Of a stretch of 49,261 nt of DNA, positions 1 to 49,261 are shown in pieces. The DNA is taken from the NCBI GenBank assembly GCA_011364925.1, contig RDOA01000025.1, forward strand, positions 1 to 49,261, given 5' to 3'. Source of the stretch: Promethearchaeota archaeon. Its GTDB lineage: Archaea; Asgardarchaeota; Lokiarchaeia; Sigyniarchaeales; SOKP01. A model generated the notes under the pieces. It did no database searches, had not been told where the DNA came from, and saw nothing but the letters and a program-made list of their open reading frames with translations. Position 1 is the first letter of the stretch, and the number at the start of each line of letters is the position of its first letter. The position numbers and the translations under genes are program-made.

Positions 1-211
1 ACGAAAATCCCATAGCAGCATCAGCCAAATCACAATAAACTCCTCCGTGTAGAGTTCGCATTGGATTCCAGTATTTTTCTGTTATATCCATTTCGATAGT
101 TGTGCACCCATCGCAAAAGTTGGTGACTCGAAATCCCAACAATTGAGCAATGGGAGGTGGCGAAACCTTGCCGTGAATCATATCTTCAAGATATCGTTGA
201 TATACATTCAT
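1..211 (-). CDS. PaaI-family hotdog thioesterase (N-terminal part, cut by window edge)
   Basis: Reading the minus strand from the ATG at 211 gives about 70 residues that run off the left edge of the window. The segment NPMRTLHGGVYCDLADAAMG is the classic PaaI-type hotdog signature, where the HGG turn and the acidic residue of the following helix form the acyl-CoA thioesterase active site. Family members hydrolyse acyl- or aryl-CoA esters in the cytoplasm. The start is well supported by a Shine-Dalgarno AAGGAGGT (plus-strand 221-228) with 9 bases between it and the ATG. The C-terminal half is outside the window, so substrate class cannot be judged. Confidence 0.85.
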   Translation of the reverse strand, partial: MNVYQRYLEDMIHGKVSPPPIAQLLGFRVTNFCDGCTTIEMDITEKYWNPMRTLHGGVYCDLADAAMGFS

Positions 212-220
212 TTGATCTAA

Positions 221-229
221 ACCTCCTTG
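221..229 (-). promoter_or_regulatory. Shine-Dalgarno site of the thioesterase gene
   Basis: The minus strand reads CAAGGAGGT just upstream of the ATG at 211. It is a strong match to the archaeal anti-Shine-Dalgarno and fixes the start of the cut gene. Confidence 0.7.
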
Positions 230-379
230 AGGGATGTAATAATGTGTTGTTTTTTATAATTTCTATTTTTATTCATAATTTTTAAGAATTAACCCTTAGA
301 TAATTCAGTTTTATATCATAAGATATCTTAAAGTATAGTAAAACCGTTAGATGAGAATAACTAAACAGAGGGAGTCATT

Positions 380-565
380 TTGCCAGAATATGAAGTTAAA
401 GTAAAGTTTTTTATCTTTCCGTATCGAAAATTTAAAATAAATGCTTCTACTGAAGAGGAAGCAAGAAAAGTTGTCAATGATCAAGCTCAACACATAATTG
501 ATACCTTAGATTTCGAGATATCCAGTATTAAGGCAAAAAAGTACCTCATGGATGAGTTTCTGTGA
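380..565 (+). CDS. small conserved-looking protein of unknown function (61 aa)
   Basis: The reading frame opens with TTG, preceded by the purine-rich AGAGGGAG (367-374), a reasonable ribosome binding site. The product is a charged 61-residue soluble protein. It has a beta-rich N-terminus (YEVKVKFFIFPYRKFKI), an acidic stretch STEEEARKVV that should begin a helix, and another strand-like part near the end. The arrangement resembles small beta-alpha-beta domains, but I do not recognise a family. No signal peptide or membrane segment is visible. It lies 48 bp upstream of the MFS exporter on the same strand and may be co-transcribed with it. Confidence 0.55.
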   Translation: MPEYEVKVKFFIFPYRKFKINASTEEEARKVVNDQAQHIIDTLDFEISSIKAKKYLMDEFL

Positions 566-613
566 ACATATTTTAACTGTATTTCAAACTATATGAGTAA
601 TACTTAAAAGAAA

Positions 614-1897
614 ATGGAAGAACAACCAACTTCGAAAACTTTAGGACATTTTTTTATCATTTTTGGAGGCCACGCATTCTCTTTTTTCGCTTCTTTAATA
701 GTACAATTTATTGTAATATGGTGGATTACAGTTGAGACTTCAAGCGTTTTTTATCTGACATTCGTCACATTCTGCACTTTTCTACCTCAAGTATTTATAG
801 TGCTATTTGCAGGTGTTTTCTCTGATATGTTAAATCGTAAACTAATTTTAATAACAACAAACATTTTACTGCTTATATCTACCATTGTTTTGATCTTTCT
901 TCTCTCTCTTGGCATATCTGTATTTGGTTTTATTTTAATTGTTTTAATTTTCAGAAGTATCATCCAAGCTTTTTACCAACCCACATTTTTTGCGATTTTT
1001 CCCTCAATGGTTCCACAAAAACATATAGGGAGAATTAATGGATTTATTTACTTTCTAGTTTATGTCATACAGATTTTTGCTCCCTCATATGCTTCTCGAA
1101 TGAGTTTATTTTTTCCATTTAACCAAATTCTTTGGATTGAAGTATTTGCTATAGGAAACGCATTAATTCCTTTATTCTTGCTAAAAATACCTAAGGTCAA
1201 AGAAAAGAAACAAATATCAGAGAATCGAAAGGAGGATCACTTTATAGTCTCTTTTTTTAAGCAATTTGTAGAAGGACTTAAAGGTTTAGTCGCAATTCCA
1301 GGTATTTTGTTACTCTTTATAACCATATTTGTTTTAGAATTTTTCGTTGGAATATTTTGGCCTTTTCGAATTTATTTAATTGAAATTACTCATGGTGGGT
1401 CAATCCCCGAATATTCATTACTTTTTACATTCGCATTTGTAGGCGTATTCATAGGAAGTAATATATTCGTTATCAAGAAATATTGGAACCCTGCGTTATT
1501 ATTTTTCTTTATATCTATCCTCTTGGTATTTCTTGGAGATTTAGTATTTATCCTCGCTCCTTATCAATCATTTGGACTCATTTTCTTTACCCAAATTGTT
1601 ATAGGTTTTTCATTAGTTTTCGTTTACTCAATGATCCCAACGTTTATTCAATCTACAGTACCAAAAAACAAAATAGGAAGGTTAGGTTCCATCTATTTGG
1701 CTATAACTTCCTCTGCTTCACTTTTAGGTACTTTTTTGGCGACAAAATTATTACTGATGATTCTTGATATTGAATTCCTCCTTTTAATTACATCGATCTT
1801 AGGAGTTGTATTCGCAATTACTTTATATATTGTAAGTCGAATTATAAAACTCAAAAATCTCAACTATACATTCCTTAATAAAAACGAGCATAACTAA
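614..1897 (+). CDS. MFS transporter, MFS_3/drug-efflux type (427 aa)
   Basis: The protein is almost entirely hydrophobic, with about 12 predicted membrane helices. A typical MFS loop after helix 2 (FAGVFSDMLNRKLILI, matching the G-x3-D-x2-N/G-R-K/R motif) marks it as a major facilitator. Length and overall look match the MFS_3 group (macrolide and enterobactin exporters), so export of a small organic compound is likely; the substrate is unknown. There is no clear Shine-Dalgarno before the ATG. The end overlaps the convergent flavodoxin-like gene by 4 bp, so the two stop codons share bases. Confidence 0.85.
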   Translation: MEEQPTSKTLGHFFIIFGGHAFSFFASLIVQFIVIWWITVETSSVFYLTFVTFCTFLPQVFIVLFAGVFSDMLNRKLILITTNILLLISTIVLIFLLSLGISVFGFILIVLIFRSIIQAFYQPTFFAIFPSMVPQKHIGRINGFIYFLVYVIQIFAPSYASRMSLFFPFNQILWIEVFAIGNALIPLFLLKIPKVKEKKQISENRKEDHFIVSFFKQFVEGLKGLVAIPGILLLFITIFVLEFFVGIFWPFRIYLIEITHGGSIPEYSLLFTFAFVGVFIGSNIFVIKKYWNPALLFFFISILLVFLGDLVFILAPYQSFGLIFFTQIVIGFSLVFVYSMIPTFIQSTVPKNKIGRLGSIYLAITSSASLLGTFLATKLLLMILDIEFLLLITSILGVVFAITLYIVSRIIKLKNLNYTFLNKNEHN

Positions 1898-2304
1898 GCT
1901 TCTTCTGTATCCCGTATATTCCAAAATATAATTTCCTTAGAAATCCCACCATTTTTCTTAATTGATTCTGCAATCTGAGCTTCTGTCTCCCCGTAGTTTT
2001 GTGTATATGTAAAATTACAGCTTACATTTTTATCCTTTATTCCTATATTCTCAATAAGTTTTATTATGGCAGGTGCTGGTTTCCCAGCCCATATAGGTCC
2101 GCATACTATTAAATTATTATATTTTTCGATATTAATCTGCTTTGCTTTCTTAGCTAAGCGTTTTTTTCTTAAGAAAAACTGGAACACACGAAGCATTGTA
2201 CCCGGGTTAAATTCAATAAGATCATAATTCTTTGCTTGGGCTATATTGGTTGCAATCCCTTCATTATTTCCAAATATTGAATAATATATTACTAAGGTAT
2301 CCAC
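1894..2304 (-). CDS. flavodoxin-domain protein (136 aa)
   Basis: The N-terminus VIYYSIFGNNEGIATNIAQA is a flavodoxin phosphate-binding loop after the first strand, and LIVCGPIWAGKPAPAIIKLI matches the second FMN-contacting loop (GxPIWAGxPAP). Such proteins bind FMN and act as one-electron carriers or as small menaquinone/protoporphyrinogen-type reductases. At 136 residues it is close to the shortest flavodoxins. The start codon is GTG at 2304. It converges on the MFS gene with a 4-bp overlap. Confidence 0.75.
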   Translation of the reverse strand: MDTLVIYYSIFGNNEGIATNIAQAKNYDLIEFNPGTMLRVFQFFLRKKRLAKKAKQINIEKYNNLIVCGPIWAGKPAPAIIKLIENIGIKDKNVSCNFTYTQNYGETEAQIAESIKKNGGISKEIIFWNIRDTEEA

Positions 2305-2397
2305 TTTTACTCAAATCTTTTTATATATTTTGATTAGATTCAAAATAATATCAAATTAGACAAATTTATAAATTTTTTTTAGTCCAATATTTGATAT

Positions 2398-2412
2398 TCA
2401 TCCCTAGGATGA
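2398..2412 (-). terminator. short hairpin downstream of the universal stress gene
   Basis: TCATCC-CTA-GGATGA forms a 6-bp stem with a 3-base loop, 29 bp past the stop of the stress-protein gene on the minus strand. The minus-strand sequence beyond it contains mixed A and T runs. It could be a weak terminator. The same CCCTAGG core occurs in the hairpin at 3084-3105, so a protein-binding site is also possible. Confidence 0.3.
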
Positions 2413-2440
2413 TTTAAAATAAAAAGTGAAAAATAAAAAA

Positions 2441-2899
2441 TCATTTAACGATTAAAACGTCTACATCCACATGATTCATTACATATTCTGGAACCGTACC
2501 AACAATAGTACGCCTTAATTTTGAGTGTTTCCCTCCGCAACCTAAAACAACGAGATCAAAATTTTCTTCTTTGACCTTTTCCTCAATGTAATACTCGGGA
2601 CCAAAATCGAAAATCCTTCGAATTTCGACTTTTAACCCTTTATCCTCGAATTTTGCTTGAACATCCTCCAATTGTTTCGTTCCTTCCTTAACTATATCGT
2701 TGTGAATCTCGTAGCTTAGATTTGCATCGATTTTTCCTACAAATGTGGGCGTTAATTCCGTGATGTGGTGTAAAAACGAATGAAACACTACTACTTCAGC
2801 GTTAGTTTCCTTTTGAATCTCTATTACTTTATCTACTGCTTTCATAGCGTTTTCAGATTTATCAATACCTAACAATATTTTCTTAAACATTTTTAGCAT
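2441..2899 (-). CDS. universal stress protein, UspA family (152 aa)
   Basis: The N-terminal KKILLGIDKSENAMKAV and C-terminal VVLGCGGKHSKLRRTIVGTV are the two ends of the UspA nucleotide-binding fold. The usual ATP motif G-x2-G-x9-G-S/T appears here as G-x2-G-x10-G-T, with one extra residue, so ATP binding is likely but not certain. These proteins are soluble dimers induced in stress. The ATG at 2890 (fourth codon) is an equally good start and would give MFKKILLGID. The gene is divergent from the Fe-S/AOR operon across a 334-bp control region. Confidence 0.9.
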   Translation of the reverse strand: MLKMFKKILLGIDKSENAMKAVDKVIEIQKETNAEVVVFHSFLHHITELTPTFVGKIDANLSYEIHNDIVKEGTKQLEDVQAKFEDKGLKVEIRRIFDFGPEYYIEEKVKEENFDLVVLGCGGKHSKLRRTIVGTVPEYVMNHVDVDVLIVK

Positions 2900-3083
2900 C
2901 TTATTTATAATTAGTTGTCTAATTACAAGATACGAAACTTCCCGTATAAAGCTCTTTATTATAGATTATTTAGTAGTATTACAATCAATTTTCAACTAAT
3001 AACAATGGATTTGTTAAAATTAATGATTTATAAAAATCAAAAATAAGACCATTTTAATACTTGTGTATTTAAAGAATTAGCTA

Positions 3084-3105
3084 AAAAATACCCCTAGGTA
3101 TTTTT
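3084..3105. promoter_or_regulatory. perfect 9-bp inverted repeat in the divergent usp/AOR control region
   Basis: AAAAATACC-CCTA-GGTATTTTT is a perfect inverted repeat with a 4-base spacer. It lies in the 334-bp non-coding stretch between the divergent stress-protein and Fe-S/AOR genes. No gene ends here, so an operator is more likely than a terminator. I see no regulator gene next to it. Confidence 0.4.
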
Positions 3106-3131
3106 ACTTAATTTATTTTTAATTATTACTA

Positions 3132-3166
3132 TTGGTGTTGGTAGAATTTTTATATTACGCACCAAC
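3132..3166 (+). promoter_or_regulatory. candidate promoter and operator of the Fe-S/AOR operon
   Basis: A TATA-like stretch (TTTTTATATTA, about 3147-3157) is enclosed by the inverted repeat GTTGGT (3137-3142) and ACCAAC (3161-3166). A start of transcription about 25 bp downstream of the TATA element would leave a leader of roughly 55 bases before the ATG at 3234. A repressor bound to this repeat would block TATA access; this is inference. Confidence 0.35.
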
Positions 3167-3233
3167 TTAAAACATAATAATTCAGAAAAAAATAATGTCG
3201 TGTTCAGTAAAAGAAGGATAATAAGGGGTTGAA

Positions 3234-3770
3234 ATGGAAAGCGTAAATCAACTGTGGATAAAGAGAATTTATGAAAAGTGTAGCGGATGCAGAAGATGTG
3301 AGATTGCGTGCTCTCTGTATCACGAAGGGAAAATTTGGCCGGAAGCTTCAAGGGTAAGAGTATTTATGTTTGTTCCGGGAGTCGAAATACCTCATCTCTG
3401 CTTTCAATGCGACGATTATCCGTGTGTTCAAGCATGTCCCGAGGAAGCTCTGTCAGTAGACGATCGTACAGGAGCTGTAATCACTGACAAGTCAAAATGT
3501 ACCGCATGTGGAACGTGTATTGATGCCTGTCCTGGAAGAGTACCCCATCTCCATCCTCAACATGATTATATCGTAATTTGTGATTTATGTGGTGGAAATC
3601 CGAAATGTACAGTTAGTTGTCAAGAAGGTAAGTGGGATTCTTTGGTTCTCTTAGAAGGTCAAGATGTTGAATCGGAAAAAGCACCGGCAAACACACCTAA
3701 GAATCTCACCTACGAAACTGCAAAAGCAGTATTGGGTGAAAAAACGACGGAAGAGGTGTATGAATGGTGA
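3234..3770 (+). CDS. AOR-associated ferredoxin-like subunit with four [4Fe-4S] sites (178 aa)
   Basis: Sixteen cysteines form four cluster motifs: C16-x2-C-x2-C-x3-C26, C56-x2-C-x4-C-x3-C68, C89-x2-C-x2-C-x3-C99 and C116-x2-C-x5-C-x3-C129. This matches the polyferredoxin partner found with tungsten aldehyde oxidoreductases (AorA- and YdhY-like proteins), which passes electrons from the tungsten subunit to a soluble or membrane carrier. There is no signal peptide, so it acts in the cytoplasm. The gene overlaps the AOR gene by 7 bp and carries that gene's ribosome binding site GAGGTG (3753-3758), so the two should be translationally coupled. Confidence 0.88.
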   Translation: MESVNQLWIKRIYEKCSGCRRCEIACSLYHEGKIWPEASRVRVFMFVPGVEIPHLCFQCDDYPCVQACPEEALSVDDRTGAVITDKSKCTACGTCIDACPGRVPHLHPQHDYIVICDLCGGNPKCTVSCQEGKWDSLVLLEGQDVESEKAPANTPKNLTYETAKAVLGEKTTEEVYEW

Positions 3771-5641
3771 ATGGTTATGCAGGAAAATTTCTAGAAATTG
3801 ATCTAACAAATAAAAAAGTTAGTAAAATCACCATTCCAGATAGAATTCTCCAGGATTACATCGGAGGAAGAGGATTAGGAGTAAAAATTTTATGGGATAG
3901 ACTTGGAAATAGGTGGGAGTCAATTGATCCTTTAGGTCCTGAAAATATTTTACTTATGCTTACTGGTCCTTTAACGGGCTATTTCCTTGGTGCTAGAATT
4001 TGCGTAACTGGAAAATCCCCTCAGGGTAATGGAATTATAGGTTCAACAGTCGCTGGAGAATTTGGCGTGGAGTTGAAATGTGCCGGTTATGACGGAATTA
4101 TTTTTACGGGAAAAGCTGAAAAGCCGAGTTACGTATTCATTTGTGACGATAAAGTAGAAATTAAAGACGCTTCACACATATGGGGAAAAACTAGCAGAGA
4201 ATCTATGCGTTATCTTGTAAAAGATTCGATTAGCGACATCAAAAAGATCCATCCTAATTTTGGGGAGTTTAAGGAACCTTCCGTTCTCTATATAGGTCCT
4301 GCTGGAGAAAATAAGTCCCGGGTTGCTTCTGTAGAAGCAAAATATGCGCATGCAGCTGGTTACGGAGGATATGGTGGCGTAATGGGCTCGAAAAACTTGA
4401 AAGCTGTAGTAGTAAAAGGTTTTAGATACTTGCCCGATGTAGCTGATCAAGATAAAATGCTCGAACTATCGCAGGAATTTGCAGATAATTGCTTTAGGAT
4501 AGAGTTTTTTAGACGTTGGGGTACGGGATCGGGAGGCTATACATTTGGTCATGACTCAAGTTCAGAACCCGTTAGAAATTGGCAGGAAGAATGGCATAAT
4601 GAGAAAAGTTATAAAGGCGAAGAATTCGATAAATTTTGGGTAAAGAAGTACTGGGGAGATTACGGTTGTCCCGTTACGTGCCTAAAATTAGCGGTGTTAA
4701 GAGAGGGAAAGTACGCTGGAGCAGTCTGTGACAACCCCGATTACGAGCTTGAAGCGTTTCTGGGGGCTAATTTAGGCATTTTTTCACCAGAGCAGAACAT
4801 TTATCTCTCCTATATCATAGAAGAATTAGGATTTTGTGGTATTCAAGGTGGGGCAATTTTGGGATTTGCTGGAGAATTATTCCAAAGAGGTATCCTTTCA
4901 AAAGAAGATTTAGGAGGAATAAACCTTGAATGGGGAAATGTTGATGCGTTTGCCGAACTAGCTAGAAAAATTGCGTTTAGAGAAGGTATAGGAGATATAT
5001 TAGCAGAAGGAATATATCGAGCGGCTTTGAAATTGGAACAAATGAAAAAAACAGAAGTTCTCAAATACGCTATTCATCTTAAAGGCATGGCAATAGGAGC
5101 TCATGGCCTTAAAAGCGGCAAAGACATGGTTACGCAAACTCCGATTGGATATAGCGTGTCAGTTCAAGCAGGAGACCACACATCGTCAGCAGCTCTTCCT
5201 ATTGATGGAGATGGAAGCGAATTATACTCAATTCTCAGCGATTCTGGAGTGTATTGCTTTTTTACCACTTTTACCCTAGAATTTGATCAAATTGCAAGTT
5301 TCTATCGCGCCGTTACAGGTTGGGAATTACAAAATGAAAGCTGGTTCAACGAAAAAGGGTTAAGAATTCTACAATTACAGAGAACCGTGGCATTGCTTGG
5401 AGGTCCGGACGCGGAGTGGCGATCAAAGCAAGATGATACTTTACCTTCTAGGTTTTGGGAACCTCTCCCCTCGGGACCATATAAAGGAGAATCAATAGAC
5501 AAAATCGAATTCGAGCAATTAAAATCCGAATATTACTTAGCGGTTGGGTGGAACGAAGAAGGTGTACCCTCTTCTGAAATATTGCAAAAATTAGATTTAA
5601 GAGATGTTGAATTAAAACTTAAAAAAGAGGGCTTTTTATAA
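3764..5641 (+). CDS. tungsten-dependent aldehyde:ferredoxin oxidoreductase (625 aa)
   Basis: Full-length AOR-family protein. GGRGLGVKIL (about 34-43), TGPLTGYFLGARICVTGKSP and AGYGGYGGVMGSKNLKAVVVKG are the N-terminal domain signatures that bind the bis-pterin tungsten cofactor. The enzyme would oxidise an aldehyde to the acid in the cytoplasm and pass electrons through its [4Fe-4S] cluster. In the known P. furiosus enzyme that cluster is held by C-x2-C-x3-C plus a distant Cys. Here the site reads D299-x2-C302-x3-C306, with C498 as the distant ligand (DSGVYC), so the first Cys is Asp. The pterin motifs DxxGLD/DxxGLC are also divergent. Together with the four-cluster partner this points to a two-subunit AOR subgroup; the aldehyde is unknown. 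Confidence 0.92.
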   Translation: MVNGYAGKFLEIDLTNKKVSKITIPDRILQDYIGGRGLGVKILWDRLGNRWESIDPLGPENILLMLTGPLTGYFLGARICVTGKSPQGNGIIGSTVAGEFGVELKCAGYDGIIFTGKAEKPSYVFICDDKVEIKDASHIWGKTSRESMRYLVKDSISDIKKIHPNFGEFKEPSVLYIGPAGENKSRVASVEAKYAHAAGYGGYGGVMGSKNLKAVVVKGFRYLPDVADQDKMLELSQEFADNCFRIEFFRRWGTGSGGYTFGHDSSSEPVRNWQEEWHNEKSYKGEEFDKFWVKKYWGDYGCPVTCLKLAVLREGKYAGAVCDNPDYELEAFLGANLGIFSPEQNIYLSYIIEELGFCGIQGGAILGFAGELFQRGILSKEDLGGINLEWGNVDAFAELARKIAFREGIGDILAEGIYRAALKLEQMKKTEVLKYAIHLKGMAIGAHGLKSGKDMVTQTPIGYSVSVQAGDHTSSAALPIDGDGSELYSILSDSGVYCFFTTFTLEFDQIASFYRAVTGWELQNESWFNEKGLRILQLQRTVALLGGPDAEWRSKQDDTLPSRFWEPLPSGPYKGESIDKIEFEQLKSEYYLAVGWNEEGVPSSEILQKLDLRDVELKLKKEGFL

Positions 5642-5720
5642 AATTTATAAAAATGGACTCCTATAATCTTTTATTTTTTAGAATTAATCCTATCTCATAT
5701 AAAATTTGTCAAAATGTTCT

Positions 5721-6329
5721 ATGACGGTGTCTATTATCGTGAAGATTTTCTCGAGAGGAATGGCAGGTTTAATAATATTTGTTGGTACTGTTCAATGGTT
5801 AATGATGATCTTAATATCAGAAAGTTTTCAACCCAGCTATAACAGTTCTTTACATTATGTTAGCTCTTTGGGGGTTGGTACGACTGCTCTTGCTTATAAT
5901 CTTTCAATCATAATATTTGGTTTGAGCTTGATCCTATCGTCCATAATCCTCTACAAAGCATTGAGTATCAAATTATTCACTTCGTTATTACTTATTACTG
6001 GAATATTCATAATAGGAGTAGGAGTATTTCCCGAGGATTCAAGGCCTATGCATGGTTACGTCACTGCTTTTGCATTTATTTTTGCAGTTTCACTTCCTAT
6101 TATCTCTTTTAAAATGCTAAAACGCCCCTTTTCCTATATTTCAATTGTAATAGGTTTAATTACTCTCACATTGTTAATATTTTTCTTTCCATACTTGGGA
6201 TTACCCGCAGAATCAACTACCACCATATTAGGATTAGCAAAGGGAACTATGGAGCGGTTAGTTATTTATCCTCTTTTAATTTGGATGATAAGCTTCAGTG
6301 TTTCATTATTGCAACCTAACACGAAGTAA
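5721..6329 (+). CDS. DUF998 family membrane protein
   Basis: About six predicted membrane helices and the family hallmarks ASSLG-like YVSSLGVGTTA near the start, a central FPEDSRPMHGYVTAFAF, and the C-terminal GTMERLVIYPLLIW support DUF998. The function of this family is unknown. I prefer the ATG at 5721; the frame can also begin at TTG 5706 (five residues longer). Neither start has a Shine-Dalgarno. It follows the AOR gene by about 80 bp on the same strand, but nothing in the sequence ties it to aldehyde metabolism. Confidence 0.8.
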   Translation: MTVSIIVKIFSRGMAGLIIFVGTVQWLMMILISESFQPSYNSSLHYVSSLGVGTTALAYNLSIIIFGLSLILSSIILYKALSIKLFTSLLLITGIFIIGVGVFPEDSRPMHGYVTAFAFIFAVSLPIISFKMLKRPFSYISIVIGLITLTLLIFFFPYLGLPAESTTTILGLAKGTMERLVIYPLLIWMISFSVSLLQPNTK

Positions 6330-6366
6330 AATTCATTTTTTTTTATATTTTAATTTTTAATTATCC

Positions 6367-6384
6367 TTAGAGAATGCTCTCTAA
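6367..6384. terminator. hairpin between convergent genes
   Basis: TTAGAGA-ATGC-TCTCTAA is a perfect 7-bp stem with a 4-base loop between the convergent DUF998 gene (stop 6329) and the 233-residue gene (stop at 6436). Its place and symmetry fit a two-way terminator. A second palindrome, TGAATCA-T-TGATTCA (6424-6438), overlaps the stop codon of the minus-strand gene. Confidence 0.45.
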
Positions 6385-6435
6385 TTTGAAAAATTGAGTT
6401 TTAAAAAATATTTATCTAAAAAATGAATCATTGAT

Positions 6436-7137
6436 TCAATCAGAAGAAATTTTAGCTTTTAAAGTGGTTTCTTCGAGCAAGTTTTGGTATATTTCGTTAG
6501 CTCTACGTTTGATTAAATCTCTTTTTTGGGCCTTGCCTCTTTTAGAATTATAAAATCTATCCATGGCAAACCTTCGCCACTTTTTTTTCCAAGCCGGGAA
6601 ACCTGTTTTAACATAACGCTCCCGATTTGGAAAATCTTGACATACCCAGTTAAATAAAATAAAATATCTCTGAATACCGGAGTCTGTTGTAAGATTAGGA
6701 GAGCGTACTCCCAATTTTCGAAGGTGTTGAATAAACCTCCCTTCCACGGCTTCTTGTAGCTTTCCTTCAACAATTGCCGGCTCGTAATATATCTCATTCT
6801 CTTCGAAATATTCCCTAACTAAGTCAAAACAATTACCACGGCAGAGAAGTATCCTATCTCCTTTGCGGTGATTTAGTGTTTTAAGCCCGTCAATAATTAC
6901 CTTAAGAATTCGTTTCTTAGGCTGATCGTCGTCCTTGTTCTCTTCATTATAGAGCCCAACAGGAATCGATCGAAAAATAGTTTTTCCCGTGCTCGCGTCT
7001 CGTAAGCCAATAAAGGCATCCCCGACGAGATCACCCGTCCCAGCATCATCAATTTCTATTGTCCTTCCCTTCCACTCGCTGGGATTTATAGTGGACTGGC
7101 ACGATACTTGATCGTCTTTTTCTGTTTCTGTCTTCAT
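6436..7137 (-). CDS. unknown protein with an acidic IDDAG motif, possibly RNase H-like fold (233 aa)
   Basis: I do not recognise a named family. Residues 26-44 (TIEIDDAGTGDLVGDAFIG) look like the first strand of an RNase H-type fold, where a D-x-G turn begins the active site as in RNase HII (DEAG). D30 and D31 are candidate metal ligands. The middle (GDRILLCRGNCFDLVREYFEEN) looks like an alternating strand/helix core. The last 60 residues are very basic (KKKWRRFAMDRFYNSKRGKAQKRDLIKRR), which fits nucleic-acid binding. It has no signal peptide. It stands alone between a divergent spacer and the DUF998 gene. A nuclease role is inference only. Confidence 0.6.
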   Translation of the reverse strand: MKTETEKDDQVSCQSTINPSEWKGRTIEIDDAGTGDLVGDAFIGLRDASTGKTIFRSIPVGLYNEENKDDDQPKKRILKVIIDGLKTLNHRKGDRILLCRGNCFDLVREYFEENEIYYEPAIVEGKLQEAVEGRFIQHLRKLGVRSPNLTTDSGIQRYFILFNWVCQDFPNRERYVKTGFPAWKKKWRRFAMDRFYNSKRGKAQKRDLIKRRANEIYQNLLEETTLKAKISSD

Positions 7138-7276
7138 TAATAATGTGAAAGGTTGAGATCATAAATACATTTCGGTTTTATTTTGTAAAGTTCGTCTAAT
7201 TTTATGGGATTTCAATGGGTGAAAAAATTATTAAAAAAAATACAAATTATCTATGAGATGTAAGCAAGAGATAAGA

Positions 7277-8053
7277 TTAAATTTTCCGTGCGACGGTTAA
7301 AATCCGCCTTAAATTGTCGAGTATAGGGAGGTATCTTTTTGCCTCCATAATCCATGTAAATGCACCATCTCTTCCCATATCTTTGATTAACACTTTCTTT
7401 AATTCTATAGTTTTCTGATAAACTTTTCTTTGACGTTCCTTCCAACCTGACGTTTCGATATAGGATATTACATTAAATCCTGCATCTCGAAGATAAGAGC
7501 GGTAATCATTGATTTTTTGCGATGTCTTATTTTCCCAAGTTGTAAATACGAAATGTGCATCTGGACATAAGACTCTTGCGGCTTCTTTGAATACTACTAG
7601 GGGATCAGGGATAAAAGAAATAACATCAACACTCAAAGCACCATCAAAACTGTTTTCAGGAAAGTCTAAAGCATACATGTCCCCTACTCGAAAATCTACT
7701 GTTCCTTCAATATTGAAATTTGATAAACGCTGTTTAGCTTGATCAATCGCATTCTCAGAGAGATCGATTCCCACATAATTTGCTCCTGTTTCGCGTGCGA
7801 TCCACAATCCCGGTCCCCCTCTGCCACAACCCATATCAAGGATTTTTTTCCCCCGAGATACTTTAAGATCTTCAGCAATGGTTCGTAGATCAGTTAATGT
7901 AACAAAACTATCTGGATTTGCTTCTTCCGGATAGTCTTCTTTATATACTTCCCGGAATATGTTTCTATACGACTCACTTCTTTCTTTTCTAAAGACATTT
8001 TCAAATAGAATCTTTAAATTCTCTAAAGCCTTCTCCTCAATCTTTTCATTCAT
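7277..8053 (-). CDS. class I SAM-dependent methyltransferase (258 aa)
   Basis: Residues 70-98 (KILDMGCGRGGPGLWIARETGANYVGIDLSE) hold motif I (LDMGCGRGG) that binds S-adenosylmethionine and the acidic end of strand 2 (GIDLS). FDGALSVDVISFIPDP is the post-motif strand 4. The fold resembles small-molecule methyltransferases of the UbiE/Methyltransf_11 type. The gene lies 19 bp downstream of the ATC-hydrolase-like gene on the same strand, so both probably share a transcript and perhaps a substrate. The acceptor is not predictable. Confidence 0.85.
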   Translation of the reverse strand: MNEKIEEKALENLKILFENVFRKERSESYRNIFREVYKEDYPEEANPDSFVTLTDLRTIAEDLKVSRGKKILDMGCGRGGPGLWIARETGANYVGIDLSENAIDQAKQRLSNFNIEGTVDFRVGDMYALDFPENSFDGALSVDVISFIPDPLVVFKEAARVLCPDAHFVFTTWENKTSQKINDYRSYLRDAGFNVISYIETSGWKERQRKVYQKTIELKKVLIKDMGRDGAFTWIMEAKRYLPILDNLRRILTVARKI

Positions 8054-8072
8054 ATCTATTCAACTGTAATAT

Positions 8073-8828
8073 TTAAGGAATAAGATTCTTGTTAAATTCT
8101 GGTAATTCGTCTGGTGGCCATCCTCTAGGCGTTTTGTAGTTTATTACATATCTATGGTCGCACATAGGAGCTCCAAATCCTAAAGTTTGAGTACGAGAGA
8201 ATCCAAATCCCAAAATATTCGCTTCAGAAAAGTCTGCTAAACAAAAAAAAGGAACAAACCTTTCAGCACCTAGGCGTTTAAATACTTTATGAAATGAACA
8301 CTCGTGAAAATTAAATCCCCACTCAAAAGTTTTTCCATCGCCTTCGATATAATCTACAACCCAATCCTCTGGGTACTCCCTTAACTTTGATGTTTCACAT
8401 AGTTTTTTAGCATAATCAACATAAGCTTGTTCAAAGGTGTATTGAGCAGGATCTTTACCAATCTTCTCTAAATTATTTCTTCTGATTGTATTGCTTATAT
8501 CACGGTATTCATAATAGAATTCTCCAATATCTCTAAGACTAAAACCCTCTCTCTCTAAAACATAAAACATCGCTAGATTGGATATCCCTCCAATAAGGAG
8601 CGTAGTAAAAGAATTTTTTCTTCCACCAATATAGGGAATTTCTGGTATGAGCTTTTCATATTCTGCTTTCATTTCATTAAATAAATCGTCGATTTTATCA
8701 TTAGAAAACTTTCTTTTAAGGACATCTCTCACAATCTCTAAAGATTTAGAAAATTCCTCCATTAATTTTGGTTTTCTTTTAATATAATAATCGTTTATCT
8801 CTTTAACAGTCAATTCTACATATTTCAC
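8073..8828 (-). CDS. L-2-amino-thiazoline-4-carboxylic acid hydrolase-like protein (251 aa)
   Basis: The C-terminal half carries the family pattern: FHECSFHKVFKRLGAERFVPFFC, LADFSEANILGFGFSRTQTL and a final GAPMCDHRYV. The Cys, His and Asp residues conserved here are those typical of the ATC hydrolase family, first known from bacteria that turn the thiazoline ring into cysteine. Many family members act on other compounds or have no known substrate. The start is GTG inside AAAGGTG, so it may initiate a few codons later. It is upstream of, and close to, a methyltransferase gene. Confidence 0.8.
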   Translation of the reverse strand: MKYVELTVKEINDYYIKRKPKLMEEFSKSLEIVRDVLKRKFSNDKIDDLFNEMKAEYEKLIPEIPYIGGRKNSFTTLLIGGISNLAMFYVLEREGFSLRDIGEFYYEYRDISNTIRRNNLEKIGKDPAQYTFEQAYVDYAKKLCETSKLREYPEDWVVDYIEGDGKTFEWGFNFHECSFHKVFKRLGAERFVPFFCLADFSEANILGFGFSRTQTLGFGAPMCDHRYVINYKTPRGWPPDELPEFNKNLIP

Positions 8829-8932
8829 CTTTAAAAAATTAAAATATGGACTTAGATTAAATGAAAATTACGTTAAGTTCCTTTTTAATATTGACCATTA
8901 TGTCTTATTTATCTAAGATACTACATTTACAA

Positions 8933-9433
8933 CTAATTAATCTTAATTTTACTTAGAATATCCTCAAAATAATGGATATTTCCTTGCTTTAATTCATCTT
9001 TTAAAGCGTTTGCTAGCGAATATCTAAAAGCCCATACCTCTACATTTTTCCCTATTTCTTTTAATTTTTTGACTACAGGGACAAAATCGCCATCTCCAGA
9101 AACTAATACTGCTGTATCATACGCGTTTTCGTAGCCAAGAGAGATAATATCGACCGCGATACCTATGTCAACTTTTTTTTCATCTACTCCTTGTGAAGTA
9201 ATCTTATCAAAACTCGCTTTTATCTCATATCCACTTTTACTACTCAAATCATTATACCATCTCTGCTTCTCTGGGGTTATAGGATATACAATCCCCTCAT
9301 ACAAATAAATAGCTTGCAAATTCCTATTATTAACTAGTAAAATTTTCAATTTTTCATAATCAGCTTTAATATTGAATTTTCTAAAACCCTGGAAAATATT
9401 GCTATTATCAAGAAAAATTACAATTCGATTCAT
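8933..9433 (-). CDS. NYN domain ribonuclease, LabA/DUF88 family (166 aa)
   Basis: RIVIFLDNSNIFQGF at the N-terminus has the first catalytic Asp and the Asn of NYN/PIN-like nucleases. KVDIGIAVDIISLGYENAYDTAVLVSGDGDFVPVVKKLKEIGKNVEVWAF gives the remaining acidic cluster (D-x3-D and SGDGDF). The fold binds Mg and usually cuts RNA in the cytoplasm. The length is normal for a single-domain LabA-like protein. The target RNA is unknown and the neighbours give no hint. Confidence 0.88.
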   Translation of the reverse strand: MNRIVIFLDNSNIFQGFRKFNIKADYEKLKILLVNNRNLQAIYLYEGIVYPITPEKQRWYNDLSSKSGYEIKASFDKITSQGVDEKKVDIGIAVDIISLGYENAYDTAVLVSGDGDFVPVVKKLKEIGKNVEVWAFRYSLANALKDELKQGNIHYFEDILSKIKIN

Positions 9434-9490
9434 TTGAAATCTCTACAAAACTTCAATTATTTTATAAAACTCTATGTAAATCAAAATTCA

Positions 9491-9967
9491 TCATCTCAAG
9501 GTAACGGGATATAGTTCATAACTATCCGTATACTCCATATGTTCGATTACCGGTCCTATGGAGAATATATTGGTTAAAGCATTAAATAAATCTATGGAGG
9601 GAGATTTTTCTAATGTGACACCAAAATAGAGTAAATACTCATCATCCCATTCTTCTATAAATTCATTCATGATATAGCCAATATAGGTCGTCTTCCGGTC
9701 ATCTTGTTTAAAAATGAATTTTATATCTTTTAAGGGTAAATAAAACGTACCATGCCTCATCGGAAAAAGTGTAATTAAATGTTCAAAGGGAACTATTTCA
9801 TCACTTAATAAGGATATATGCGTATTTTGAATCCATCTTAAGTTGGTTAGAATCCAAAACCCCCGCAACCTCTCTCTTTTCAGCTTGGTTGCGGTCCATA
9901 GTACATACTCATTCCTTTCCAAACAAACCTGCTCCTCAGCTTTCAAATACCGATTGATTTCTTCCAT
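9491..9967 (-). CDS. unknown protein with a PH-like beta domain pattern (158 aa)
   Basis: Not recognised as a named family. After an N-terminal helix (INRYLKAEEQVCLERNEYVLW) come alternating strands: FWILTNLRWIQ, EHLITLFPM, FYLPLKDIKFIFKQ, TTYIGYIM, EYLLYFGVTL, and then a closing helix SIDLFNALTNIF. A seven-strand sheet capped by one helix is the layout of PH/GRAM-like domains (bacterial PH domains). No membrane segment is seen. It is on the minus strand, 57 bp upstream of the NYN nuclease gene, and may be in the same transcript. Confidence 0.6.
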   Translation of the reverse strand: MEEINRYLKAEEQVCLERNEYVLWTATKLKRERLRGFWILTNLRWIQNTHISLLSDEIVPFEHLITLFPMRHGTFYLPLKDIKFIFKQDDRKTTYIGYIMNEFIEEWDDEYLLYFGVTLEKSPSIDLFNALTNIFSIGPVIEHMEYTDSYELYPVTLR

Positions 9968-10064
9968 CTTGTATTTCGCTTGAAATTTGATTAGTTATTA
10001 TATCATCATATTTCTTTTTAAACTTAAAATTATTATTAGACTATAAGAAAGATTATCCAAAAAA

Positions 10065-10412
10065 ATGAAAATTGGTTCAATTGTAATCCGCTGTTACGAA
10101 TTTGATAAAATGATGGCTTTCTGGCAAGAAGCACTCCATTATACACCTCGAGAACCGGCAGAGGGTGGTTGGGTAGTGCTTCGTGATCCTAAAGGGAGAG
10201 GACCAAATATATCTTTGGATAAAGTTCCAGAAAAGCGTTCAGGGAAAAGGAGTAGATTACACCTTGACCTATACACAAATGATAGAGATGGTGAAGTAGA
10301 ACGACTGGTCAAGCTCGGAGCAACTCGATATCCTTGGAGATATCCTCCGGATCATGATTATATCGTTCTAGCAGATCCCGATGACAATCTCTTCTGCGTG
10401 GTTCAGATTTAA
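10065..10412 (+). CDS. VOC/glyoxalase-fold protein (115 aa)
   Basis: The two beta-alpha-beta-beta-beta halves are visible: IGSIVIRCYEFDKMMAFWQEALHY with WVVLRDPKGRGPNISLDKVPE, and RLHLDLYTNDRDGEVERLVKLGAT with DYIVLADPDDNLFCVVQ. This matches the Glyoxalase_6 type of vicinal-oxygen-chelate proteins. HLDL provides a likely metal ligand. Members include resistance proteins, dioxygenases and lyases, so no reaction can be named. It is a single gene with its own divergent promoter. Confidence 0.8.
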   Translation: MKIGSIVIRCYEFDKMMAFWQEALHYTPREPAEGGWVVLRDPKGRGPNISLDKVPEKRSGKRSRLHLDLYTNDRDGEVERLVKLGATRYPWRYPPDHDYIVLADPDDNLFCVVQI

Positions 10413-10542
10413 GGCGTAGGAGCTCAATAATTTACAGGTATCTATCAAAACTAGGCGAATAAAGTACAGAAAAAGAGGAATTTGGATGAAAATCCTTAAA
10501 AGCTTTTGGTTCCTAATATTTCCTTTCTAATAATACTCAAAT

Positions 10543-11370
10543 TTAATGAACCTCTAAAGCTGATTTTAAGATTTCTTCAGTTCTTTTCCATAGAGTTTCC
10601 TGAACTTCTTTATTATAGGTGATTTTTGTTGAAGAAGATATCCGGTTGTTTACGAAATACTTTCCGGTAACATCCTTTAATTCAGGAGACGTACCAACGT
10701 AAACTAGCTTTCTTGCTCCTTTAATTACTGGTTCTCCCCCCGCTTGAAAAGCTGCATGTAACAATTTAGTGTTAATTCTACCGGGATGAAGACAGTTTAC
10801 AGTGATACCTTTAGATTGTAATTTTTCTGCAAGTAGATAAGTAAACAAAATTAAAGCCGTTTTTGACTTTGCGTAAGCTTTTACGGCAGTATATCCTTTT
10901 TTCCATTGCAAATTATCGAAATCAAAATGATTAGAATGAACTCGTGACACTACGTTCACAACTCGACTCGGTCTGCCATTTTCTAACAAATCAAGTAATA
11001 AATTAGTGAGATAGAAAGGAGCTAAATAGTTTATAGCAAAAGTTTCTTCTAATCCATACTGGTTAACCGTTCGTTTTTGGCGAATAACTCCGGCATTATT
11101 AATCAACAGATCCAATCTATCGTAATGCTCGTAAAATTTATTGACCATTTCTCTTATTTGAGCAAGCGATCCCAGATCAGCGTACACAAAATTTAACTGG
11201 TTACTCTTTGTTGTTTCCTGAACTTTATTCATAGTTGATACGGCTTTTTCCCGATTTCTTCCGTGGATAATTACTTGATGCCCTAATTTAGCAAGTTCAA
11301 TCGCTGCTTGATATCCTATTCCGTCTGTGGACCCCGTTATCAAAATTAGTTTTTTTTCTGTAATAACCAA
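10543..11370 (-). CDS. short-chain dehydrogenase/reductase, retinol-dehydrogenase-like (275 aa)
   Basis: TGSTDGIGYQ (about 13-22) is the SDR T-G-x3-G-x-G nucleotide loop, followed by the basic loop GRNREK that usually means NADP(H). NNAGVIRQ, the Ser-bearing VVNVVSRVHS and the catalytic YAKSK complete the classical SDR active site. The closest family shape is the RDH/WW-oxidoreductase-like group, which reduces or oxidises hydrophobic alcohols or ketones. The start is TTG at 11370. The next gene upstream on the same strand ends only 12 bp away. Confidence 0.88.
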   Translation of the reverse strand: MVITEKKLILITGSTDGIGYQAAIELAKLGHQVIIHGRNREKAVSTMNKVQETTKSNQLNFVYADLGSLAQIREMVNKFYEHYDRLDLLINNAGVIRQKRTVNQYGLEETFAINYLAPFYLTNLLLDLLENGRPSRVVNVVSRVHSNHFDFDNLQWKKGYTAVKAYAKSKTALILFTYLLAEKLQSKGITVNCLHPGRINTKLLHAAFQAGGEPVIKGARKLVYVGTSPELKDVTGKYFVNNRISSSTKITYNKEVQETLWKRTEEILKSALEVH

Positions 11371-11382
11371 TCAACTCTCAAT

Positions 11383-11838
11383 TCAAGTGTTAAGAAATGG
11401 AATAAAATTGTCTAGTGTAACTTTCGCACCTATTTTTGAAGGAATATTAACCGCTTTTTTTACTTCATCATAAGAATATCCCTTATCGTAGAGGTTTTTA
11501 ATGGCAGGAGAAAATATTTTACGATAGAACTCATTTCCTATTTTTTTTATAATCTTATCAAATTCTTTACTCGTTATCCATTTTTCTTCTCCACGCTGTT
11601 TAACAGTTTTACCTTTTTCTCCATTATGTTCTTCTACCTCGTAAATTTGAGGAGAATGTCCAGTTCGTTTTTGATAACCTAAGATCGCAATAAGTGTCCC
11701 GTGAATTTTAGATTCTTCTTCGTCGTGCCCCTTTTCCTCCCAATCAATACGGTGGTATTCCGAAATTATATCCCATTTTCCAACCTTTACACGCTTAATT
11801 TTTTCGAGTTCTGCGTCAGAAAATTCATTTTCACTCAT
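11383..11838 (-). CDS. uncharacterised soluble protein (151 aa)
   Basis: No family recognised. The protein is charged and soluble, with a hydrophilic first half (HRIDWEEKGHDEEESKIHGTLIAILGYQKRTGHSPQIYEV) and a helical second half ending in a two-helix pattern (YDKGYSYDEVKKAVNIPSKIGAKV). I place the start at the ATG at 11838 rather than the TTG five codons earlier. It sits 12 bp upstream of the SDR gene, which suggests an operon. There are no metal or cofactor motifs. Confidence 0.6.
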   Translation of the reverse strand: MSENEFSDAELEKIKRVKVGKWDIISEYHRIDWEEKGHDEEESKIHGTLIAILGYQKRTGHSPQIYEVEEHNGEKGKTVKQRGEEKWITSKEFDKIIKKIGNEFYRKIFSPAIKNLYDKGYSYDEVKKAVNIPSKIGAKVTLDNFIPFLNT

Positions 11839-11951
11839 TCTATTTAAAAACAATAATCTCTCTCAAAATAAGCATTTTGATTATAATTTAAAAAGTTAGA
11901 TGCGTGAAAACCTAAAAGTTAAAAAATTCACCTAAATTTAGAAAATCGATT

Positions 11952-12061
11952 ATGACACATCTCGTTAATAAAAAGTGTGTGCCATGTGAAGGAAGTATCC
12001 ACTTCTATCTGAAGAGAAATAAAAATTATGTCTCAATGAGATAAAAAGATGGAATCTTATA
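11952..12061 (+). pseudogene. decayed 5' part of a pterin-4a-carbinolamine dehydratase gene
   Basis: The ATG at 11952 opens with THLVNKKCVPCEGS, the highly conserved start of the PCD/DCoH family (CVPCEGG-x-PPLS). A single missing base near 11997-11999 shifts the frame. The next frame continues PLLSEEK, then an in-frame TAA (12020-12022), then KLCLNEIKRWNLI, matching the family's EIKxWxL helix. After about 12061 the match ends and the sequence becomes the tail repeat of the methyltransferase gene. So the gene has a frameshift, a stop and a lost 3' part. The intact enzyme recycles tetrahydrobiopterin after aromatic hydroxylation or regulates transcription. I judged this by eye from family knowledge. 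Confidence 0.65.
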
Positions 12062-12128
12062 ACTTATATTCATATCTAATTGATAATTTTTAATTGGTTT
12101 ACCGTTTCAGATCCTTTTACATCGGGAT
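12061..12128. repeat. 68-bp repeat, copy 1 (tail of methyltransferase gene)
   Basis: Aligned without gaps to 16434-16501, 56 of 68 bases are the same by my count. The segment covers the last codons of the methyltransferase gene, its TAG stop and about 15 bp beyond. The same segment forms the end of the unrelated EFR1-type gene. The two copies are in the same orientation, about 4.4 kb apart. Confidence 0.7.
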
Positions 12129-12723
12129 TTTTTCCAAAAATCCAATATTGATATTCTCCTCCTCTTTCTAATATACCCTCGGATATGATGGAGAATCCTG
12201 ATTTTTTTATAAGATTAAGAGTGGTTTTTGGGTTAAAATTGCTCCAAAACATCGGGACTCCAAAAAAATTACTTGTGCCTTCTGATTCTGAAATTCCCGT
12301 ATTAATCATTAGGATGCCACCAGGCTTCAAAATTTTAATAAATTGTTTGAAGATGTCTAAATGTTTATTTTTAGGTACGTGAAAAAGCGCATATACGCTT
12401 ATAATTCCATCGAATGAGTTTTCACTGAATTGTAAATCATTCATATCCATTTTGATGAATTCAGCACTAGGAACATTATCTCGAGCTAAATTTAGCATTT
12501 TACCAGATAAATCGATGCCAGTTACTTTAATCCCTCGTTCTATAAGGAATTTTGCAGTAGGAATCCCAGCACCGCATCCTACATCTAAGATATGAGCGTT
12601 TTCTGGAAGATGAGAAGCAAATTCTTCTAATTCATTATTGAATTTACTTAGATTCCTGTGACTATAATAATCTTCAGCGATTCTATCGTATCCTTGTTCT
12701 ACTAGTCTACTTATAGCATTCAT
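12076..12723 (-). CDS. class I SAM-dependent methyltransferase with a borrowed C-terminal tail (215 aa)
   Basis: Residues 44-53 (HILDVGCGAG) are SAM motif I, followed by GIDLSGKML at strand 2 and FDGIISVYALFHVPK at strand 4; PGGILMIN is the post-III motif. It is a small Methyltransf_11/25-type enzyme with unknown acceptor. The last 16 residues (PDVKGSETVNQLKIIN) match the end of the EFR1-type protein encoded at 16449-17366 (PDVKLSEIINQFKTNS), although the two proteins are otherwise unrelated. The end of this gene was therefore probably replaced by recombination. It is the last gene of the minus-strand photolyase block, 111 bp after the Staygreen gene. Confidence 0.85.
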   Translation of the reverse strand: MNAISRLVEQGYDRIAEDYYSHRNLSKFNNELEEFASHLPENAHILDVGCGAGIPTAKFLIERGIKVTGIDLSGKMLNLARDNVPSAEFIKMDMNDLQFSENSFDGIISVYALFHVPKNKHLDIFKQFIKILKPGGILMINTGISESEGTSNFFGVPMFWSNFNPKTTLNLIKKSGFSIISEGILERGGEYQYWIFGKNPDVKGSETVNQLKIIN

Positions 12724-12834
12724 ATGATTAACTATACTAACTAAATCTTAAGAAGGCATGGGTAATTTTTTATTATTAGTCTCACTCTTATCGTTTATAA
12801 AATTAAATCCAATAGAAAGAAGAATTTATATTTT

Positions 12835-13299
12835 TTAACAATGAATATCTTTGATCTGTCCATGATTTTCGATTCTATTATATTTCTTGCTCTTGGATTG
12901 GAAATGTACTATAACCTGAGCGTTTTCAAGCTCTGGCATCGCTTTAATAAGATTCTTATCTCCACATTTAATTGTCTGGAGTACGAGTGGCAAATGATAA
13001 CAAAAGATTTTGTTTCGTAAACCGGTCCAACCAAAACAGAATCCTCCACTAACGTGCATATACAGATGTAGTTCGAATTCACCGTTTTTCTTTTGCCACT
13101 CAGCTAAAACTTCGTCTCTCATGAAACGGGTATATAGACCTGAGATTTGTTCGTAATCGTATTCTGAACCTATCGTAAGGAAAAGATCTCCAGTTGAATC
13201 AGAATGTGTTAATGTGTATTTTCGAGGTAAATCTAACGTGTTTTCAGCTACGGAATCTTTATAAACTACATGCAATTTTTCAGGATTTAGATCGGGCAT
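12835..13299 (-). CDS. Staygreen-domain protein (154 aa)
   Basis: Nearly the whole protein is a Staygreen domain: NPEKLHVVYKDSV, RKYTLTHSDSTGDLFLTIG, the conserved FMRDEVLAEW, LHLYMHVSGGFCFGW, LRNKIFCYHLPLVLQTIKCGD and a final VIVHFQSKS. In plants and algae this family removes Mg from chlorophyll a. Prokaryotic homologues occur in organisms without chlorophyll, and their substrate is not settled. The His and Asp around THSDSTGD and the Cys in GGFCFG are present. The length equals that of single-domain bacterial members. It follows the photolyase gene by 65 bp on the same strand, possibly in the same transcript. Confidence 0.88.
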   Translation of the reverse strand: MPDLNPEKLHVVYKDSVAENTLDLPRKYTLTHSDSTGDLFLTIGSEYDYEQISGLYTRFMRDEVLAEWQKKNGEFELHLYMHVSGGFCFGWTGLRNKIFCYHLPLVLQTIKCGDKNLIKAMPELENAQVIVHFQSKSKKYNRIENHGQIKDIHC

Positions 13300-13364
13300 T
13301 TTTATAAATTATTTAGTCCAGAAGAAGTTTAAACCATTTAATTATGAATTATTAAATTATTGAT

Positions 13365-14699
13365 TTAAATTAAATCAATATATTGTTTTATGTTAAATTT
13401 TCGTTTCATTCCATCATAGCTCATATATCTTATTTTCCCAAAGACTTTTCTCTCGCCCCAAGCTCTATCATGAACACCTCCGATAGACCATGCTATTCCA
13501 GCATAGCCATTAGGGTCTCTTCCATCAAGTTCATATTTATCGTTGAGATAAATTGCGTATTCTACAGCCTTTTCAGGAGTCTCTGTCCATTCAAGAATTT
13601 TTTTTGCCCAATACATCCTAAGATAACCATGCATTTTCCCTCGTTTTATCATTTGACGTTGAGCAGTGTTCCATAGATCATCATGAGTTCTAGCTCTCTC
13701 TAATTCCTCCAAAGTATATTTATAGTCTCGTTTATCTTTTAAATGCTGATTCAAAGTCTCTATTGCCCAAGATTGAAAACTGGCAGTCGTATCATAATCA
13801 GGAGAATAAAAGCAGAAGTTATCTGATAATTCTTTACGTACAATTATTTCGTCATAAAACGAACCCTTGAGATTTATAATTCTTTTTGTCTTCGTCGCTT
13901 CTAGAACAACTCTTTGAGAAGAAATTTGTCCAAAATGTAAATATGGAGATAGATCGGAAACAGAATTTAAATTTGGATCGTTTCTTTCCCTAGTATAATT
14001 TCTAAGCTTTTTCTCAACGAATAATTTCAACACACCTCTTGCTTGATCCTCTCCTGGTCTTATCCAATCAAATGTGTATTTTGGATTATCTTCTGAAACG
14101 AAATTTCTTAGTTTTACCCAATTAACTTCGCTAAAGTTTTCTTTCCAAGAGTACGGGTGTTTCTTAATCTCTGGAAATTCAACTAAAAACTCCGCTAATA
14201 ACTTACTTATTTTTGAACGTATAGTATAGGCTGCATACTCTTTTTTATTAGATGCAATCCAACAAGGGACTATATTATGTGTATCTACTTCACTAAATGA
14301 TACGTTTAATTTACTTCTTAACGATTCAATCCAGTTCCTTTTTATTTTTAATGGAGAAAAGTCTGTTATTAACATACCTATTTTGTATTCCTCAATAAAA
14401 TTCGTTAAAACAGTTCTTGGATCTCCCTTTAGTGCCACAAATGTGATATTAAGTTCAATACAATCTTTTTCTATAATTTCTAATCCATCAAGCATAAAAT
14501 CAAAGATTCTTGGTTCCGCACCTAAAAATTCTTGCTGCAAACAAAAAACAACGATAATTGGTTGTTTATGATTTAATGCTAGTTCTTGAGCATAAATTAA
14601 AGCCCAATTATCTCTAATTCTTTGATCTCGACTCATCCAATATAAGATCGGACCACTGATCTTCTTCTCAAGTATTCTTTTGACTCTTCTATAGTCCAT
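13365..14699 (-). CDS. phr: class II CPD photolyase (444 aa)
   Basis: YWMSRDQRIRDNWAL near the start is the signature of class II photolyases. The C-terminal FAD domain is complete, with ARTHDDLWNTAQRQMIKRGKMHGYLRMYWAKKILEW, then LDGRDPNGYAGIAWSIGGVHDRAW. The enzyme splits UV-made cyclobutane pyrimidine dimers using blue light and reduced FAD. At 444 residues it is of normal size. The ATG at 14699 is 24 bp after the racemase gene, which itself follows the heliorhodopsin gene by about 33 bp, so the three are very likely one transcript led by the rhodopsin. Confidence 0.96.
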   Translation of the reverse strand: MDYRRVKRILEKKISGPILYWMSRDQRIRDNWALIYAQELALNHKQPIIVVFCLQQEFLGAEPRIFDFMLDGLEIIEKDCIELNITFVALKGDPRTVLTNFIEEYKIGMLITDFSPLKIKRNWIESLRSKLNVSFSEVDTHNIVPCWIASNKKEYAAYTIRSKISKLLAEFLVEFPEIKKHPYSWKENFSEVNWVKLRNFVSEDNPKYTFDWIRPGEDQARGVLKLFVEKKLRNYTRERNDPNLNSVSDLSPYLHFGQISSQRVVLEATKTKRIINLKGSFYDEIIVRKELSDNFCFYSPDYDTTASFQSWAIETLNQHLKDKRDYKYTLEELERARTHDDLWNTAQRQMIKRGKMHGYLRMYWAKKILEWTETPEKAVEYAIYLNDKYELDGRDPNGYAGIAWSIGGVHDRAWGERKVFGKIRYMSYDGMKRKFNIKQYIDLI

Positions 14700-14723
14700 A
14701 ATAAGAAATCCCCTTACACTTTT

Positions 14724-15422
14724 TTATGCTAATGAAAAATCTACGGCTGCTTGTAAATGAATTTTTAAGGTATCGAAAAGAGGAACACTTAAATCTTCGG
14801 ATTTAATTAATATAGGAAGTTCCGTACATCCTAGAATTATCCCTTCTGCTCCATTCTGTTTTAAATTTTCAATTATTTTTAATATTTCTTTCTTAGTCGC
14901 TTCAATGAATTTCCCTTTTGCAAACTCATTGTAAATTGCGTTATTAATGTAGTCTCTTTCATTTTTAGCGGGAGTTAAAGCGTTAATGTCATAAGTCTTC
15001 ATAAGTTTCTCAATATAAAAACTTCCTTCCATCGTGAATTTTGTCCCTAATAAGCCGACATCTTTAATATTCATAGATTTTATAACCTTTGCAGTCTCAT
15101 CAACTACATTAATGAGTGGGATTGTAATCTCCACCTCAATTTTGGGTGCAATTTTGTGCATAGTGTTAGAGCAGATTACGATCGCTTTACTTCCAGCTAA
15201 TTCAAGTTTTTTACATATTATAATCATTGTTTTCAATAGATCATCCCATCTATTTTGTTCCTGCAAGAGCAGAACTTCCGCAAAATTTACAGAATACAAT
15301 AAGATCTCTGCTGAATACCACTCACCGAGCCTATCTTTAACCATTTCGTTAATAATTCTATAATAATCGATTGTATTCTCCCAGCTCATGCCCCCAATTA
15401 AGCCTAACAACTTCAAAGTCAT
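14724..15422 (-). CDS. aspartate/glutamate racemase family protein
   Basis: The two catalytic cysteines sit in AIVICSNTMHKI and GIILGCTELPIL, the standard N-terminal and C-terminal halves of the Asp/Glu racemase fold, and the start LGLIGGMSWENTIDYY is typical of this group (RacX/YgeA type). It would interconvert L- and D-amino acids in the cytoplasm with no cofactor. I chose the ATG at 15422; a TTG one codon earlier extends the frame. It lies between the heliorhodopsin and photolyase genes with gaps of about 33 and 24 bp. Confidence 0.92.
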   Translation of the reverse strand: MTLKLLGLIGGMSWENTIDYYRIINEMVKDRLGEWYSAEILLYSVNFAEVLLLQEQNRWDDLLKTMIIICKKLELAGSKAIVICSNTMHKIAPKIEVEITIPLINVVDETAKVIKSMNIKDVGLLGTKFTMEGSFYIEKLMKTYDINALTPAKNERDYINNAIYNEFAKGKFIEATKKEILKIIENLKQNGAEGIILGCTELPILIKSEDLSVPLFDTLKIHLQAAVDFSLA

Positions 15423-15458
15423 CAATCCTATATTTCAATCAAAATAAAAAAAAAAAAT

Positions 15459-16262
15459 TTACGCTGGTTGTAATACTCCAGCGAAGACTAACCATGCTAA
15501 AAGAGTTTTAGACCACAAACTAAGTAGAATGTATCCACGCTCTCCGTACAAGTAATCCTTCCACTTTCCTATTTTTTTATACTGTAAAATCATGTTAATA
15601 GGAAACGTATTGAAGAAAAATATATACGATCCAAAGATAGCCCAAACAAACCATGGAATTTCAGAAACATCTCCATTCCCAAAGAGATATAAAAGAATGA
15701 TTACCCAAGGAATAACTCCAGCAAACACTCCAATGTAAAACGCTGTCCACTTCGTTTTCTCAGTTGTTTGGTTGTGAATTTCCATCATCAAACCTAGAAG
15801 ATTCATTACCGTATTGATACAAAATATCAAAATCATACTTGAAAGGTCATAGACTCCAAAAAACCACGCAATCAAAACTATCATTAAGGATGAACTTAAA
15901 GCGTATTCAAACCACCGAAAGTAATTGATCCTTTCTCCCAGTTTTCTATTATAGAAATTGTTCACTTTAGGTAATACGATTAAAAAATGAGCAATAGCTG
16001 AGAGTAATAAGAACATCGCAACTAAAGGACCTATAGGGACTGTTGTTAATTGTTGGTAATCTGGCATGAGACTTGGAGGTATTACCGCATCATTGTAATA
16101 GAGATAAGATGTAGTGATCGGTAACTTAAAATCTCTTATTTCAGGAATTGTATAAGATAAAATCACCATTATGCTCGCTTGTATCAAGTGTAGAAATCCC
16201 ATAATCAGGTTAAAACGTCTTAAATACGAAAAACTGATTTTTGAATCAATTTTTTCATTCAT
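15459..16262 (-). CDS. heliorhodopsin (267 aa)
   Basis: Seven membrane helices with the heliorhodopsin, not type-1 pump, signatures: RRFNLIMGFLHLIQ in helix 1, NYFRWFEYALSSSLM in helix 3, GERGYILLSLWSKTLLAWLVF in helix 7. Counting from the ATG at 16262, Lys252 is the expected retinal Schiff-base lysine, Glu119 the counterion, and His25 and His92 the inner polar pair; the Glu-His spacing of 27 equals that of the founding protein 48C12. The family is inverted in the membrane (N-terminus inside) and acts as a slow light sensor or enzyme regulator; published work links it to photolyase. The frame can also begin at GTG 16271. It is the first gene of the racemase/photolyase transcript. Confidence 0.94.
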   Translation of the reverse strand: MNEKIDSKISFSYLRRFNLIMGFLHLIQASIMVILSYTIPEIRDFKLPITTSYLYYNDAVIPPSLMPDYQQLTTVPIGPLVAMFLLLSAIAHFLIVLPKVNNFYNRKLGERINYFRWFEYALSSSLMIVLIAWFFGVYDLSSMILIFCINTVMNLLGLMMEIHNQTTEKTKWTAFYIGVFAGVIPWVIILLYLFGNGDVSEIPWFVWAIFGSYIFFFNTFPINMILQYKKIGKWKDYLYGERGYILLSLWSKTLLAWLVFAGVLQPA

Positions 16263-16433
16263 ATTTTTCACTTTTATGCAAAATTTTTTTTAGGTTTTGT
16301 AATGATTATTCAAAATAAAAATATTTTTAATATAATTTATAAAATACTTAAAGCAAAATTTAAAGATATAAAGTATTCTAGTGAGGATCGATGCGGATTT
16401 GAATTTTATCCCTCTCTTTGAGATTATAAAACT

Positions 16434-16501
16434 AATTCATATTCATATCTAACTGTTAGTTTTAAATTGATTTATTATTTCAGATAGTTTTACATCGGGA
16501 T
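16434..16501. repeat. 68-bp repeat, copy 2 (tail of EFR1-type gene)
   Basis: This direct copy of 12061-12128 (56/68 identical, no gaps) spans the last codons, the TAG stop and about 15 downstream bases of the EFR1-type gene. A HHPDVKL-type ending looks natural for EFR1 proteins, so this is probably the donor copy. That is my inference. Confidence 0.7.
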
Positions 16502-17366
16502 GGTGATATTTTTTATTATACGCTACGATCTCCCCATAAACTGCATCATTAGGACACCACACATAACACGCATAGCATGTTTCACAGCGATGCTGCCATA
16601 CAGGGCTATTATTTACCATTTTGATGTTTCCCACCGGGCATAATTTTGAGCAAATTCCACATCCATTGCATTTTTCGTTGACAGAAAAACTTTTATCTGC
16701 AAGATGGATAAGATCTTCAAAATCAAATAGGGTTTTGCCTTCAGAATTCTGCTTAGATACTTCAGCAAGGTTTTTATATCGAGAACGGAATGTGAACTTG
16801 GATAGACTAACAAGAGGCTTAAAAGGTGATCGTGTTGTCTCAAATATTCCTTCTTCGCGATTTTTTATACTTTTTATTATGATCTTAAGTTTTTTCTCCC
16901 ACGCATCGTAGAGTTCTTTTTGCTTATTGGAATCCTTTAGGACTTCTTCTCCAGAGTTAATCTCCCTACGAAAAAGCGCTCTCTTCATTTTTAATCCCGG
17001 GGAATATGGAACCGACAGTTGTATCGCAAACCCTGATGCTAATTTTATACCCTTTTGCTCTAGTAAAAGCTGTAATTGTTCAATTGTTTTCCTTGGACCA
17101 CCTGCGTGAGTACACACTGCAAACAAGTATGTAGAATAAGGGATTTTTAGCTTCTTCACAAACCTTTTAAGTATAAGTGGAATACCTCCAAAATCTGCGT
17201 AAAAAACGGGGAATATAATTCCGACAATATCTGCTGTAGTCGTTATGGTCTCTTTTTCGATAGTTGAAGATATCGAAATTAGTTCCCCATCCAAAATCCT
17301 TGCGATATCTTTTGCAACAACTAACGAATTTCCTGTTCCAGTGAAATAATAAATTTCTGAATTCAT
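16449..17366 (-). CDS. EFR1-type flavodoxin-ferredoxin fusion protein (305 aa)
   Basis: The N-terminal half is a flavodoxin domain: IYYFTGTGNSLVVAKDIA is the FMN phosphate loop and TADIVGIIFPVFYADFGGIPLIL the second loop. The C-terminal 75 residues carry two [4Fe-4S] motifs, CNGCGICSKLCPVGNI and CETCYACYVWCP. This domain order is that of EFR1-family flavo-ferredoxins common in anaerobes, soluble electron carriers of unknown partner. Its start lies 165 bp from the divergent acetyltransferase gene. Its end matches the tail of the methyltransferase at 12076. Confidence 0.9.
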   Translation of the reverse strand: MNSEIYYFTGTGNSLVVAKDIARILDGELISISSTIEKETITTTADIVGIIFPVFYADFGGIPLILKRFVKKLKIPYSTYLFAVCTHAGGPRKTIEQLQLLLEQKGIKLASGFAIQLSVPYSPGLKMKRALFRREINSGEEVLKDSNKQKELYDAWEKKLKIIIKSIKNREEGIFETTRSPFKPLVSLSKFTFRSRYKNLAEVSKQNSEGKTLFDFEDLIHLADKSFSVNEKCNGCGICSKLCPVGNIKMVNNSPVWQHRCETCYACYVWCPNDAVYGEIVAYNKKYHHPDVKLSEIINQFKTNS

Positions 17367-17531
17367 TCACTCATTTTCTAAATTTTTAAGTACAAAAGTC
17401 TTCGGTTACTTTTTAATTATTTTAAATAAAGTAATAACATTAGCGGATTATATTATCTTTCGTAAATATTCAATTTTTGCTCGATTATTGGTTTACGAAT
17501 TCTTTAAAATCCAATAAACTATTATTTTACT

Positions 17532-18155
17532 ATGCTATCAAAGGAAGATATAATAATTTTAGACAAAACTCAAATTAAAGCTGCAGGGGAAGTTTTGGGT
17601 CGTGCTTTAAAAGATGATCCTGTTACTATTTGGGATATTCCCGATAAAGAGAAAAGACATGCAGTGATAAAACATGTGTTCCAATTAACAAGTTGTTGGG
17701 GTGTGAAATTCGGCGAAACAGATGCGACATCTGAAAATTTAGAAGGTATTGCTGTATGGCTTCCTTACATCAACAAAGAATTTAAGGCAATAAATAACTT
17801 TGGATGCGTAATTAAATCTAAAATGTATAAATTGGGAAGACAAGCTTCCAAGAGGATAATACCTATCGAAGACCATAACGCAAAAATACATCGGAAATTT
17901 GCTCCTGCTGATCACTGGTACCTTCAAACGCTTGGCGTGGATCCCATTTATCAAGGAAAGGGATACGGAAGTTTGTTGATGGAATACATGCTTGAGAAAA
18001 TTGATACTTCTAAACCTCTACCTATCTTTCTCGAGACTTCTACCGAGATAAATGTGAAATTCTATAAAAGGTTCGGATTTGAGGTAGTTAGTGAAGGAAT
18101 TATCCCAGATACGGATGTTGAGCAGTGGCATCTCCTCCGAGGTGCTAAACATTAG
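17532..18155 (+). CDS. GNAT family N-acetyltransferase (207 aa)
   Basis: WYLQTLGVDPIYQGKGYGSLLMEYMLEKI holds the acetyl-CoA pyrophosphate loop (Q-G-K-G-Y-G, residues 141-146), and LPIFLETSTEINVKFYKRFGFEVVSEG is the C-terminal motif B region. The long N-terminal segment and the fold resemble the GNAT group that acetylates small molecules rather than ribosomal proteins. The gene has an ATG with no Shine-Dalgarno. The acceptor is unknown. Confidence 0.88.
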   Translation: MLSKEDIIILDKTQIKAAGEVLGRALKDDPVTIWDIPDKEKRHAVIKHVFQLTSCWGVKFGETDATSENLEGIAVWLPYINKEFKAINNFGCVIKSKMYKLGRQASKRIIPIEDHNAKIHRKFAPADHWYLQTLGVDPIYQGKGYGSLLMEYMLEKIDTSKPLPIFLETSTEINVKFYKRFGFEVVSEGIIPDTDVEQWHLLRGAKH

Positions 18156-18259
18156 GAGTGAATTTTTATAAGCTTTAAGGATTGAAACATAACAAAATAT
18201 AATCCTTAATTTTATTACTCTATTTTTTTCTCTACCTAAATAGTAAGAGGTGGAATTAT

Positions 18260-18874
18260 TTGGCTAGAATTAATGATGCTAATCAAGCAGAACCCAACTA
18301 TTTTTCGAGACTTTATAAATCCAACCCACCCTGGGATATTGGACACCCACAAAAAGCGTTTCAGCGATTATCTGAAGAGCTTAAAGTAAATGGAAGGATG
18401 CTGGATGTGGGTTGCGGTACGGGAGAAAATGCCTTGATGTTTGCCAAACTTGGATTTGATGTAGTCGGTATTGATTACGTTAAGTACGCCATCAATGATG
18501 CTATAGATAAAGCTAAGAAACAAGGGATTAATGCAGAATTTTATGTAATGAACGCTTTAGAACTCACAAACTTAGAACAAAAGTTTGATATTGTTATTGA
18601 TTCGGGATTATTTCATACATTTAGCAATTCTGAGAGGATCTTATTCAGAACAAGTCTTTCTAATGTTTTATCTATCAAGGGAACATACTATATGCTTTGC
18701 TTTAGCAATATTGAACCCCCTGGGTTTGGTCCAAGAAGAATTCGCAAGGAGGAAATATATGAGACTTTCACCGATAATTGGAATGTAATTTCAATTAAAC
18801 CTGAAATTTTCGAATCAACTTTTGGAGATGCACATTCTTGGTTGGCTAAAATACAATACCTTGGTAAAAGTTAA
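18260..18874 (+). CDS. class I SAM methyltransferase, TPMT/TehB-like (204 aa)
   Basis: SNPPWDIGHPQKAFQRL (21-37) is the thiopurine-methyltransferase-like entry motif (W-D-x-G-x-P) and RMLDVGCGTGENALMF (46-61) is SAM motif I, with VVGIDYVKYAI at strand 2 and FDIVIDSGLFHTF at strand 4. Members methylate thiols, halides, tellurite or selenium compounds, often as detoxification. The start is TTG at 18260, supported by AAGAGGTGG upstream (18245-18253). The aldo/keto reductase gene follows after 24 bp. Confidence 0.87.
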   Translation: MARINDANQAEPNYFSRLYKSNPPWDIGHPQKAFQRLSEELKVNGRMLDVGCGTGENALMFAKLGFDVVGIDYVKYAINDAIDKAKKQGINAEFYVMNALELTNLEQKFDIVIDSGLFHTFSNSERILFRTSLSNVLSIKGTYYMLCFSNIEPPGFGPRRIRKEEIYETFTDNWNVISIKPEIFESTFGDAHSWLAKIQYLGKS

Positions 18875-18898
18875 ATTAAAACTAAAATTCGAAGGTTT

Positions 18899-19738
18899 AT
18901 GGCAATGGAAAATTTAGATCTTGACACGAAGATAGAATTAAATAATGGAGTAAAAATGCCCGTATTTGGTTTTGGGACTTTTCGTGCAAAATCTGGAAAA
19001 GAAACTTATAACTCTGTCTCTCACGCTTTAAATGTTGGTTATAGATTGATTGATACAGCTACCCGGTATAAGAATGAAAGTGATGTTGGGAAAGCAATAA
19101 ACGATTCTGGTATCTCTAGAGATGAGATTTTTGTAACTACTAAATTGTGGAATTCTGACCATGGGTATAGCTCTGCGTTAAAAGCGTTTGACACGAGTCT
19201 TAAAAAACTTGGTCTTAGTTACATCGATTTATATTTAATTCACTGGCCAGTAAAAGGGTTGAGAATGGATTCTTGGAGGGCTTTAAAAGAATTATTACAA
19301 AAGGAGCGATGTAGGGCTATAGGTGTGAGTAACTATACAATCAATCATATTAAAGAAATTACTGACGACGATGGAGTGATTCCAGCTGTCAACCAGGTAG
19401 AATTTAGTCCATATACATATCAGAAAGAGTTGTTAGATTTTTTAAATTCCAAAAACATTAAACTGGAAGCTTATAGTCCCTTAACTAAGGGTTTCAAATT
19501 GAAGGATCCGAAGCTTATCGAAATAGCTGAAAAATATTCTAAGTCTTCGGCTCAGATATTATTACGATGGGCTTTACAAAAAAGCATCATAGTGATTGTG
19601 AAATCCTCACACCCCCAGAGAATTGAGGAAAATGCAAATGTTTTTAATTTCCAAATTTCTTCTGATGATATGTTAATTTTAGATAGTTTTGACGAAAATC
19701 TTCGTACTGGTTGGGATCCCACTACTATGACATCTTAG
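18899..19738 (+). CDS. aldo/keto reductase (279 aa)
   Basis: The catalytic tetrad is complete: D52 and Y57 (LIDTATRYKNE), K82 (TTKLW) and H115 (YLIHWP). IIVIVKSSHPQRIEENANVF is the NADPH-binding end of the barrel. It is a (beta/alpha)8 enzyme that reduces aldehydes or ketones with NADPH, like 2,5-diketogluconate reductases. Length is normal. It follows the methyltransferase gene by 24 bp, so both may share a transcript. Confidence 0.93.
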   Translation: MAMENLDLDTKIELNNGVKMPVFGFGTFRAKSGKETYNSVSHALNVGYRLIDTATRYKNESDVGKAINDSGISRDEIFVTTKLWNSDHGYSSALKAFDTSLKKLGLSYIDLYLIHWPVKGLRMDSWRALKELLQKERCRAIGVSNYTINHIKEITDDDGVIPAVNQVEFSPYTYQKELLDFLNSKNIKLEAYSPLTKGFKLKDPKLIEIAEKYSKSSAQILLRWALQKSIIVIVKSSHPQRIEENANVFNFQISSDDMLILDSFDENLRTGWDPTTMTS

Positions 19739-19918
19739 CTAGAAAAAGGCATAATTTACTTTTTAATTATTTAACATAAGGCGATAGCAGTCACAAATTA
19801 TAACTTCTTTAGTGCCCACTCAATTTTTGCATAGATTATTATGATAATGTTTAAATTACTTATTTGAACTTATTTTACACGAGATTTGTATAAATATTGT
19901 AAGGGAGATTAATTAAAA

Positions 19919-20080
19919 ATGAATGAAAAGAATGAAAAAATTATTGAAGTGGGATTTAAAAACGAATCTATTGAATCGTGTATAGATGTAAATGAAATCT
20001 TTAAATCTCTTGAAAATCCCGATATCAAAGAGAACCTTGATAAATGTTTAAATTCAAGCTCAAAACTCTTTACACATTAA
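19919..20080 (+). CDS. small unknown protein (53 aa), upstream of ferredoxin gene
   Basis: ATG at 19919 with AAGGGAG (19901-19907) as a well-placed Shine-Dalgarno opens a frame of 53 codons ending in TAA at 20080. The product is acidic and hydrophilic, with two cysteines (ESCIDVNEIF and LDKCLNSS) and no membrane segment. A TATA-like TATAAATA lies at 19889-19896. It is 50 bp upstream of the ferredoxin gene on the same strand. I recognise no family. The codon pattern and ribosome site make it a plausible gene, but it is short. Confidence 0.5.
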   Translation: MNEKNEKIIEVGFKNESIESCIDVNEIFKSLENPDIKENLDKCLNSSSKLFTH

Positions 20081-20130
20081 TATGATTATATTGGTTTGAA
20101 AGCATAAAATAACAAATTTGTTGAATTCAA

Positions 20131-20352
20131 ATGACTGATATAAAAAAATGGGAAGGAGAAGATCACTGGGTCGAGGTTGACTTAGATCGATGCATAGGGG
20201 CAGCAGAGTGCATAGATGTATGTCCTGCAGAAGTGTATGAATTAGTAGATGGAAAAGTTATTGCCGAGAATATTGGTGAGTGCACTGATTGCATGGCGTG
20301 TTTAGATGTGTGTCCCACGAATGCGATTTTAAATCATTCAGCTTGGGAATAG
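20131..20352 (+). CDS. dicluster ferredoxin, probably [3Fe-4S][4Fe-4S] (73 aa)
   Basis: The second cluster motif is complete: C51-x2-C54-x2-C57-x3-C61-P. In the first, the usual second Cys is Ala24 (C21-I-G-A-A-E-C27-x3-C31-P), so only three ligands remain, as in seven-iron archaeal ferredoxins that hold a [3Fe-4S] cluster. These small soluble proteins carry electrons from oxidoreductases such as AOR and 2-oxoacid oxidoreductases. The N-terminal 18 residues are extra compared with the smallest clostridial types. Confidence 0.92.
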   Translation: MTDIKKWEGEDHWVEVDLDRCIGAAECIDVCPAEVYELVDGKVIAENIGECTDCMACLDVCPTNAILNHSAWE

Positions 20353-20540
20353 AGAATTTCGGCGTAATTCGTTCTTACTCTTCTCGTTGATTAAATTCTC
20401 TTAGGTCCATTTCAGTTTTAAAAATAACCAGTACCGTAACAGTTTTATACAAAATTGTCTTAGACCACTTAACGAAATCTATATAGAAAGATCTATCATG
20501 TAATTTAATTTGTCAAAAAAAATGAAAGGAGGAATATTCA

Positions 20541-20840
20541 ATGGCATATATTGTTGTCACAGGAAGCTTTCCAGCTCATGTTGGAAAGGAAGTTGGACAA
20601 ACCTTTCTAAAACTAGAGAAATTGCCTGATTTTGTAAAAACTGAACATGTATTTAACACTGCACGGGATGACTACGCTTTTTTTACGATTTACGAGATTG
20701 AAGATGAAAGTAGATACTTCGAGGGTTTAAAGGCAATTACTAAAAGATTCTCGGGATATATGAACATAAAGGGTTATAAATATACGCTCCATCCAGTTTT
20801 AGAAGCAAAAGACGCCCTAAGTATGATCGGACTAGGGTAA
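20541..20840 (+). CDS. small unknown protein, possible dimeric alpha/beta-barrel fold (99 aa)
   Basis: A strong Shine-Dalgarno AAAGGAGG (20525-20532) precedes the ATG. The pattern is beta (AYIVVTGSF), helix (KEVGQTFLKLEKL), beta (FVKTEHVF), beta (DYAFFTIYEI), helix (ESRYFEGLKAITKRFSGY), beta (YKYTLHPVL). This is the ferredoxin-like beta-alpha-beta layout of dimeric alpha/beta-barrel proteins. I cannot name a family or substrate. No metal ligands are obvious. Confidence 0.65.
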   Translation: MAYIVVTGSFPAHVGKEVGQTFLKLEKLPDFVKTEHVFNTARDDYAFFTIYEIEDESRYFEGLKAITKRFSGYMNIKGYKYTLHPVLEAKDALSMIGLG

Positions 20841-20906
20841 AACAAAAATTTAATTCTTTTTTTTTTAGTTTAAAATAAACTTGGTTCTTCAAGATTTTCC
20901 ATATAT

Positions 20907-21848
20907 TTAGAATTTTAACTGAAACCAATTTAATAAACTCTGATTAAATTCGTACGTATTTTCCATATTTGATAAATGTCCCGCAGAAGGGATTATTGTC
21001 AAAGTTGCGTTTGATATAGCATTTTCCATCGTTTTTGCGATTTGTGGGGGAGTTATAGTATCATTCTCCCCAACCAATATTAGAACATTTACTTTTAAAC
21101 TTTCTAATACTTTAGAGGTATCGTTTCGACCTGCCATTCCACTTAATGCGTGTATAACTCCTAAAACTTTCTGATTTTTCATTATCTCTAGAATTTGGTT
21201 AGCGATTTTTACATTCTTCCTCTGCATGTTTTCAGAAATAACGCGTGAATGAAGAGTATCTAAAAAAGATTTTATTTGAGCATCTCGTTTGTATAACATT
21301 TTCAAAGTTATGTTAACTGATTTTTCGTTTGAATAAAAGTTCTGAGATGATTTCTCTAACATCGTTATAGTATTAAGCCTATTCTGTTTCTGATCTTCAT
21401 CGTCAGCATCGGGTTTTGTATCAATCAAAACTAAACCTTCAATGAGTTCGGGGTAATTTCTAATATACTCTAATGCGATATAGCCTCCCATAGAGCACCC
21501 TCCAAGGATGAGTCTTTGGATTTGAAAATAAGTCACAATGTCTTTTACAATTTCCACATAAGGCAAGAGATTTAATGGCTTTGAACTAAACGATTCGCTT
21601 TTTCCAAACCCAGGTAAATCAAGTAAGATTATCCTTATTATTCCTTTCTCTAAAGAAATCTCATTTAAAGTGTTAATAAAATTGTTGTCTTCAAAATTAT
21701 GAACATACATATCTGAATCAAAAGGAAATGCGTGGATAAAAATGAAATCACGAATATTTTCAAGAGAATTTTCAGATTTTTGAGGGAGAATAAGATACTT
21801 ACCTGATATTTTTAGTCCAGACTTTGTTGTATATTTAAAATTTTTCAT
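20907..21848 (-). CDS. alpha/beta hydrolase (313 aa)
   Basis: The nucleophile elbow is G-C-S119-M-G, the acid is in VLILVGENDTITPP and the histidine in IPSAGHLSNMEN, completing the Ser-Asp-His triad. FIHAFPFDSDMY provides the oxyanion HG-like turn. The shape is that of the enol-lactonase/esterase group. There is no signal peptide, so it is cytoplasmic. It is convergent with the 99-residue gene and stands alone. Confidence 0.9.
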   Translation of the reverse strand: MKNFKYTTKSGLKISGKYLILPQKSENSLENIRDFIFIHAFPFDSDMYVHNFEDNNFINTLNEISLEKGIIRIILLDLPGFGKSESFSSKPLNLLPYVEIVKDIVTYFQIQRLILGGCSMGGYIALEYIRNYPELIEGLVLIDTKPDADDEDQKQNRLNTITMLEKSSQNFYSNEKSVNITLKMLYKRDAQIKSFLDTLHSRVISENMQRKNVKIANQILEIMKNQKVLGVIHALSGMAGRNDTSKVLESLKVNVLILVGENDTITPPQIAKTMENAISNATLTIIPSAGHLSNMENTYEFNQSLLNWFQLKF

Positions 21849-22046
21849 TCTTTATTCTTTTAATACTCCTATTAATGCTGATGTAAATAAATAGTATAGG
21901 TCTCTATTTATTCAATTTGGCTATAAAATCTAGAAATTTTAGTAATTAAATCTATAATCTAATCAATTGCTTTTTTTATTTATCGTACCTTGTAATTTTC
22001 TAAATTGAACCGAATTGTTTTATTTGAATAAGATATTTGATATACC

Positions 22047-23426
22047 ATGGAACTCTCGGAAGATGATCTCAAAAATAGAACTATGAAAGTCTCAATCGCA
22101 GAGGGCTCTTTCGGAGTTTTAAGTAGCATGTTATCAGATAATTATATTATTCCCTTTGCGCTTAGCCTTAATTCAAGTCCTTTTCAGATTGGTATTTTGT
22201 CATCGCTCGGAAATTTAGTATCTCCTATAGGTCAAATTGTTGGATCTTATAGGATCGAATCATCTTCGAGAAAATCAATTTTATTAAGTGGAGTTACTGG
22301 AATGGCTGCTATTTGGCCACTCTATATTATTTTAGCCTTACTCTTTCAAGCTCAAATGATTCATCTGCTTATTCCTTGGTTGCTAATGAGTGTATACTTA
22401 ATTTACATGTTTTTTTCGGGAATTATGAGCCCCGCTTGGTTTTCTGTAATGGGTGATACTGTTCCTGAAAATTATAGAGGTAGATATTTTGCGAAACGTA
22501 ATCTTATAACAATCACAATTGCGCTCGCAGGAATTTTAATTTTATCTTATACATTGGACTGGTTTGATCTCCAAGGAACGATTTTCTTTGGATTTATTCT
22601 TATTTTTCTCGTAGGATTTTCAACACGCATAATATCTGTGTTCCTTTTTACAAAACATTATAATCCTCCATTCTACCTTGAAGCTGGGGACCATGTCAAG
22701 TTTGTTCAAATTATCAAAGAAATCCCTAAAACCAATTTTGGGAAATTCACACTCTTCGTCTCGTTAATAATGCTTGGACAATGGATTGCCCAACCTTTTT
22801 ATGCAATCTATTTGATTAACGATTTGCAACTAAATTATTCCATCTTCATTCTCATTAACATCTTTCCCTCCGTAATCTCACTATTTTTTTTTCCATTACT
22901 AGGAAAGCTTTGCGATAAATTTGGAAACGTGAAAATGCTCCAACTAGGGAGCGTCATCATCCCCATCTTACCAATTTTATGGATCATGTTTAATGCTCCA
23001 ATCGGAATCCTTCTTGTTCCTCAACTTCTAAATGGTATTGGATGGACAGCCTTTAATTTAGCTTGCTCGAATTTTATTTATGATAACATTCCTACAAAAA
23101 AAATTGGCATGTATATTGCATTTTATAACTCCTTATTAGGTATCTCTATTATAGTAGGTGGCTTGATAGGAAGCATGCTTGTGACATATATTCCTGTCAC
23201 CTTTATGAACACCTTCCATTTTATCTTTTTAATATCTGGGATCACGAGAATTGGGATAGTGATCTTTTTATTACCCAAGATAAAAGAAGTTCGCGTTACT
23301 ACCAAACCGATAATTAATTTGAAAAACATGACTGTCTATCGCTGGCTTTACGATTTAACTCTTCGAAATCATTCAAAAAGAAGGAAAAGAGTAATATCTG
23401 AAATAGAAAAAAAGGAAACAAAGTAA
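22047..23426 (+). CDS. MFS transporter (459 aa)
   Basis: About 12 predicted membrane helices with a loop after helix 4 (MGDTVPENYRGRYFAKRN) that is typical of MFS_1 proteins of archaea and firmicutes, and a second-half loop LGKLCDKFGNVKML matching the G-x3-D-x2-G-x3 motif. The last 20 residues are very basic (HSKRRKRVISEIEKKETK). The substrate is unknown. It is divergent from the hydrolase gene across 198 bp in which I see only AT-rich sequence. Confidence 0.87.
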   Translation: MELSEDDLKNRTMKVSIAEGSFGVLSSMLSDNYIIPFALSLNSSPFQIGILSSLGNLVSPIGQIVGSYRIESSSRKSILLSGVTGMAAIWPLYIILALLFQAQMIHLLIPWLLMSVYLIYMFFSGIMSPAWFSVMGDTVPENYRGRYFAKRNLITITIALAGILILSYTLDWFDLQGTIFFGFILIFLVGFSTRIISVFLFTKHYNPPFYLEAGDHVKFVQIIKEIPKTNFGKFTLFVSLIMLGQWIAQPFYAIYLINDLQLNYSIFILINIFPSVISLFFFPLLGKLCDKFGNVKMLQLGSVIIPILPILWIMFNAPIGILLVPQLLNGIGWTAFNLACSNFIYDNIPTKKIGMYIAFYNSLLGISIIVGGLIGSMLVTYIPVTFMNTFHFIFLISGITRIGIVIFLLPKIKEVRVTTKPIINLKNMTVYRWLYDLTLRNHSKRRKRVISEIEKKETK

Positions 23427-23479
23427 TTATAGATTAAAACAAATAGGCGATAAAATTACTTATTAACTATGGTATTAAG

Positions 23480-24412
23480 CTATACTTTTTTTAGCACAAA
23501 GTATAAAACTCCCAGTTCACCAGTTATAGATTCTTGCTCAGGGATTATTTCGTAATCTTGGTTAAAAATCCCTACAATTTCAAATCCACCTAATCGGGCG
23601 AATTCCTTGAATTCTGTATAAATCCATAATCTGAGTTCGTGTTTTTCTTCGACAACAATTTGGTTTCCGTTGTCGTTAACGACCATTCTAAAATCGATAT
23701 TTCGTAATTTTTTATTCACATCGTAATTTCTAACAACCCAACTTAAATTTATCTCAATGTGATCTGCCTTTACGCACCAAGTTTCATCGACTCTCTTCTC
23801 ATTTTTTATGTCATTACATTTGCAGCTAATTTCAACTATATATATACCCCCCTTGCTTAATGCTTCACTCATCGATTTGAAATGTGAGATTATCTCTTGA
23901 TCAGTTTTTAAATATCCTAAACTATTGATGCAAACATAAGCCGCATCAAATTTCTGATCAAATTTGAAAGATTTCATGTTAGCAATTACAGCATAAGCTT
24001 TAGTTAGCGAGATTCCATGTTCTTTCAGTCTTTTGTTAGAATATTTAACCATCGCTGGATTTAAGTCAAATCCCAGCACTTTATATCCTCCTGTAGCCAT
24101 TTTTTCTAAAAATAATCCCGGACCACATGCGGCTTCTAACACTTGAGTTACCGCGCGATCACCATAATTCTGAAAACATCTAATAAAGAAATCTATATCT
24201 CCTTTTGTTTCCCGCATGAACGCTAAATCATAGTATTTTGCTAAATTATAAAAATTGTGTTGAGGTTCCGCAATTATATCAGAATTTTCGCTTGAATTAT
24301 GGAAATAGAGATTTTCAACTAGTGTTCCACACTTTGAAGTAATATTTTCTTCCCGTTTATGTAAAGAATTTATTGATACTTGATTTTTTCCAAGATTTAA
24401 ATCATTAATCAT
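23480..24412 (-). CDS. class I SAM-dependent methyltransferase (310 aa)
   Basis: The SAM site is in QVLEAACGPGLFLEKM (92-107), with VLGFDLNPAMVKYSNKRL at strand 2 and FDAAYVCINSLGYLKTDQEI at strand 4. The C-terminal third is a beta-rich extension (RNIDFRMVVNDNGNQIVVEEKHELRLW), the usual lid of glycine-N-methyltransferase-like enzymes. The start is fixed at ATG 24412 by the Shine-Dalgarno GGAGGTAAT right upstream; the longer frame to 24436 would run through that site. Acceptor unknown. Confidence 0.87.
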   Translation of the reverse strand: MINDLNLGKNQVSINSLHKREENITSKCGTLVENLYFHNSSENSDIIAEPQHNFYNLAKYYDLAFMRETKGDIDFFIRCFQNYGDRAVTQVLEAACGPGLFLEKMATGGYKVLGFDLNPAMVKYSNKRLKEHGISLTKAYAVIANMKSFKFDQKFDAAYVCINSLGYLKTDQEIISHFKSMSEALSKGGIYIVEISCKCNDIKNEKRVDETWCVKADHIEINLSWVVRNYDVNKKLRNIDFRMVVNDNGNQIVVEEKHELRLWIYTEFKEFARLGGFEIVGIFNQDYEIIPEQESITGELGVLYFVLKKV

Positions 24413-24667
24413 TTTAATTACCTCCAATATAAACATTTTTGACTACTTATCTTTCCTTATCTATAAAATAAGCAAATTAGATTTAAAAATACAAATCTGT
24501 TTCTAAGGAAATTTTCATTTCCAACTTAACCCTTTAATTAAAACAAGTTTTATTAAGATTATGTTAGTTAACTCTGATATTAAAGCTTTTCTAAATTGTT
24601 AAGATTATTAATTATAGAACATATTCATTAAAATTTAAAAGAAAAATCAATTAATCTAAGATAGATT

Positions 24668-26434
24668 ATGTCGGATATGTCGAGAGAACTAGAAAATGTA
24701 AAAAAAAGGGTAAGTTCGGGCTATGGAATAGCAAGGTTTTTGCACGAACACGGTATAAAACACGTATTTGGCGTTCCAGATGGTCGAACTTTGGGATTTT
24801 ACGACGGATTATTAGCAGTAGAGGGCATTGATCACGTACTCTTGAATGACGAGCGTAGTGCTGCGTTTGCTGCTGACGCGTATTCAAGAATAACGGGATT
24901 AGTTGGCGTATGCGACGCTGGAGCAGCAGGCGCGATGAATTTTCCAATCGCTCTCGCAGAGGCTAAAGGTTCTGCATCGTCAGTTTTAGCGATTGTAGGA
25001 GTAGTTAAGGCAGATGACATGTTAAAAAATATCCCACACGACATTAAAGTTGCTGAAACTTTAGAGCCAGTAACTAAGTGGACTGGAAAAGTTCTGACTT
25101 CTAATCATTTACCAAGATTTTTAAATTATGCGATTAAAATGGCTGTGAACGGAAAGCCAGGACCAGTAGCTTTAGTTATAGCTGAAGACGCTATAACTTC
25201 TTCAGACATTAAGTTAAAAGAATTCATCCCGAGAACAAGTGGATCCTGCTCGATTAATAGTTGTAGAACAGCTCCGGCTACAAACGAGATCGAGGACGCT
25301 GTAAGGCTTATCCAGCGTTCGAAGCAACCAGCAATTTATTGTGGAGGGGGCGCTATACTTTCTGGAGCCTCTCAAGAAGTGAAACAGTTAAGCGAGATGT
25401 TAATAACACCTGTGTTTTCAACGATATCAGGGAAGGGAATTATGCCCTCTAATGGTGATACTGCCAATAATTTATATTTCGGGACAATTGGACTTTTTGG
25501 AGAAAGTCCAAATCATAAATTCGTTCGAAGAAGAGCTGATTTGCTTATTGTAGTTGGTAATCGATTAACCGAGGATGATACAGCAAATTTTAAAGTACCA
25601 ACTCAAAAGACTGAAATGATTCAAATAGACGTTGATTCTGCTGAGATCGGCTTATCGTACCATCCGTTTGGAGTTGTAGGAGATCCAAAAGTAGCTCTAT
25701 ACGAATTTATTAAAAATCTCTCTAAGTATGGAATTACCAGTTTTGAAAATGAGGATGAAATATTAAGAACAAGGAAACAGAATATTGAAGAATTACGAGA
25801 GAACCATAAAACTTATAGAGCTGAGGACCTAACTTTATGGATGGATAAAGAACCAATCAAACCGCAAAGAGTTTTGAAAGCAATTTCAGATAATTTTACT
25901 AAAAACGATTACTTGGTAACGGATGCGAGTGCGAGCGCAAGATGGATCGGAGCTTATTTTCCGGTAAAAGGTGTAGGGAGGAAAATTATTACTCCAAGAG
26001 GAGTTGGACCCACCGGATTTGGAGTTGGTGCGCTCATAGGAACCTGTATTGCAGCAGATTTATTTACAAATAGTTCTAATAAACCTAAGAAAGTGCTTTT
26101 TACTGGAGATGGAGGTTTAATGAATGGAGGTATTAGCGAATTTGAAACAATAAAAAAATTAGATTTGGACTGCACTATTGTCGTAATTAATAATTCTTCA
26201 CTTGGATTTGTGAAATTTGGTCAAGCAATGCTTTACGATAAAAGGTATTACGATACTGATCGCCCTCAGACTAATTTTGCTCGTTTAACGGAAGCTTTTG
26301 GTGGCACAGGATTTCGCGTAGAGAAGTTAGGTCAATTGGATTCTACTATAAAACAAGCCATAAAATCTGAAGGTTTTAACCTTGTAGATGTTGTTGTTGA
26401 TCCTTTAGAGTTATTACCTCCTAATTTCTACTAA
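24668..26434 (+). CDS. thiamine-diphosphate enzyme, acetolactate-synthase-like (588 aa)
   Basis: All three domains of this superfamily are present. The N-terminal Pyr domain has the cofactor-activating Glu62 (LLNDERSAAFAADAYSR), the middle domain is seen in PAIYCGGGAILSGASQEVKQL, and the C-terminal PP domain has G480-D-G-x25-N-N (508-509), the Mg-ThDP motif. Enzymes with this build decarboxylate 2-oxoacids such as pyruvate. Acetolactate synthase, sulfopyruvate or benzoylformate decarboxylase-like functions are all possible. No small regulatory subunit gene is next to it, which weakens an assignment to branched-chain synthesis. Confidence 0.87.
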   Translation: MSDMSRELENVKKRVSSGYGIARFLHEHGIKHVFGVPDGRTLGFYDGLLAVEGIDHVLLNDERSAAFAADAYSRITGLVGVCDAGAAGAMNFPIALAEAKGSASSVLAIVGVVKADDMLKNIPHDIKVAETLEPVTKWTGKVLTSNHLPRFLNYAIKMAVNGKPGPVALVIAEDAITSSDIKLKEFIPRTSGSCSINSCRTAPATNEIEDAVRLIQRSKQPAIYCGGGAILSGASQEVKQLSEMLITPVFSTISGKGIMPSNGDTANNLYFGTIGLFGESPNHKFVRRRADLLIVVGNRLTEDDTANFKVPTQKTEMIQIDVDSAEIGLSYHPFGVVGDPKVALYEFIKNLSKYGITSFENEDEILRTRKQNIEELRENHKTYRAEDLTLWMDKEPIKPQRVLKAISDNFTKNDYLVTDASASARWIGAYFPVKGVGRKIITPRGVGPTGFGVGALIGTCIAADLFTNSSNKPKKVLFTGDGGLMNGGISEFETIKKLDLDCTIVVINNSSLGFVKFGQAMLYDKRYYDTDRPQTNFARLTEAFGGTGFRVEKLGQLDSTIKQAIKSEGFNLVDVVVDPLELLPPNFY

Positions 26435-26514
26435 ATCTATAATTCAAAAAAAGTTAATCCCACTATCATTTTATAAGACTTATCTTTTTATATTACTTAA
26501 TCTCAATAATAGCT

Positions 26515-27330
26515 ATGTCTTCAAGTGTATCAGTTCCTCAATCAGACTATAATTGGAAAATCTCAGTGCTATATGTCGCAATTTCATATGCTGTTACTTG
26601 GAGCATTCTCTTTCCTCTTAGTATGGTATTTAATGAATTAAATACAATAGACCGTGAAATCTGGCATTCTCTCGGCTCAATAGGTCCCTCGGTAGGGGGA
26701 ATTATCTCTCTTTATGTCGTAAAGAAAAAAGAAGGATTAAAAATCTTAAAAGAGAGATTGAGTAAATTTTCAGGGACGAGTTTAATGATTATTCCATTCG
26801 CACCCTTAATTATTCTGCTAATTGCGCTAATCTTTGAATATGTATTCGGATTTTTTAATCTTTTCACATTTTTCCAACAAAATTCTATATTTGATTTACT
26901 CTCATTAATAGTATTCATTTTACCAAGTCTCTGCTATGGATTTTTTGAAGAAATCGGTTGGCGGGGATTTTTTTTACCCCAATTGCAGGGAAAATTTAGC
27001 GCATTTAAATCAACCCTAATCCTAACAATAATCTGGTGGTTTTGGCATTTTCCTGCGTTCTTTTATCGATTTGATTTGATTTTCGCTTTCGTGTTCATGT
27101 TGCCGTTGATGTTGACAGGGTCAATCGTATTCACCTACCTATTTAATCAATCTCGAGGGAGCCTTCTAATGGTAATTCTTTTACACATTTTTTACGATAT
27201 TGTGAGTTCACACGATATTTCATTAGTAGCAACGATCCTAGTGAGCGTATTTTTTATTTGCATGGACGTAAGAATCTTCAAGAAATATGGTATAACACAC
27301 TTTTCCACATTTGAACGAGTAATTTTATAG
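26515..27330 (+). CDS. CPBP family intramembrane metalloprotease (271 aa)
   Basis: About eight membrane helices with the three conserved motifs of the Abi/CAAX family: E145-E-x3-R150 (FFEEIGWRGFF), WWFWHFPAFF with the second-motif His, and HIFYD with the third-motif His. In eukaryotes the related Rce1 cleaves prenylated proteins; in bacteria and archaea targets vary, including immunity proteins of bacteriocins. It lies between the ThDP enzyme and malic enzyme genes, each 80-90 bp away. Confidence 0.9.
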   Translation: MSSSVSVPQSDYNWKISVLYVAISYAVTWSILFPLSMVFNELNTIDREIWHSLGSIGPSVGGIISLYVVKKKEGLKILKERLSKFSGTSLMIIPFAPLIILLIALIFEYVFGFFNLFTFFQQNSIFDLLSLIVFILPSLCYGFFEEIGWRGFFLPQLQGKFSAFKSTLILTIIWWFWHFPAFFYRFDLIFAFVFMLPLMLTGSIVFTYLFNQSRGSLLMVILLHIFYDIVSSHDISLVATILVSVFFICMDVRIFKKYGITHFSTFERVIL

Positions 27331-27416
27331 GAATTTGGAAAAGTATAAAGATTAATGAATTTTTTATATAGAAGTATAATCATTTAATTTTAATAATACT
27401 TATACTAATTTCTATC

Positions 27417-28787
27417 ATGGAGAAAAAAACAAAAGAACAGCTTCTAAACAAAACAAAAATCCCAGGAATAAATGCCATTCGAATGCATAAATTTTACAGA
27501 GGAAAAATTCAAGTTATCCCTCGATGTCAAATTCGGGATTTCAACGATTTTGGAATCTGGTATTCTCCCGGTGTAGCCGCAGCTTCGTCTGAAATCTTTC
27601 ACGATGCTTCAAAAGTATACGATTACACAAGCAAATGGAATTTAGTTGCTGTTGTCAGCGACGGAAGTAGAGTTTTAGGATTAGGTAACATTGGTCCTGA
27701 AGCAGCAATGCCAGTAATGGAAGGTAAAGCGCTGCTTTTTAAATATTTAGGCGGAGTTGACGCATTTCCACTATGCATCGGTCAAAAAGGATGTTGTGAA
27801 GCTGAAGACATTATAAATTTTGTAAAAATGGTTCAACCTACATTTGGAGGTATAAACTTAGAAGATATTAGTAACCCGAAATGCTTTACTGTTTTGGATA
27901 AATTACGTAGCGATCCAGAGGTGAATATACCTGTTTGGCACGACGACCAACAGGGAACAGCTAGTGTAACTTTAGCGGGTTTAATTAATTCCCTCCGAAT
28001 TGTTGGAAAGAAAAAAGATCAAATTAAAATCGTGTTTAACGGAATAGGAGCTGCTAATTTTAGGACTTATCGTTTATTAAAAGCAGATGGTTTTAACATT
28101 TCGAACTCAATATTTGTGGATAGTAAAGGAATCTTGTACAAGGAGCGATCAGATCTACAAAGTCCCCAAAATTATAAATATGAAGTCGCTGAAATAAGCA
28201 ATCCTGAACATGTGAGGGGAGACTGCGGTATAGCATTAGAGGGTGCAGATGTTCTCATCTCTTCAAGCATTCCTGGACCAAATATTATGAAGAAGGAATG
28301 GATTTCAAAAATGGCGGACGATGCAATCGTATTTGCTTTAGCTAATCCCATACCAGAAATTTTTCCATGGGATGCTAAAGAAGCTGGAGCTAGGATCGTT
28401 GCAACAGGTCGCTCTGACTTTCCTAATCAAGTAAATAATTCACTATGTTTTCCAGGGGTGTTTAGAGGAACATTAGATGTACGTGCTACTACCATCACTG
28501 ATGAGATGTGTATTGCTGCATCGTATTCTCTCGCAGACTTAGTAGGTGAAATCCAAGGTTGCTTTGTAGATGAATGTATTCTCCCCACTATGCAATACGA
28601 AAATGCGTTTATTAAGCAAGCTGTTGCTGTAGGATTAAAAGCAATTGAACAAGGAATCGCTAGAACAAAACTCTCTGAAGACGAATTGCGTTCCAAATCT
28701 GAAGAAGTGATAAATACTTCTCAAGAACAATTTAAATTGTTAATGAGAAAAGGATATATACCTAAATTCACTGATTACGAGAAATAG
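27417..28787 (+). CDS. NAD(P)-dependent malic enzyme (456 aa)
   Basis: YSPGVAAASSEI (about 50-61) carries the catalytic Tyr. MEGKALLFKYLGGVDAFPLCI has the catalytic Lys and WHDDQQGTASVTLAGLINSL the metal site (Asp-Asp). The C-terminal Rossmann domain has VFNGIGAANFRTYRLL (a GxGxA-type loop). The enzyme converts malate to pyruvate and CO2 with reduction of NAD(P). It has the length of the short archaeal/bacterial form without the extra phosphotransacetylase-like domain. The reading is full-length with no damage. Confidence 0.94.
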   Translation: MEKKTKEQLLNKTKIPGINAIRMHKFYRGKIQVIPRCQIRDFNDFGIWYSPGVAAASSEIFHDASKVYDYTSKWNLVAVVSDGSRVLGLGNIGPEAAMPVMEGKALLFKYLGGVDAFPLCIGQKGCCEAEDIINFVKMVQPTFGGINLEDISNPKCFTVLDKLRSDPEVNIPVWHDDQQGTASVTLAGLINSLRIVGKKKDQIKIVFNGIGAANFRTYRLLKADGFNISNSIFVDSKGILYKERSDLQSPQNYKYEVAEISNPEHVRGDCGIALEGADVLISSSIPGPNIMKKEWISKMADDAIVFALANPIPEIFPWDAKEAGARIVATGRSDFPNQVNNSLCFPGVFRGTLDVRATTITDEMCIAASYSLADLVGEIQGCFVDECILPTMQYENAFIKQAVAVGLKAIEQGIARTKLSEDELRSKSEEVINTSQEQFKLLMRKGYIPKFTDYEK

Positions 28788-28826
28788 GTTGGTAATTTTA
28801 TTTATTGAATTTAGATATAGTAAGTA

Positions 28827-30248
28827 TTACTTCTTTTGCTTAACATTATAATTCCGCGTCAACATTCTAAGAGCTGAAACTGCTTGAACTGCCTCTTCGA
28901 TACTATGAAAAGCAGGAACATTTGAAAGCTCTAAAGATTCTATTATCAATCCATATTTTTGAATATAGGGGATAAAACACACTAACGGTTTTTTATCTGC
29001 TGTTACTCTATTTGCAATTTTCCTCCCAATCTGAAACGAGATTGAAGGAGTATATGGTAATATTAGAAGGATTATGCATTCAATGCGGTCAATACTTGAT
29101 AAATATTGAATTAAATTTTCTATATCTTCGTCCTTAGCAGAACCTGTAAGGTCGATAGGGTCGTTAAAGGATGCAATTTTACGCGCAACTGGATTTACTA
29201 ACTTCTTCATCTCTCTTTTTTCATCTTCTGTATATTCCACGCTTAATAGATTATATTTCTTAAGAAGATCAGCACATATGACGCCATGTCCTCCAGAAAT
29301 TGATAAAATTGCAACTTTTCCCTCTTTAATTGTATAATAATTAAAAGGTTTCTTTTTGTGAGAAAGAATCTCAAACAATTTTAAATCCGTTAGCATCTCC
29401 AACTCTGTTCTTGGTTGAATGATTAAGTTTTGTTTTAACGCGGCAGAGAGAATTCTATCATTTCCAGATAAACTCGCAGTATGGGACTTAGTTGCGCTCT
29501 TACCATGCTCGGATAATCCCCCAAAATAAGCTACAACGGTATCTTCTGACTCTCTTGCCAACTCGAGAAACCTTCTACTCGACTTAAAACCCTCCAAATA
29601 AAACGCAATGTTTAAAGTTTCTTTATCAACCTTACTAAAATATTCCAATAACATAGTCTCGTCAACTACCGCACGATTTCCGATCGAAACAGCAGTTGAG
29701 ACTCCTATATTAATTTCTTTGAATTTATGGAAGAATTGATCGACTAAAACACCTCCAGATTGACTGATTAGCGCAACGGTTCCTTTAGGAGGACGCGTAA
29801 TCCGCTCTGTAGGCATGAAAATCGTGTCTATTAGTGGAGGGGAATAAACCCCTATACAATTTGGTCCTAATACTGCAATTGCGTTATCATTTGCTATCTT
29901 CACTAATTTTTCTTGCCTTTTCATTCCTTCAGCCCCTATCTCAGCAAATCCACCCCCAATAATTATACAAGCAGGGATTCCTAAATCTGCGCAACTTTGT
30001 ACATATTCTAAAGTCGCGTCAGCAGAAATTGCAATTACTAAAACGTTAGGAATTTCGGGTAACTCATCCAATCTAGTGTATAAATTAACTCCATCAACTT
30101 CCCCTCCCTCTGGATGGATTCCATAAACTGTCACTTCCATTTCAAAAGCATTTTTTACAAAAATTATCCTTCCAGGACTTAGTGGATTCTTTTTACTAAT
30201 GCCCACTACTGCCATCGATTTTGGTTTAAATAAATTCTCTAAATTCAT
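28827..30248 (-). CDS. acdA: acyl-CoA synthetase (NDP-forming) alpha subunit (473 aa)
   Basis: The CoA-binding Rossmann domain opens the protein (FKPKSMAVVGISKKNPLSPGRIIF and IIIGGGFAEIG). The ligase part contains GPNCIGVYSPP, ISQSGGVLVDQFFH and the phospho-histidine region KSHTASLSGND. This is the alpha half of archaeal acetate/acyl-CoA synthetases (ADP-forming), which make ATP from acyl-CoA. The ATP-grasp beta subunit is not encoded in this window and must lie elsewhere, unless the protein acts alone. It is convergent with the malic enzyme gene. Confidence 0.88.
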   Translation of the reverse strand: MNLENLFKPKSMAVVGISKKNPLSPGRIIFVKNAFEMEVTVYGIHPEGGEVDGVNLYTRLDELPEIPNVLVIAISADATLEYVQSCADLGIPACIIIGGGFAEIGAEGMKRQEKLVKIANDNAIAVLGPNCIGVYSPPLIDTIFMPTERITRPPKGTVALISQSGGVLVDQFFHKFKEINIGVSTAVSIGNRAVVDETMLLEYFSKVDKETLNIAFYLEGFKSSRRFLELARESEDTVVAYFGGLSEHGKSATKSHTASLSGNDRILSAALKQNLIIQPRTELEMLTDLKLFEILSHKKKPFNYYTIKEGKVAILSISGGHGVICADLLKKYNLLSVEYTEDEKREMKKLVNPVARKIASFNDPIDLTGSAKDEDIENLIQYLSSIDRIECIILLILPYTPSISFQIGRKIANRVTADKKPLVCFIPYIQKYGLIIESLELSNVPAFHSIEEAVQAVSALRMLTRNYNVKQKK

Positions 30249-30519
30249 AACGATCTACATTTTAAATTCAGTGATAAGTGAATTAAGTTTGACCTTTTTT
30301 AATATTTATCTTTTTAATTATTTAACTCTTTATTATTTCCTTCAAGGGTATTACCAATTAGGGTAGGAAATAAGAATTCTCTGTAATTTACTTTAAGAAC
30401 AATAGAATAAAATAACAGATTGATTAAAAACACAATAAAACATGTTCGCGTTTAACCTTATATACCTATTGGAATTATTAACTCATAATAGAATAAAATT
30501 TAGTTGAGATTAAATAAAT

Positions 30520-31056
30520 ATGTTACCAATCGGACCTTTAATGGCAGAACATCGTATCATTGAAAAAATGATCGCTTTAATGGAGCGTGAAATTGAAAAA
30601 ATGAAGGAGTATAATAAAGCCAACCCCCTTTTTATTGACACTGCGGTTGATTTTATTAGAATGTATGCCGATAGGACCCATCACGGAAAAGAAGAAGATA
30701 TTCTGTTTCGAGAACTTAAAAAAAAGAATTTATCCCCGAATCACTCCAAAATTATGGAAGAACTCATCGAAGAACATATCTGGGCAAGACAGAAGGTTAG
30801 CAAACTGATTGATGCCAAAAAATCCTATAGTAAAGGAAATGCTGGTGCTGTAAATGAAATTGTTAATCTGATGTCTGATTTAACTAATTTCTATCCACAA
30901 CATATAAAAAAAGAGGATAAAAACTTTTTTATACCCATCTTGAAATACTTCTCTGACGAAGAACAGGAAAGTATGCTCCAAGAGTTCTGGGATTTCGATA
31001 AAACTCTAATCCACGAAAAATATAAAAAAGTAGTCGAGGATCTTTCAAACAATTAG
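30520..31056 (+). CDS. hemerythrin-domain protein (178 aa)
   Basis: HHE-type iron ligands are visible in order: H11 (MAEHRIIEKM), H57 and E61 region in RTHHGKEEDILF, the paired LIEEHIWARQKV, and QHIKKEDKNFF. The four-helix bundle would bind a di-iron centre that senses or stores O2 or NO. A TATA-like element in CCTTATATACC (about 30459-30469) fits a transcript starting near 30490. A second hemerythrin-like gene is cut by the right window edge. Confidence 0.9.
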   Translation: MLPIGPLMAEHRIIEKMIALMEREIEKMKEYNKANPLFIDTAVDFIRMYADRTHHGKEEDILFRELKKKNLSPNHSKIMEELIEEHIWARQKVSKLIDAKKSYSKGNAGAVNEIVNLMSDLTNFYPQHIKKEDKNFFIPILKYFSDEEQESMLQEFWDFDKTLIHEKYKKVVEDLSNN

Positions 31057-31121
31057 AAGATTACTTAATCTACTCAAATTGAACAAATTAAAAAAAATTG
31101 ATATCTAAGAGTATTTATTGA

Positions 31122-31646
31122 TTACCACTTTTCCGTTAATTCATCGCGCATCATAGTTCTTACGTGATCAACTGCCCATAAAACAAATTTATTGCAGGTG
31201 GTTTCCCAAGTATTATTCTTTTGATATTCTTCTAAACCATCCGGATCGCTAAAATCGTAACCACACAACCCCGAGCAAACAACCGTTCCAAACTCCGCCT
31301 CGAAATCTGCTGCAAATTTTGCCGCGTTCATATAAGCGTTAAGAATCAATTCATTCGGCATCCGTTCTCTTCCACCTAAAATTACTCCCGTCGCAGCACA
31401 ACCTCCACACACAGCTCCACAAGCGCCTTGCCAGCCTTTCTTGGATTTATAACCTCCAAACCCACCCGCTAAGGGAATTATAAGGTTGTTAATAACTCCA
31501 TTTTTAATTCCTAATACTTCCAGCACGCTTGTCAATGTCAATTCAGCACAATTTGCACCATTCGTCATTTTAGGTAGCGTCTTTTCTAAGTCTTTAATTT
31601 TTTCATCAAACTTCCTATTTATATCCTGTTCCATAATCTCACTCAT
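31122..31646 (-). CDS. C_GCAxxG_C_C family redox protein (174 aa)
   Basis: The defining cysteine pattern is present in GGFGGYKSKKGWQGACGAVC followed by GGCAATGVILGG, with another Cys pair VCSGLCGYDF and a final CNKF. An early Cys lies in NGANCAELTLTSVLEVLG. The family is found in anaerobes and is thought to be redox-active or metal-binding, sometimes fused to oxidoreductases. It has no signal peptide and is convergent with the hemerythrin gene. Confidence 0.87.
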   Translation of the reverse strand: MSEIMEQDINRKFDEKIKDLEKTLPKMTNGANCAELTLTSVLEVLGIKNGVINNLIIPLAGGFGGYKSKKGWQGACGAVCGGCAATGVILGGRERMPNELILNAYMNAAKFAADFEAEFGTVVCSGLCGYDFSDPDGLEEYQKNNTWETTCNKFVLWAVDHVRTMMRDELTEKW

Positions 31647-31764
31647 TTTCTGTTAATTAAATTATAAATATTGGAAGTCTCATCAAGACTTATATCTTTA
31701 CATTTTTACAAGGGTTAATTCAATTCTAGAATTATAAAAAAAAGAGGAGCTAAATTTACTCCAA

Positions 31765-32856
31765 TTAAAAGTTTGATTTTTTCTTATTGATAATGAAAAT
31801 TATTCCGATGATGAAGCCCATGCTACCGAATAAAACGAGAAACACATCATATCCGGGTATTCCTGAAGGCGTTGGTAGACAACTCATAAGAGGGAATCGG
31901 TCTTGACTTCCGGCAATTCCCGTTATATTATATGGAACATCTCCTATTCCATCACCGTTCGCATCAGTCCCATTATAAGCGTCCCAATAATTTCCTCTCG
32001 CTCCATTGTCCCAAGTATTATCAAATCCATTATCGTTAGCATCCTCAGTGTTAGTGAAAAAACAATTCTCATAGAACCTGTTATCTCCACACAATGTACT
32101 AATGAATACTCCAAGAATAGAGCTGTTGGTAATGCGATTACCTCTCACTGTATTATTGTCTGAGAACGCGTCTATATTAATCCCTATGGTATTGTTATAA
32201 AAGTTGTTATCGGAGATGGTGTTAAATATAGTCGCTCCACCTAAGAAATATATCCCCGAGTCAAGATTATACGCAATTACATTATTCGATATCAAATTAT
32301 TCTTCGTAATTCCCATTGTCGATTCGACGATGATTCCGTAAAAACTACCTCTGGAAGCGTTATTATTTTGAACGACATTATAACTCGAATTAAACAGCCA
32401 TACTAAAGCTCCAGTAAACGCATGCATCCAATTTTTAGAAATGACTCCGTTCGTAGTGTTATATAGCCAGATCCCTGCCCAAGAAGAATGACCCTTAAAC
32501 TCACAATCTTTGATAACAAAATGCTTCCTTGAATTCATAATTGCCAGTTGATTCGTAGAGATAGTAGGTGCATTAAAGTAAATCTCTGAGATCACATAAG
32601 GATTTAATAGAGTGCCTGAGCCAGTACAATACCCTTGAGCTTTCGCCCAAGTCCAATTTATTGGGCTACCGGGTAAATCATTGATTACTAATGTCGTATT
32701 TATCTCAGTGAGAGCAGAGGTGTTCAATTTACTTGCTGGACTCTGTTTTCTATCGGAGCCAATAGGTGTTGAGATAAGGCTTAGAAACAGAGGCATACTA
32801 ACGCTTGAAACAATTAAAATAAAAATTATAGAAAATGTACTTTTTCGCATCTTCAT
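31765..32856 (-). CDS. cell-surface NosD-like parallel beta-helix protein, copy A (363 aa)
   Basis: A signal peptide (residues 1-28, STFSIIFILIVSSVSMPLF) is followed by about ten turns of a right-handed beta-helix, rich in Asn and Gly (NNASRGSFYGIIVES, NVIAYNLDSGIYFL, NNFYNNTIGINI). A loop DANGDGIGD resembles a calcium-binding EF-hand loop. The end is SGIPGYD, a membrane helix and KKK, a tail that looks like a sorting or anchor signal. Such proteins are exported and bind sugars or metals. It is a tandem duplicate of the next gene, with 114 bp between. Confidence 0.85.
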   Translation of the reverse strand: MKMRKSTFSIIFILIVSSVSMPLFLSLISTPIGSDRKQSPASKLNTSALTEINTTLVINDLPGSPINWTWAKAQGYCTGSGTLLNPYVISEIYFNAPTISTNQLAIMNSRKHFVIKDCEFKGHSSWAGIWLYNTTNGVISKNWMHAFTGALVWLFNSSYNVVQNNNASRGSFYGIIVESTMGITKNNLISNNVIAYNLDSGIYFLGGATIFNTISDNNFYNNTIGINIDAFSDNNTVRGNRITNSSILGVFISTLCGDNRFYENCFFTNTEDANDNGFDNTWDNGARGNYWDAYNGTDANGDGIGDVPYNITGIAGSQDRFPLMSCLPTPSGIPGYDVFLVLFGSMGFIIGIIFIINKKKSNF

Positions 32857-32970
32857 CTTCTTCGAAGTTAATGCTTGATTATAAAGTTATTAAAAATTTT
32901 TTTATTTATTATTATGTATCACTCGAAGAGTTTTACTAATTAAAAAAAAGGGGAGAATTATTTACTCCAT

Positions 32971-34068
32971 TTAAGCTTTTAAAATTTTCTTCTTTCTTAT
33001 CACAATAATTCCAATAATAGAGGCAATTCCTGCAATGAAAACGATAATTAGACTATATCCCGGGATTCCACTCGGAGTTGGTGGAGCAGGACACTTCATG
33101 AGGGGAAAGAGATCTTGACTCCCGGCACTTCCCGTGATATTATAAGGAATTTCACCTATACCATCGCTGTTTGCATCAGATCCTGTGTAATTATCCCAGT
33201 AATTTCCTTTCGCACCGTTATCCCAAAAGTTACCTAATCCATTGTCAATCGCATGAAGTGTATTTGTAATGAAACAATTTTCAAAGACTAAATTGTATTC
33301 ACTAAGAGTATTTAAAATTACACCTGTTACATAGCTATTCCTAATTACATTCCCTTTAATGGTGTTATTAGTTACAAATGAGTTAACATCAATCCCTAAT
33401 GTATTGTTACTAAAATCGTTATCAGATATAGTATTAAAAATGGAACCGATTCTAATCTGTACACCAGCGTCATTATTATTAGCGATTACATTGTCCGTAA
33501 CCACATTATCTCTAGAGATACCCCCCGCAGAATCAATTAATACACCATAATAAGAACCATAGGAAGCGTTATTGTTTCTAATAACATTGTCGCTCGAATT
33601 AAATACCCAAACAAGAGCTCCAGTATTTGGATGCATCATATTACCCGTAATAACTCCGTTCGTAGTGTTGGCTAATTCAATGCCGGCAAATTGACTGTGT
33701 CCCTTAAACTCACAATTTCTTACAATAAAATGCTTTCTTGAGTCAATAATCGTTAAACTATTATAACCAGCTAAGGATGTGTTGAAAAATTTTCCCGAAA
33801 TGATGTAGGGGTTAACTACTGTACCTAAACCCGTACAATACCCTTGATCCTTTGCCCATGTCCAATTTAAAGGACTACCGGGAAGATCATCGATGATAAT
33901 TGTCGTGTTTATCTCCGTGAGAGCAGAGGTGTTCAAATTACTTACCTCACTTTGCGCTCTATCGAAATTCCTAGCAGTTGAGATAAGCATAGGAAATATT
34001 GGCGTGATAAGACTCGAAATAAATAATATTAATAGTATTGAAAATGTTGTCTTTCGCATCTTAATCAT
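32971..34068 (-). CDS. cell-surface NosD-like parallel beta-helix protein, copy B (365 aa)
   Basis: It has the same build as the neighbouring copy A: signal peptide (TTFSILLILFISSLITPIF), repeated N-rich beta-helix turns (SYGSYYGVLIDSA, NVIANNNDAGVQIRIG, NDFSNNTLGIDVN), the DANSDGIGE calcium-loop-like segment (degenerate compared with copy A) and the ending SGIPGYS, membrane helix, RKKK. The two proteins align along their whole length, so this is a recent tandem duplication. The divergence is strongest in the middle turns, which form the exposed face. Confidence 0.85.
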   Translation of the reverse strand: MIKMRKTTFSILLILFISSLITPIFPMLISTARNFDRAQSEVSNLNTSALTEINTTIIIDDLPGSPLNWTWAKDQGYCTGLGTVVNPYIISGKFFNTSLAGYNSLTIIDSRKHFIVRNCEFKGHSQFAGIELANTTNGVITGNMMHPNTGALVWVFNSSDNVIRNNNASYGSYYGVLIDSAGGISRDNVVTDNVIANNNDAGVQIRIGSIFNTISDNDFSNNTLGIDVNSFVTNNTIKGNVIRNSYVTGVILNTLSEYNLVFENCFITNTLHAIDNGLGNFWDNGAKGNYWDNYTGSDANSDGIGEIPYNITGSAGSQDLFPLMKCPAPPTPSGIPGYSLIIVFIAGIASIIGIIVIRKKKILKA

Positions 34069-34201
34069 TTTTTAAGTTTAAGTGTGAATGTAAAGTACTT
34101 AAAAATCTACTTATTTATTATTATGTTTCTCTTTACTTGCATTTTTAACAAAAATGAGGAAACTATTAATGATATTATAAGGAAGATTAAAATCCAAAGA
34201 C

Positions 34202-34225
34202 TATAATAATAGAGTTATTATTATA
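34202..34225. promoter_or_regulatory. perfect 10-bp inverted repeat between divergent surface and coiled-coil genes
   Basis: TATAATAATA-GAGT-TATTATTATA lies 58 bp upstream of the ATG of the 708-residue gene and 134 bp upstream of beta-helix copy B. The stems are pure A/T. It may be a shared promoter/operator for the divergent pair, or simply AT-rich sequence. Confidence 0.3.
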
Positions 34226-34283
34226 CTTAGGATAATATAACTATAAAAAGAATTAAGAAAGAAATCACACTAAAGGTGTTTTT

Positions 34284-36410
34284 ATGGAGTACGATGAAAA
34301 AGATGAAGAACTCTCTGATGAAGAACTGCTAGAAAAAGAAGTTCGTGAATTAGAAAGATTGGATAAGGAAATACGAGAAAGAGAAAGATTACAACGGGAA
34401 ACACTTAAACAAAAACCATTGGAACAAGAACCATTGGAACAAGAAATTTTGGAACAAGAGAGATTGGAACAAGAAAGACTGGAACAAGAGAGACTGGAAC
34501 AAGAGAGACTGGAACAAGAGAGACTGGAACAAGAAAGATTGGAACAAGAAAGACTGGAGAGAGAGAGACTAGAAAGGGAAAGGATTGAACGAGAGAGACT
34601 AGAGAAACTAATATTGGAGAGTAAGTTATATCCAAATAATTCGCTTTTCATTATTCCAAGTTGGGGAGCTTTACTAGGGTATCCCACTTTAGGGACTTAT
34701 GTTCACCATCCCGTCTCGAAAATCGAAACCGATATTGTTATCTTTTTTAGTGGCTATGATTATTCAATTGAAACGACAAAGGGAAGGCTTTATTACTTAT
34801 TCGGTTTGGGATATCACTACCTCAAGTTTGAATTAGAATCTGGGAAATACGTGACCGATAATAGAATCCTAACGGGATTAATTTTACCAGATTTTGTATA
34901 CGATCATATGGCTACTTCGTCAAACATCACTTTAGAAGAAGACCCGGATGTAATTATCGCAGAGAAAGTGATTAAAGTACCAATCAATTTATCTAATAAA
35001 CCCGAGAATCACTTAACTTTTATAAAAGGCGCTTTAATGAGGAATGTGTTCATTCCAAATAAAGATATTATTTTAGAGATGATGGATACGATTCGTCAAA
35101 CCGATTCTTATTTGGTCTCAAGCTATGGGCATCAGCTATTAAGTTCACATTGGGACGAGTATAACCAGATTTTGGTTTCTGAAAAAATGAGACCCAAAGC
35201 TGAGTCTTCTTACTTCCATCCAACCGCTGGGCTAGAAGGAATTAATTTTAAAGCTGACGAAATATTAGACGAAACGATTTCAACCATTAATCTGAGCATT
35301 ATTGAAGACAATATCAAAACTTTAAAAGATGTTTATGCTAACCTCGAGTTTGACCCGATGTATCTCTTTTCAATATTAGAAAAAGCGTCGTCTAAACTTG
35401 GTTCAGATACTCCAATATATTCGAGACAGAGAGATAGCTTAGGTAAAACAAAATCAAAAGAATCTATTTTTGTTTCAGCAGAAGAACACCTGTTTGAATT
35501 CAAAAGTTGGCCAAGTGAATTCCCGAGAAAGGCAAAGAAAGAGCCAATTCCTTTACCTAAAATAGTAGAACAACCTTCGTACCAAGAAATCAAAGAAAGA
35601 CCAAGCTATAATATCGAAACCAAAGGCGCCAGAGACCTTGAACATGAAAGCTTCGAACTAGATAGTTTAAAATCCAAAAAAGTTGAATTTAAACCTTTAC
35701 CGTCTCCACCAACAGCAGAAATTAAGACTATTTTATATTACTTAAAAAATGTAATCGAAGGCGATTACGAAATGAAATCTCTTGGACAAGCGTTTGAAAT
35801 TGCAAGAGAAAGCGTACGACAAATCGGCGTAAGCGCTACCACTTTACATCAGAAAAAAGTTTGGGAGATGAGTAAATACGCAAATATTTACGAAAAGAAA
35901 GATCCTGGTTTTGCTTTACCATTAAAAGAAAAATCGGAATTAATTCAAAAAGTTGACGAGTGGATTTTTGAAATTGAAGAAGCTGAGAGACTGGAAAGAG
36001 AAAGACTAGAAAAAGCTCGTTTAGAGAAAGAACGATTGGAACGACTAGAACGAGAGAGAATAGAGAGAGAAAAACGAGAACAAGAAAGACTAGAAGCAGA
36101 ACGGTTAGAGAAGATTCGTATCGAAAAGGAACGAGAAGAACAAGAACGATTGAAACGAGAAGAGCTTGACAGAATTGAAAGAGAGAAACAAGAGGAACTA
36201 AGACTAGAGAAGGAACGATTAGATAAAGAACGAGAAGAACAAGAAGCCCTTGAAAAAGAAAAGTTAGAACTTGAAAGATTGAAACAAGAAAGAAAGGAAA
36301 AAGCAAAAGCAGCGAAAAAGGAAGCTAAAAAGCGAAAGAAATTAGAGAAACAGAAGAAAAAGATCGAGAAAAAGAAGTTAAAAGAACAAAAAAAGTTAAA
36401 GAACCTCTGA
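34284..36410 (+). CDS. large protein with charged helical arms and unknown central domain (708 aa)
   Basis: AAGGTG (34273-34278) is a good ribosome site for the ATG. Residues 1-113 are a highly charged helix. It includes twelve 5-residue units of the L-E-Q-E-R type, which is not a heptad, so a single stable alpha-helix is more likely than a coiled coil. Residues 114-400 are a folded domain with beta strands and aromatic residues ([33 protein letters not shown]) that I cannot assign. Residues 400-560 are mixed linker and helix. Residues 560-708 are a second long charged helix ending in a Lys-rich tail. No signal peptide. It could be a cytoskeletal or scaffolding protein; that is inference. Confidence 0.8.
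34419..34598 (+). repeat. in-frame 15-bp tandem repeats coding for L-E-Q-E-R units
   Basis: Twelve consecutive units of 15 bp (TTGGAACAAGAGAGA and close variants) encode [10 protein letters not shown], seven LEQER, two LERER and IERER. Synonymous changes among the units (GAG/GAA, TTG/CTG) show the repeat is not brand new. Copy number may vary between strains. Confidence 0.9.
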
Positions 36411-36448
36411 AAATCATACTAGTTACACTAAAAATAATCAGCAACTTA

Positions 36449-36469
36449 ATAGCTCTAAATAAGAGCTAT
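36449..36469. terminator. bidirectional hairpin terminator between convergent genes
   Basis: ATAGCTCT-AAATA-AGAGCTAT is a perfect 8-bp stem with a 5-base loop, 39 bp after the stop of the 708-residue gene and 12 bp before the stop of the convergent beta-helix gene. The plus strand continues with a T-rich run (ATATTTTTATT). It fits a two-way terminator. Confidence 0.55.
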
Positions 36470-36480
36470 AGCATATATTT

Positions 36481-37506
36481 TTATTCTTCTACTTCTACTT
36501 TTTGCCTTCTTCGAAAATAGACGAGATAAATTGTCAGAAATACCACAAATCCAACCGCTATTGATGTATAAATAATTATCCCACTAAATGGAGTCAATTC
36601 AGTTGGGGAGCCAGGATATATGTCAACCGAATTCGCAGGACCATCAATTTCATATGGACCAATCCCAAAATAATCAGACCACGCATTTCCATAATAACTT
36701 CTACTATCGTACCACCTATTGTTGGATCCTTCGTCGTATCCCTGACTAGAAGGACTCCCCTTAGGAATGCCGTCAATTTCATATGTGTCAGACCAGGCGT
36801 TTTCTTCAAAGATGTTGTGGTGGATTTCATTGTTACTCGATGTACCTACTAACGCAACACCGTGCTCCTTCGAGTTCCTGATCCGGTTATGCGTAATGAG
36901 ATTCGAATCCGAATAGCGAATGTTAATCCCTTGGTAATTACTATCGTAGATGTAATTATAATAGATTATACAGTTATTTACATTATTCAGATGAATTCCT
37001 TGCATGAAGTTTGTACAAACATTTTTGATCACAGTACAGTTTCGCATGTCCCCCAAACCAATACCGCCGCCGTCTCCAGTTAGTGAAACTATTATGTTAC
37101 TTATAATTTTCGAGGTTCCGCCTGTTACATTATTTAATAGAATCCCTACCCAATCCGAATATATTACAGACCCATTAATGACAAAAAACAAGTTGGTATT
37201 CCTTATTTCAATCCCCACTGCATTTACACCCTGCGATGTGATATTGTATCCTTCAATAATAAACGGGTCCCCTCTCGTTCCCGTCCCGCTAAAATTGTAG
37301 CTTCCAAAAGCTCCATTATTAGTGATAACAATCGGAGGGTGGACAAGAAAACTCTGAGAAGTTGAAGGAACTTTTAATATATTCTTATCTGTAGAAGTGG
37401 AATCCAGCTTTAGTTCAGTCAGACTGCCCTTAAAAGCGCTTCCAATAATCATTAATAATATTATCAAAATAACGCATTTACCTAAATTTCTTACTCGCAC
37501 TTTCAT
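36481..37506 (-). CDS. cell-surface NosD-like beta-helix protein, third member (341 aa)
   Basis: Signal peptide at residues 8-26 (GKCVILIILLMIIGSAF), then FNFSGTGTRGDPFIIEGYNI, the typical entry of NosD-like beta-helix domains, and Asn-rich turns (NNVNNCIIYYNYIYDSNYQGINIRYSDSNLITHN). The C-terminus is a membrane helix (IIIYTSIAVGFVVFLTIYLVYF) followed by RRRQKVEVEE, without the GIPGY tail of the two copies at 31.7-34.1 kb. The start is ATG at 37506 with AGGGAGA just upstream. It is exported and anchored by its C-terminus. Confidence 0.83.
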   Translation of the reverse strand: MKVRVRNLGKCVILIILLMIIGSAFKGSLTELKLDSTSTDKNILKVPSTSQSFLVHPPIVITNNGAFGSYNFSGTGTRGDPFIIEGYNITSQGVNAVGIEIRNTNLFFVINGSVIYSDWVGILLNNVTGGTSKIISNIIVSLTGDGGGIGLGDMRNCTVIKNVCTNFMQGIHLNNVNNCIIYYNYIYDSNYQGINIRYSDSNLITHNRIRNSKEHGVALVGTSSNNEIHHNIFEENAWSDTYEIDGIPKGSPSSQGYDEGSNNRWYDSRSYYGNAWSDYFGIGPYEIDGPANSVDIYPGSPTELTPFSGIIIYTSIAVGFVVFLTIYLVYFRRRQKVEVEE

Positions 37507-37576
37507 TCTCCCTTTACCAATAGCTTAATATTCTATTATTTATGTCACTTTAAAAATTGTCTTATTTGAAAACTTA

Positions 37577-38071
37577 ATGAGAGAGGACAGATGCCGCAAA
37601 CTTAAATTATTAACAACACATCTATCTAATATGAATCGAAGTCCAGTCAATAAGAAAGTGAAACTAAAAATTTACACCGATGGGGCTGCACGCGGTAATC
37701 CCGGACCCGCAGCTAGTGCATTTATATTTGTTCGTGATGGAACCGTTGCCCATGAGGAATGTGAGTTCATTGGGACTACAACAAACAACACTGCCGAATA
37801 TAGAGCAATAATTAACGCATTGAAAGCTGCTGAGAGCTTTTCGCGGGGGCACCTTCAAGTGTACTCCGATAGCAACTTAGCAATACAGCAAATCAATAAG
37901 AAGTGGAAAATAAATTATCCACACTTATCGAAACTATGTGCAGAAGTGGATAAATTAAGCGAAAAATACGAAAGGGTTGAGTTTTTTCATGTCGGACGGA
38001 ATAATCCTTACATCCAAAAATGCGATAAACTGTGTAATGAACGGTTAGATGCTGAAGGATTTAAAAATTAA
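37577..38071 (+). CDS. rnhA: ribonuclease HI (164 aa)
   Basis: The four catalytic acids are D35 (IYTDGAARGNPGP), E74 (NNTAEYRAI), D98 (YSDSNLAIQQI) and D150 (QKCDKLC), with the conserved HVGRNN segment near the end. The enzyme cuts the RNA strand of RNA:DNA hybrids. The ATG at 37631 (19th codon) is an alternative start, giving MNRSPVNKKVKLKIYTDG. A TATA-like TTTAAAAAT at about 37548 would place transcription near 37577, which favours the longer leaderless form. Confidence 0.93.
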   Translation: MREDRCRKLKLLTTHLSNMNRSPVNKKVKLKIYTDGAARGNPGPAASAFIFVRDGTVAHEECEFIGTTTNNTAEYRAIINALKAAESFSRGHLQVYSDSNLAIQQINKKWKINYPHLSKLCAEVDKLSEKYERVEFFHVGRNNPYIQKCDKLCNERLDAEGFKN

Positions 38072-38143
38072 CTTTTTTAATGCATAGACTTTAAATAAAC
38101 ACCTTTTTTTCAGTTACCCAACTTACAAATCAAATTATTGGTA

Positions 38144-39112
38144 ATGAATTTGGCTGAATCCGTTGTTGAATTTAAAGACGTAAAAAAATCATATAAGGAC
38201 GTACAGGCTCTGAAAGGCATTTCATTTAGTATTCGAAAAGGCGAAATATTTGGATATCTTGGACCAAATGGAGCGGGGAAGACAACTACAATAAAAATAT
38301 TAGTCGGTTTAATTCGTAAATATAGTGGCTCAATCTTTATAGATGGTGAACCAATTGACTACGGAGAACACGGATTTCACCGTATTCTTGGTTACTTACC
38401 CCAAGATGTAGGTTTTCAAGAATGGAGGACCGTAGAACACGCACTTAAAACATTTGGTAAACTATCGGGGTTAGATTCGAAGTTTATTAGGGAACACATC
38501 CCTAATGTATTAGAACTTGTCACCCTTGAAGACGTGCGTAAAAAGAAAATTAGCAAGCTTTCAGGAGGAATGAAGCAAAAACTCTTGCTCGCTCAAGCCA
38601 TGCTTCACGATCCGGAAATTCTCGTTCTTGACGAGCCAATGACGGGATTAGATCCTCTCTCAAGGTTCCAATTAAAAAAAGTATTTAAACGGTTATCTAA
38701 GGATGAAGGAAAGACTTTATTTTTTTCAAGTCATGTGCTAAGCGATGTTGAAGGCATCTGTAACACATTAGGGGTTTTGGATTATGGAAAAATTATTAAA
38801 ATAAGCAACCCAAAAGATTTAGAGGAAGAATACAGGCTTTTAATGGGAGATATTGTCGAGGTCAAGTATTTCAATGACGCCCCAATAGTGAAGGATGTCG
38901 AAGATTTAGACGTCGTAGAAAAAGTAGAAGTCACAGATGACAAACGACATTTAATTTATTTTAAATCTGGGGGAAATTTAGACGAAAAAATCTCGAAAGC
39001 GCTTTCCATTTTGGTAGAACATGGATCAAAGATTCGAAATTTCAACTTAGTATCGCCGAGTCTTGATGATGTCTACGTTCAATTAATTGGAGGTGAACAG
39101 CGATTAGCTTAG
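38144..39112 (+). CDS. ABC transporter ATP-binding protein (322 aa)
   Basis: Walker A GPNGAGKTT, Q-loop (LPQDVGF), ABC signature LSGGMKQKL, Walker B ILVLDEP and the H-loop SSHVL are all present in the right order. A C-terminal domain of about 80 residues follows, as in drug and antibiotic exporters (CcmA/NatA type). I chose the ATG at 38144; a TTG two codons earlier extends the frame. The last codons contain the Shine-Dalgarno of the permease gene, so the two are coupled. Confidence 0.93.
   Translation: MNLAESVVEFKDVKKSYKDVQALKGISFSIRKGEIFGYLGPNGAGKTTTIKILVGLIRKYSGSIFIDGEPIDYGEHGFHRILGYLPQDVGFQEWRTVEHALKTFGKLSGLDSKFIREHIPNVLELVTLEDVRKKKISKLSGGMKQKLLLAQAMLHDPEILVLDEPMTGLDPLSRFQLKKVFKRLSKDEGKTLFFSSHVLSDVEGICNTLGVLDYGKIIKISNPKDLEEEYRLLMGDIVEVKYFNDAPIVKDVEDLDVVEKVEVTDDKRHLIYFKSGGNLDEKISKALSILVEHGSKIRNFNLVSPSLDDVYVQLIGGEQRLA
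39089..39096 (+). promoter_or_regulatory. perfect Shine-Dalgarno inside the ATPase gene, pointing to an AUU start
   Basis: GGAGGTGA (39089-39096) fits the archaeal 16S anti-Shine-Dalgarno exactly. Six bases later, at 39103, stands ATT in the frame of the permease. No ATG, GTG or TTG in that frame is within reach. Confidence 0.5.
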
Positions 39113-39798
39113 GTATCCTTTTCTTGGATGAACTTATGGGATATATGAAATCAAAAATTACGATTATCCTCTTTATCGTGCTACCTGTGATAGCTGTAAT
39201 AATGACCTTTATTACAGGTCAATTGGAGGATTTTCCTGCAACGTACCTTACTACCGTATTAGCTACGAGCCTTGCAGGTGCCCTTGGGGGAATAATGCTT
39301 GCCACAAGCATTACGAGCGAAATGAATAAAAACGTCTACGATCTCTTTCTCATTCGACCTGTAAAGCGTCGCAACATAATTATCGCGAAGTTTGTTGCGG
39401 TATATTTATGCACCATTGCTGCTGTGTGGTTATCTATTCTTACAGGAATAATTATTGATGCAGTCAGACAGGTCACAGTACCACAATTCTTCGCCGATCA
39501 ACTTCACGACTCCTTTATTACCGTTTTCTTTGCGCTGGCGATCACATGCTCCTTCGGGGCATTATTCGGAGTTGTAATGAAATCGGTGGCAGGTTCCGCC
39601 TTACTTTCGCTCTATGTAGGAAATCAAACAAGTAGTATCCTAACTCTGGTCATCCCTCTAATATCTCAAATGTTGGAATTACAATTAGGAATTACGTTTC
39701 CGTTTGATCCGCTTATCTTATCCATAATCATCGGCACTATAGCAAGCGTCGTAATCCTGTTACTCACTCTCGTAATTTTTAACAAAAAGCAATTTTAA
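39103..39798 (+). CDS. ABC-2 type transporter permease (about 231 aa, probable AUU start)
   Basis: About six membrane helices, with a helical cytoplasmic N-terminus and polar loop VKRRNIIIAKFVAVYL between helices 2 and 3, as in ABC-2 permeases. With ATT at 39103 the protein begins SLGILFLDELMGYMKSK, which looks like the normal start of this family (a -LFLKEL- amphipathic helix before TM1). Opening at TTG 39124 would remove half of that helix and has no ribosome site. The frame is open back to the TGA at 39094. It pairs with the upstream ATPase gene to form one exporter, with a 10-bp overlap. Confidence 0.85.
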   Translation: MSLGILFLDELMGYMKSKITIILFIVLPVIAVIMTFITGQLEDFPATYLTTVLATSLAGALGGIMLATSITSEMNKNVYDLFLIRPVKRRNIIIAKFVAVYLCTIAAVWLSILTGIIIDAVRQVTVPQFFADQLHDSFITVFFALAITCSFGALFGVVMKSVAGSALLSLYVGNQTSSILTLVIPLISQMLELQLGITFPFDPLILSIIIGTIASVVILLLTLVIFNKKQF

Positions 39799-39862
39799 TT
39801 CTCTTTTTCTAGTACTAACTGTAAAGATATTGATAAAAATAATAGAAGAAAAAAAATTCTAA

Positions 39863-41941
39863 TTAGATACTCGTTAAATCAATCGTAGTATATACCGCTG
39901 GGTGGTCTGATTGGTAATCACCAGTATAATGGATAAATGTAACGGATGCATTCAATTGTGACGATACAAATATGTGGTCTATTCTTTCATCTGGGATTAT
40001 ACGGTCGCCGGGTAGATTTGGATCAACAACTGCATATGCTGGATTAGAATTGTATACTAATTCCCAACAATCGTAGAGTTGAGCAACCGTTATATTATAT
40101 TGCTCAGTATTTGGCTCAAAATTAAAGTCACCCATTAAAATGACGTTTGATCTTCCCGCGGTGACGGTTAAAAGATTCTCTTGTTGGACGATCTGAGTTC
40201 TATCACCTAACGTTGTGTTTCTATAATTACCGAGGTGGGTGACGAAAATGTTGAATGTATTGGTACCAACAATAATCTGAGCCCAAATTGCTGCAGTTTG
40301 TTCTCCTACGCTTTCCATATAAAAGGTGCGAGGATTCAGAATTGGATATTTTGATAATAAGGCGATTCCAAACGTACCAGTAACAGTCTTAGGTCCGAAA
40401 TACGAATAATACCCCAATGATTCGCTAATATACCGGACAATATCGTTATTACCGTTTGCTATTCGATCTGTGTCTGACTCTACTAAGCCAACAATATCTG
40501 GGTTTAAGATATCAATAACGGCACGCTGTCCCTCAAAATTCAAATTTCCAGGTTCATCAGCTCCTTGTTGGATATTGTAGGATAGTATTGAAAGAGTATC
40601 ATCATTAGCAGTAGGGCGAATATGGGGTATTCCAAGAACTCCGCAACTTATTATCGTTCCTAAGGCGATAATTACGATTACGCCAATAGTTTTAAATATT
40701 TTCCCTGTGTTAATCCTAGAAATCTTGTTAAAGATGAAAGCTTCTCTCTTAACTAACAATAACGGCCAAACTATGAACGCACCTATAACTAAATATACAA
40801 GCCAAATCATATCTCTAAAGAGTGGCCCAACTAATGGGATGTAATCCCACACAGTAGTAAAAACGGCTGAGAATATGATAAGAACCGAAAATAAACTCGA
40901 CGCAAAAAAACCTGCTCCCATTTTCCGAGTTGAGGGTCTGCTTCTGAACAATTCCCTTAGTAAAATTACGAAATCAAACAAGACAATTGGCGATAAAACA
41001 AGCATTATGTAAAGAACTATATGGTGTAAAATCGTGGTTTCAGGAGCGAGTATTGGATAACTGGTTATAAAGACAAAGGGAATTTGATTAAGACCAATCG
41101 TGAGCACAAGCAATGTCACAAATATGATATTCCATAGCAATATACCTTTACTTGGGATTTTCGTGATTAAATTCGGCTTTACCGCTGCAACGATAATAAA
41201 CCCCGTGATCGCCAATATTACTATCGTGATAATAGCCAAGTAATCCCCCTCTGTCCATCGCGCAATGACGACAGGACTACTAAAAGCGAAATAACACAGA
41301 ATTAGTATGCTGAATAAGCCCATACACAGAGCTAAAATTTTCCATTTACTACCGTATTTTCCTTTATCGCTTGTCTTTTCCGTATCAGCTTCAGTTTTAG
41401 GAGGCCGCAATAAATTTATGGTTAAAATCGCCGCAATAATCGCAAGAATCCATCCAATCCATTGAAACCCAAATGTTAAGGTCAAATCAACCGAATAGTT
41501 AAGCGTTCTAAACAATATTGACAACGCTAGTCCAAAACCTAAACTAATTCCGAGCGATAATCCGCCTTCTTCACTACTCTTATGAGACCTTTTTTGAAGA
41601 TACACCGCCAAAAATAGTAAAAAGGTGCCAAGACCAATTCCGGTAAGAATCATCTTTATTTGGGTACCAAAAAACGGTTGTAAAACTCGGCAAACGATCG
41701 TAATCTCAGCAAGCACCACCATCGCTTTTTTAGAAAGTCCCTTTTTAAAAAACAGCAGCACGATTGGAGAAAGTAGAAATAATACCGCTGCGATATTTTC
41801 GTTTATTCCCGTGATAATAAGGTTTAAAAGATAAATCGACTCGATAAACTTGGTTATCTGTTCGAAAAAGAAGAAAAACAGAATGCCAAAAAGGACTATT
41901 TCAGAATAATATTTGCCTAAATATTTTTTATAGATTTCCAT
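39863..41941 (-). CDS. CWH43/PGAP2IP-like membrane protein with endonuclease/exonuclease/phosphatase domain (692 aa)
   Basis: The first ~430 residues hold about 12 membrane helices; the last 250 are an EEP-fold domain: TLSILSYNIQQG, VGLVESDTDRIANGNNDIVRYI with the catalytic Glu, HLGNYR, G604-D-F-N607 and the final SDHPAV with Asp-His. The ESD-x(n)-GNND signature, GPKTVTGTFGIALLSKYPI and FNIFVTHLGN are those of eukaryotic CWH43/PGAP2IP, which remodel GPI-anchor lipids. The domain order is the same. A role in lipid-linked sugar or phospholipid modification at the membrane is likely by homology; GPI itself is not expected. The domain assignment rests on motif reading. Confidence 0.8.
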   Translation of the reverse strand: MEIYKKYLGKYYSEIVLFGILFFFFFEQITKFIESIYLLNLIITGINENIAAVLFLLSPIVLLFFKKGLSKKAMVVLAEITIVCRVLQPFFGTQIKMILTGIGLGTFLLFLAVYLQKRSHKSSEEGGLSLGISLGFGLALSILFRTLNYSVDLTLTFGFQWIGWILAIIAAILTINLLRPPKTEADTEKTSDKGKYGSKWKILALCMGLFSILILCYFAFSSPVVIARWTEGDYLAIITIVILAITGFIIVAAVKPNLITKIPSKGILLWNIIFVTLLVLTIGLNQIPFVFITSYPILAPETTILHHIVLYIMLVLSPIVLFDFVILLRELFRSRPSTRKMGAGFFASSLFSVLIIFSAVFTTVWDYIPLVGPLFRDMIWLVYLVIGAFIVWPLLLVKREAFIFNKISRINTGKIFKTIGVIVIIALGTIISCGVLGIPHIRPTANDDTLSILSYNIQQGADEPGNLNFEGQRAVIDILNPDIVGLVESDTDRIANGNNDIVRYISESLGYYSYFGPKTVTGTFGIALLSKYPILNPRTFYMESVGEQTAAIWAQIIVGTNTFNIFVTHLGNYRNTTLGDRTQIVQQENLLTVTAGRSNVILMGDFNFEPNTEQYNITVAQLYDCWELVYNSNPAYAVVDPNLPGDRIIPDERIDHIFVSSQLNASVTFIHYTGDYQSDHPAVYTTIDLTSI

Positions 41942-42069
41942 AATTCACAATTTACCACCATTGTATTTAAGCTTTGAAAAAAAATAATATCTCATGGAGT
42001 TTATACGTCTCAAAAAGAATTAGCCATATGCTCAAAAATGTGACGATTTACGTAATACGCGTTTAATCC

Positions 42070-43872
42070 TTAGATATGTTGAGGAAATTTATATCCGCAG
42101 TTTACGCAAAACTGTGAATTTGGTAAACGCATGTATCCGCAATTAGAGCAGAATTTAAATCCCGTTGGCTCATAAGATGTTGTGACTTGATAGTTCGATG
42201 ATATATATGGTTGAGTCTCATACAAACTAAATGCTTTGGCTTCTTTTCGTCTGTTCCTTCTCACTACAGCAATTATTATCGCAGTAAGCGATACTAATGA
42301 GGCAACTGCTACGATTATAATTGCTGGAATTAAAAATCCATCTTGGTTTGGAGGTGCTGGACTCTCGATTTCAACCAGAGGATAACTTATCAAACCATCA
42401 TTGTTACTCTCGTCAAATTCTTGGACATCATCTCCAGAATCGATAAGCCAACCAACATAATAAGAACCATCAGGAACTTCGGTAGGAACGACCCCAGTCC
42501 AGTTTAAAGCAGTGTAAGTGAAAGGGTCTAAGTGGCTCACCGTAATATTTCCAAGTAAGTAATCGTATTGAGATATCACAGTATTCGTAGAGACATAGAA
42601 ACTCACCTTAAAAGAAGATGCAGCGAGCGTTCCCTCGTTCGCAACCTCACAATAAATTTCGAAAACAGTCTTGCCTGTTATCAGTTTTGTCTTACTAACC
42701 CCTGAATAATACCCTCTATCAAGTAAATCCGGCTTATCGTCAAGTAATGTACCATTATCCTCCGCTAACCAAGTGATTATCTGATTATATTTATCGGTGT
42801 TCAATCTCGTGCCAAAATTCGCATCGATACCTCCTAAATACTCGTAAGCAAGAATGGATAAAATGTATCGATTACTCCCGTCGTATCTCCATATGGGACT
42901 ACCACTCTGACCTCCAGCAGTGTCCATCCAAAACCAGTGGTTATACTCGTCTGCACGATCTCCGTTGTCTGTACAAAAATACATAACCTCTCCGAAATCT
43001 AAATCACCGGGGTATCCTGCCGTATTAAGTGTTCCGGTGTACACAGAGCTGGTATATGGTTCTGTTTCTCTCCCCATCCATCCAGTGAGTTGTCCAATGC
43101 TTCGATCAAGCGTTACAACTGCCCAGTCATGCTCAACCATTTCGCTTTGAATCCAACCTTGATAAGTTCTCATAGTTGTAGCATACGCAACTCCAAAAGG
43201 TTCATACGAACCGTCCATTCCAGGAACTATCGTAATCCCATCTACCCATCCTCCTGCATCGTGGATATAAACGCAATGCCCGACTGTTAAAACGTGATAT
43301 TCATCAATTATCGCACCAGATCCAATATAATGGCTACCGTCATGAGCATCTATGTACAATTTGCATATAGAACTCCATGGAAATGAAGTTGTGTTCGTTA
43401 TTTCTTGCCTATCGTCCGGAGGAAAAACAAATGAGCTCTGCAATCCTCCCTCTTGATTCTCGTTTACATCATCAAACCAATAATTAGCATTCACTATTCC
43501 CTCAAACGGTTCTACAATCGAGGGATATGTGATAGATAACGTATCATCTTTACTCGATACTTTTTCTGCGCCCGTTCTTAAATCGTATTCAACTGTATCT
43601 GTTGCGTTCTCTAACGGATCAAGAGCCTTATTAGCTGTTTTACTCCAATTCAGAGTGCTCTCAATAGGTTTGTAATCAATAATATTCCTATTTATATCCG
43701 TTTGAGGTGAATTAGACGAGAATTCAGGTTCATTAAACTCTTCTTGATTTTGGTTGTAGTTGTCAACCTCTAGCTTAGCAATATTACTACAAAAAAATAA
43801 AGCATATCCCCCTATAAAAGTAGGAAATACGATAAACAGCACAATAAAGTGCCTTATGCTCGACCTTTTCAA
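42070..43872 (-). CDS. membrane-anchored trypsin-like serine protease with CARDB domain and zinc ribbon (600 aa)
   Basis: After an N-terminal signal anchor (about 8-28), residues 165-370 form a glutamyl-endopeptidase-like S1 protease with the full triad: H199 (VLTVGHC), D249 (EHDWAVVTL) and S323 (DTAGGQSGSP). Residues 380-505 resemble a CARDB (cell-adhesion) beta-sandwich (VFEIYCEVANEGTLAASSFKVSFYV). A membrane helix (about 520-545) leads to a short cytoplasmic end with C-x2-C-x10-C-x2-C (577-595). The start is TTG at 43872, supported by GGTGA six bases upstream. So the protease is outside and the zinc ribbon inside. Confidence 0.87.
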   Translation of the reverse strand: MKRSSIRHFIVLFIVFPTFIGGYALFFCSNIAKLEVDNYNQNQEEFNEPEFSSNSPQTDINRNIIDYKPIESTLNWSKTANKALDPLENATDTVEYDLRTGAEKVSSKDDTLSITYPSIVEPFEGIVNANYWFDDVNENQEGGLQSSFVFPPDDRQEITNTTSFPWSSICKLYIDAHDGSHYIGSGAIIDEYHVLTVGHCVYIHDAGGWVDGITIVPGMDGSYEPFGVAYATTMRTYQGWIQSEMVEHDWAVVTLDRSIGQLTGWMGRETEPYTSSVYTGTLNTAGYPGDLDFGEVMYFCTDNGDRADEYNHWFWMDTAGGQSGSPIWRYDGSNRYILSILAYEYLGGIDANFGTRLNTDKYNQIITWLAEDNGTLLDDKPDLLDRGYYSGVSKTKLITGKTVFEIYCEVANEGTLAASSFKVSFYVSTNTVISQYDYLLGNITVSHLDPFTYTALNWTGVVPTEVPDGSYYVGWLIDSGDDVQEFDESNNDGLISYPLVEIESPAPPNQDGFLIPAIIIVAVASLVSLTAIIIAVVRRNRRKEAKAFSLYETQPYISSNYQVTTSYEPTGFKFCSNCGYMRLPNSQFCVNCGYKFPQHI

Positions 43873-44065
43873 ACTTTTTCACCGAGGAATTTTGCTTAAT
43901 TATTCGTTTTTAAGCTTTAATGGCTATTTTTACTCGATTATATCTTCTTCTACCTATAAATAATTATCCACGATTTTTATTAACTCGTTTAAATTTCGAA
44001 TCTTCTTAAAAATTAGCTAAAAATAGATTTAACATCAGGCTAATGCAATTACTATCTAAAAAAGT

Positions 44066-44085
44066 GTTCAAAATTTCTTTTGAAC
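44066..44085 (-). terminator. intrinsic-type terminator of the 133-residue membrane-protein gene
   Basis: On the minus strand GTTCAAAA-GAAA-TTTTGAAC forms a perfect 8-bp stem with a 4-base loop, followed by ACTTTTTTAG with six T. It lies 51 bp past the stop of the gene at 44136-44537. Stem, loop and T-run together match a factor-independent terminator. The rest of the 43873-44135 spacer shows no gene. Confidence 0.5.
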
Positions 44086-44135
44086 AAGCTTTTCCAATGA
44101 AATTTTATCTTTTAATTTACTTAATGTAAACTTAA

Positions 44136-44537
44136 TTAGGATTTAGGAAAGATAGTAGCAACCGCACTTAGTATCAACCCTATAATTACGCCTAAAAAAG
44201 TTACAAGAAGCGATATATCAGTATCTGTAAAAATATATCCTCCGACTACCACTAAACTATAGCAGACCGCTTGAAATGATACTATCAGCGTAAATATTAA
44301 GCCTATCGTCGTTCCATTATTTAGTTTAAAGCCATCAAATTTCACGATACCTGTTGCAAAGTATTTCAGAATAAATGTTGTAATAAATACCGCAATCAAT
44401 ACTATAATCCCATAAACCGGTAGAAAACTCATTGAAATATTTGCGACATTCTCCTTGATAAATGCCTCACTAAACGCTACTATAATCAGAGCCTCTCCCG
44501 GAAGCCCTCTAATCAAATTCTCTACATAATTTGGCAT
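44136..44537 (-). CDS. small integral membrane protein of unknown function (133 aa)
   Basis: Four predicted membrane helices (EALIIVAFSEAFIKENV, FLPVYGIIVLIAVFITTFIL, TIGLIFTLIVSFQAVCYSLVVVGGYIF, ISLLVTFLGVIIGLILSAVATIF). The preferred start is the ATG at 44537, with GAGGAAG a few bases upstream; the frame also runs back to 44564. No family recognised. It stands between the protease and the ADP-ribosylglycohydrolase genes without an operon partner. Confidence 0.65.
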   Translation of the reverse strand: MPNYVENLIRGLPGEALIIVAFSEAFIKENVANISMSFLPVYGIIVLIAVFITTFILKYFATGIVKFDGFKLNNGTTIGLIFTLIVSFQAVCYSLVVVGGYIFTDTDISLLVTFLGVIIGLILSAVATIFPKS

Positions 44538-44707
44538 GATTCTTCCTCTTTTTTTATTGTTCAAATGTGAATTTCAATAATTAATTGAGGTTGCTTTTAT
44601 TTAAGAATTTACTCTTTTGTCAATAGAGTTTTAATAAAGATTACTAGGAATTAAATAGTTATATAGGATTTAATAAATATAAAATAAAGAAAAAACCAAT
44701 TTACAAC

Positions 44708-45703
44708 ATGCTAAATACGGAGAAAATAAAAGGGTGTTTTTGGGGTTTGGTTTTAGGTGATGCTTTAGGACAACCTGTAGAATTTTTCTCAATAGAAAAG
44801 ATTCGAGAGATGTATGGGGAAAATGGAATTCAAGCCCCGAAGGAAAATGCTATTTGGACCGATGATACCGAGATGACGATGGCAGTTACTAAAGCTCTCA
44901 TAACTATGGGTGGAGTGGAAAGATTTGTTGAATTGGATGATAATGATATCGGTGAAATATTTGCTAAGGAATTTATTACTTGGCTTGATAATCCAGGATA
45001 CGCTCCGGGAATAACAACTACTGGAGCTGTTGGCATTCTAAAAGCTCAAGGCCCCAAAGAATGGAGGATATCGGGTAAAAATGACTCAAAAGGTTGTGGA
45101 ACAGTAATGCGTGCAGCACCACTAGGACTTTGGTTTTCAAATGCTTTAAAACCAGAGTTACCCGCAGTTGATGGTCTATACCATAAAACTTTAGCTAAAG
45201 TATCCACTATACAGTCTGAAATTACACATGGTCATAAAGCTGCCACTGCCGCAGCTCTTGCAGGTTCTTATGCTGTAGTTCTCGCCATAAATGGTACGTC
45301 TCCCGATAAGATGATCCAGCCAATTCAAACCTATTGTAATCATATTCACCCTGATTTTAACAATGCGATGGAAAGACTAAAAACAAGCCTACTTAATCGG
45401 AGCGATGAAACATTTAAGACCGATCTAGAAGCACTTACTTATATAGGACAGGGTTGGGTTGGAGATGAAGCATTTGCTATGGCTCTCTATTGCGCAATCC
45501 AATATCCAAACGATTTAAAATCATGCCTTCGCGTGGCTGTTAACCACGATGGGGACAGCGATAGTGTTGCGTGCATTGCTGGCGGTATCCTTGGTGCCTT
45601 CAATGGTGTGTCCATCATTCCAAAAGATTGGGTAGATAAATTAGCTGAAAAGGAAAGAATGATGAGTTTTTTGCATCAAATAATAGGATTTTTCAAAGTC
45701 TAA
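44708..45703 (+). CDS. ADP-ribosylglycohydrolase family protein (331 aa)
   Basis: Metal-site motifs of the DraG/ARH fold are complete: T51-D52-D53 in WTDDTEMTMAV and the C-terminal NHDGDSDSVACIAGGILGAF. The N-terminal IKGCFWGLVLGDALGQPVEF is the family's opening helix. The enzyme would remove ADP-ribose from proteins or nucleotides using two Mg ions. Length is normal. There is no partner ADP-ribosyltransferase gene nearby. Confidence 0.92.
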   Translation: MLNTEKIKGCFWGLVLGDALGQPVEFFSIEKIREMYGENGIQAPKENAIWTDDTEMTMAVTKALITMGGVERFVELDDNDIGEIFAKEFITWLDNPGYAPGITTTGAVGILKAQGPKEWRISGKNDSKGCGTVMRAAPLGLWFSNALKPELPAVDGLYHKTLAKVSTIQSEITHGHKAATAAALAGSYAVVLAINGTSPDKMIQPIQTYCNHIHPDFNNAMERLKTSLLNRSDETFKTDLEALTYIGQGWVGDEAFAMALYCAIQYPNDLKSCLRVAVNHDGDSDSVACIAGGILGAFNGVSIIPKDWVDKLAEKERMMSFLHQIIGFFKV

Positions 45704-45730
45704 AATAGAGAACAAAAAAAATTATTTCAA

Positions 45731-46540
45731 CTAGGAATTATCTTTTCCATATAATCCAAAAACAAAACAATGACTTAACCATACTTTAGAGATTAACGGA
45801 TATTTATCACGGGGGATAACGATTTTCCCCTTCTCATTCGGAGCCAACTCTCCATAAAATACCCGTTTTATGATGTTAGGAGTACGATCTTCTGATAGAT
45901 CCCGGGCTAAATCTTCAAAGTATGGTATAAGCGGGTTAATCGAACATGACCCCAGATATTTTCCAGCCTTATCTTGATCGCGAAAGGATTGGAGTATTTG
46001 GTCTTCTTGAGATTCTCCATCGCAACCGGGTGCCAAGATGAAGATTAAAAGGGGAATGTTCGAGTGCTGGAGGATTTCCACCATTTCCTTATCTCTTCCT
46101 TGAGGTCCACTTTCAGCTCCCTCGATTAAGGCATCCCCTCCAGTATCAATACCGATTACTAAATCGAAACCGAGAGAATCTATTTCACGAGATAAAACTT
46201 TTGAGCTATCACTCGTGCAATGAACAATATACGGACACCCATCGTATCCACGGGGGATACTTCTATCGATCCAGGTTCTGGTCCCATTATTGATCGATTG
46301 ATCATCGGTGCCTGTTTGCTTTGGAGGTAATCGGTATATGTTGGGAGTTATATGCTCTAAATCATTATCAATTCTCCTCTTTGTGTTTCCGTAAATAATT
46401 TTAGAATGTTCGGAAAAATCAAATAAAAATTGAACAGCATACGCGGAAATGATGTCAGATCCCCCTCCTAACCCTAAAATGAAAATCTTTTTATACTCAT
46501 AAAAATTAAACCGAAAGGGCAATTTTAAAAATCGTTCCAT
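45731..46540 (-). CDS. DUF1152 family protein (269 aa)
   Basis: IFILGLGGGSDIISAYAVQFLF and DLVIGIDTGGDALIEGAESGPQGRDKEMVEIL are DUF1152 signatures; the Rossmann-like glycine loop GLGGGSD and the GIDTGGD loop suggest nucleotide or phosphate binding. The function of the family is unknown. I choose the ATG at 46540; a TTG at 46561 extends the frame by seven residues. It is convergent with the ADP-ribosylglycohydrolase gene, with 27 bp between. Confidence 0.8.
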   Translation of the reverse strand: MERFLKLPFRFNFYEYKKIFILGLGGGSDIISAYAVQFLFDFSEHSKIIYGNTKRRIDNDLEHITPNIYRLPPKQTGTDDQSINNGTRTWIDRSIPRGYDGCPYIVHCTSDSSKVLSREIDSLGFDLVIGIDTGGDALIEGAESGPQGRDKEMVEILQHSNIPLLIFILAPGCDGESQEDQILQSFRDQDKAGKYLGSCSINPLIPYFEDLARDLSEDRTPNIIKRVFYGELAPNEKGKIVIPRDKYPLISKVWLSHCFVFGLYGKDNS

Positions 46541-46713
46541 AAGACAGAAAAGGATACTCAATTATAAATTTTTATCAATTATTTTGTTTAAATGTAGAAT
46601 ATTGTAATTCTACAAGTATTTATTAGAACTCTAGAAAAATTAACTAACCCTGCTATAAAGATTTTTAAACAATCTTTTTTTAACACACTTATTACGATTA
46701 GAAGTTTTAGAAA

Positions 46714-47364
46714 ATGAATTTCATTCCAATCATCACATCCGTTATTTCTTTTCTGTTTTTTGCCCTAATATTGATTCAATTTATTAAACGACGCAAAATC
46801 CATCAAGCAGTATGGACAATCGCAATACTATTTTTTGGAATTTCTACCCTTATGGAATTCTTAATGAATCCTGATGTCCTCGGATTTAACATTGTTCTTT
46901 TTAGCCTATTCTATGTAACAGCGTCATCGTTAGTTGGATTTTTAGGTGCAGGTCAGCTTTATTTAGTATTTAAGAATAAACTATCTCATATTTTTTTGGT
47001 ATTTGTAATAGTATTTACAATAGGACTTATTTTTACCTTGGTCTTTACGCCTTTTCCTTCATCAATAACCTTTGTTGGTGAACTTGGAACTGATATTCGC
47101 GCTATTTCAGAGGGATACCCGATATCCGTAAGAATTTGGGCGATCATTTTAGCTTCTGTAGGAGGAGTTGTTCTGATTATAGGCTCCTTATATAGTTTTA
47201 TTCGAGACAGGACGCGGTATTACGCTCTCTTTTTCACACTCGGAGCTGTTTTTCCTATGCTTCGCAATATTCCCTTTGGATACCTAGGAAATGAATTAGC
47301 CAGTGTAATTTCGTTTTTTATCGGATTTCTATTGAGTCTTTATCATCTAAAAAAAAATCCGTAA
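46714..47364 (+). CDS. seven-helix membrane protein of unknown function (216 aa)
   Basis: Seven predicted membrane helices: IITSVISFLFFALILIQFI, AVWTIAILFFGISTLMEF, FNIVLFSLFYVTASSLVGFLGAGQLYL, IFLVFVIVFTIGLIFTLVF, WAIILASVGGVVLIIGSLYSFI, YYALFFTLGAVFPML and ASVISFFIGFLLSLYHL. There is no retinal lysine pattern in the last helix, so it is not a rhodopsin. No family recognised. The gene is divergent from DUF1152. Confidence 0.7.
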   Translation: MNFIPIITSVISFLFFALILIQFIKRRKIHQAVWTIAILFFGISTLMEFLMNPDVLGFNIVLFSLFYVTASSLVGFLGAGQLYLVFKNKLSHIFLVFVIVFTIGLIFTLVFTPFPSSITFVGELGTDIRAISEGYPISVRIWAIILASVGGVVLIIGSLYSFIRDRTRYYALFFTLGAVFPMLRNIPFGYLGNELASVISFFIGFLLSLYHLKKNP

Positions 47365-47436
47365 TAAGAAGGGTAGGCTCGATTTCTTCCTATACTCTGA
47401 CTCTTTCTTTCTGCTTTTTGAAGTATTTAATGAATT

Positions 47437-48393
47437 CTAATCCAATTCAACTTGCTCAATTACATTCCTAAGTTTTGACGCCGATTTTTTAAATAGCTCT
47501 TCTTCTTGCGAGTTGAGGGCAATTTTCAAAACGCGAGACACTCCTAATTTATTTATAACTGCAGGTAAACCTAAATAGACATCGTTTATGCCTAAGTAAT
47601 TATTGACTAAAGATGAAACAGGTAAAATGGTGTTCTCATCGTGCAAAACTGCTTGGACGATTCGAGCTAGAGCTAAACCAATTCCATATGAAGTCTCACC
47701 TTTCCGTTCAATAATTTTATAGGCCGAATTTCTTACTTCTTCAAAGATTTTAGTTAATTCTTCATTTTCGCATAGTTCTTTCTTATTACAAATTAAGCAG
47801 TAATCTTTAATTAGCATCCCTCCAATCATAGCACTACTCCAAACTGCAAATTCACTATCTCCATGCTCACCTAAAATATATCCATGGACATTTCGAGGAT
47901 TAATATCATATCTTTTGCCTAATATATATCTAAACCTCGCTGTGTCTAATACCGTACCTGAGCCAAAAACCTCGTTTTCAGGTTTCCCTGATAGTTTAAA
48001 TGCTGCATACGATAAAATATCGACGGGGTTTGATACCACTAAAAATTTTGCGGAAGGAGCAAAATTCGTTATTTCAGGTATAATTTTTTTATACAATTGT
48101 ATATTATCCTTGATTAAATCTATTCTCGTCTCGTTAGGGCGCTGATTTCTTCCAGCCGTGATAACAACGATATCTGAATCTTTAATGTCAGGATAATCCC
48201 CCGCATCAATTTGTACTGGTGATATATACGGAGCACCATCCCTTAAATCCATAACTTCACCCTCTACTCGTTTTTTATCGATATCAACCATCACTATTTG
48301 ACGAGCTAATCCTTTTATTGTCAAAACATACGCAAAACGCACACCAACGTTCCCACATCCAATAATCGATATTTTTGGTCTTAAACTTACCAT
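47437..48393 (-). CDS. ldh: L-lactate dehydrogenase (318 aa)
   Basis: The Rossmann loop IIGCGNVGVRFAYVL and VDIDKKRVEGEVMDL give NAD binding. The substrate loop reads AGRNQRPNETR: Gln in the position 102 equivalent points to lactate; malate dehydrogenases have Arg there. The catalytic Asp/Arg (DTARFR) and His (GEHGDSE) are present. The enzyme interconverts pyruvate and L-lactate. I place the start at ATG 48393, because GGTGA lies six bases upstream; the frame opens 12 bases earlier at 48405. Confidence 0.9.
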   Translation of the reverse strand: MVSLRPKISIIGCGNVGVRFAYVLTIKGLARQIVMVDIDKKRVEGEVMDLRDGAPYISPVQIDAGDYPDIKDSDIVVITAGRNQRPNETRIDLIKDNIQLYKKIIPEITNFAPSAKFLVVSNPVDILSYAAFKLSGKPENEVFGSGTVLDTARFRYILGKRYDINPRNVHGYILGEHGDSEFAVWSSAMIGGMLIKDYCLICNKKELCENEELTKIFEEVRNSAYKIIERKGETSYGIGLALARIVQAVLHDENTILPVSSLVNNYLGINDVYLGLPAVINKLGVSRVLKIALNSQEEELFKKSASKLRNVIEQVELD

Positions 48394-48590
48394 TTTTTTC
48401 ACCATAGATTTATCCTTATCTTCTTTATCACAGTTTTATATAAAATCTTTTTTACTAATATCTAAAAGCAATTTTTAATTGTTCCTAAGGCTTTAGACTT
48501 TTAGGAAAATAAATTGTTTTTTTTATAAATTCTTAAGAAATTAACGCAATATGCTTCTTTTTGCAAGAGACAGATTTAAGTATATACAAT

Positions 48591-48614
48591 TATGTATTTA
48601 CTACGGGATACATA
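48591..48614. promoter_or_regulatory. 7-bp inverted repeat downstream of a TATA element
   Basis: TATGTAT (48591-48597) and ATACATA (48608-48614) are perfect inverted halves with a 10-base spacer, just after the TATA-like AAGTATATACA (48579-48589). Transcription would start near 48608, within the repeat. It may be an operator for the small gene at 48660. Confidence 0.35.
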
Positions 48615-48645
48615 CAAAGAAATAATAAAAATTGCTCTAAAATTT

Positions 48646-48652
48646 AGGTGAT
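48646..48652 (+). promoter_or_regulatory. Shine-Dalgarno AGGTGAT that fixes the start at 48660
   Basis: AGGTGAT is followed after seven bases by ATG at 48660. The GTG at 48648, which would lengthen the frame by four codons, is part of this site itself. Confidence 0.65.
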
Positions 48653-48659
48653 TAAAAAA

Positions 48660-48890
48660 ATGTCTATTGTTAAAAAGGAAATAAGTTCTGATTTTAACGA
48701 ATTTCCTAATCAAGAATTCTTAGAAGAGTCAAAAGATAATCTAAAAAAAGAAATGAGCTTAGTTACACCTTTAGAGCCTACCTTAGACCCAGTTCAGAAA
48801 AAAAGAAATGAAAAAACTTGGAAGCAGTCATTGGGTTATTATCTATTAAATCCTGAAAAATTTAGTTTTGGATTAAAGGATTTTCGTTAA
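48660..48890 (+). CDS. small hydrophilic protein of unknown function (76 aa)
   Basis: The ATG at 48660 is set by the AGGTGAT site. The product is highly charged (SSDFNEFPNQEFLEESKDNLKKEM) and ends with a more aromatic segment (KQSLGYYLLNPEKFSFGLKDFR). No membrane helix, cysteine or known motif is seen. It lies about 160 bp upstream of the hemerythrin gene at the right edge, on the same strand; a functional link is a guess. Confidence 0.6.
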   Translation: MSIVKKEISSDFNEFPNQEFLEESKDNLKKEMSLVTPLEPTLDPVQKKRNEKTWKQSLGYYLLNPEKFSFGLKDFR

Positions 48891-49051
48891 ACCAAAATCG
48901 TGAGAGTTCTGAACATCTCTCCTCCAATTTGGGACTACTAATTTTTTATTTGCTTTCTTTTTCAGCTAATTTTAGAATTATAAGTAACAACTTTTTATAA
49001 TTGATCTCAATACTTAACTAAACAATATTAAAATTAGGCGGTTTAAGAAAA

Positions 49052-49261
49052 ATGGCTCAACCAAGATTTGATGTCTACGGATCTGTTCATAAAGGCATAC
49101 GCTTTTTAATGTCCGAACTGATGTTTGAGTTAGGAAAAGCGAACGTAAATAACGCATCAGAACTAAATGCTTTAGGAGAAAAGTTGAGATACCTCTGGGA
49201 TATATTAAAAGCTCATGCTCAAGGAGAGGAGGAATTCATTTTTCCTTATCTATTGAAAGAA
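49052..49261 (+). CDS. hemerythrin-like protein (N-terminal part, cut by window edge)
   Basis: From the ATG at 49052 the 70 visible residues form two helices with hemerythrin-type ligands: DVYGSVHKGIRFLMSEL in the first and LKAHAQGEEEFIFPYLL in the second (H-x3-EE-x-FIFPxL). The remaining helices lie outside the window. It would bind a di-iron centre. It is a second, separate member in this window, sequence-unlike the one at 30520. Confidence 0.75.
   Translation, partial: MAQPRFDVYGSVHKGIRFLMSELMFELGKANVNNASELNALGEKLRYLWDILKAHAQGEEEFIFPYLLKE

Follow-up and report, generated by a model that had tools for sequence, protein, structure and literature searches.

Heliorhodopsin and Staygreen genes are recurrent partners in a probable light and photo-oxidative-stress island of Lokiarchaeota

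The genes for heliorhodopsin (HeR) and a Staygreen-family protein (SGR) are conserved partners across Asgard archaea, Bathyarchaeota and Chloroflexota, and the partnership is found on several separate HeR lineages. The window, the whole stretch of 49,261 nucleotides analysed here (contig C33 of a 3.9 Mb Asgard genome), holds one instance, in which a racemase and a class II photolyase lie between the two genes. In the SGR scan, the closest named matches among the best 80 of 302 relatives are MAGs of Lokiarchaeota, archaeal relatives of eukaryotes. The explanation that we favour with moderate confidence is a Lokiarchaeal island for light and photo-oxidative stress with the HeR-SGR partnership at its core, in which HeR would sense light, the photolyase would repair DNA and SGR would strip Mg from pigments, the genes being arranged in co-regulated units. 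The features of the locus are:

15459 to 16262, minus strand: HeR, 267 aa, with retinal Lys252, counterion Glu119 and His25/His92 (profiles and alignment)
15446 to 15457, minus strand: T12 tract, archaeal terminator-like, one base past the HeR stop
14724 to 15425, minus strand: broad-specificity Asp/Glu-type racemase (TIGR00035, YgeA-like), with Cys85/Cys200 in catalytic motifs
13365 to 14699, minus strand: class II CPD DNA photolyase (TIGR00591, 612 bits), close to Methanosarcina mazei 2XRY
13342 to 13354, minus strand: candidate operator TAATAATTCATAA, a TAAT-N5-ATWA dyad upstream of SGR
13327 to 13335, minus strand: TATA-like box GGTTTAAAC, putative SGR promoter, kept in 17 distinct upstream regions of Loki SGR genes
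12835 to 13299, minus strand: SGR, Staygreen-type Mg-dechelatase family, with THSDST motif, Asp34 and Asp62 (7Y5Y alignment)
12763 to 12775, minus strand: dyad TAATAAAAAATTA, the same as the SGR dyad, upstream of MT1
12076 to 12723, minus strand: MT1, class I SAM-dependent methyltransferase, downstream partner of SGR in Lokiarchaeota

By its profile matches above cut-off (PF18761 Heliorhodopsin, 320 bits; NF038020, 307 bits; Pfam/NCBIfam), its Lys and its Glu counterion, the first protein is a heliorhodopsin (type-3 rhodopsin). The Schiff-base Lys252 and Glu119 are kept in 90 of 90 aligned HeRs, and the two histidines are nearly as constant (H25 in 82/90, H92 in 84/90). The nearest solved structure is TaHeR (6IS6), and retinal binding and inverted topology are predicted by homology to solved HeRs. 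The gene starts with ATG, 9 nt downstream of an in-frame GTG. A sequence-only reading of this DNA had described four minus-strand genes separated by 33, 24 and 65 bp and a HeR with intact retinal Lys, counterion and His pair; the ORF calls, the family profiles and the alignment of 90 HeRs agree with it on these points. Profile, structure and Trp chain place the photolyase among the class II CPD enzymes: the TIGR00591 (phr2) score of 612 bits exceeds the cut-off of 550, the best solved relatives are 8OET and 2XRY, M. mazei-type class II structures are matched over residues 4-442, and the LWN and MYWAKKILEW motifs align with class II structures, the motif Trp residues included. The racemase belongs by profile to the Asp/Glu family (TIGR00035 asp_race, 238 bits, cut-off 93), with both catalytic-motif cysteines, C85 and C200, present. 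SGR fits the Staygreen Mg-dechelatase family (PF12638, 166 bits), for homologues of which Mg removal from chlorophyll is known; it can be aligned over its full length with 7Y5Y (AbSGR-h) and keeps THSDST, Asp34, Asp62 and Arg95. A role of MT1 as a chlorophyll-pathway enzyme is unsupported, its matches being to generic methyltransferases only.

The same reading had proposed one transcript for the four genes, with HeR boosting the photolyase by binding and the racemase perhaps making a D-amino-acid signal. The tight gaps on one strand favour such an operon, as does the class of the photolyase, which is that bound by the HeR of Trichococcus (PMC9769723). The T12 tract after HeR speaks against it. 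This is the longest post-gene T run in the window, where all others reach at most nine, and runs of T9-T18 stand at the equivalent place after HeR in five relatives (G147, G134, G146, G114 and G121). In Loki loci, a run of at least eight T comes after 17% of the genes whose neighbour is convergent and after 4% of those whose neighbour is co-directional and less than 40 bp away; a run of at least 12 comes after 1% of the latter. These archaeal T-tracts and the conserved upstream blocks were used because a scan for sigma-70-type promoters returned only the shuffle level (23 versus 25.6 in shuffles, i.e., no excess). The single operon is also at odds with a promoter belonging to SGR itself: 17 distinct Loki sequences retain the block TAATAATTCATAA...GGTTTAAAC before SGR, and the gene upstream of it varies, a divergent MFS transporter in G147, G134 and G146 taking the place that the photolyase has in the window. 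HeR thus probably ends its own transcription unit at T12, SGR is probably a separate unit with its own promoter and operator-like dyad, and a single transcript for all four genes is unlikely.

In the Loki loci examined, which are the scope of all dyad counts given here, the TAAT-N5-ATWA dyad precedes 18/26 SGR genes versus 12% of all genes. Its exact form, present upstream of 6% of all genes, is found before 14/21 MT1 homologues and 5/9 copies of an ATP10-like gene that often adjoins HeR. Control dyads gave no comparable trio of SGR, MT1 and ATP10-like genes. Since the motif was identified post hoc and homologous promoters are non-independent, the dyad is only a lead. No exact dyad was found upstream of HeR, racemase or photolyase genes in these loci, and control of HeR by the SGR operator is ruled out by the occurrence of the exact form before 0/27 HeR genes. 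That the promoters of HeR, racemase and photolyase are without the SGR dyad, and that some SGR genomes are without HeR, counts against the island.

A comparison of gene order in Asgard relatives, which the earlier reading had called for, bears it out in part: the same genes recur together, so that the block is not a chance assembly, but the exact order HeR-racemase-photolyase-SGR was encountered only in the window, and relatives have other genes interposed. The HeR-racemase pair is kept in G134, G143, G146 and G147. In G143, HeR, racemase, photolyase and SGR-methyltransferase follow the window's order with other genes between them, and G124 has the order of G143 from the racemase onward, its HeR being cut by the contig end. 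Photolyase, a TudS/DUF1722 gene and racemase stand together without HeR in G131 and G155 and with SGR in G154, and in G122 the racemase lies upstream of a photolyase-TudS pair. The most constant pair in Lokiarchaeota is SGR-MT1, with a gap of 107-113 bp and, in one case, 157 bp. Given these varied orders of the same genes, the compact block of the window is one layout of a recurrent island. As an associate, the racemase is lineage-restricted: it is limited to a subset of Loki genomes and is commoner with photolyase and the TudS-DUF1722 gene; it is ruled out as a universal HeR partner, and the idea of a D-amino-acid signal finds no support. HeR and photolyase lie on the same strand, with the racemase gene and the T12 tract between them. 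Given the T12 tract, the promoter of SGR and a four-gene order that is not conserved, the single-operon model, D-amino-acid signal included, is very improbable.

The association that carries the favoured explanation is that between HeR and SGR. Among 228 Asgard genomes, HeR is present in 60, SGR in 49 and both in 36, versus 12.9 expected (Fisher 1.5e-15). When permuted within genera, some of whose strata were inferred from the order of genome labels, the 36 joint occurrences compare with 21.4 expected and are reached by 0/100000 permutations. In genus g1, SGR occurs in 9/11 genomes with HeR versus 0/13 without, and in genus g8 in 13/13 versus 1/6, the two genes mostly lying apart in g8; the sole g8 exception, G122, holds a broken SGR remnant. 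MAG incompleteness inflates such co-absence, and among genomes at least 85% complete the counts are 9/10 versus 0/8 in g1 and 12/12 versus 0/3 in g8. The two genes lie at most 3 kb apart in 11 Asgard genomes (G000, G114, G121, G133, G138, G045-G048, G052 and G056) and about 4 kb apart in G146 and G147, and the close pairs are co-directional, divergent or mixed in orientation. SGR without HeR is found in 13/49 Asgard SGR genomes. Type-1 rhodopsin is a weak correlate of SGR within genera (28368/100000 permutations); in the HeR-less Hermodarchaeota G067 and G069, SGR lies between photolyase and type-1 rhodopsin. The suggestion that the Staygreen protein is part of the response is thus backed by co-occurrence and proximity far more strongly than the sequence-only reading could know.

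The link extends beyond Asgard archaea. Among the best 80 of 302 SGR relatives from the contig scan, 26/40 non-Asgard SGR genomes contain HeR, which is close to SGR or immediately precedes it in Dehalococcoidales (L223, L227, L204), Anaerolineae (L236, L251, L217) and Bathyarchaeota (L233). In Anaerolineae at large (n=140), HeR occurs in 14 genomes, SGR in five and both in four, an overlap with p ~0.0025 (hypergeometric, centre genome left out). G314 has SGR 125 bp after HeR, cut by the contig end. Clostridium and Alicyclobacillus have SGR without HeR. A quick HeR tree of 89 rows places three distant HeR types in Lokiarchaeota and requires 11 changes of adjacency to SGR, spread over several lineages; in the SGR tree, the species of a single Loki clade (97*) have HeRs of types A, B and C between them. 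HeR type was thus exchanged while SGR stayed, the pair being kept or re-formed, which is hard to square with a single inherited cassette. Because the two trees disagree, a single HeR-SGR cassette transferred jointly is disfavoured as the only cause.

It is conceivable that HeR, SGR, photolyase and the UV endonuclease UvdE are independent genes for light and phytodetritus that share common gene islands by ecological co-selection, with no coupling of sensor and effector. Co-occurrence of HeR and SGR can reflect such a common habitat without regulatory coupling. UvdE and photolyase likewise track HeR and SGR within genera, HeR types were repeatedly replaced and gene orders vary, all of which fits co-selection. 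It accounts less well for a HeR-SGR association that is the strongest of the within-genus pairs tested, and for a proximity seen repeatedly, on several separate lineages of HeR, and as direct adjacency in G121 and G046-G048 (Asgard) and in L223 and L251 (non-Asgard). We regard co-selection alone as possible, if on the unlikely side. A further point against the island is that some relatives, such as the Yap isolates by record title, may come from dark sediment.

The proposed tie of HeR to repair of UV-damaged DNA finds support. Within genera, HeR occurs with UvdE or class II photolyase in 31 genomes versus 19.3 expected (0/100000), and UvdE or a photolyase is near HeR in 14/60 Asgard HeR genomes. 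Class II photolyase showed no association with HeR in genera g1 and g8 taken alone, which further weakens the single-operon model. Outside Asgard, the genes near SGR encode MsrA, MsrB, TspO/MBR, peroxiredoxin, photolyase and TudS-DUF1722, and peroxiredoxin is also close to SGR in Thorarchaeota and Hermodarchaeota. TspO is a porphyrin-binding protein. The theme common to SGR and HeR neighbours is photo-oxidative damage. In E. coli, a DUF1722 gene, ybgA, adjoins the photolyase gene phr; similarly, in relatives of the locus a TudS-DUF1722 gene separates photolyase from racemase, while the window block is without it.

On the chemistry of SGR, two papers (PMC8531759, PMC11006732) report that AbSGR-h removes Mg from chlorophyll a and chlorophyllide a and that its Asp34 and Asp62 are essential; chlorophyll as native substrate of prokaryotic SGR is proposed from this homologue. 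The window SGR resembles AbSGR-h in family, in THSDST and in the identical numbering of both Asp residues, and differs in context, AbSGR-h being treated in the available text as an enzyme without physiological setting or rhodopsin link. AbSGR-h and L214 are joined by zero-length branches in the SGR tree; the genome of L214, G234, contains HeR, and a TspO-family gene lies near its SGR. Alternatively, the native substrate would be an endogenous metal-tetrapyrrole and SGR would act in tetrapyrrole/metal homeostasis, the rhodopsin link arising because free tetrapyrroles photosensitise the cell. The HeR-free Clostridium and Alicyclobacillus, TspO among the neighbours and the broad specificity of AbSGR-h (PMC11006732) are in line with this; the activity of this homologue, which is highest on chlorophyll-type substrates, and the unchanged catalytic residues in the window argue against it, and we consider it unlikely. 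Equally improbable, in our estimate, is direct regulation, in which HeR would bind SGR or its membrane-held substrate, making a cross-domain module for light-controlled demetallation that would be the original, pre-plant function of SGR.

According to the favoured island model, HeR would report light using retinal from outside, because no phytoene synthase was found in the window's genome and no Blh-type retinal synthase (PF15461) in 224 Asgard genomes, a search in which 14 reference genomes supplied no positive control. The class II photolyase would repair CPDs, and HeR binding may stimulate it as in Trichococcus. Debris of phototrophs would bring in chlorophyll-type pigments that would photosensitise the cell, and SGR would take their Mg and so commit them to breakdown. 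Coordination would be achieved by co-regulation of neighbouring units and not by a single transcript.

Parts of this arrangement have precedents. TfHeR of Trichococcus binds class II CPD photolyase through Arg162 and Lys227 and increases its activity some threefold (PMC9769723); the window shares HeR and the same photolyase class on one strand with that operon, and differs in the intervening or joining Staygreen and racemase genes and in a HeR that is probably terminated separately. A 'photolyase' group of HeR operons has been described (PMC11109279). In Thermoplasmatales, the neighbourhoods of Znf-HeR contain photolyase, UvdE and carotenoid genes (PMC8612252) and likewise join an archaeal HeR to UV-repair genes; the window locus is without carotenoid genes and has SGR in addition. 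HeR with photolyase and UvdE is already published (PMC8612252, PMC11109279, PMC9769723). The open-access literature searched contained no paper with both 'heliorhodopsin' and 'staygreen', or with both 'heliorhodopsin' and 'chlorophyll degradation', while the Figshare tables of PMC8612252 or subscription papers could list the pair; the HeR-SGR link appears new in the searchable literature.

Plants are thought to have acquired Staygreen from a prokaryotic lineage of such homologues. Two open questions meet in this locus, namely the role of heliorhodopsin and the reason why non-photosynthetic prokaryotes keep a homologue of the chlorophyll Mg-dechelatase. The HeR-SGR partnership places both in a joint context that can be tested, namely protection from light and from photosensitising pigments, and the pairing in archaea and bacteria is a clue to the function of both proteins there.

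A gene for an EFR1-family ferredoxin lies on the same strand as the heliorhodopsin gene, 177 bp upstream of it, and was not found at the corresponding place in the relatives examined. Two further minus-strand regions of the window were noted. Downstream of each gene of the adjacent 363/365-aa pair, a short inverted repeat (GGAG...CTCC) leads into T8, an arrangement which resembles hairpin terminators.

16449-17366, minus: EFR1-family ferredoxin gene
31765-34068, minus: pair of neighbouring genes (363 and 365 aa)
39863-41941, minus: 692-aa protein whose C-terminal domain matches the eukaryotic PGAP2IP nuclease-like domain (PF23226, 94 bits)

In other genomes, heliorhodopsin is often neighboured by a 152-aa ATP10-like protein (PF05176, cluster c9; loci L080, L087, L088, L100, L103, L109, L115 and L117), and a TAAT-N5-ATTA dyad is located upstream of the cluster c9 gene. 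A fusion of TudS (2-thiouracil desulfurase) and DUF1722 is a repeated companion of class II photolyase and racemase in Lokiarchaeota, and of heliorhodopsin-Staygreen in Chloroflexota and Bathyarchaeota (loci L140, L141, L142, L143; L217, L233, L236). In Lokiarchaeota and Hodarchaeota, a UV-damage endonuclease (UvdE) gene is found a few genes away from heliorhodopsin (loci L085, L086, L089, L112, L118, L119, L121, L125, L126 and L128), apparently as an alternative to the class II photolyase.

Type-1 rhodopsins were encountered in genomes lacking heliorhodopsin. In the Lokiarchaeal genome G122, 3.6 kb separate one from a broken Staygreen remnant, and in Hermodarchaeota without heliorhodopsin the genes beside Staygreen encode a type-1 rhodopsin, a photolyase, a peroxiredoxin and a fasciclin-domain protein.

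G122:C1:1564848-1569264: broken Staygreen remnant and type-1 rhodopsin
G067:C17:46696-50381 and G069:C64:13823-17547 (loci L163, L162): Hermodarchaeal Staygreen and type-1 rhodopsin neighbourhoods

At these Hermodarchaeal loci it looks as if the kind of rhodopsin were interchangeable.
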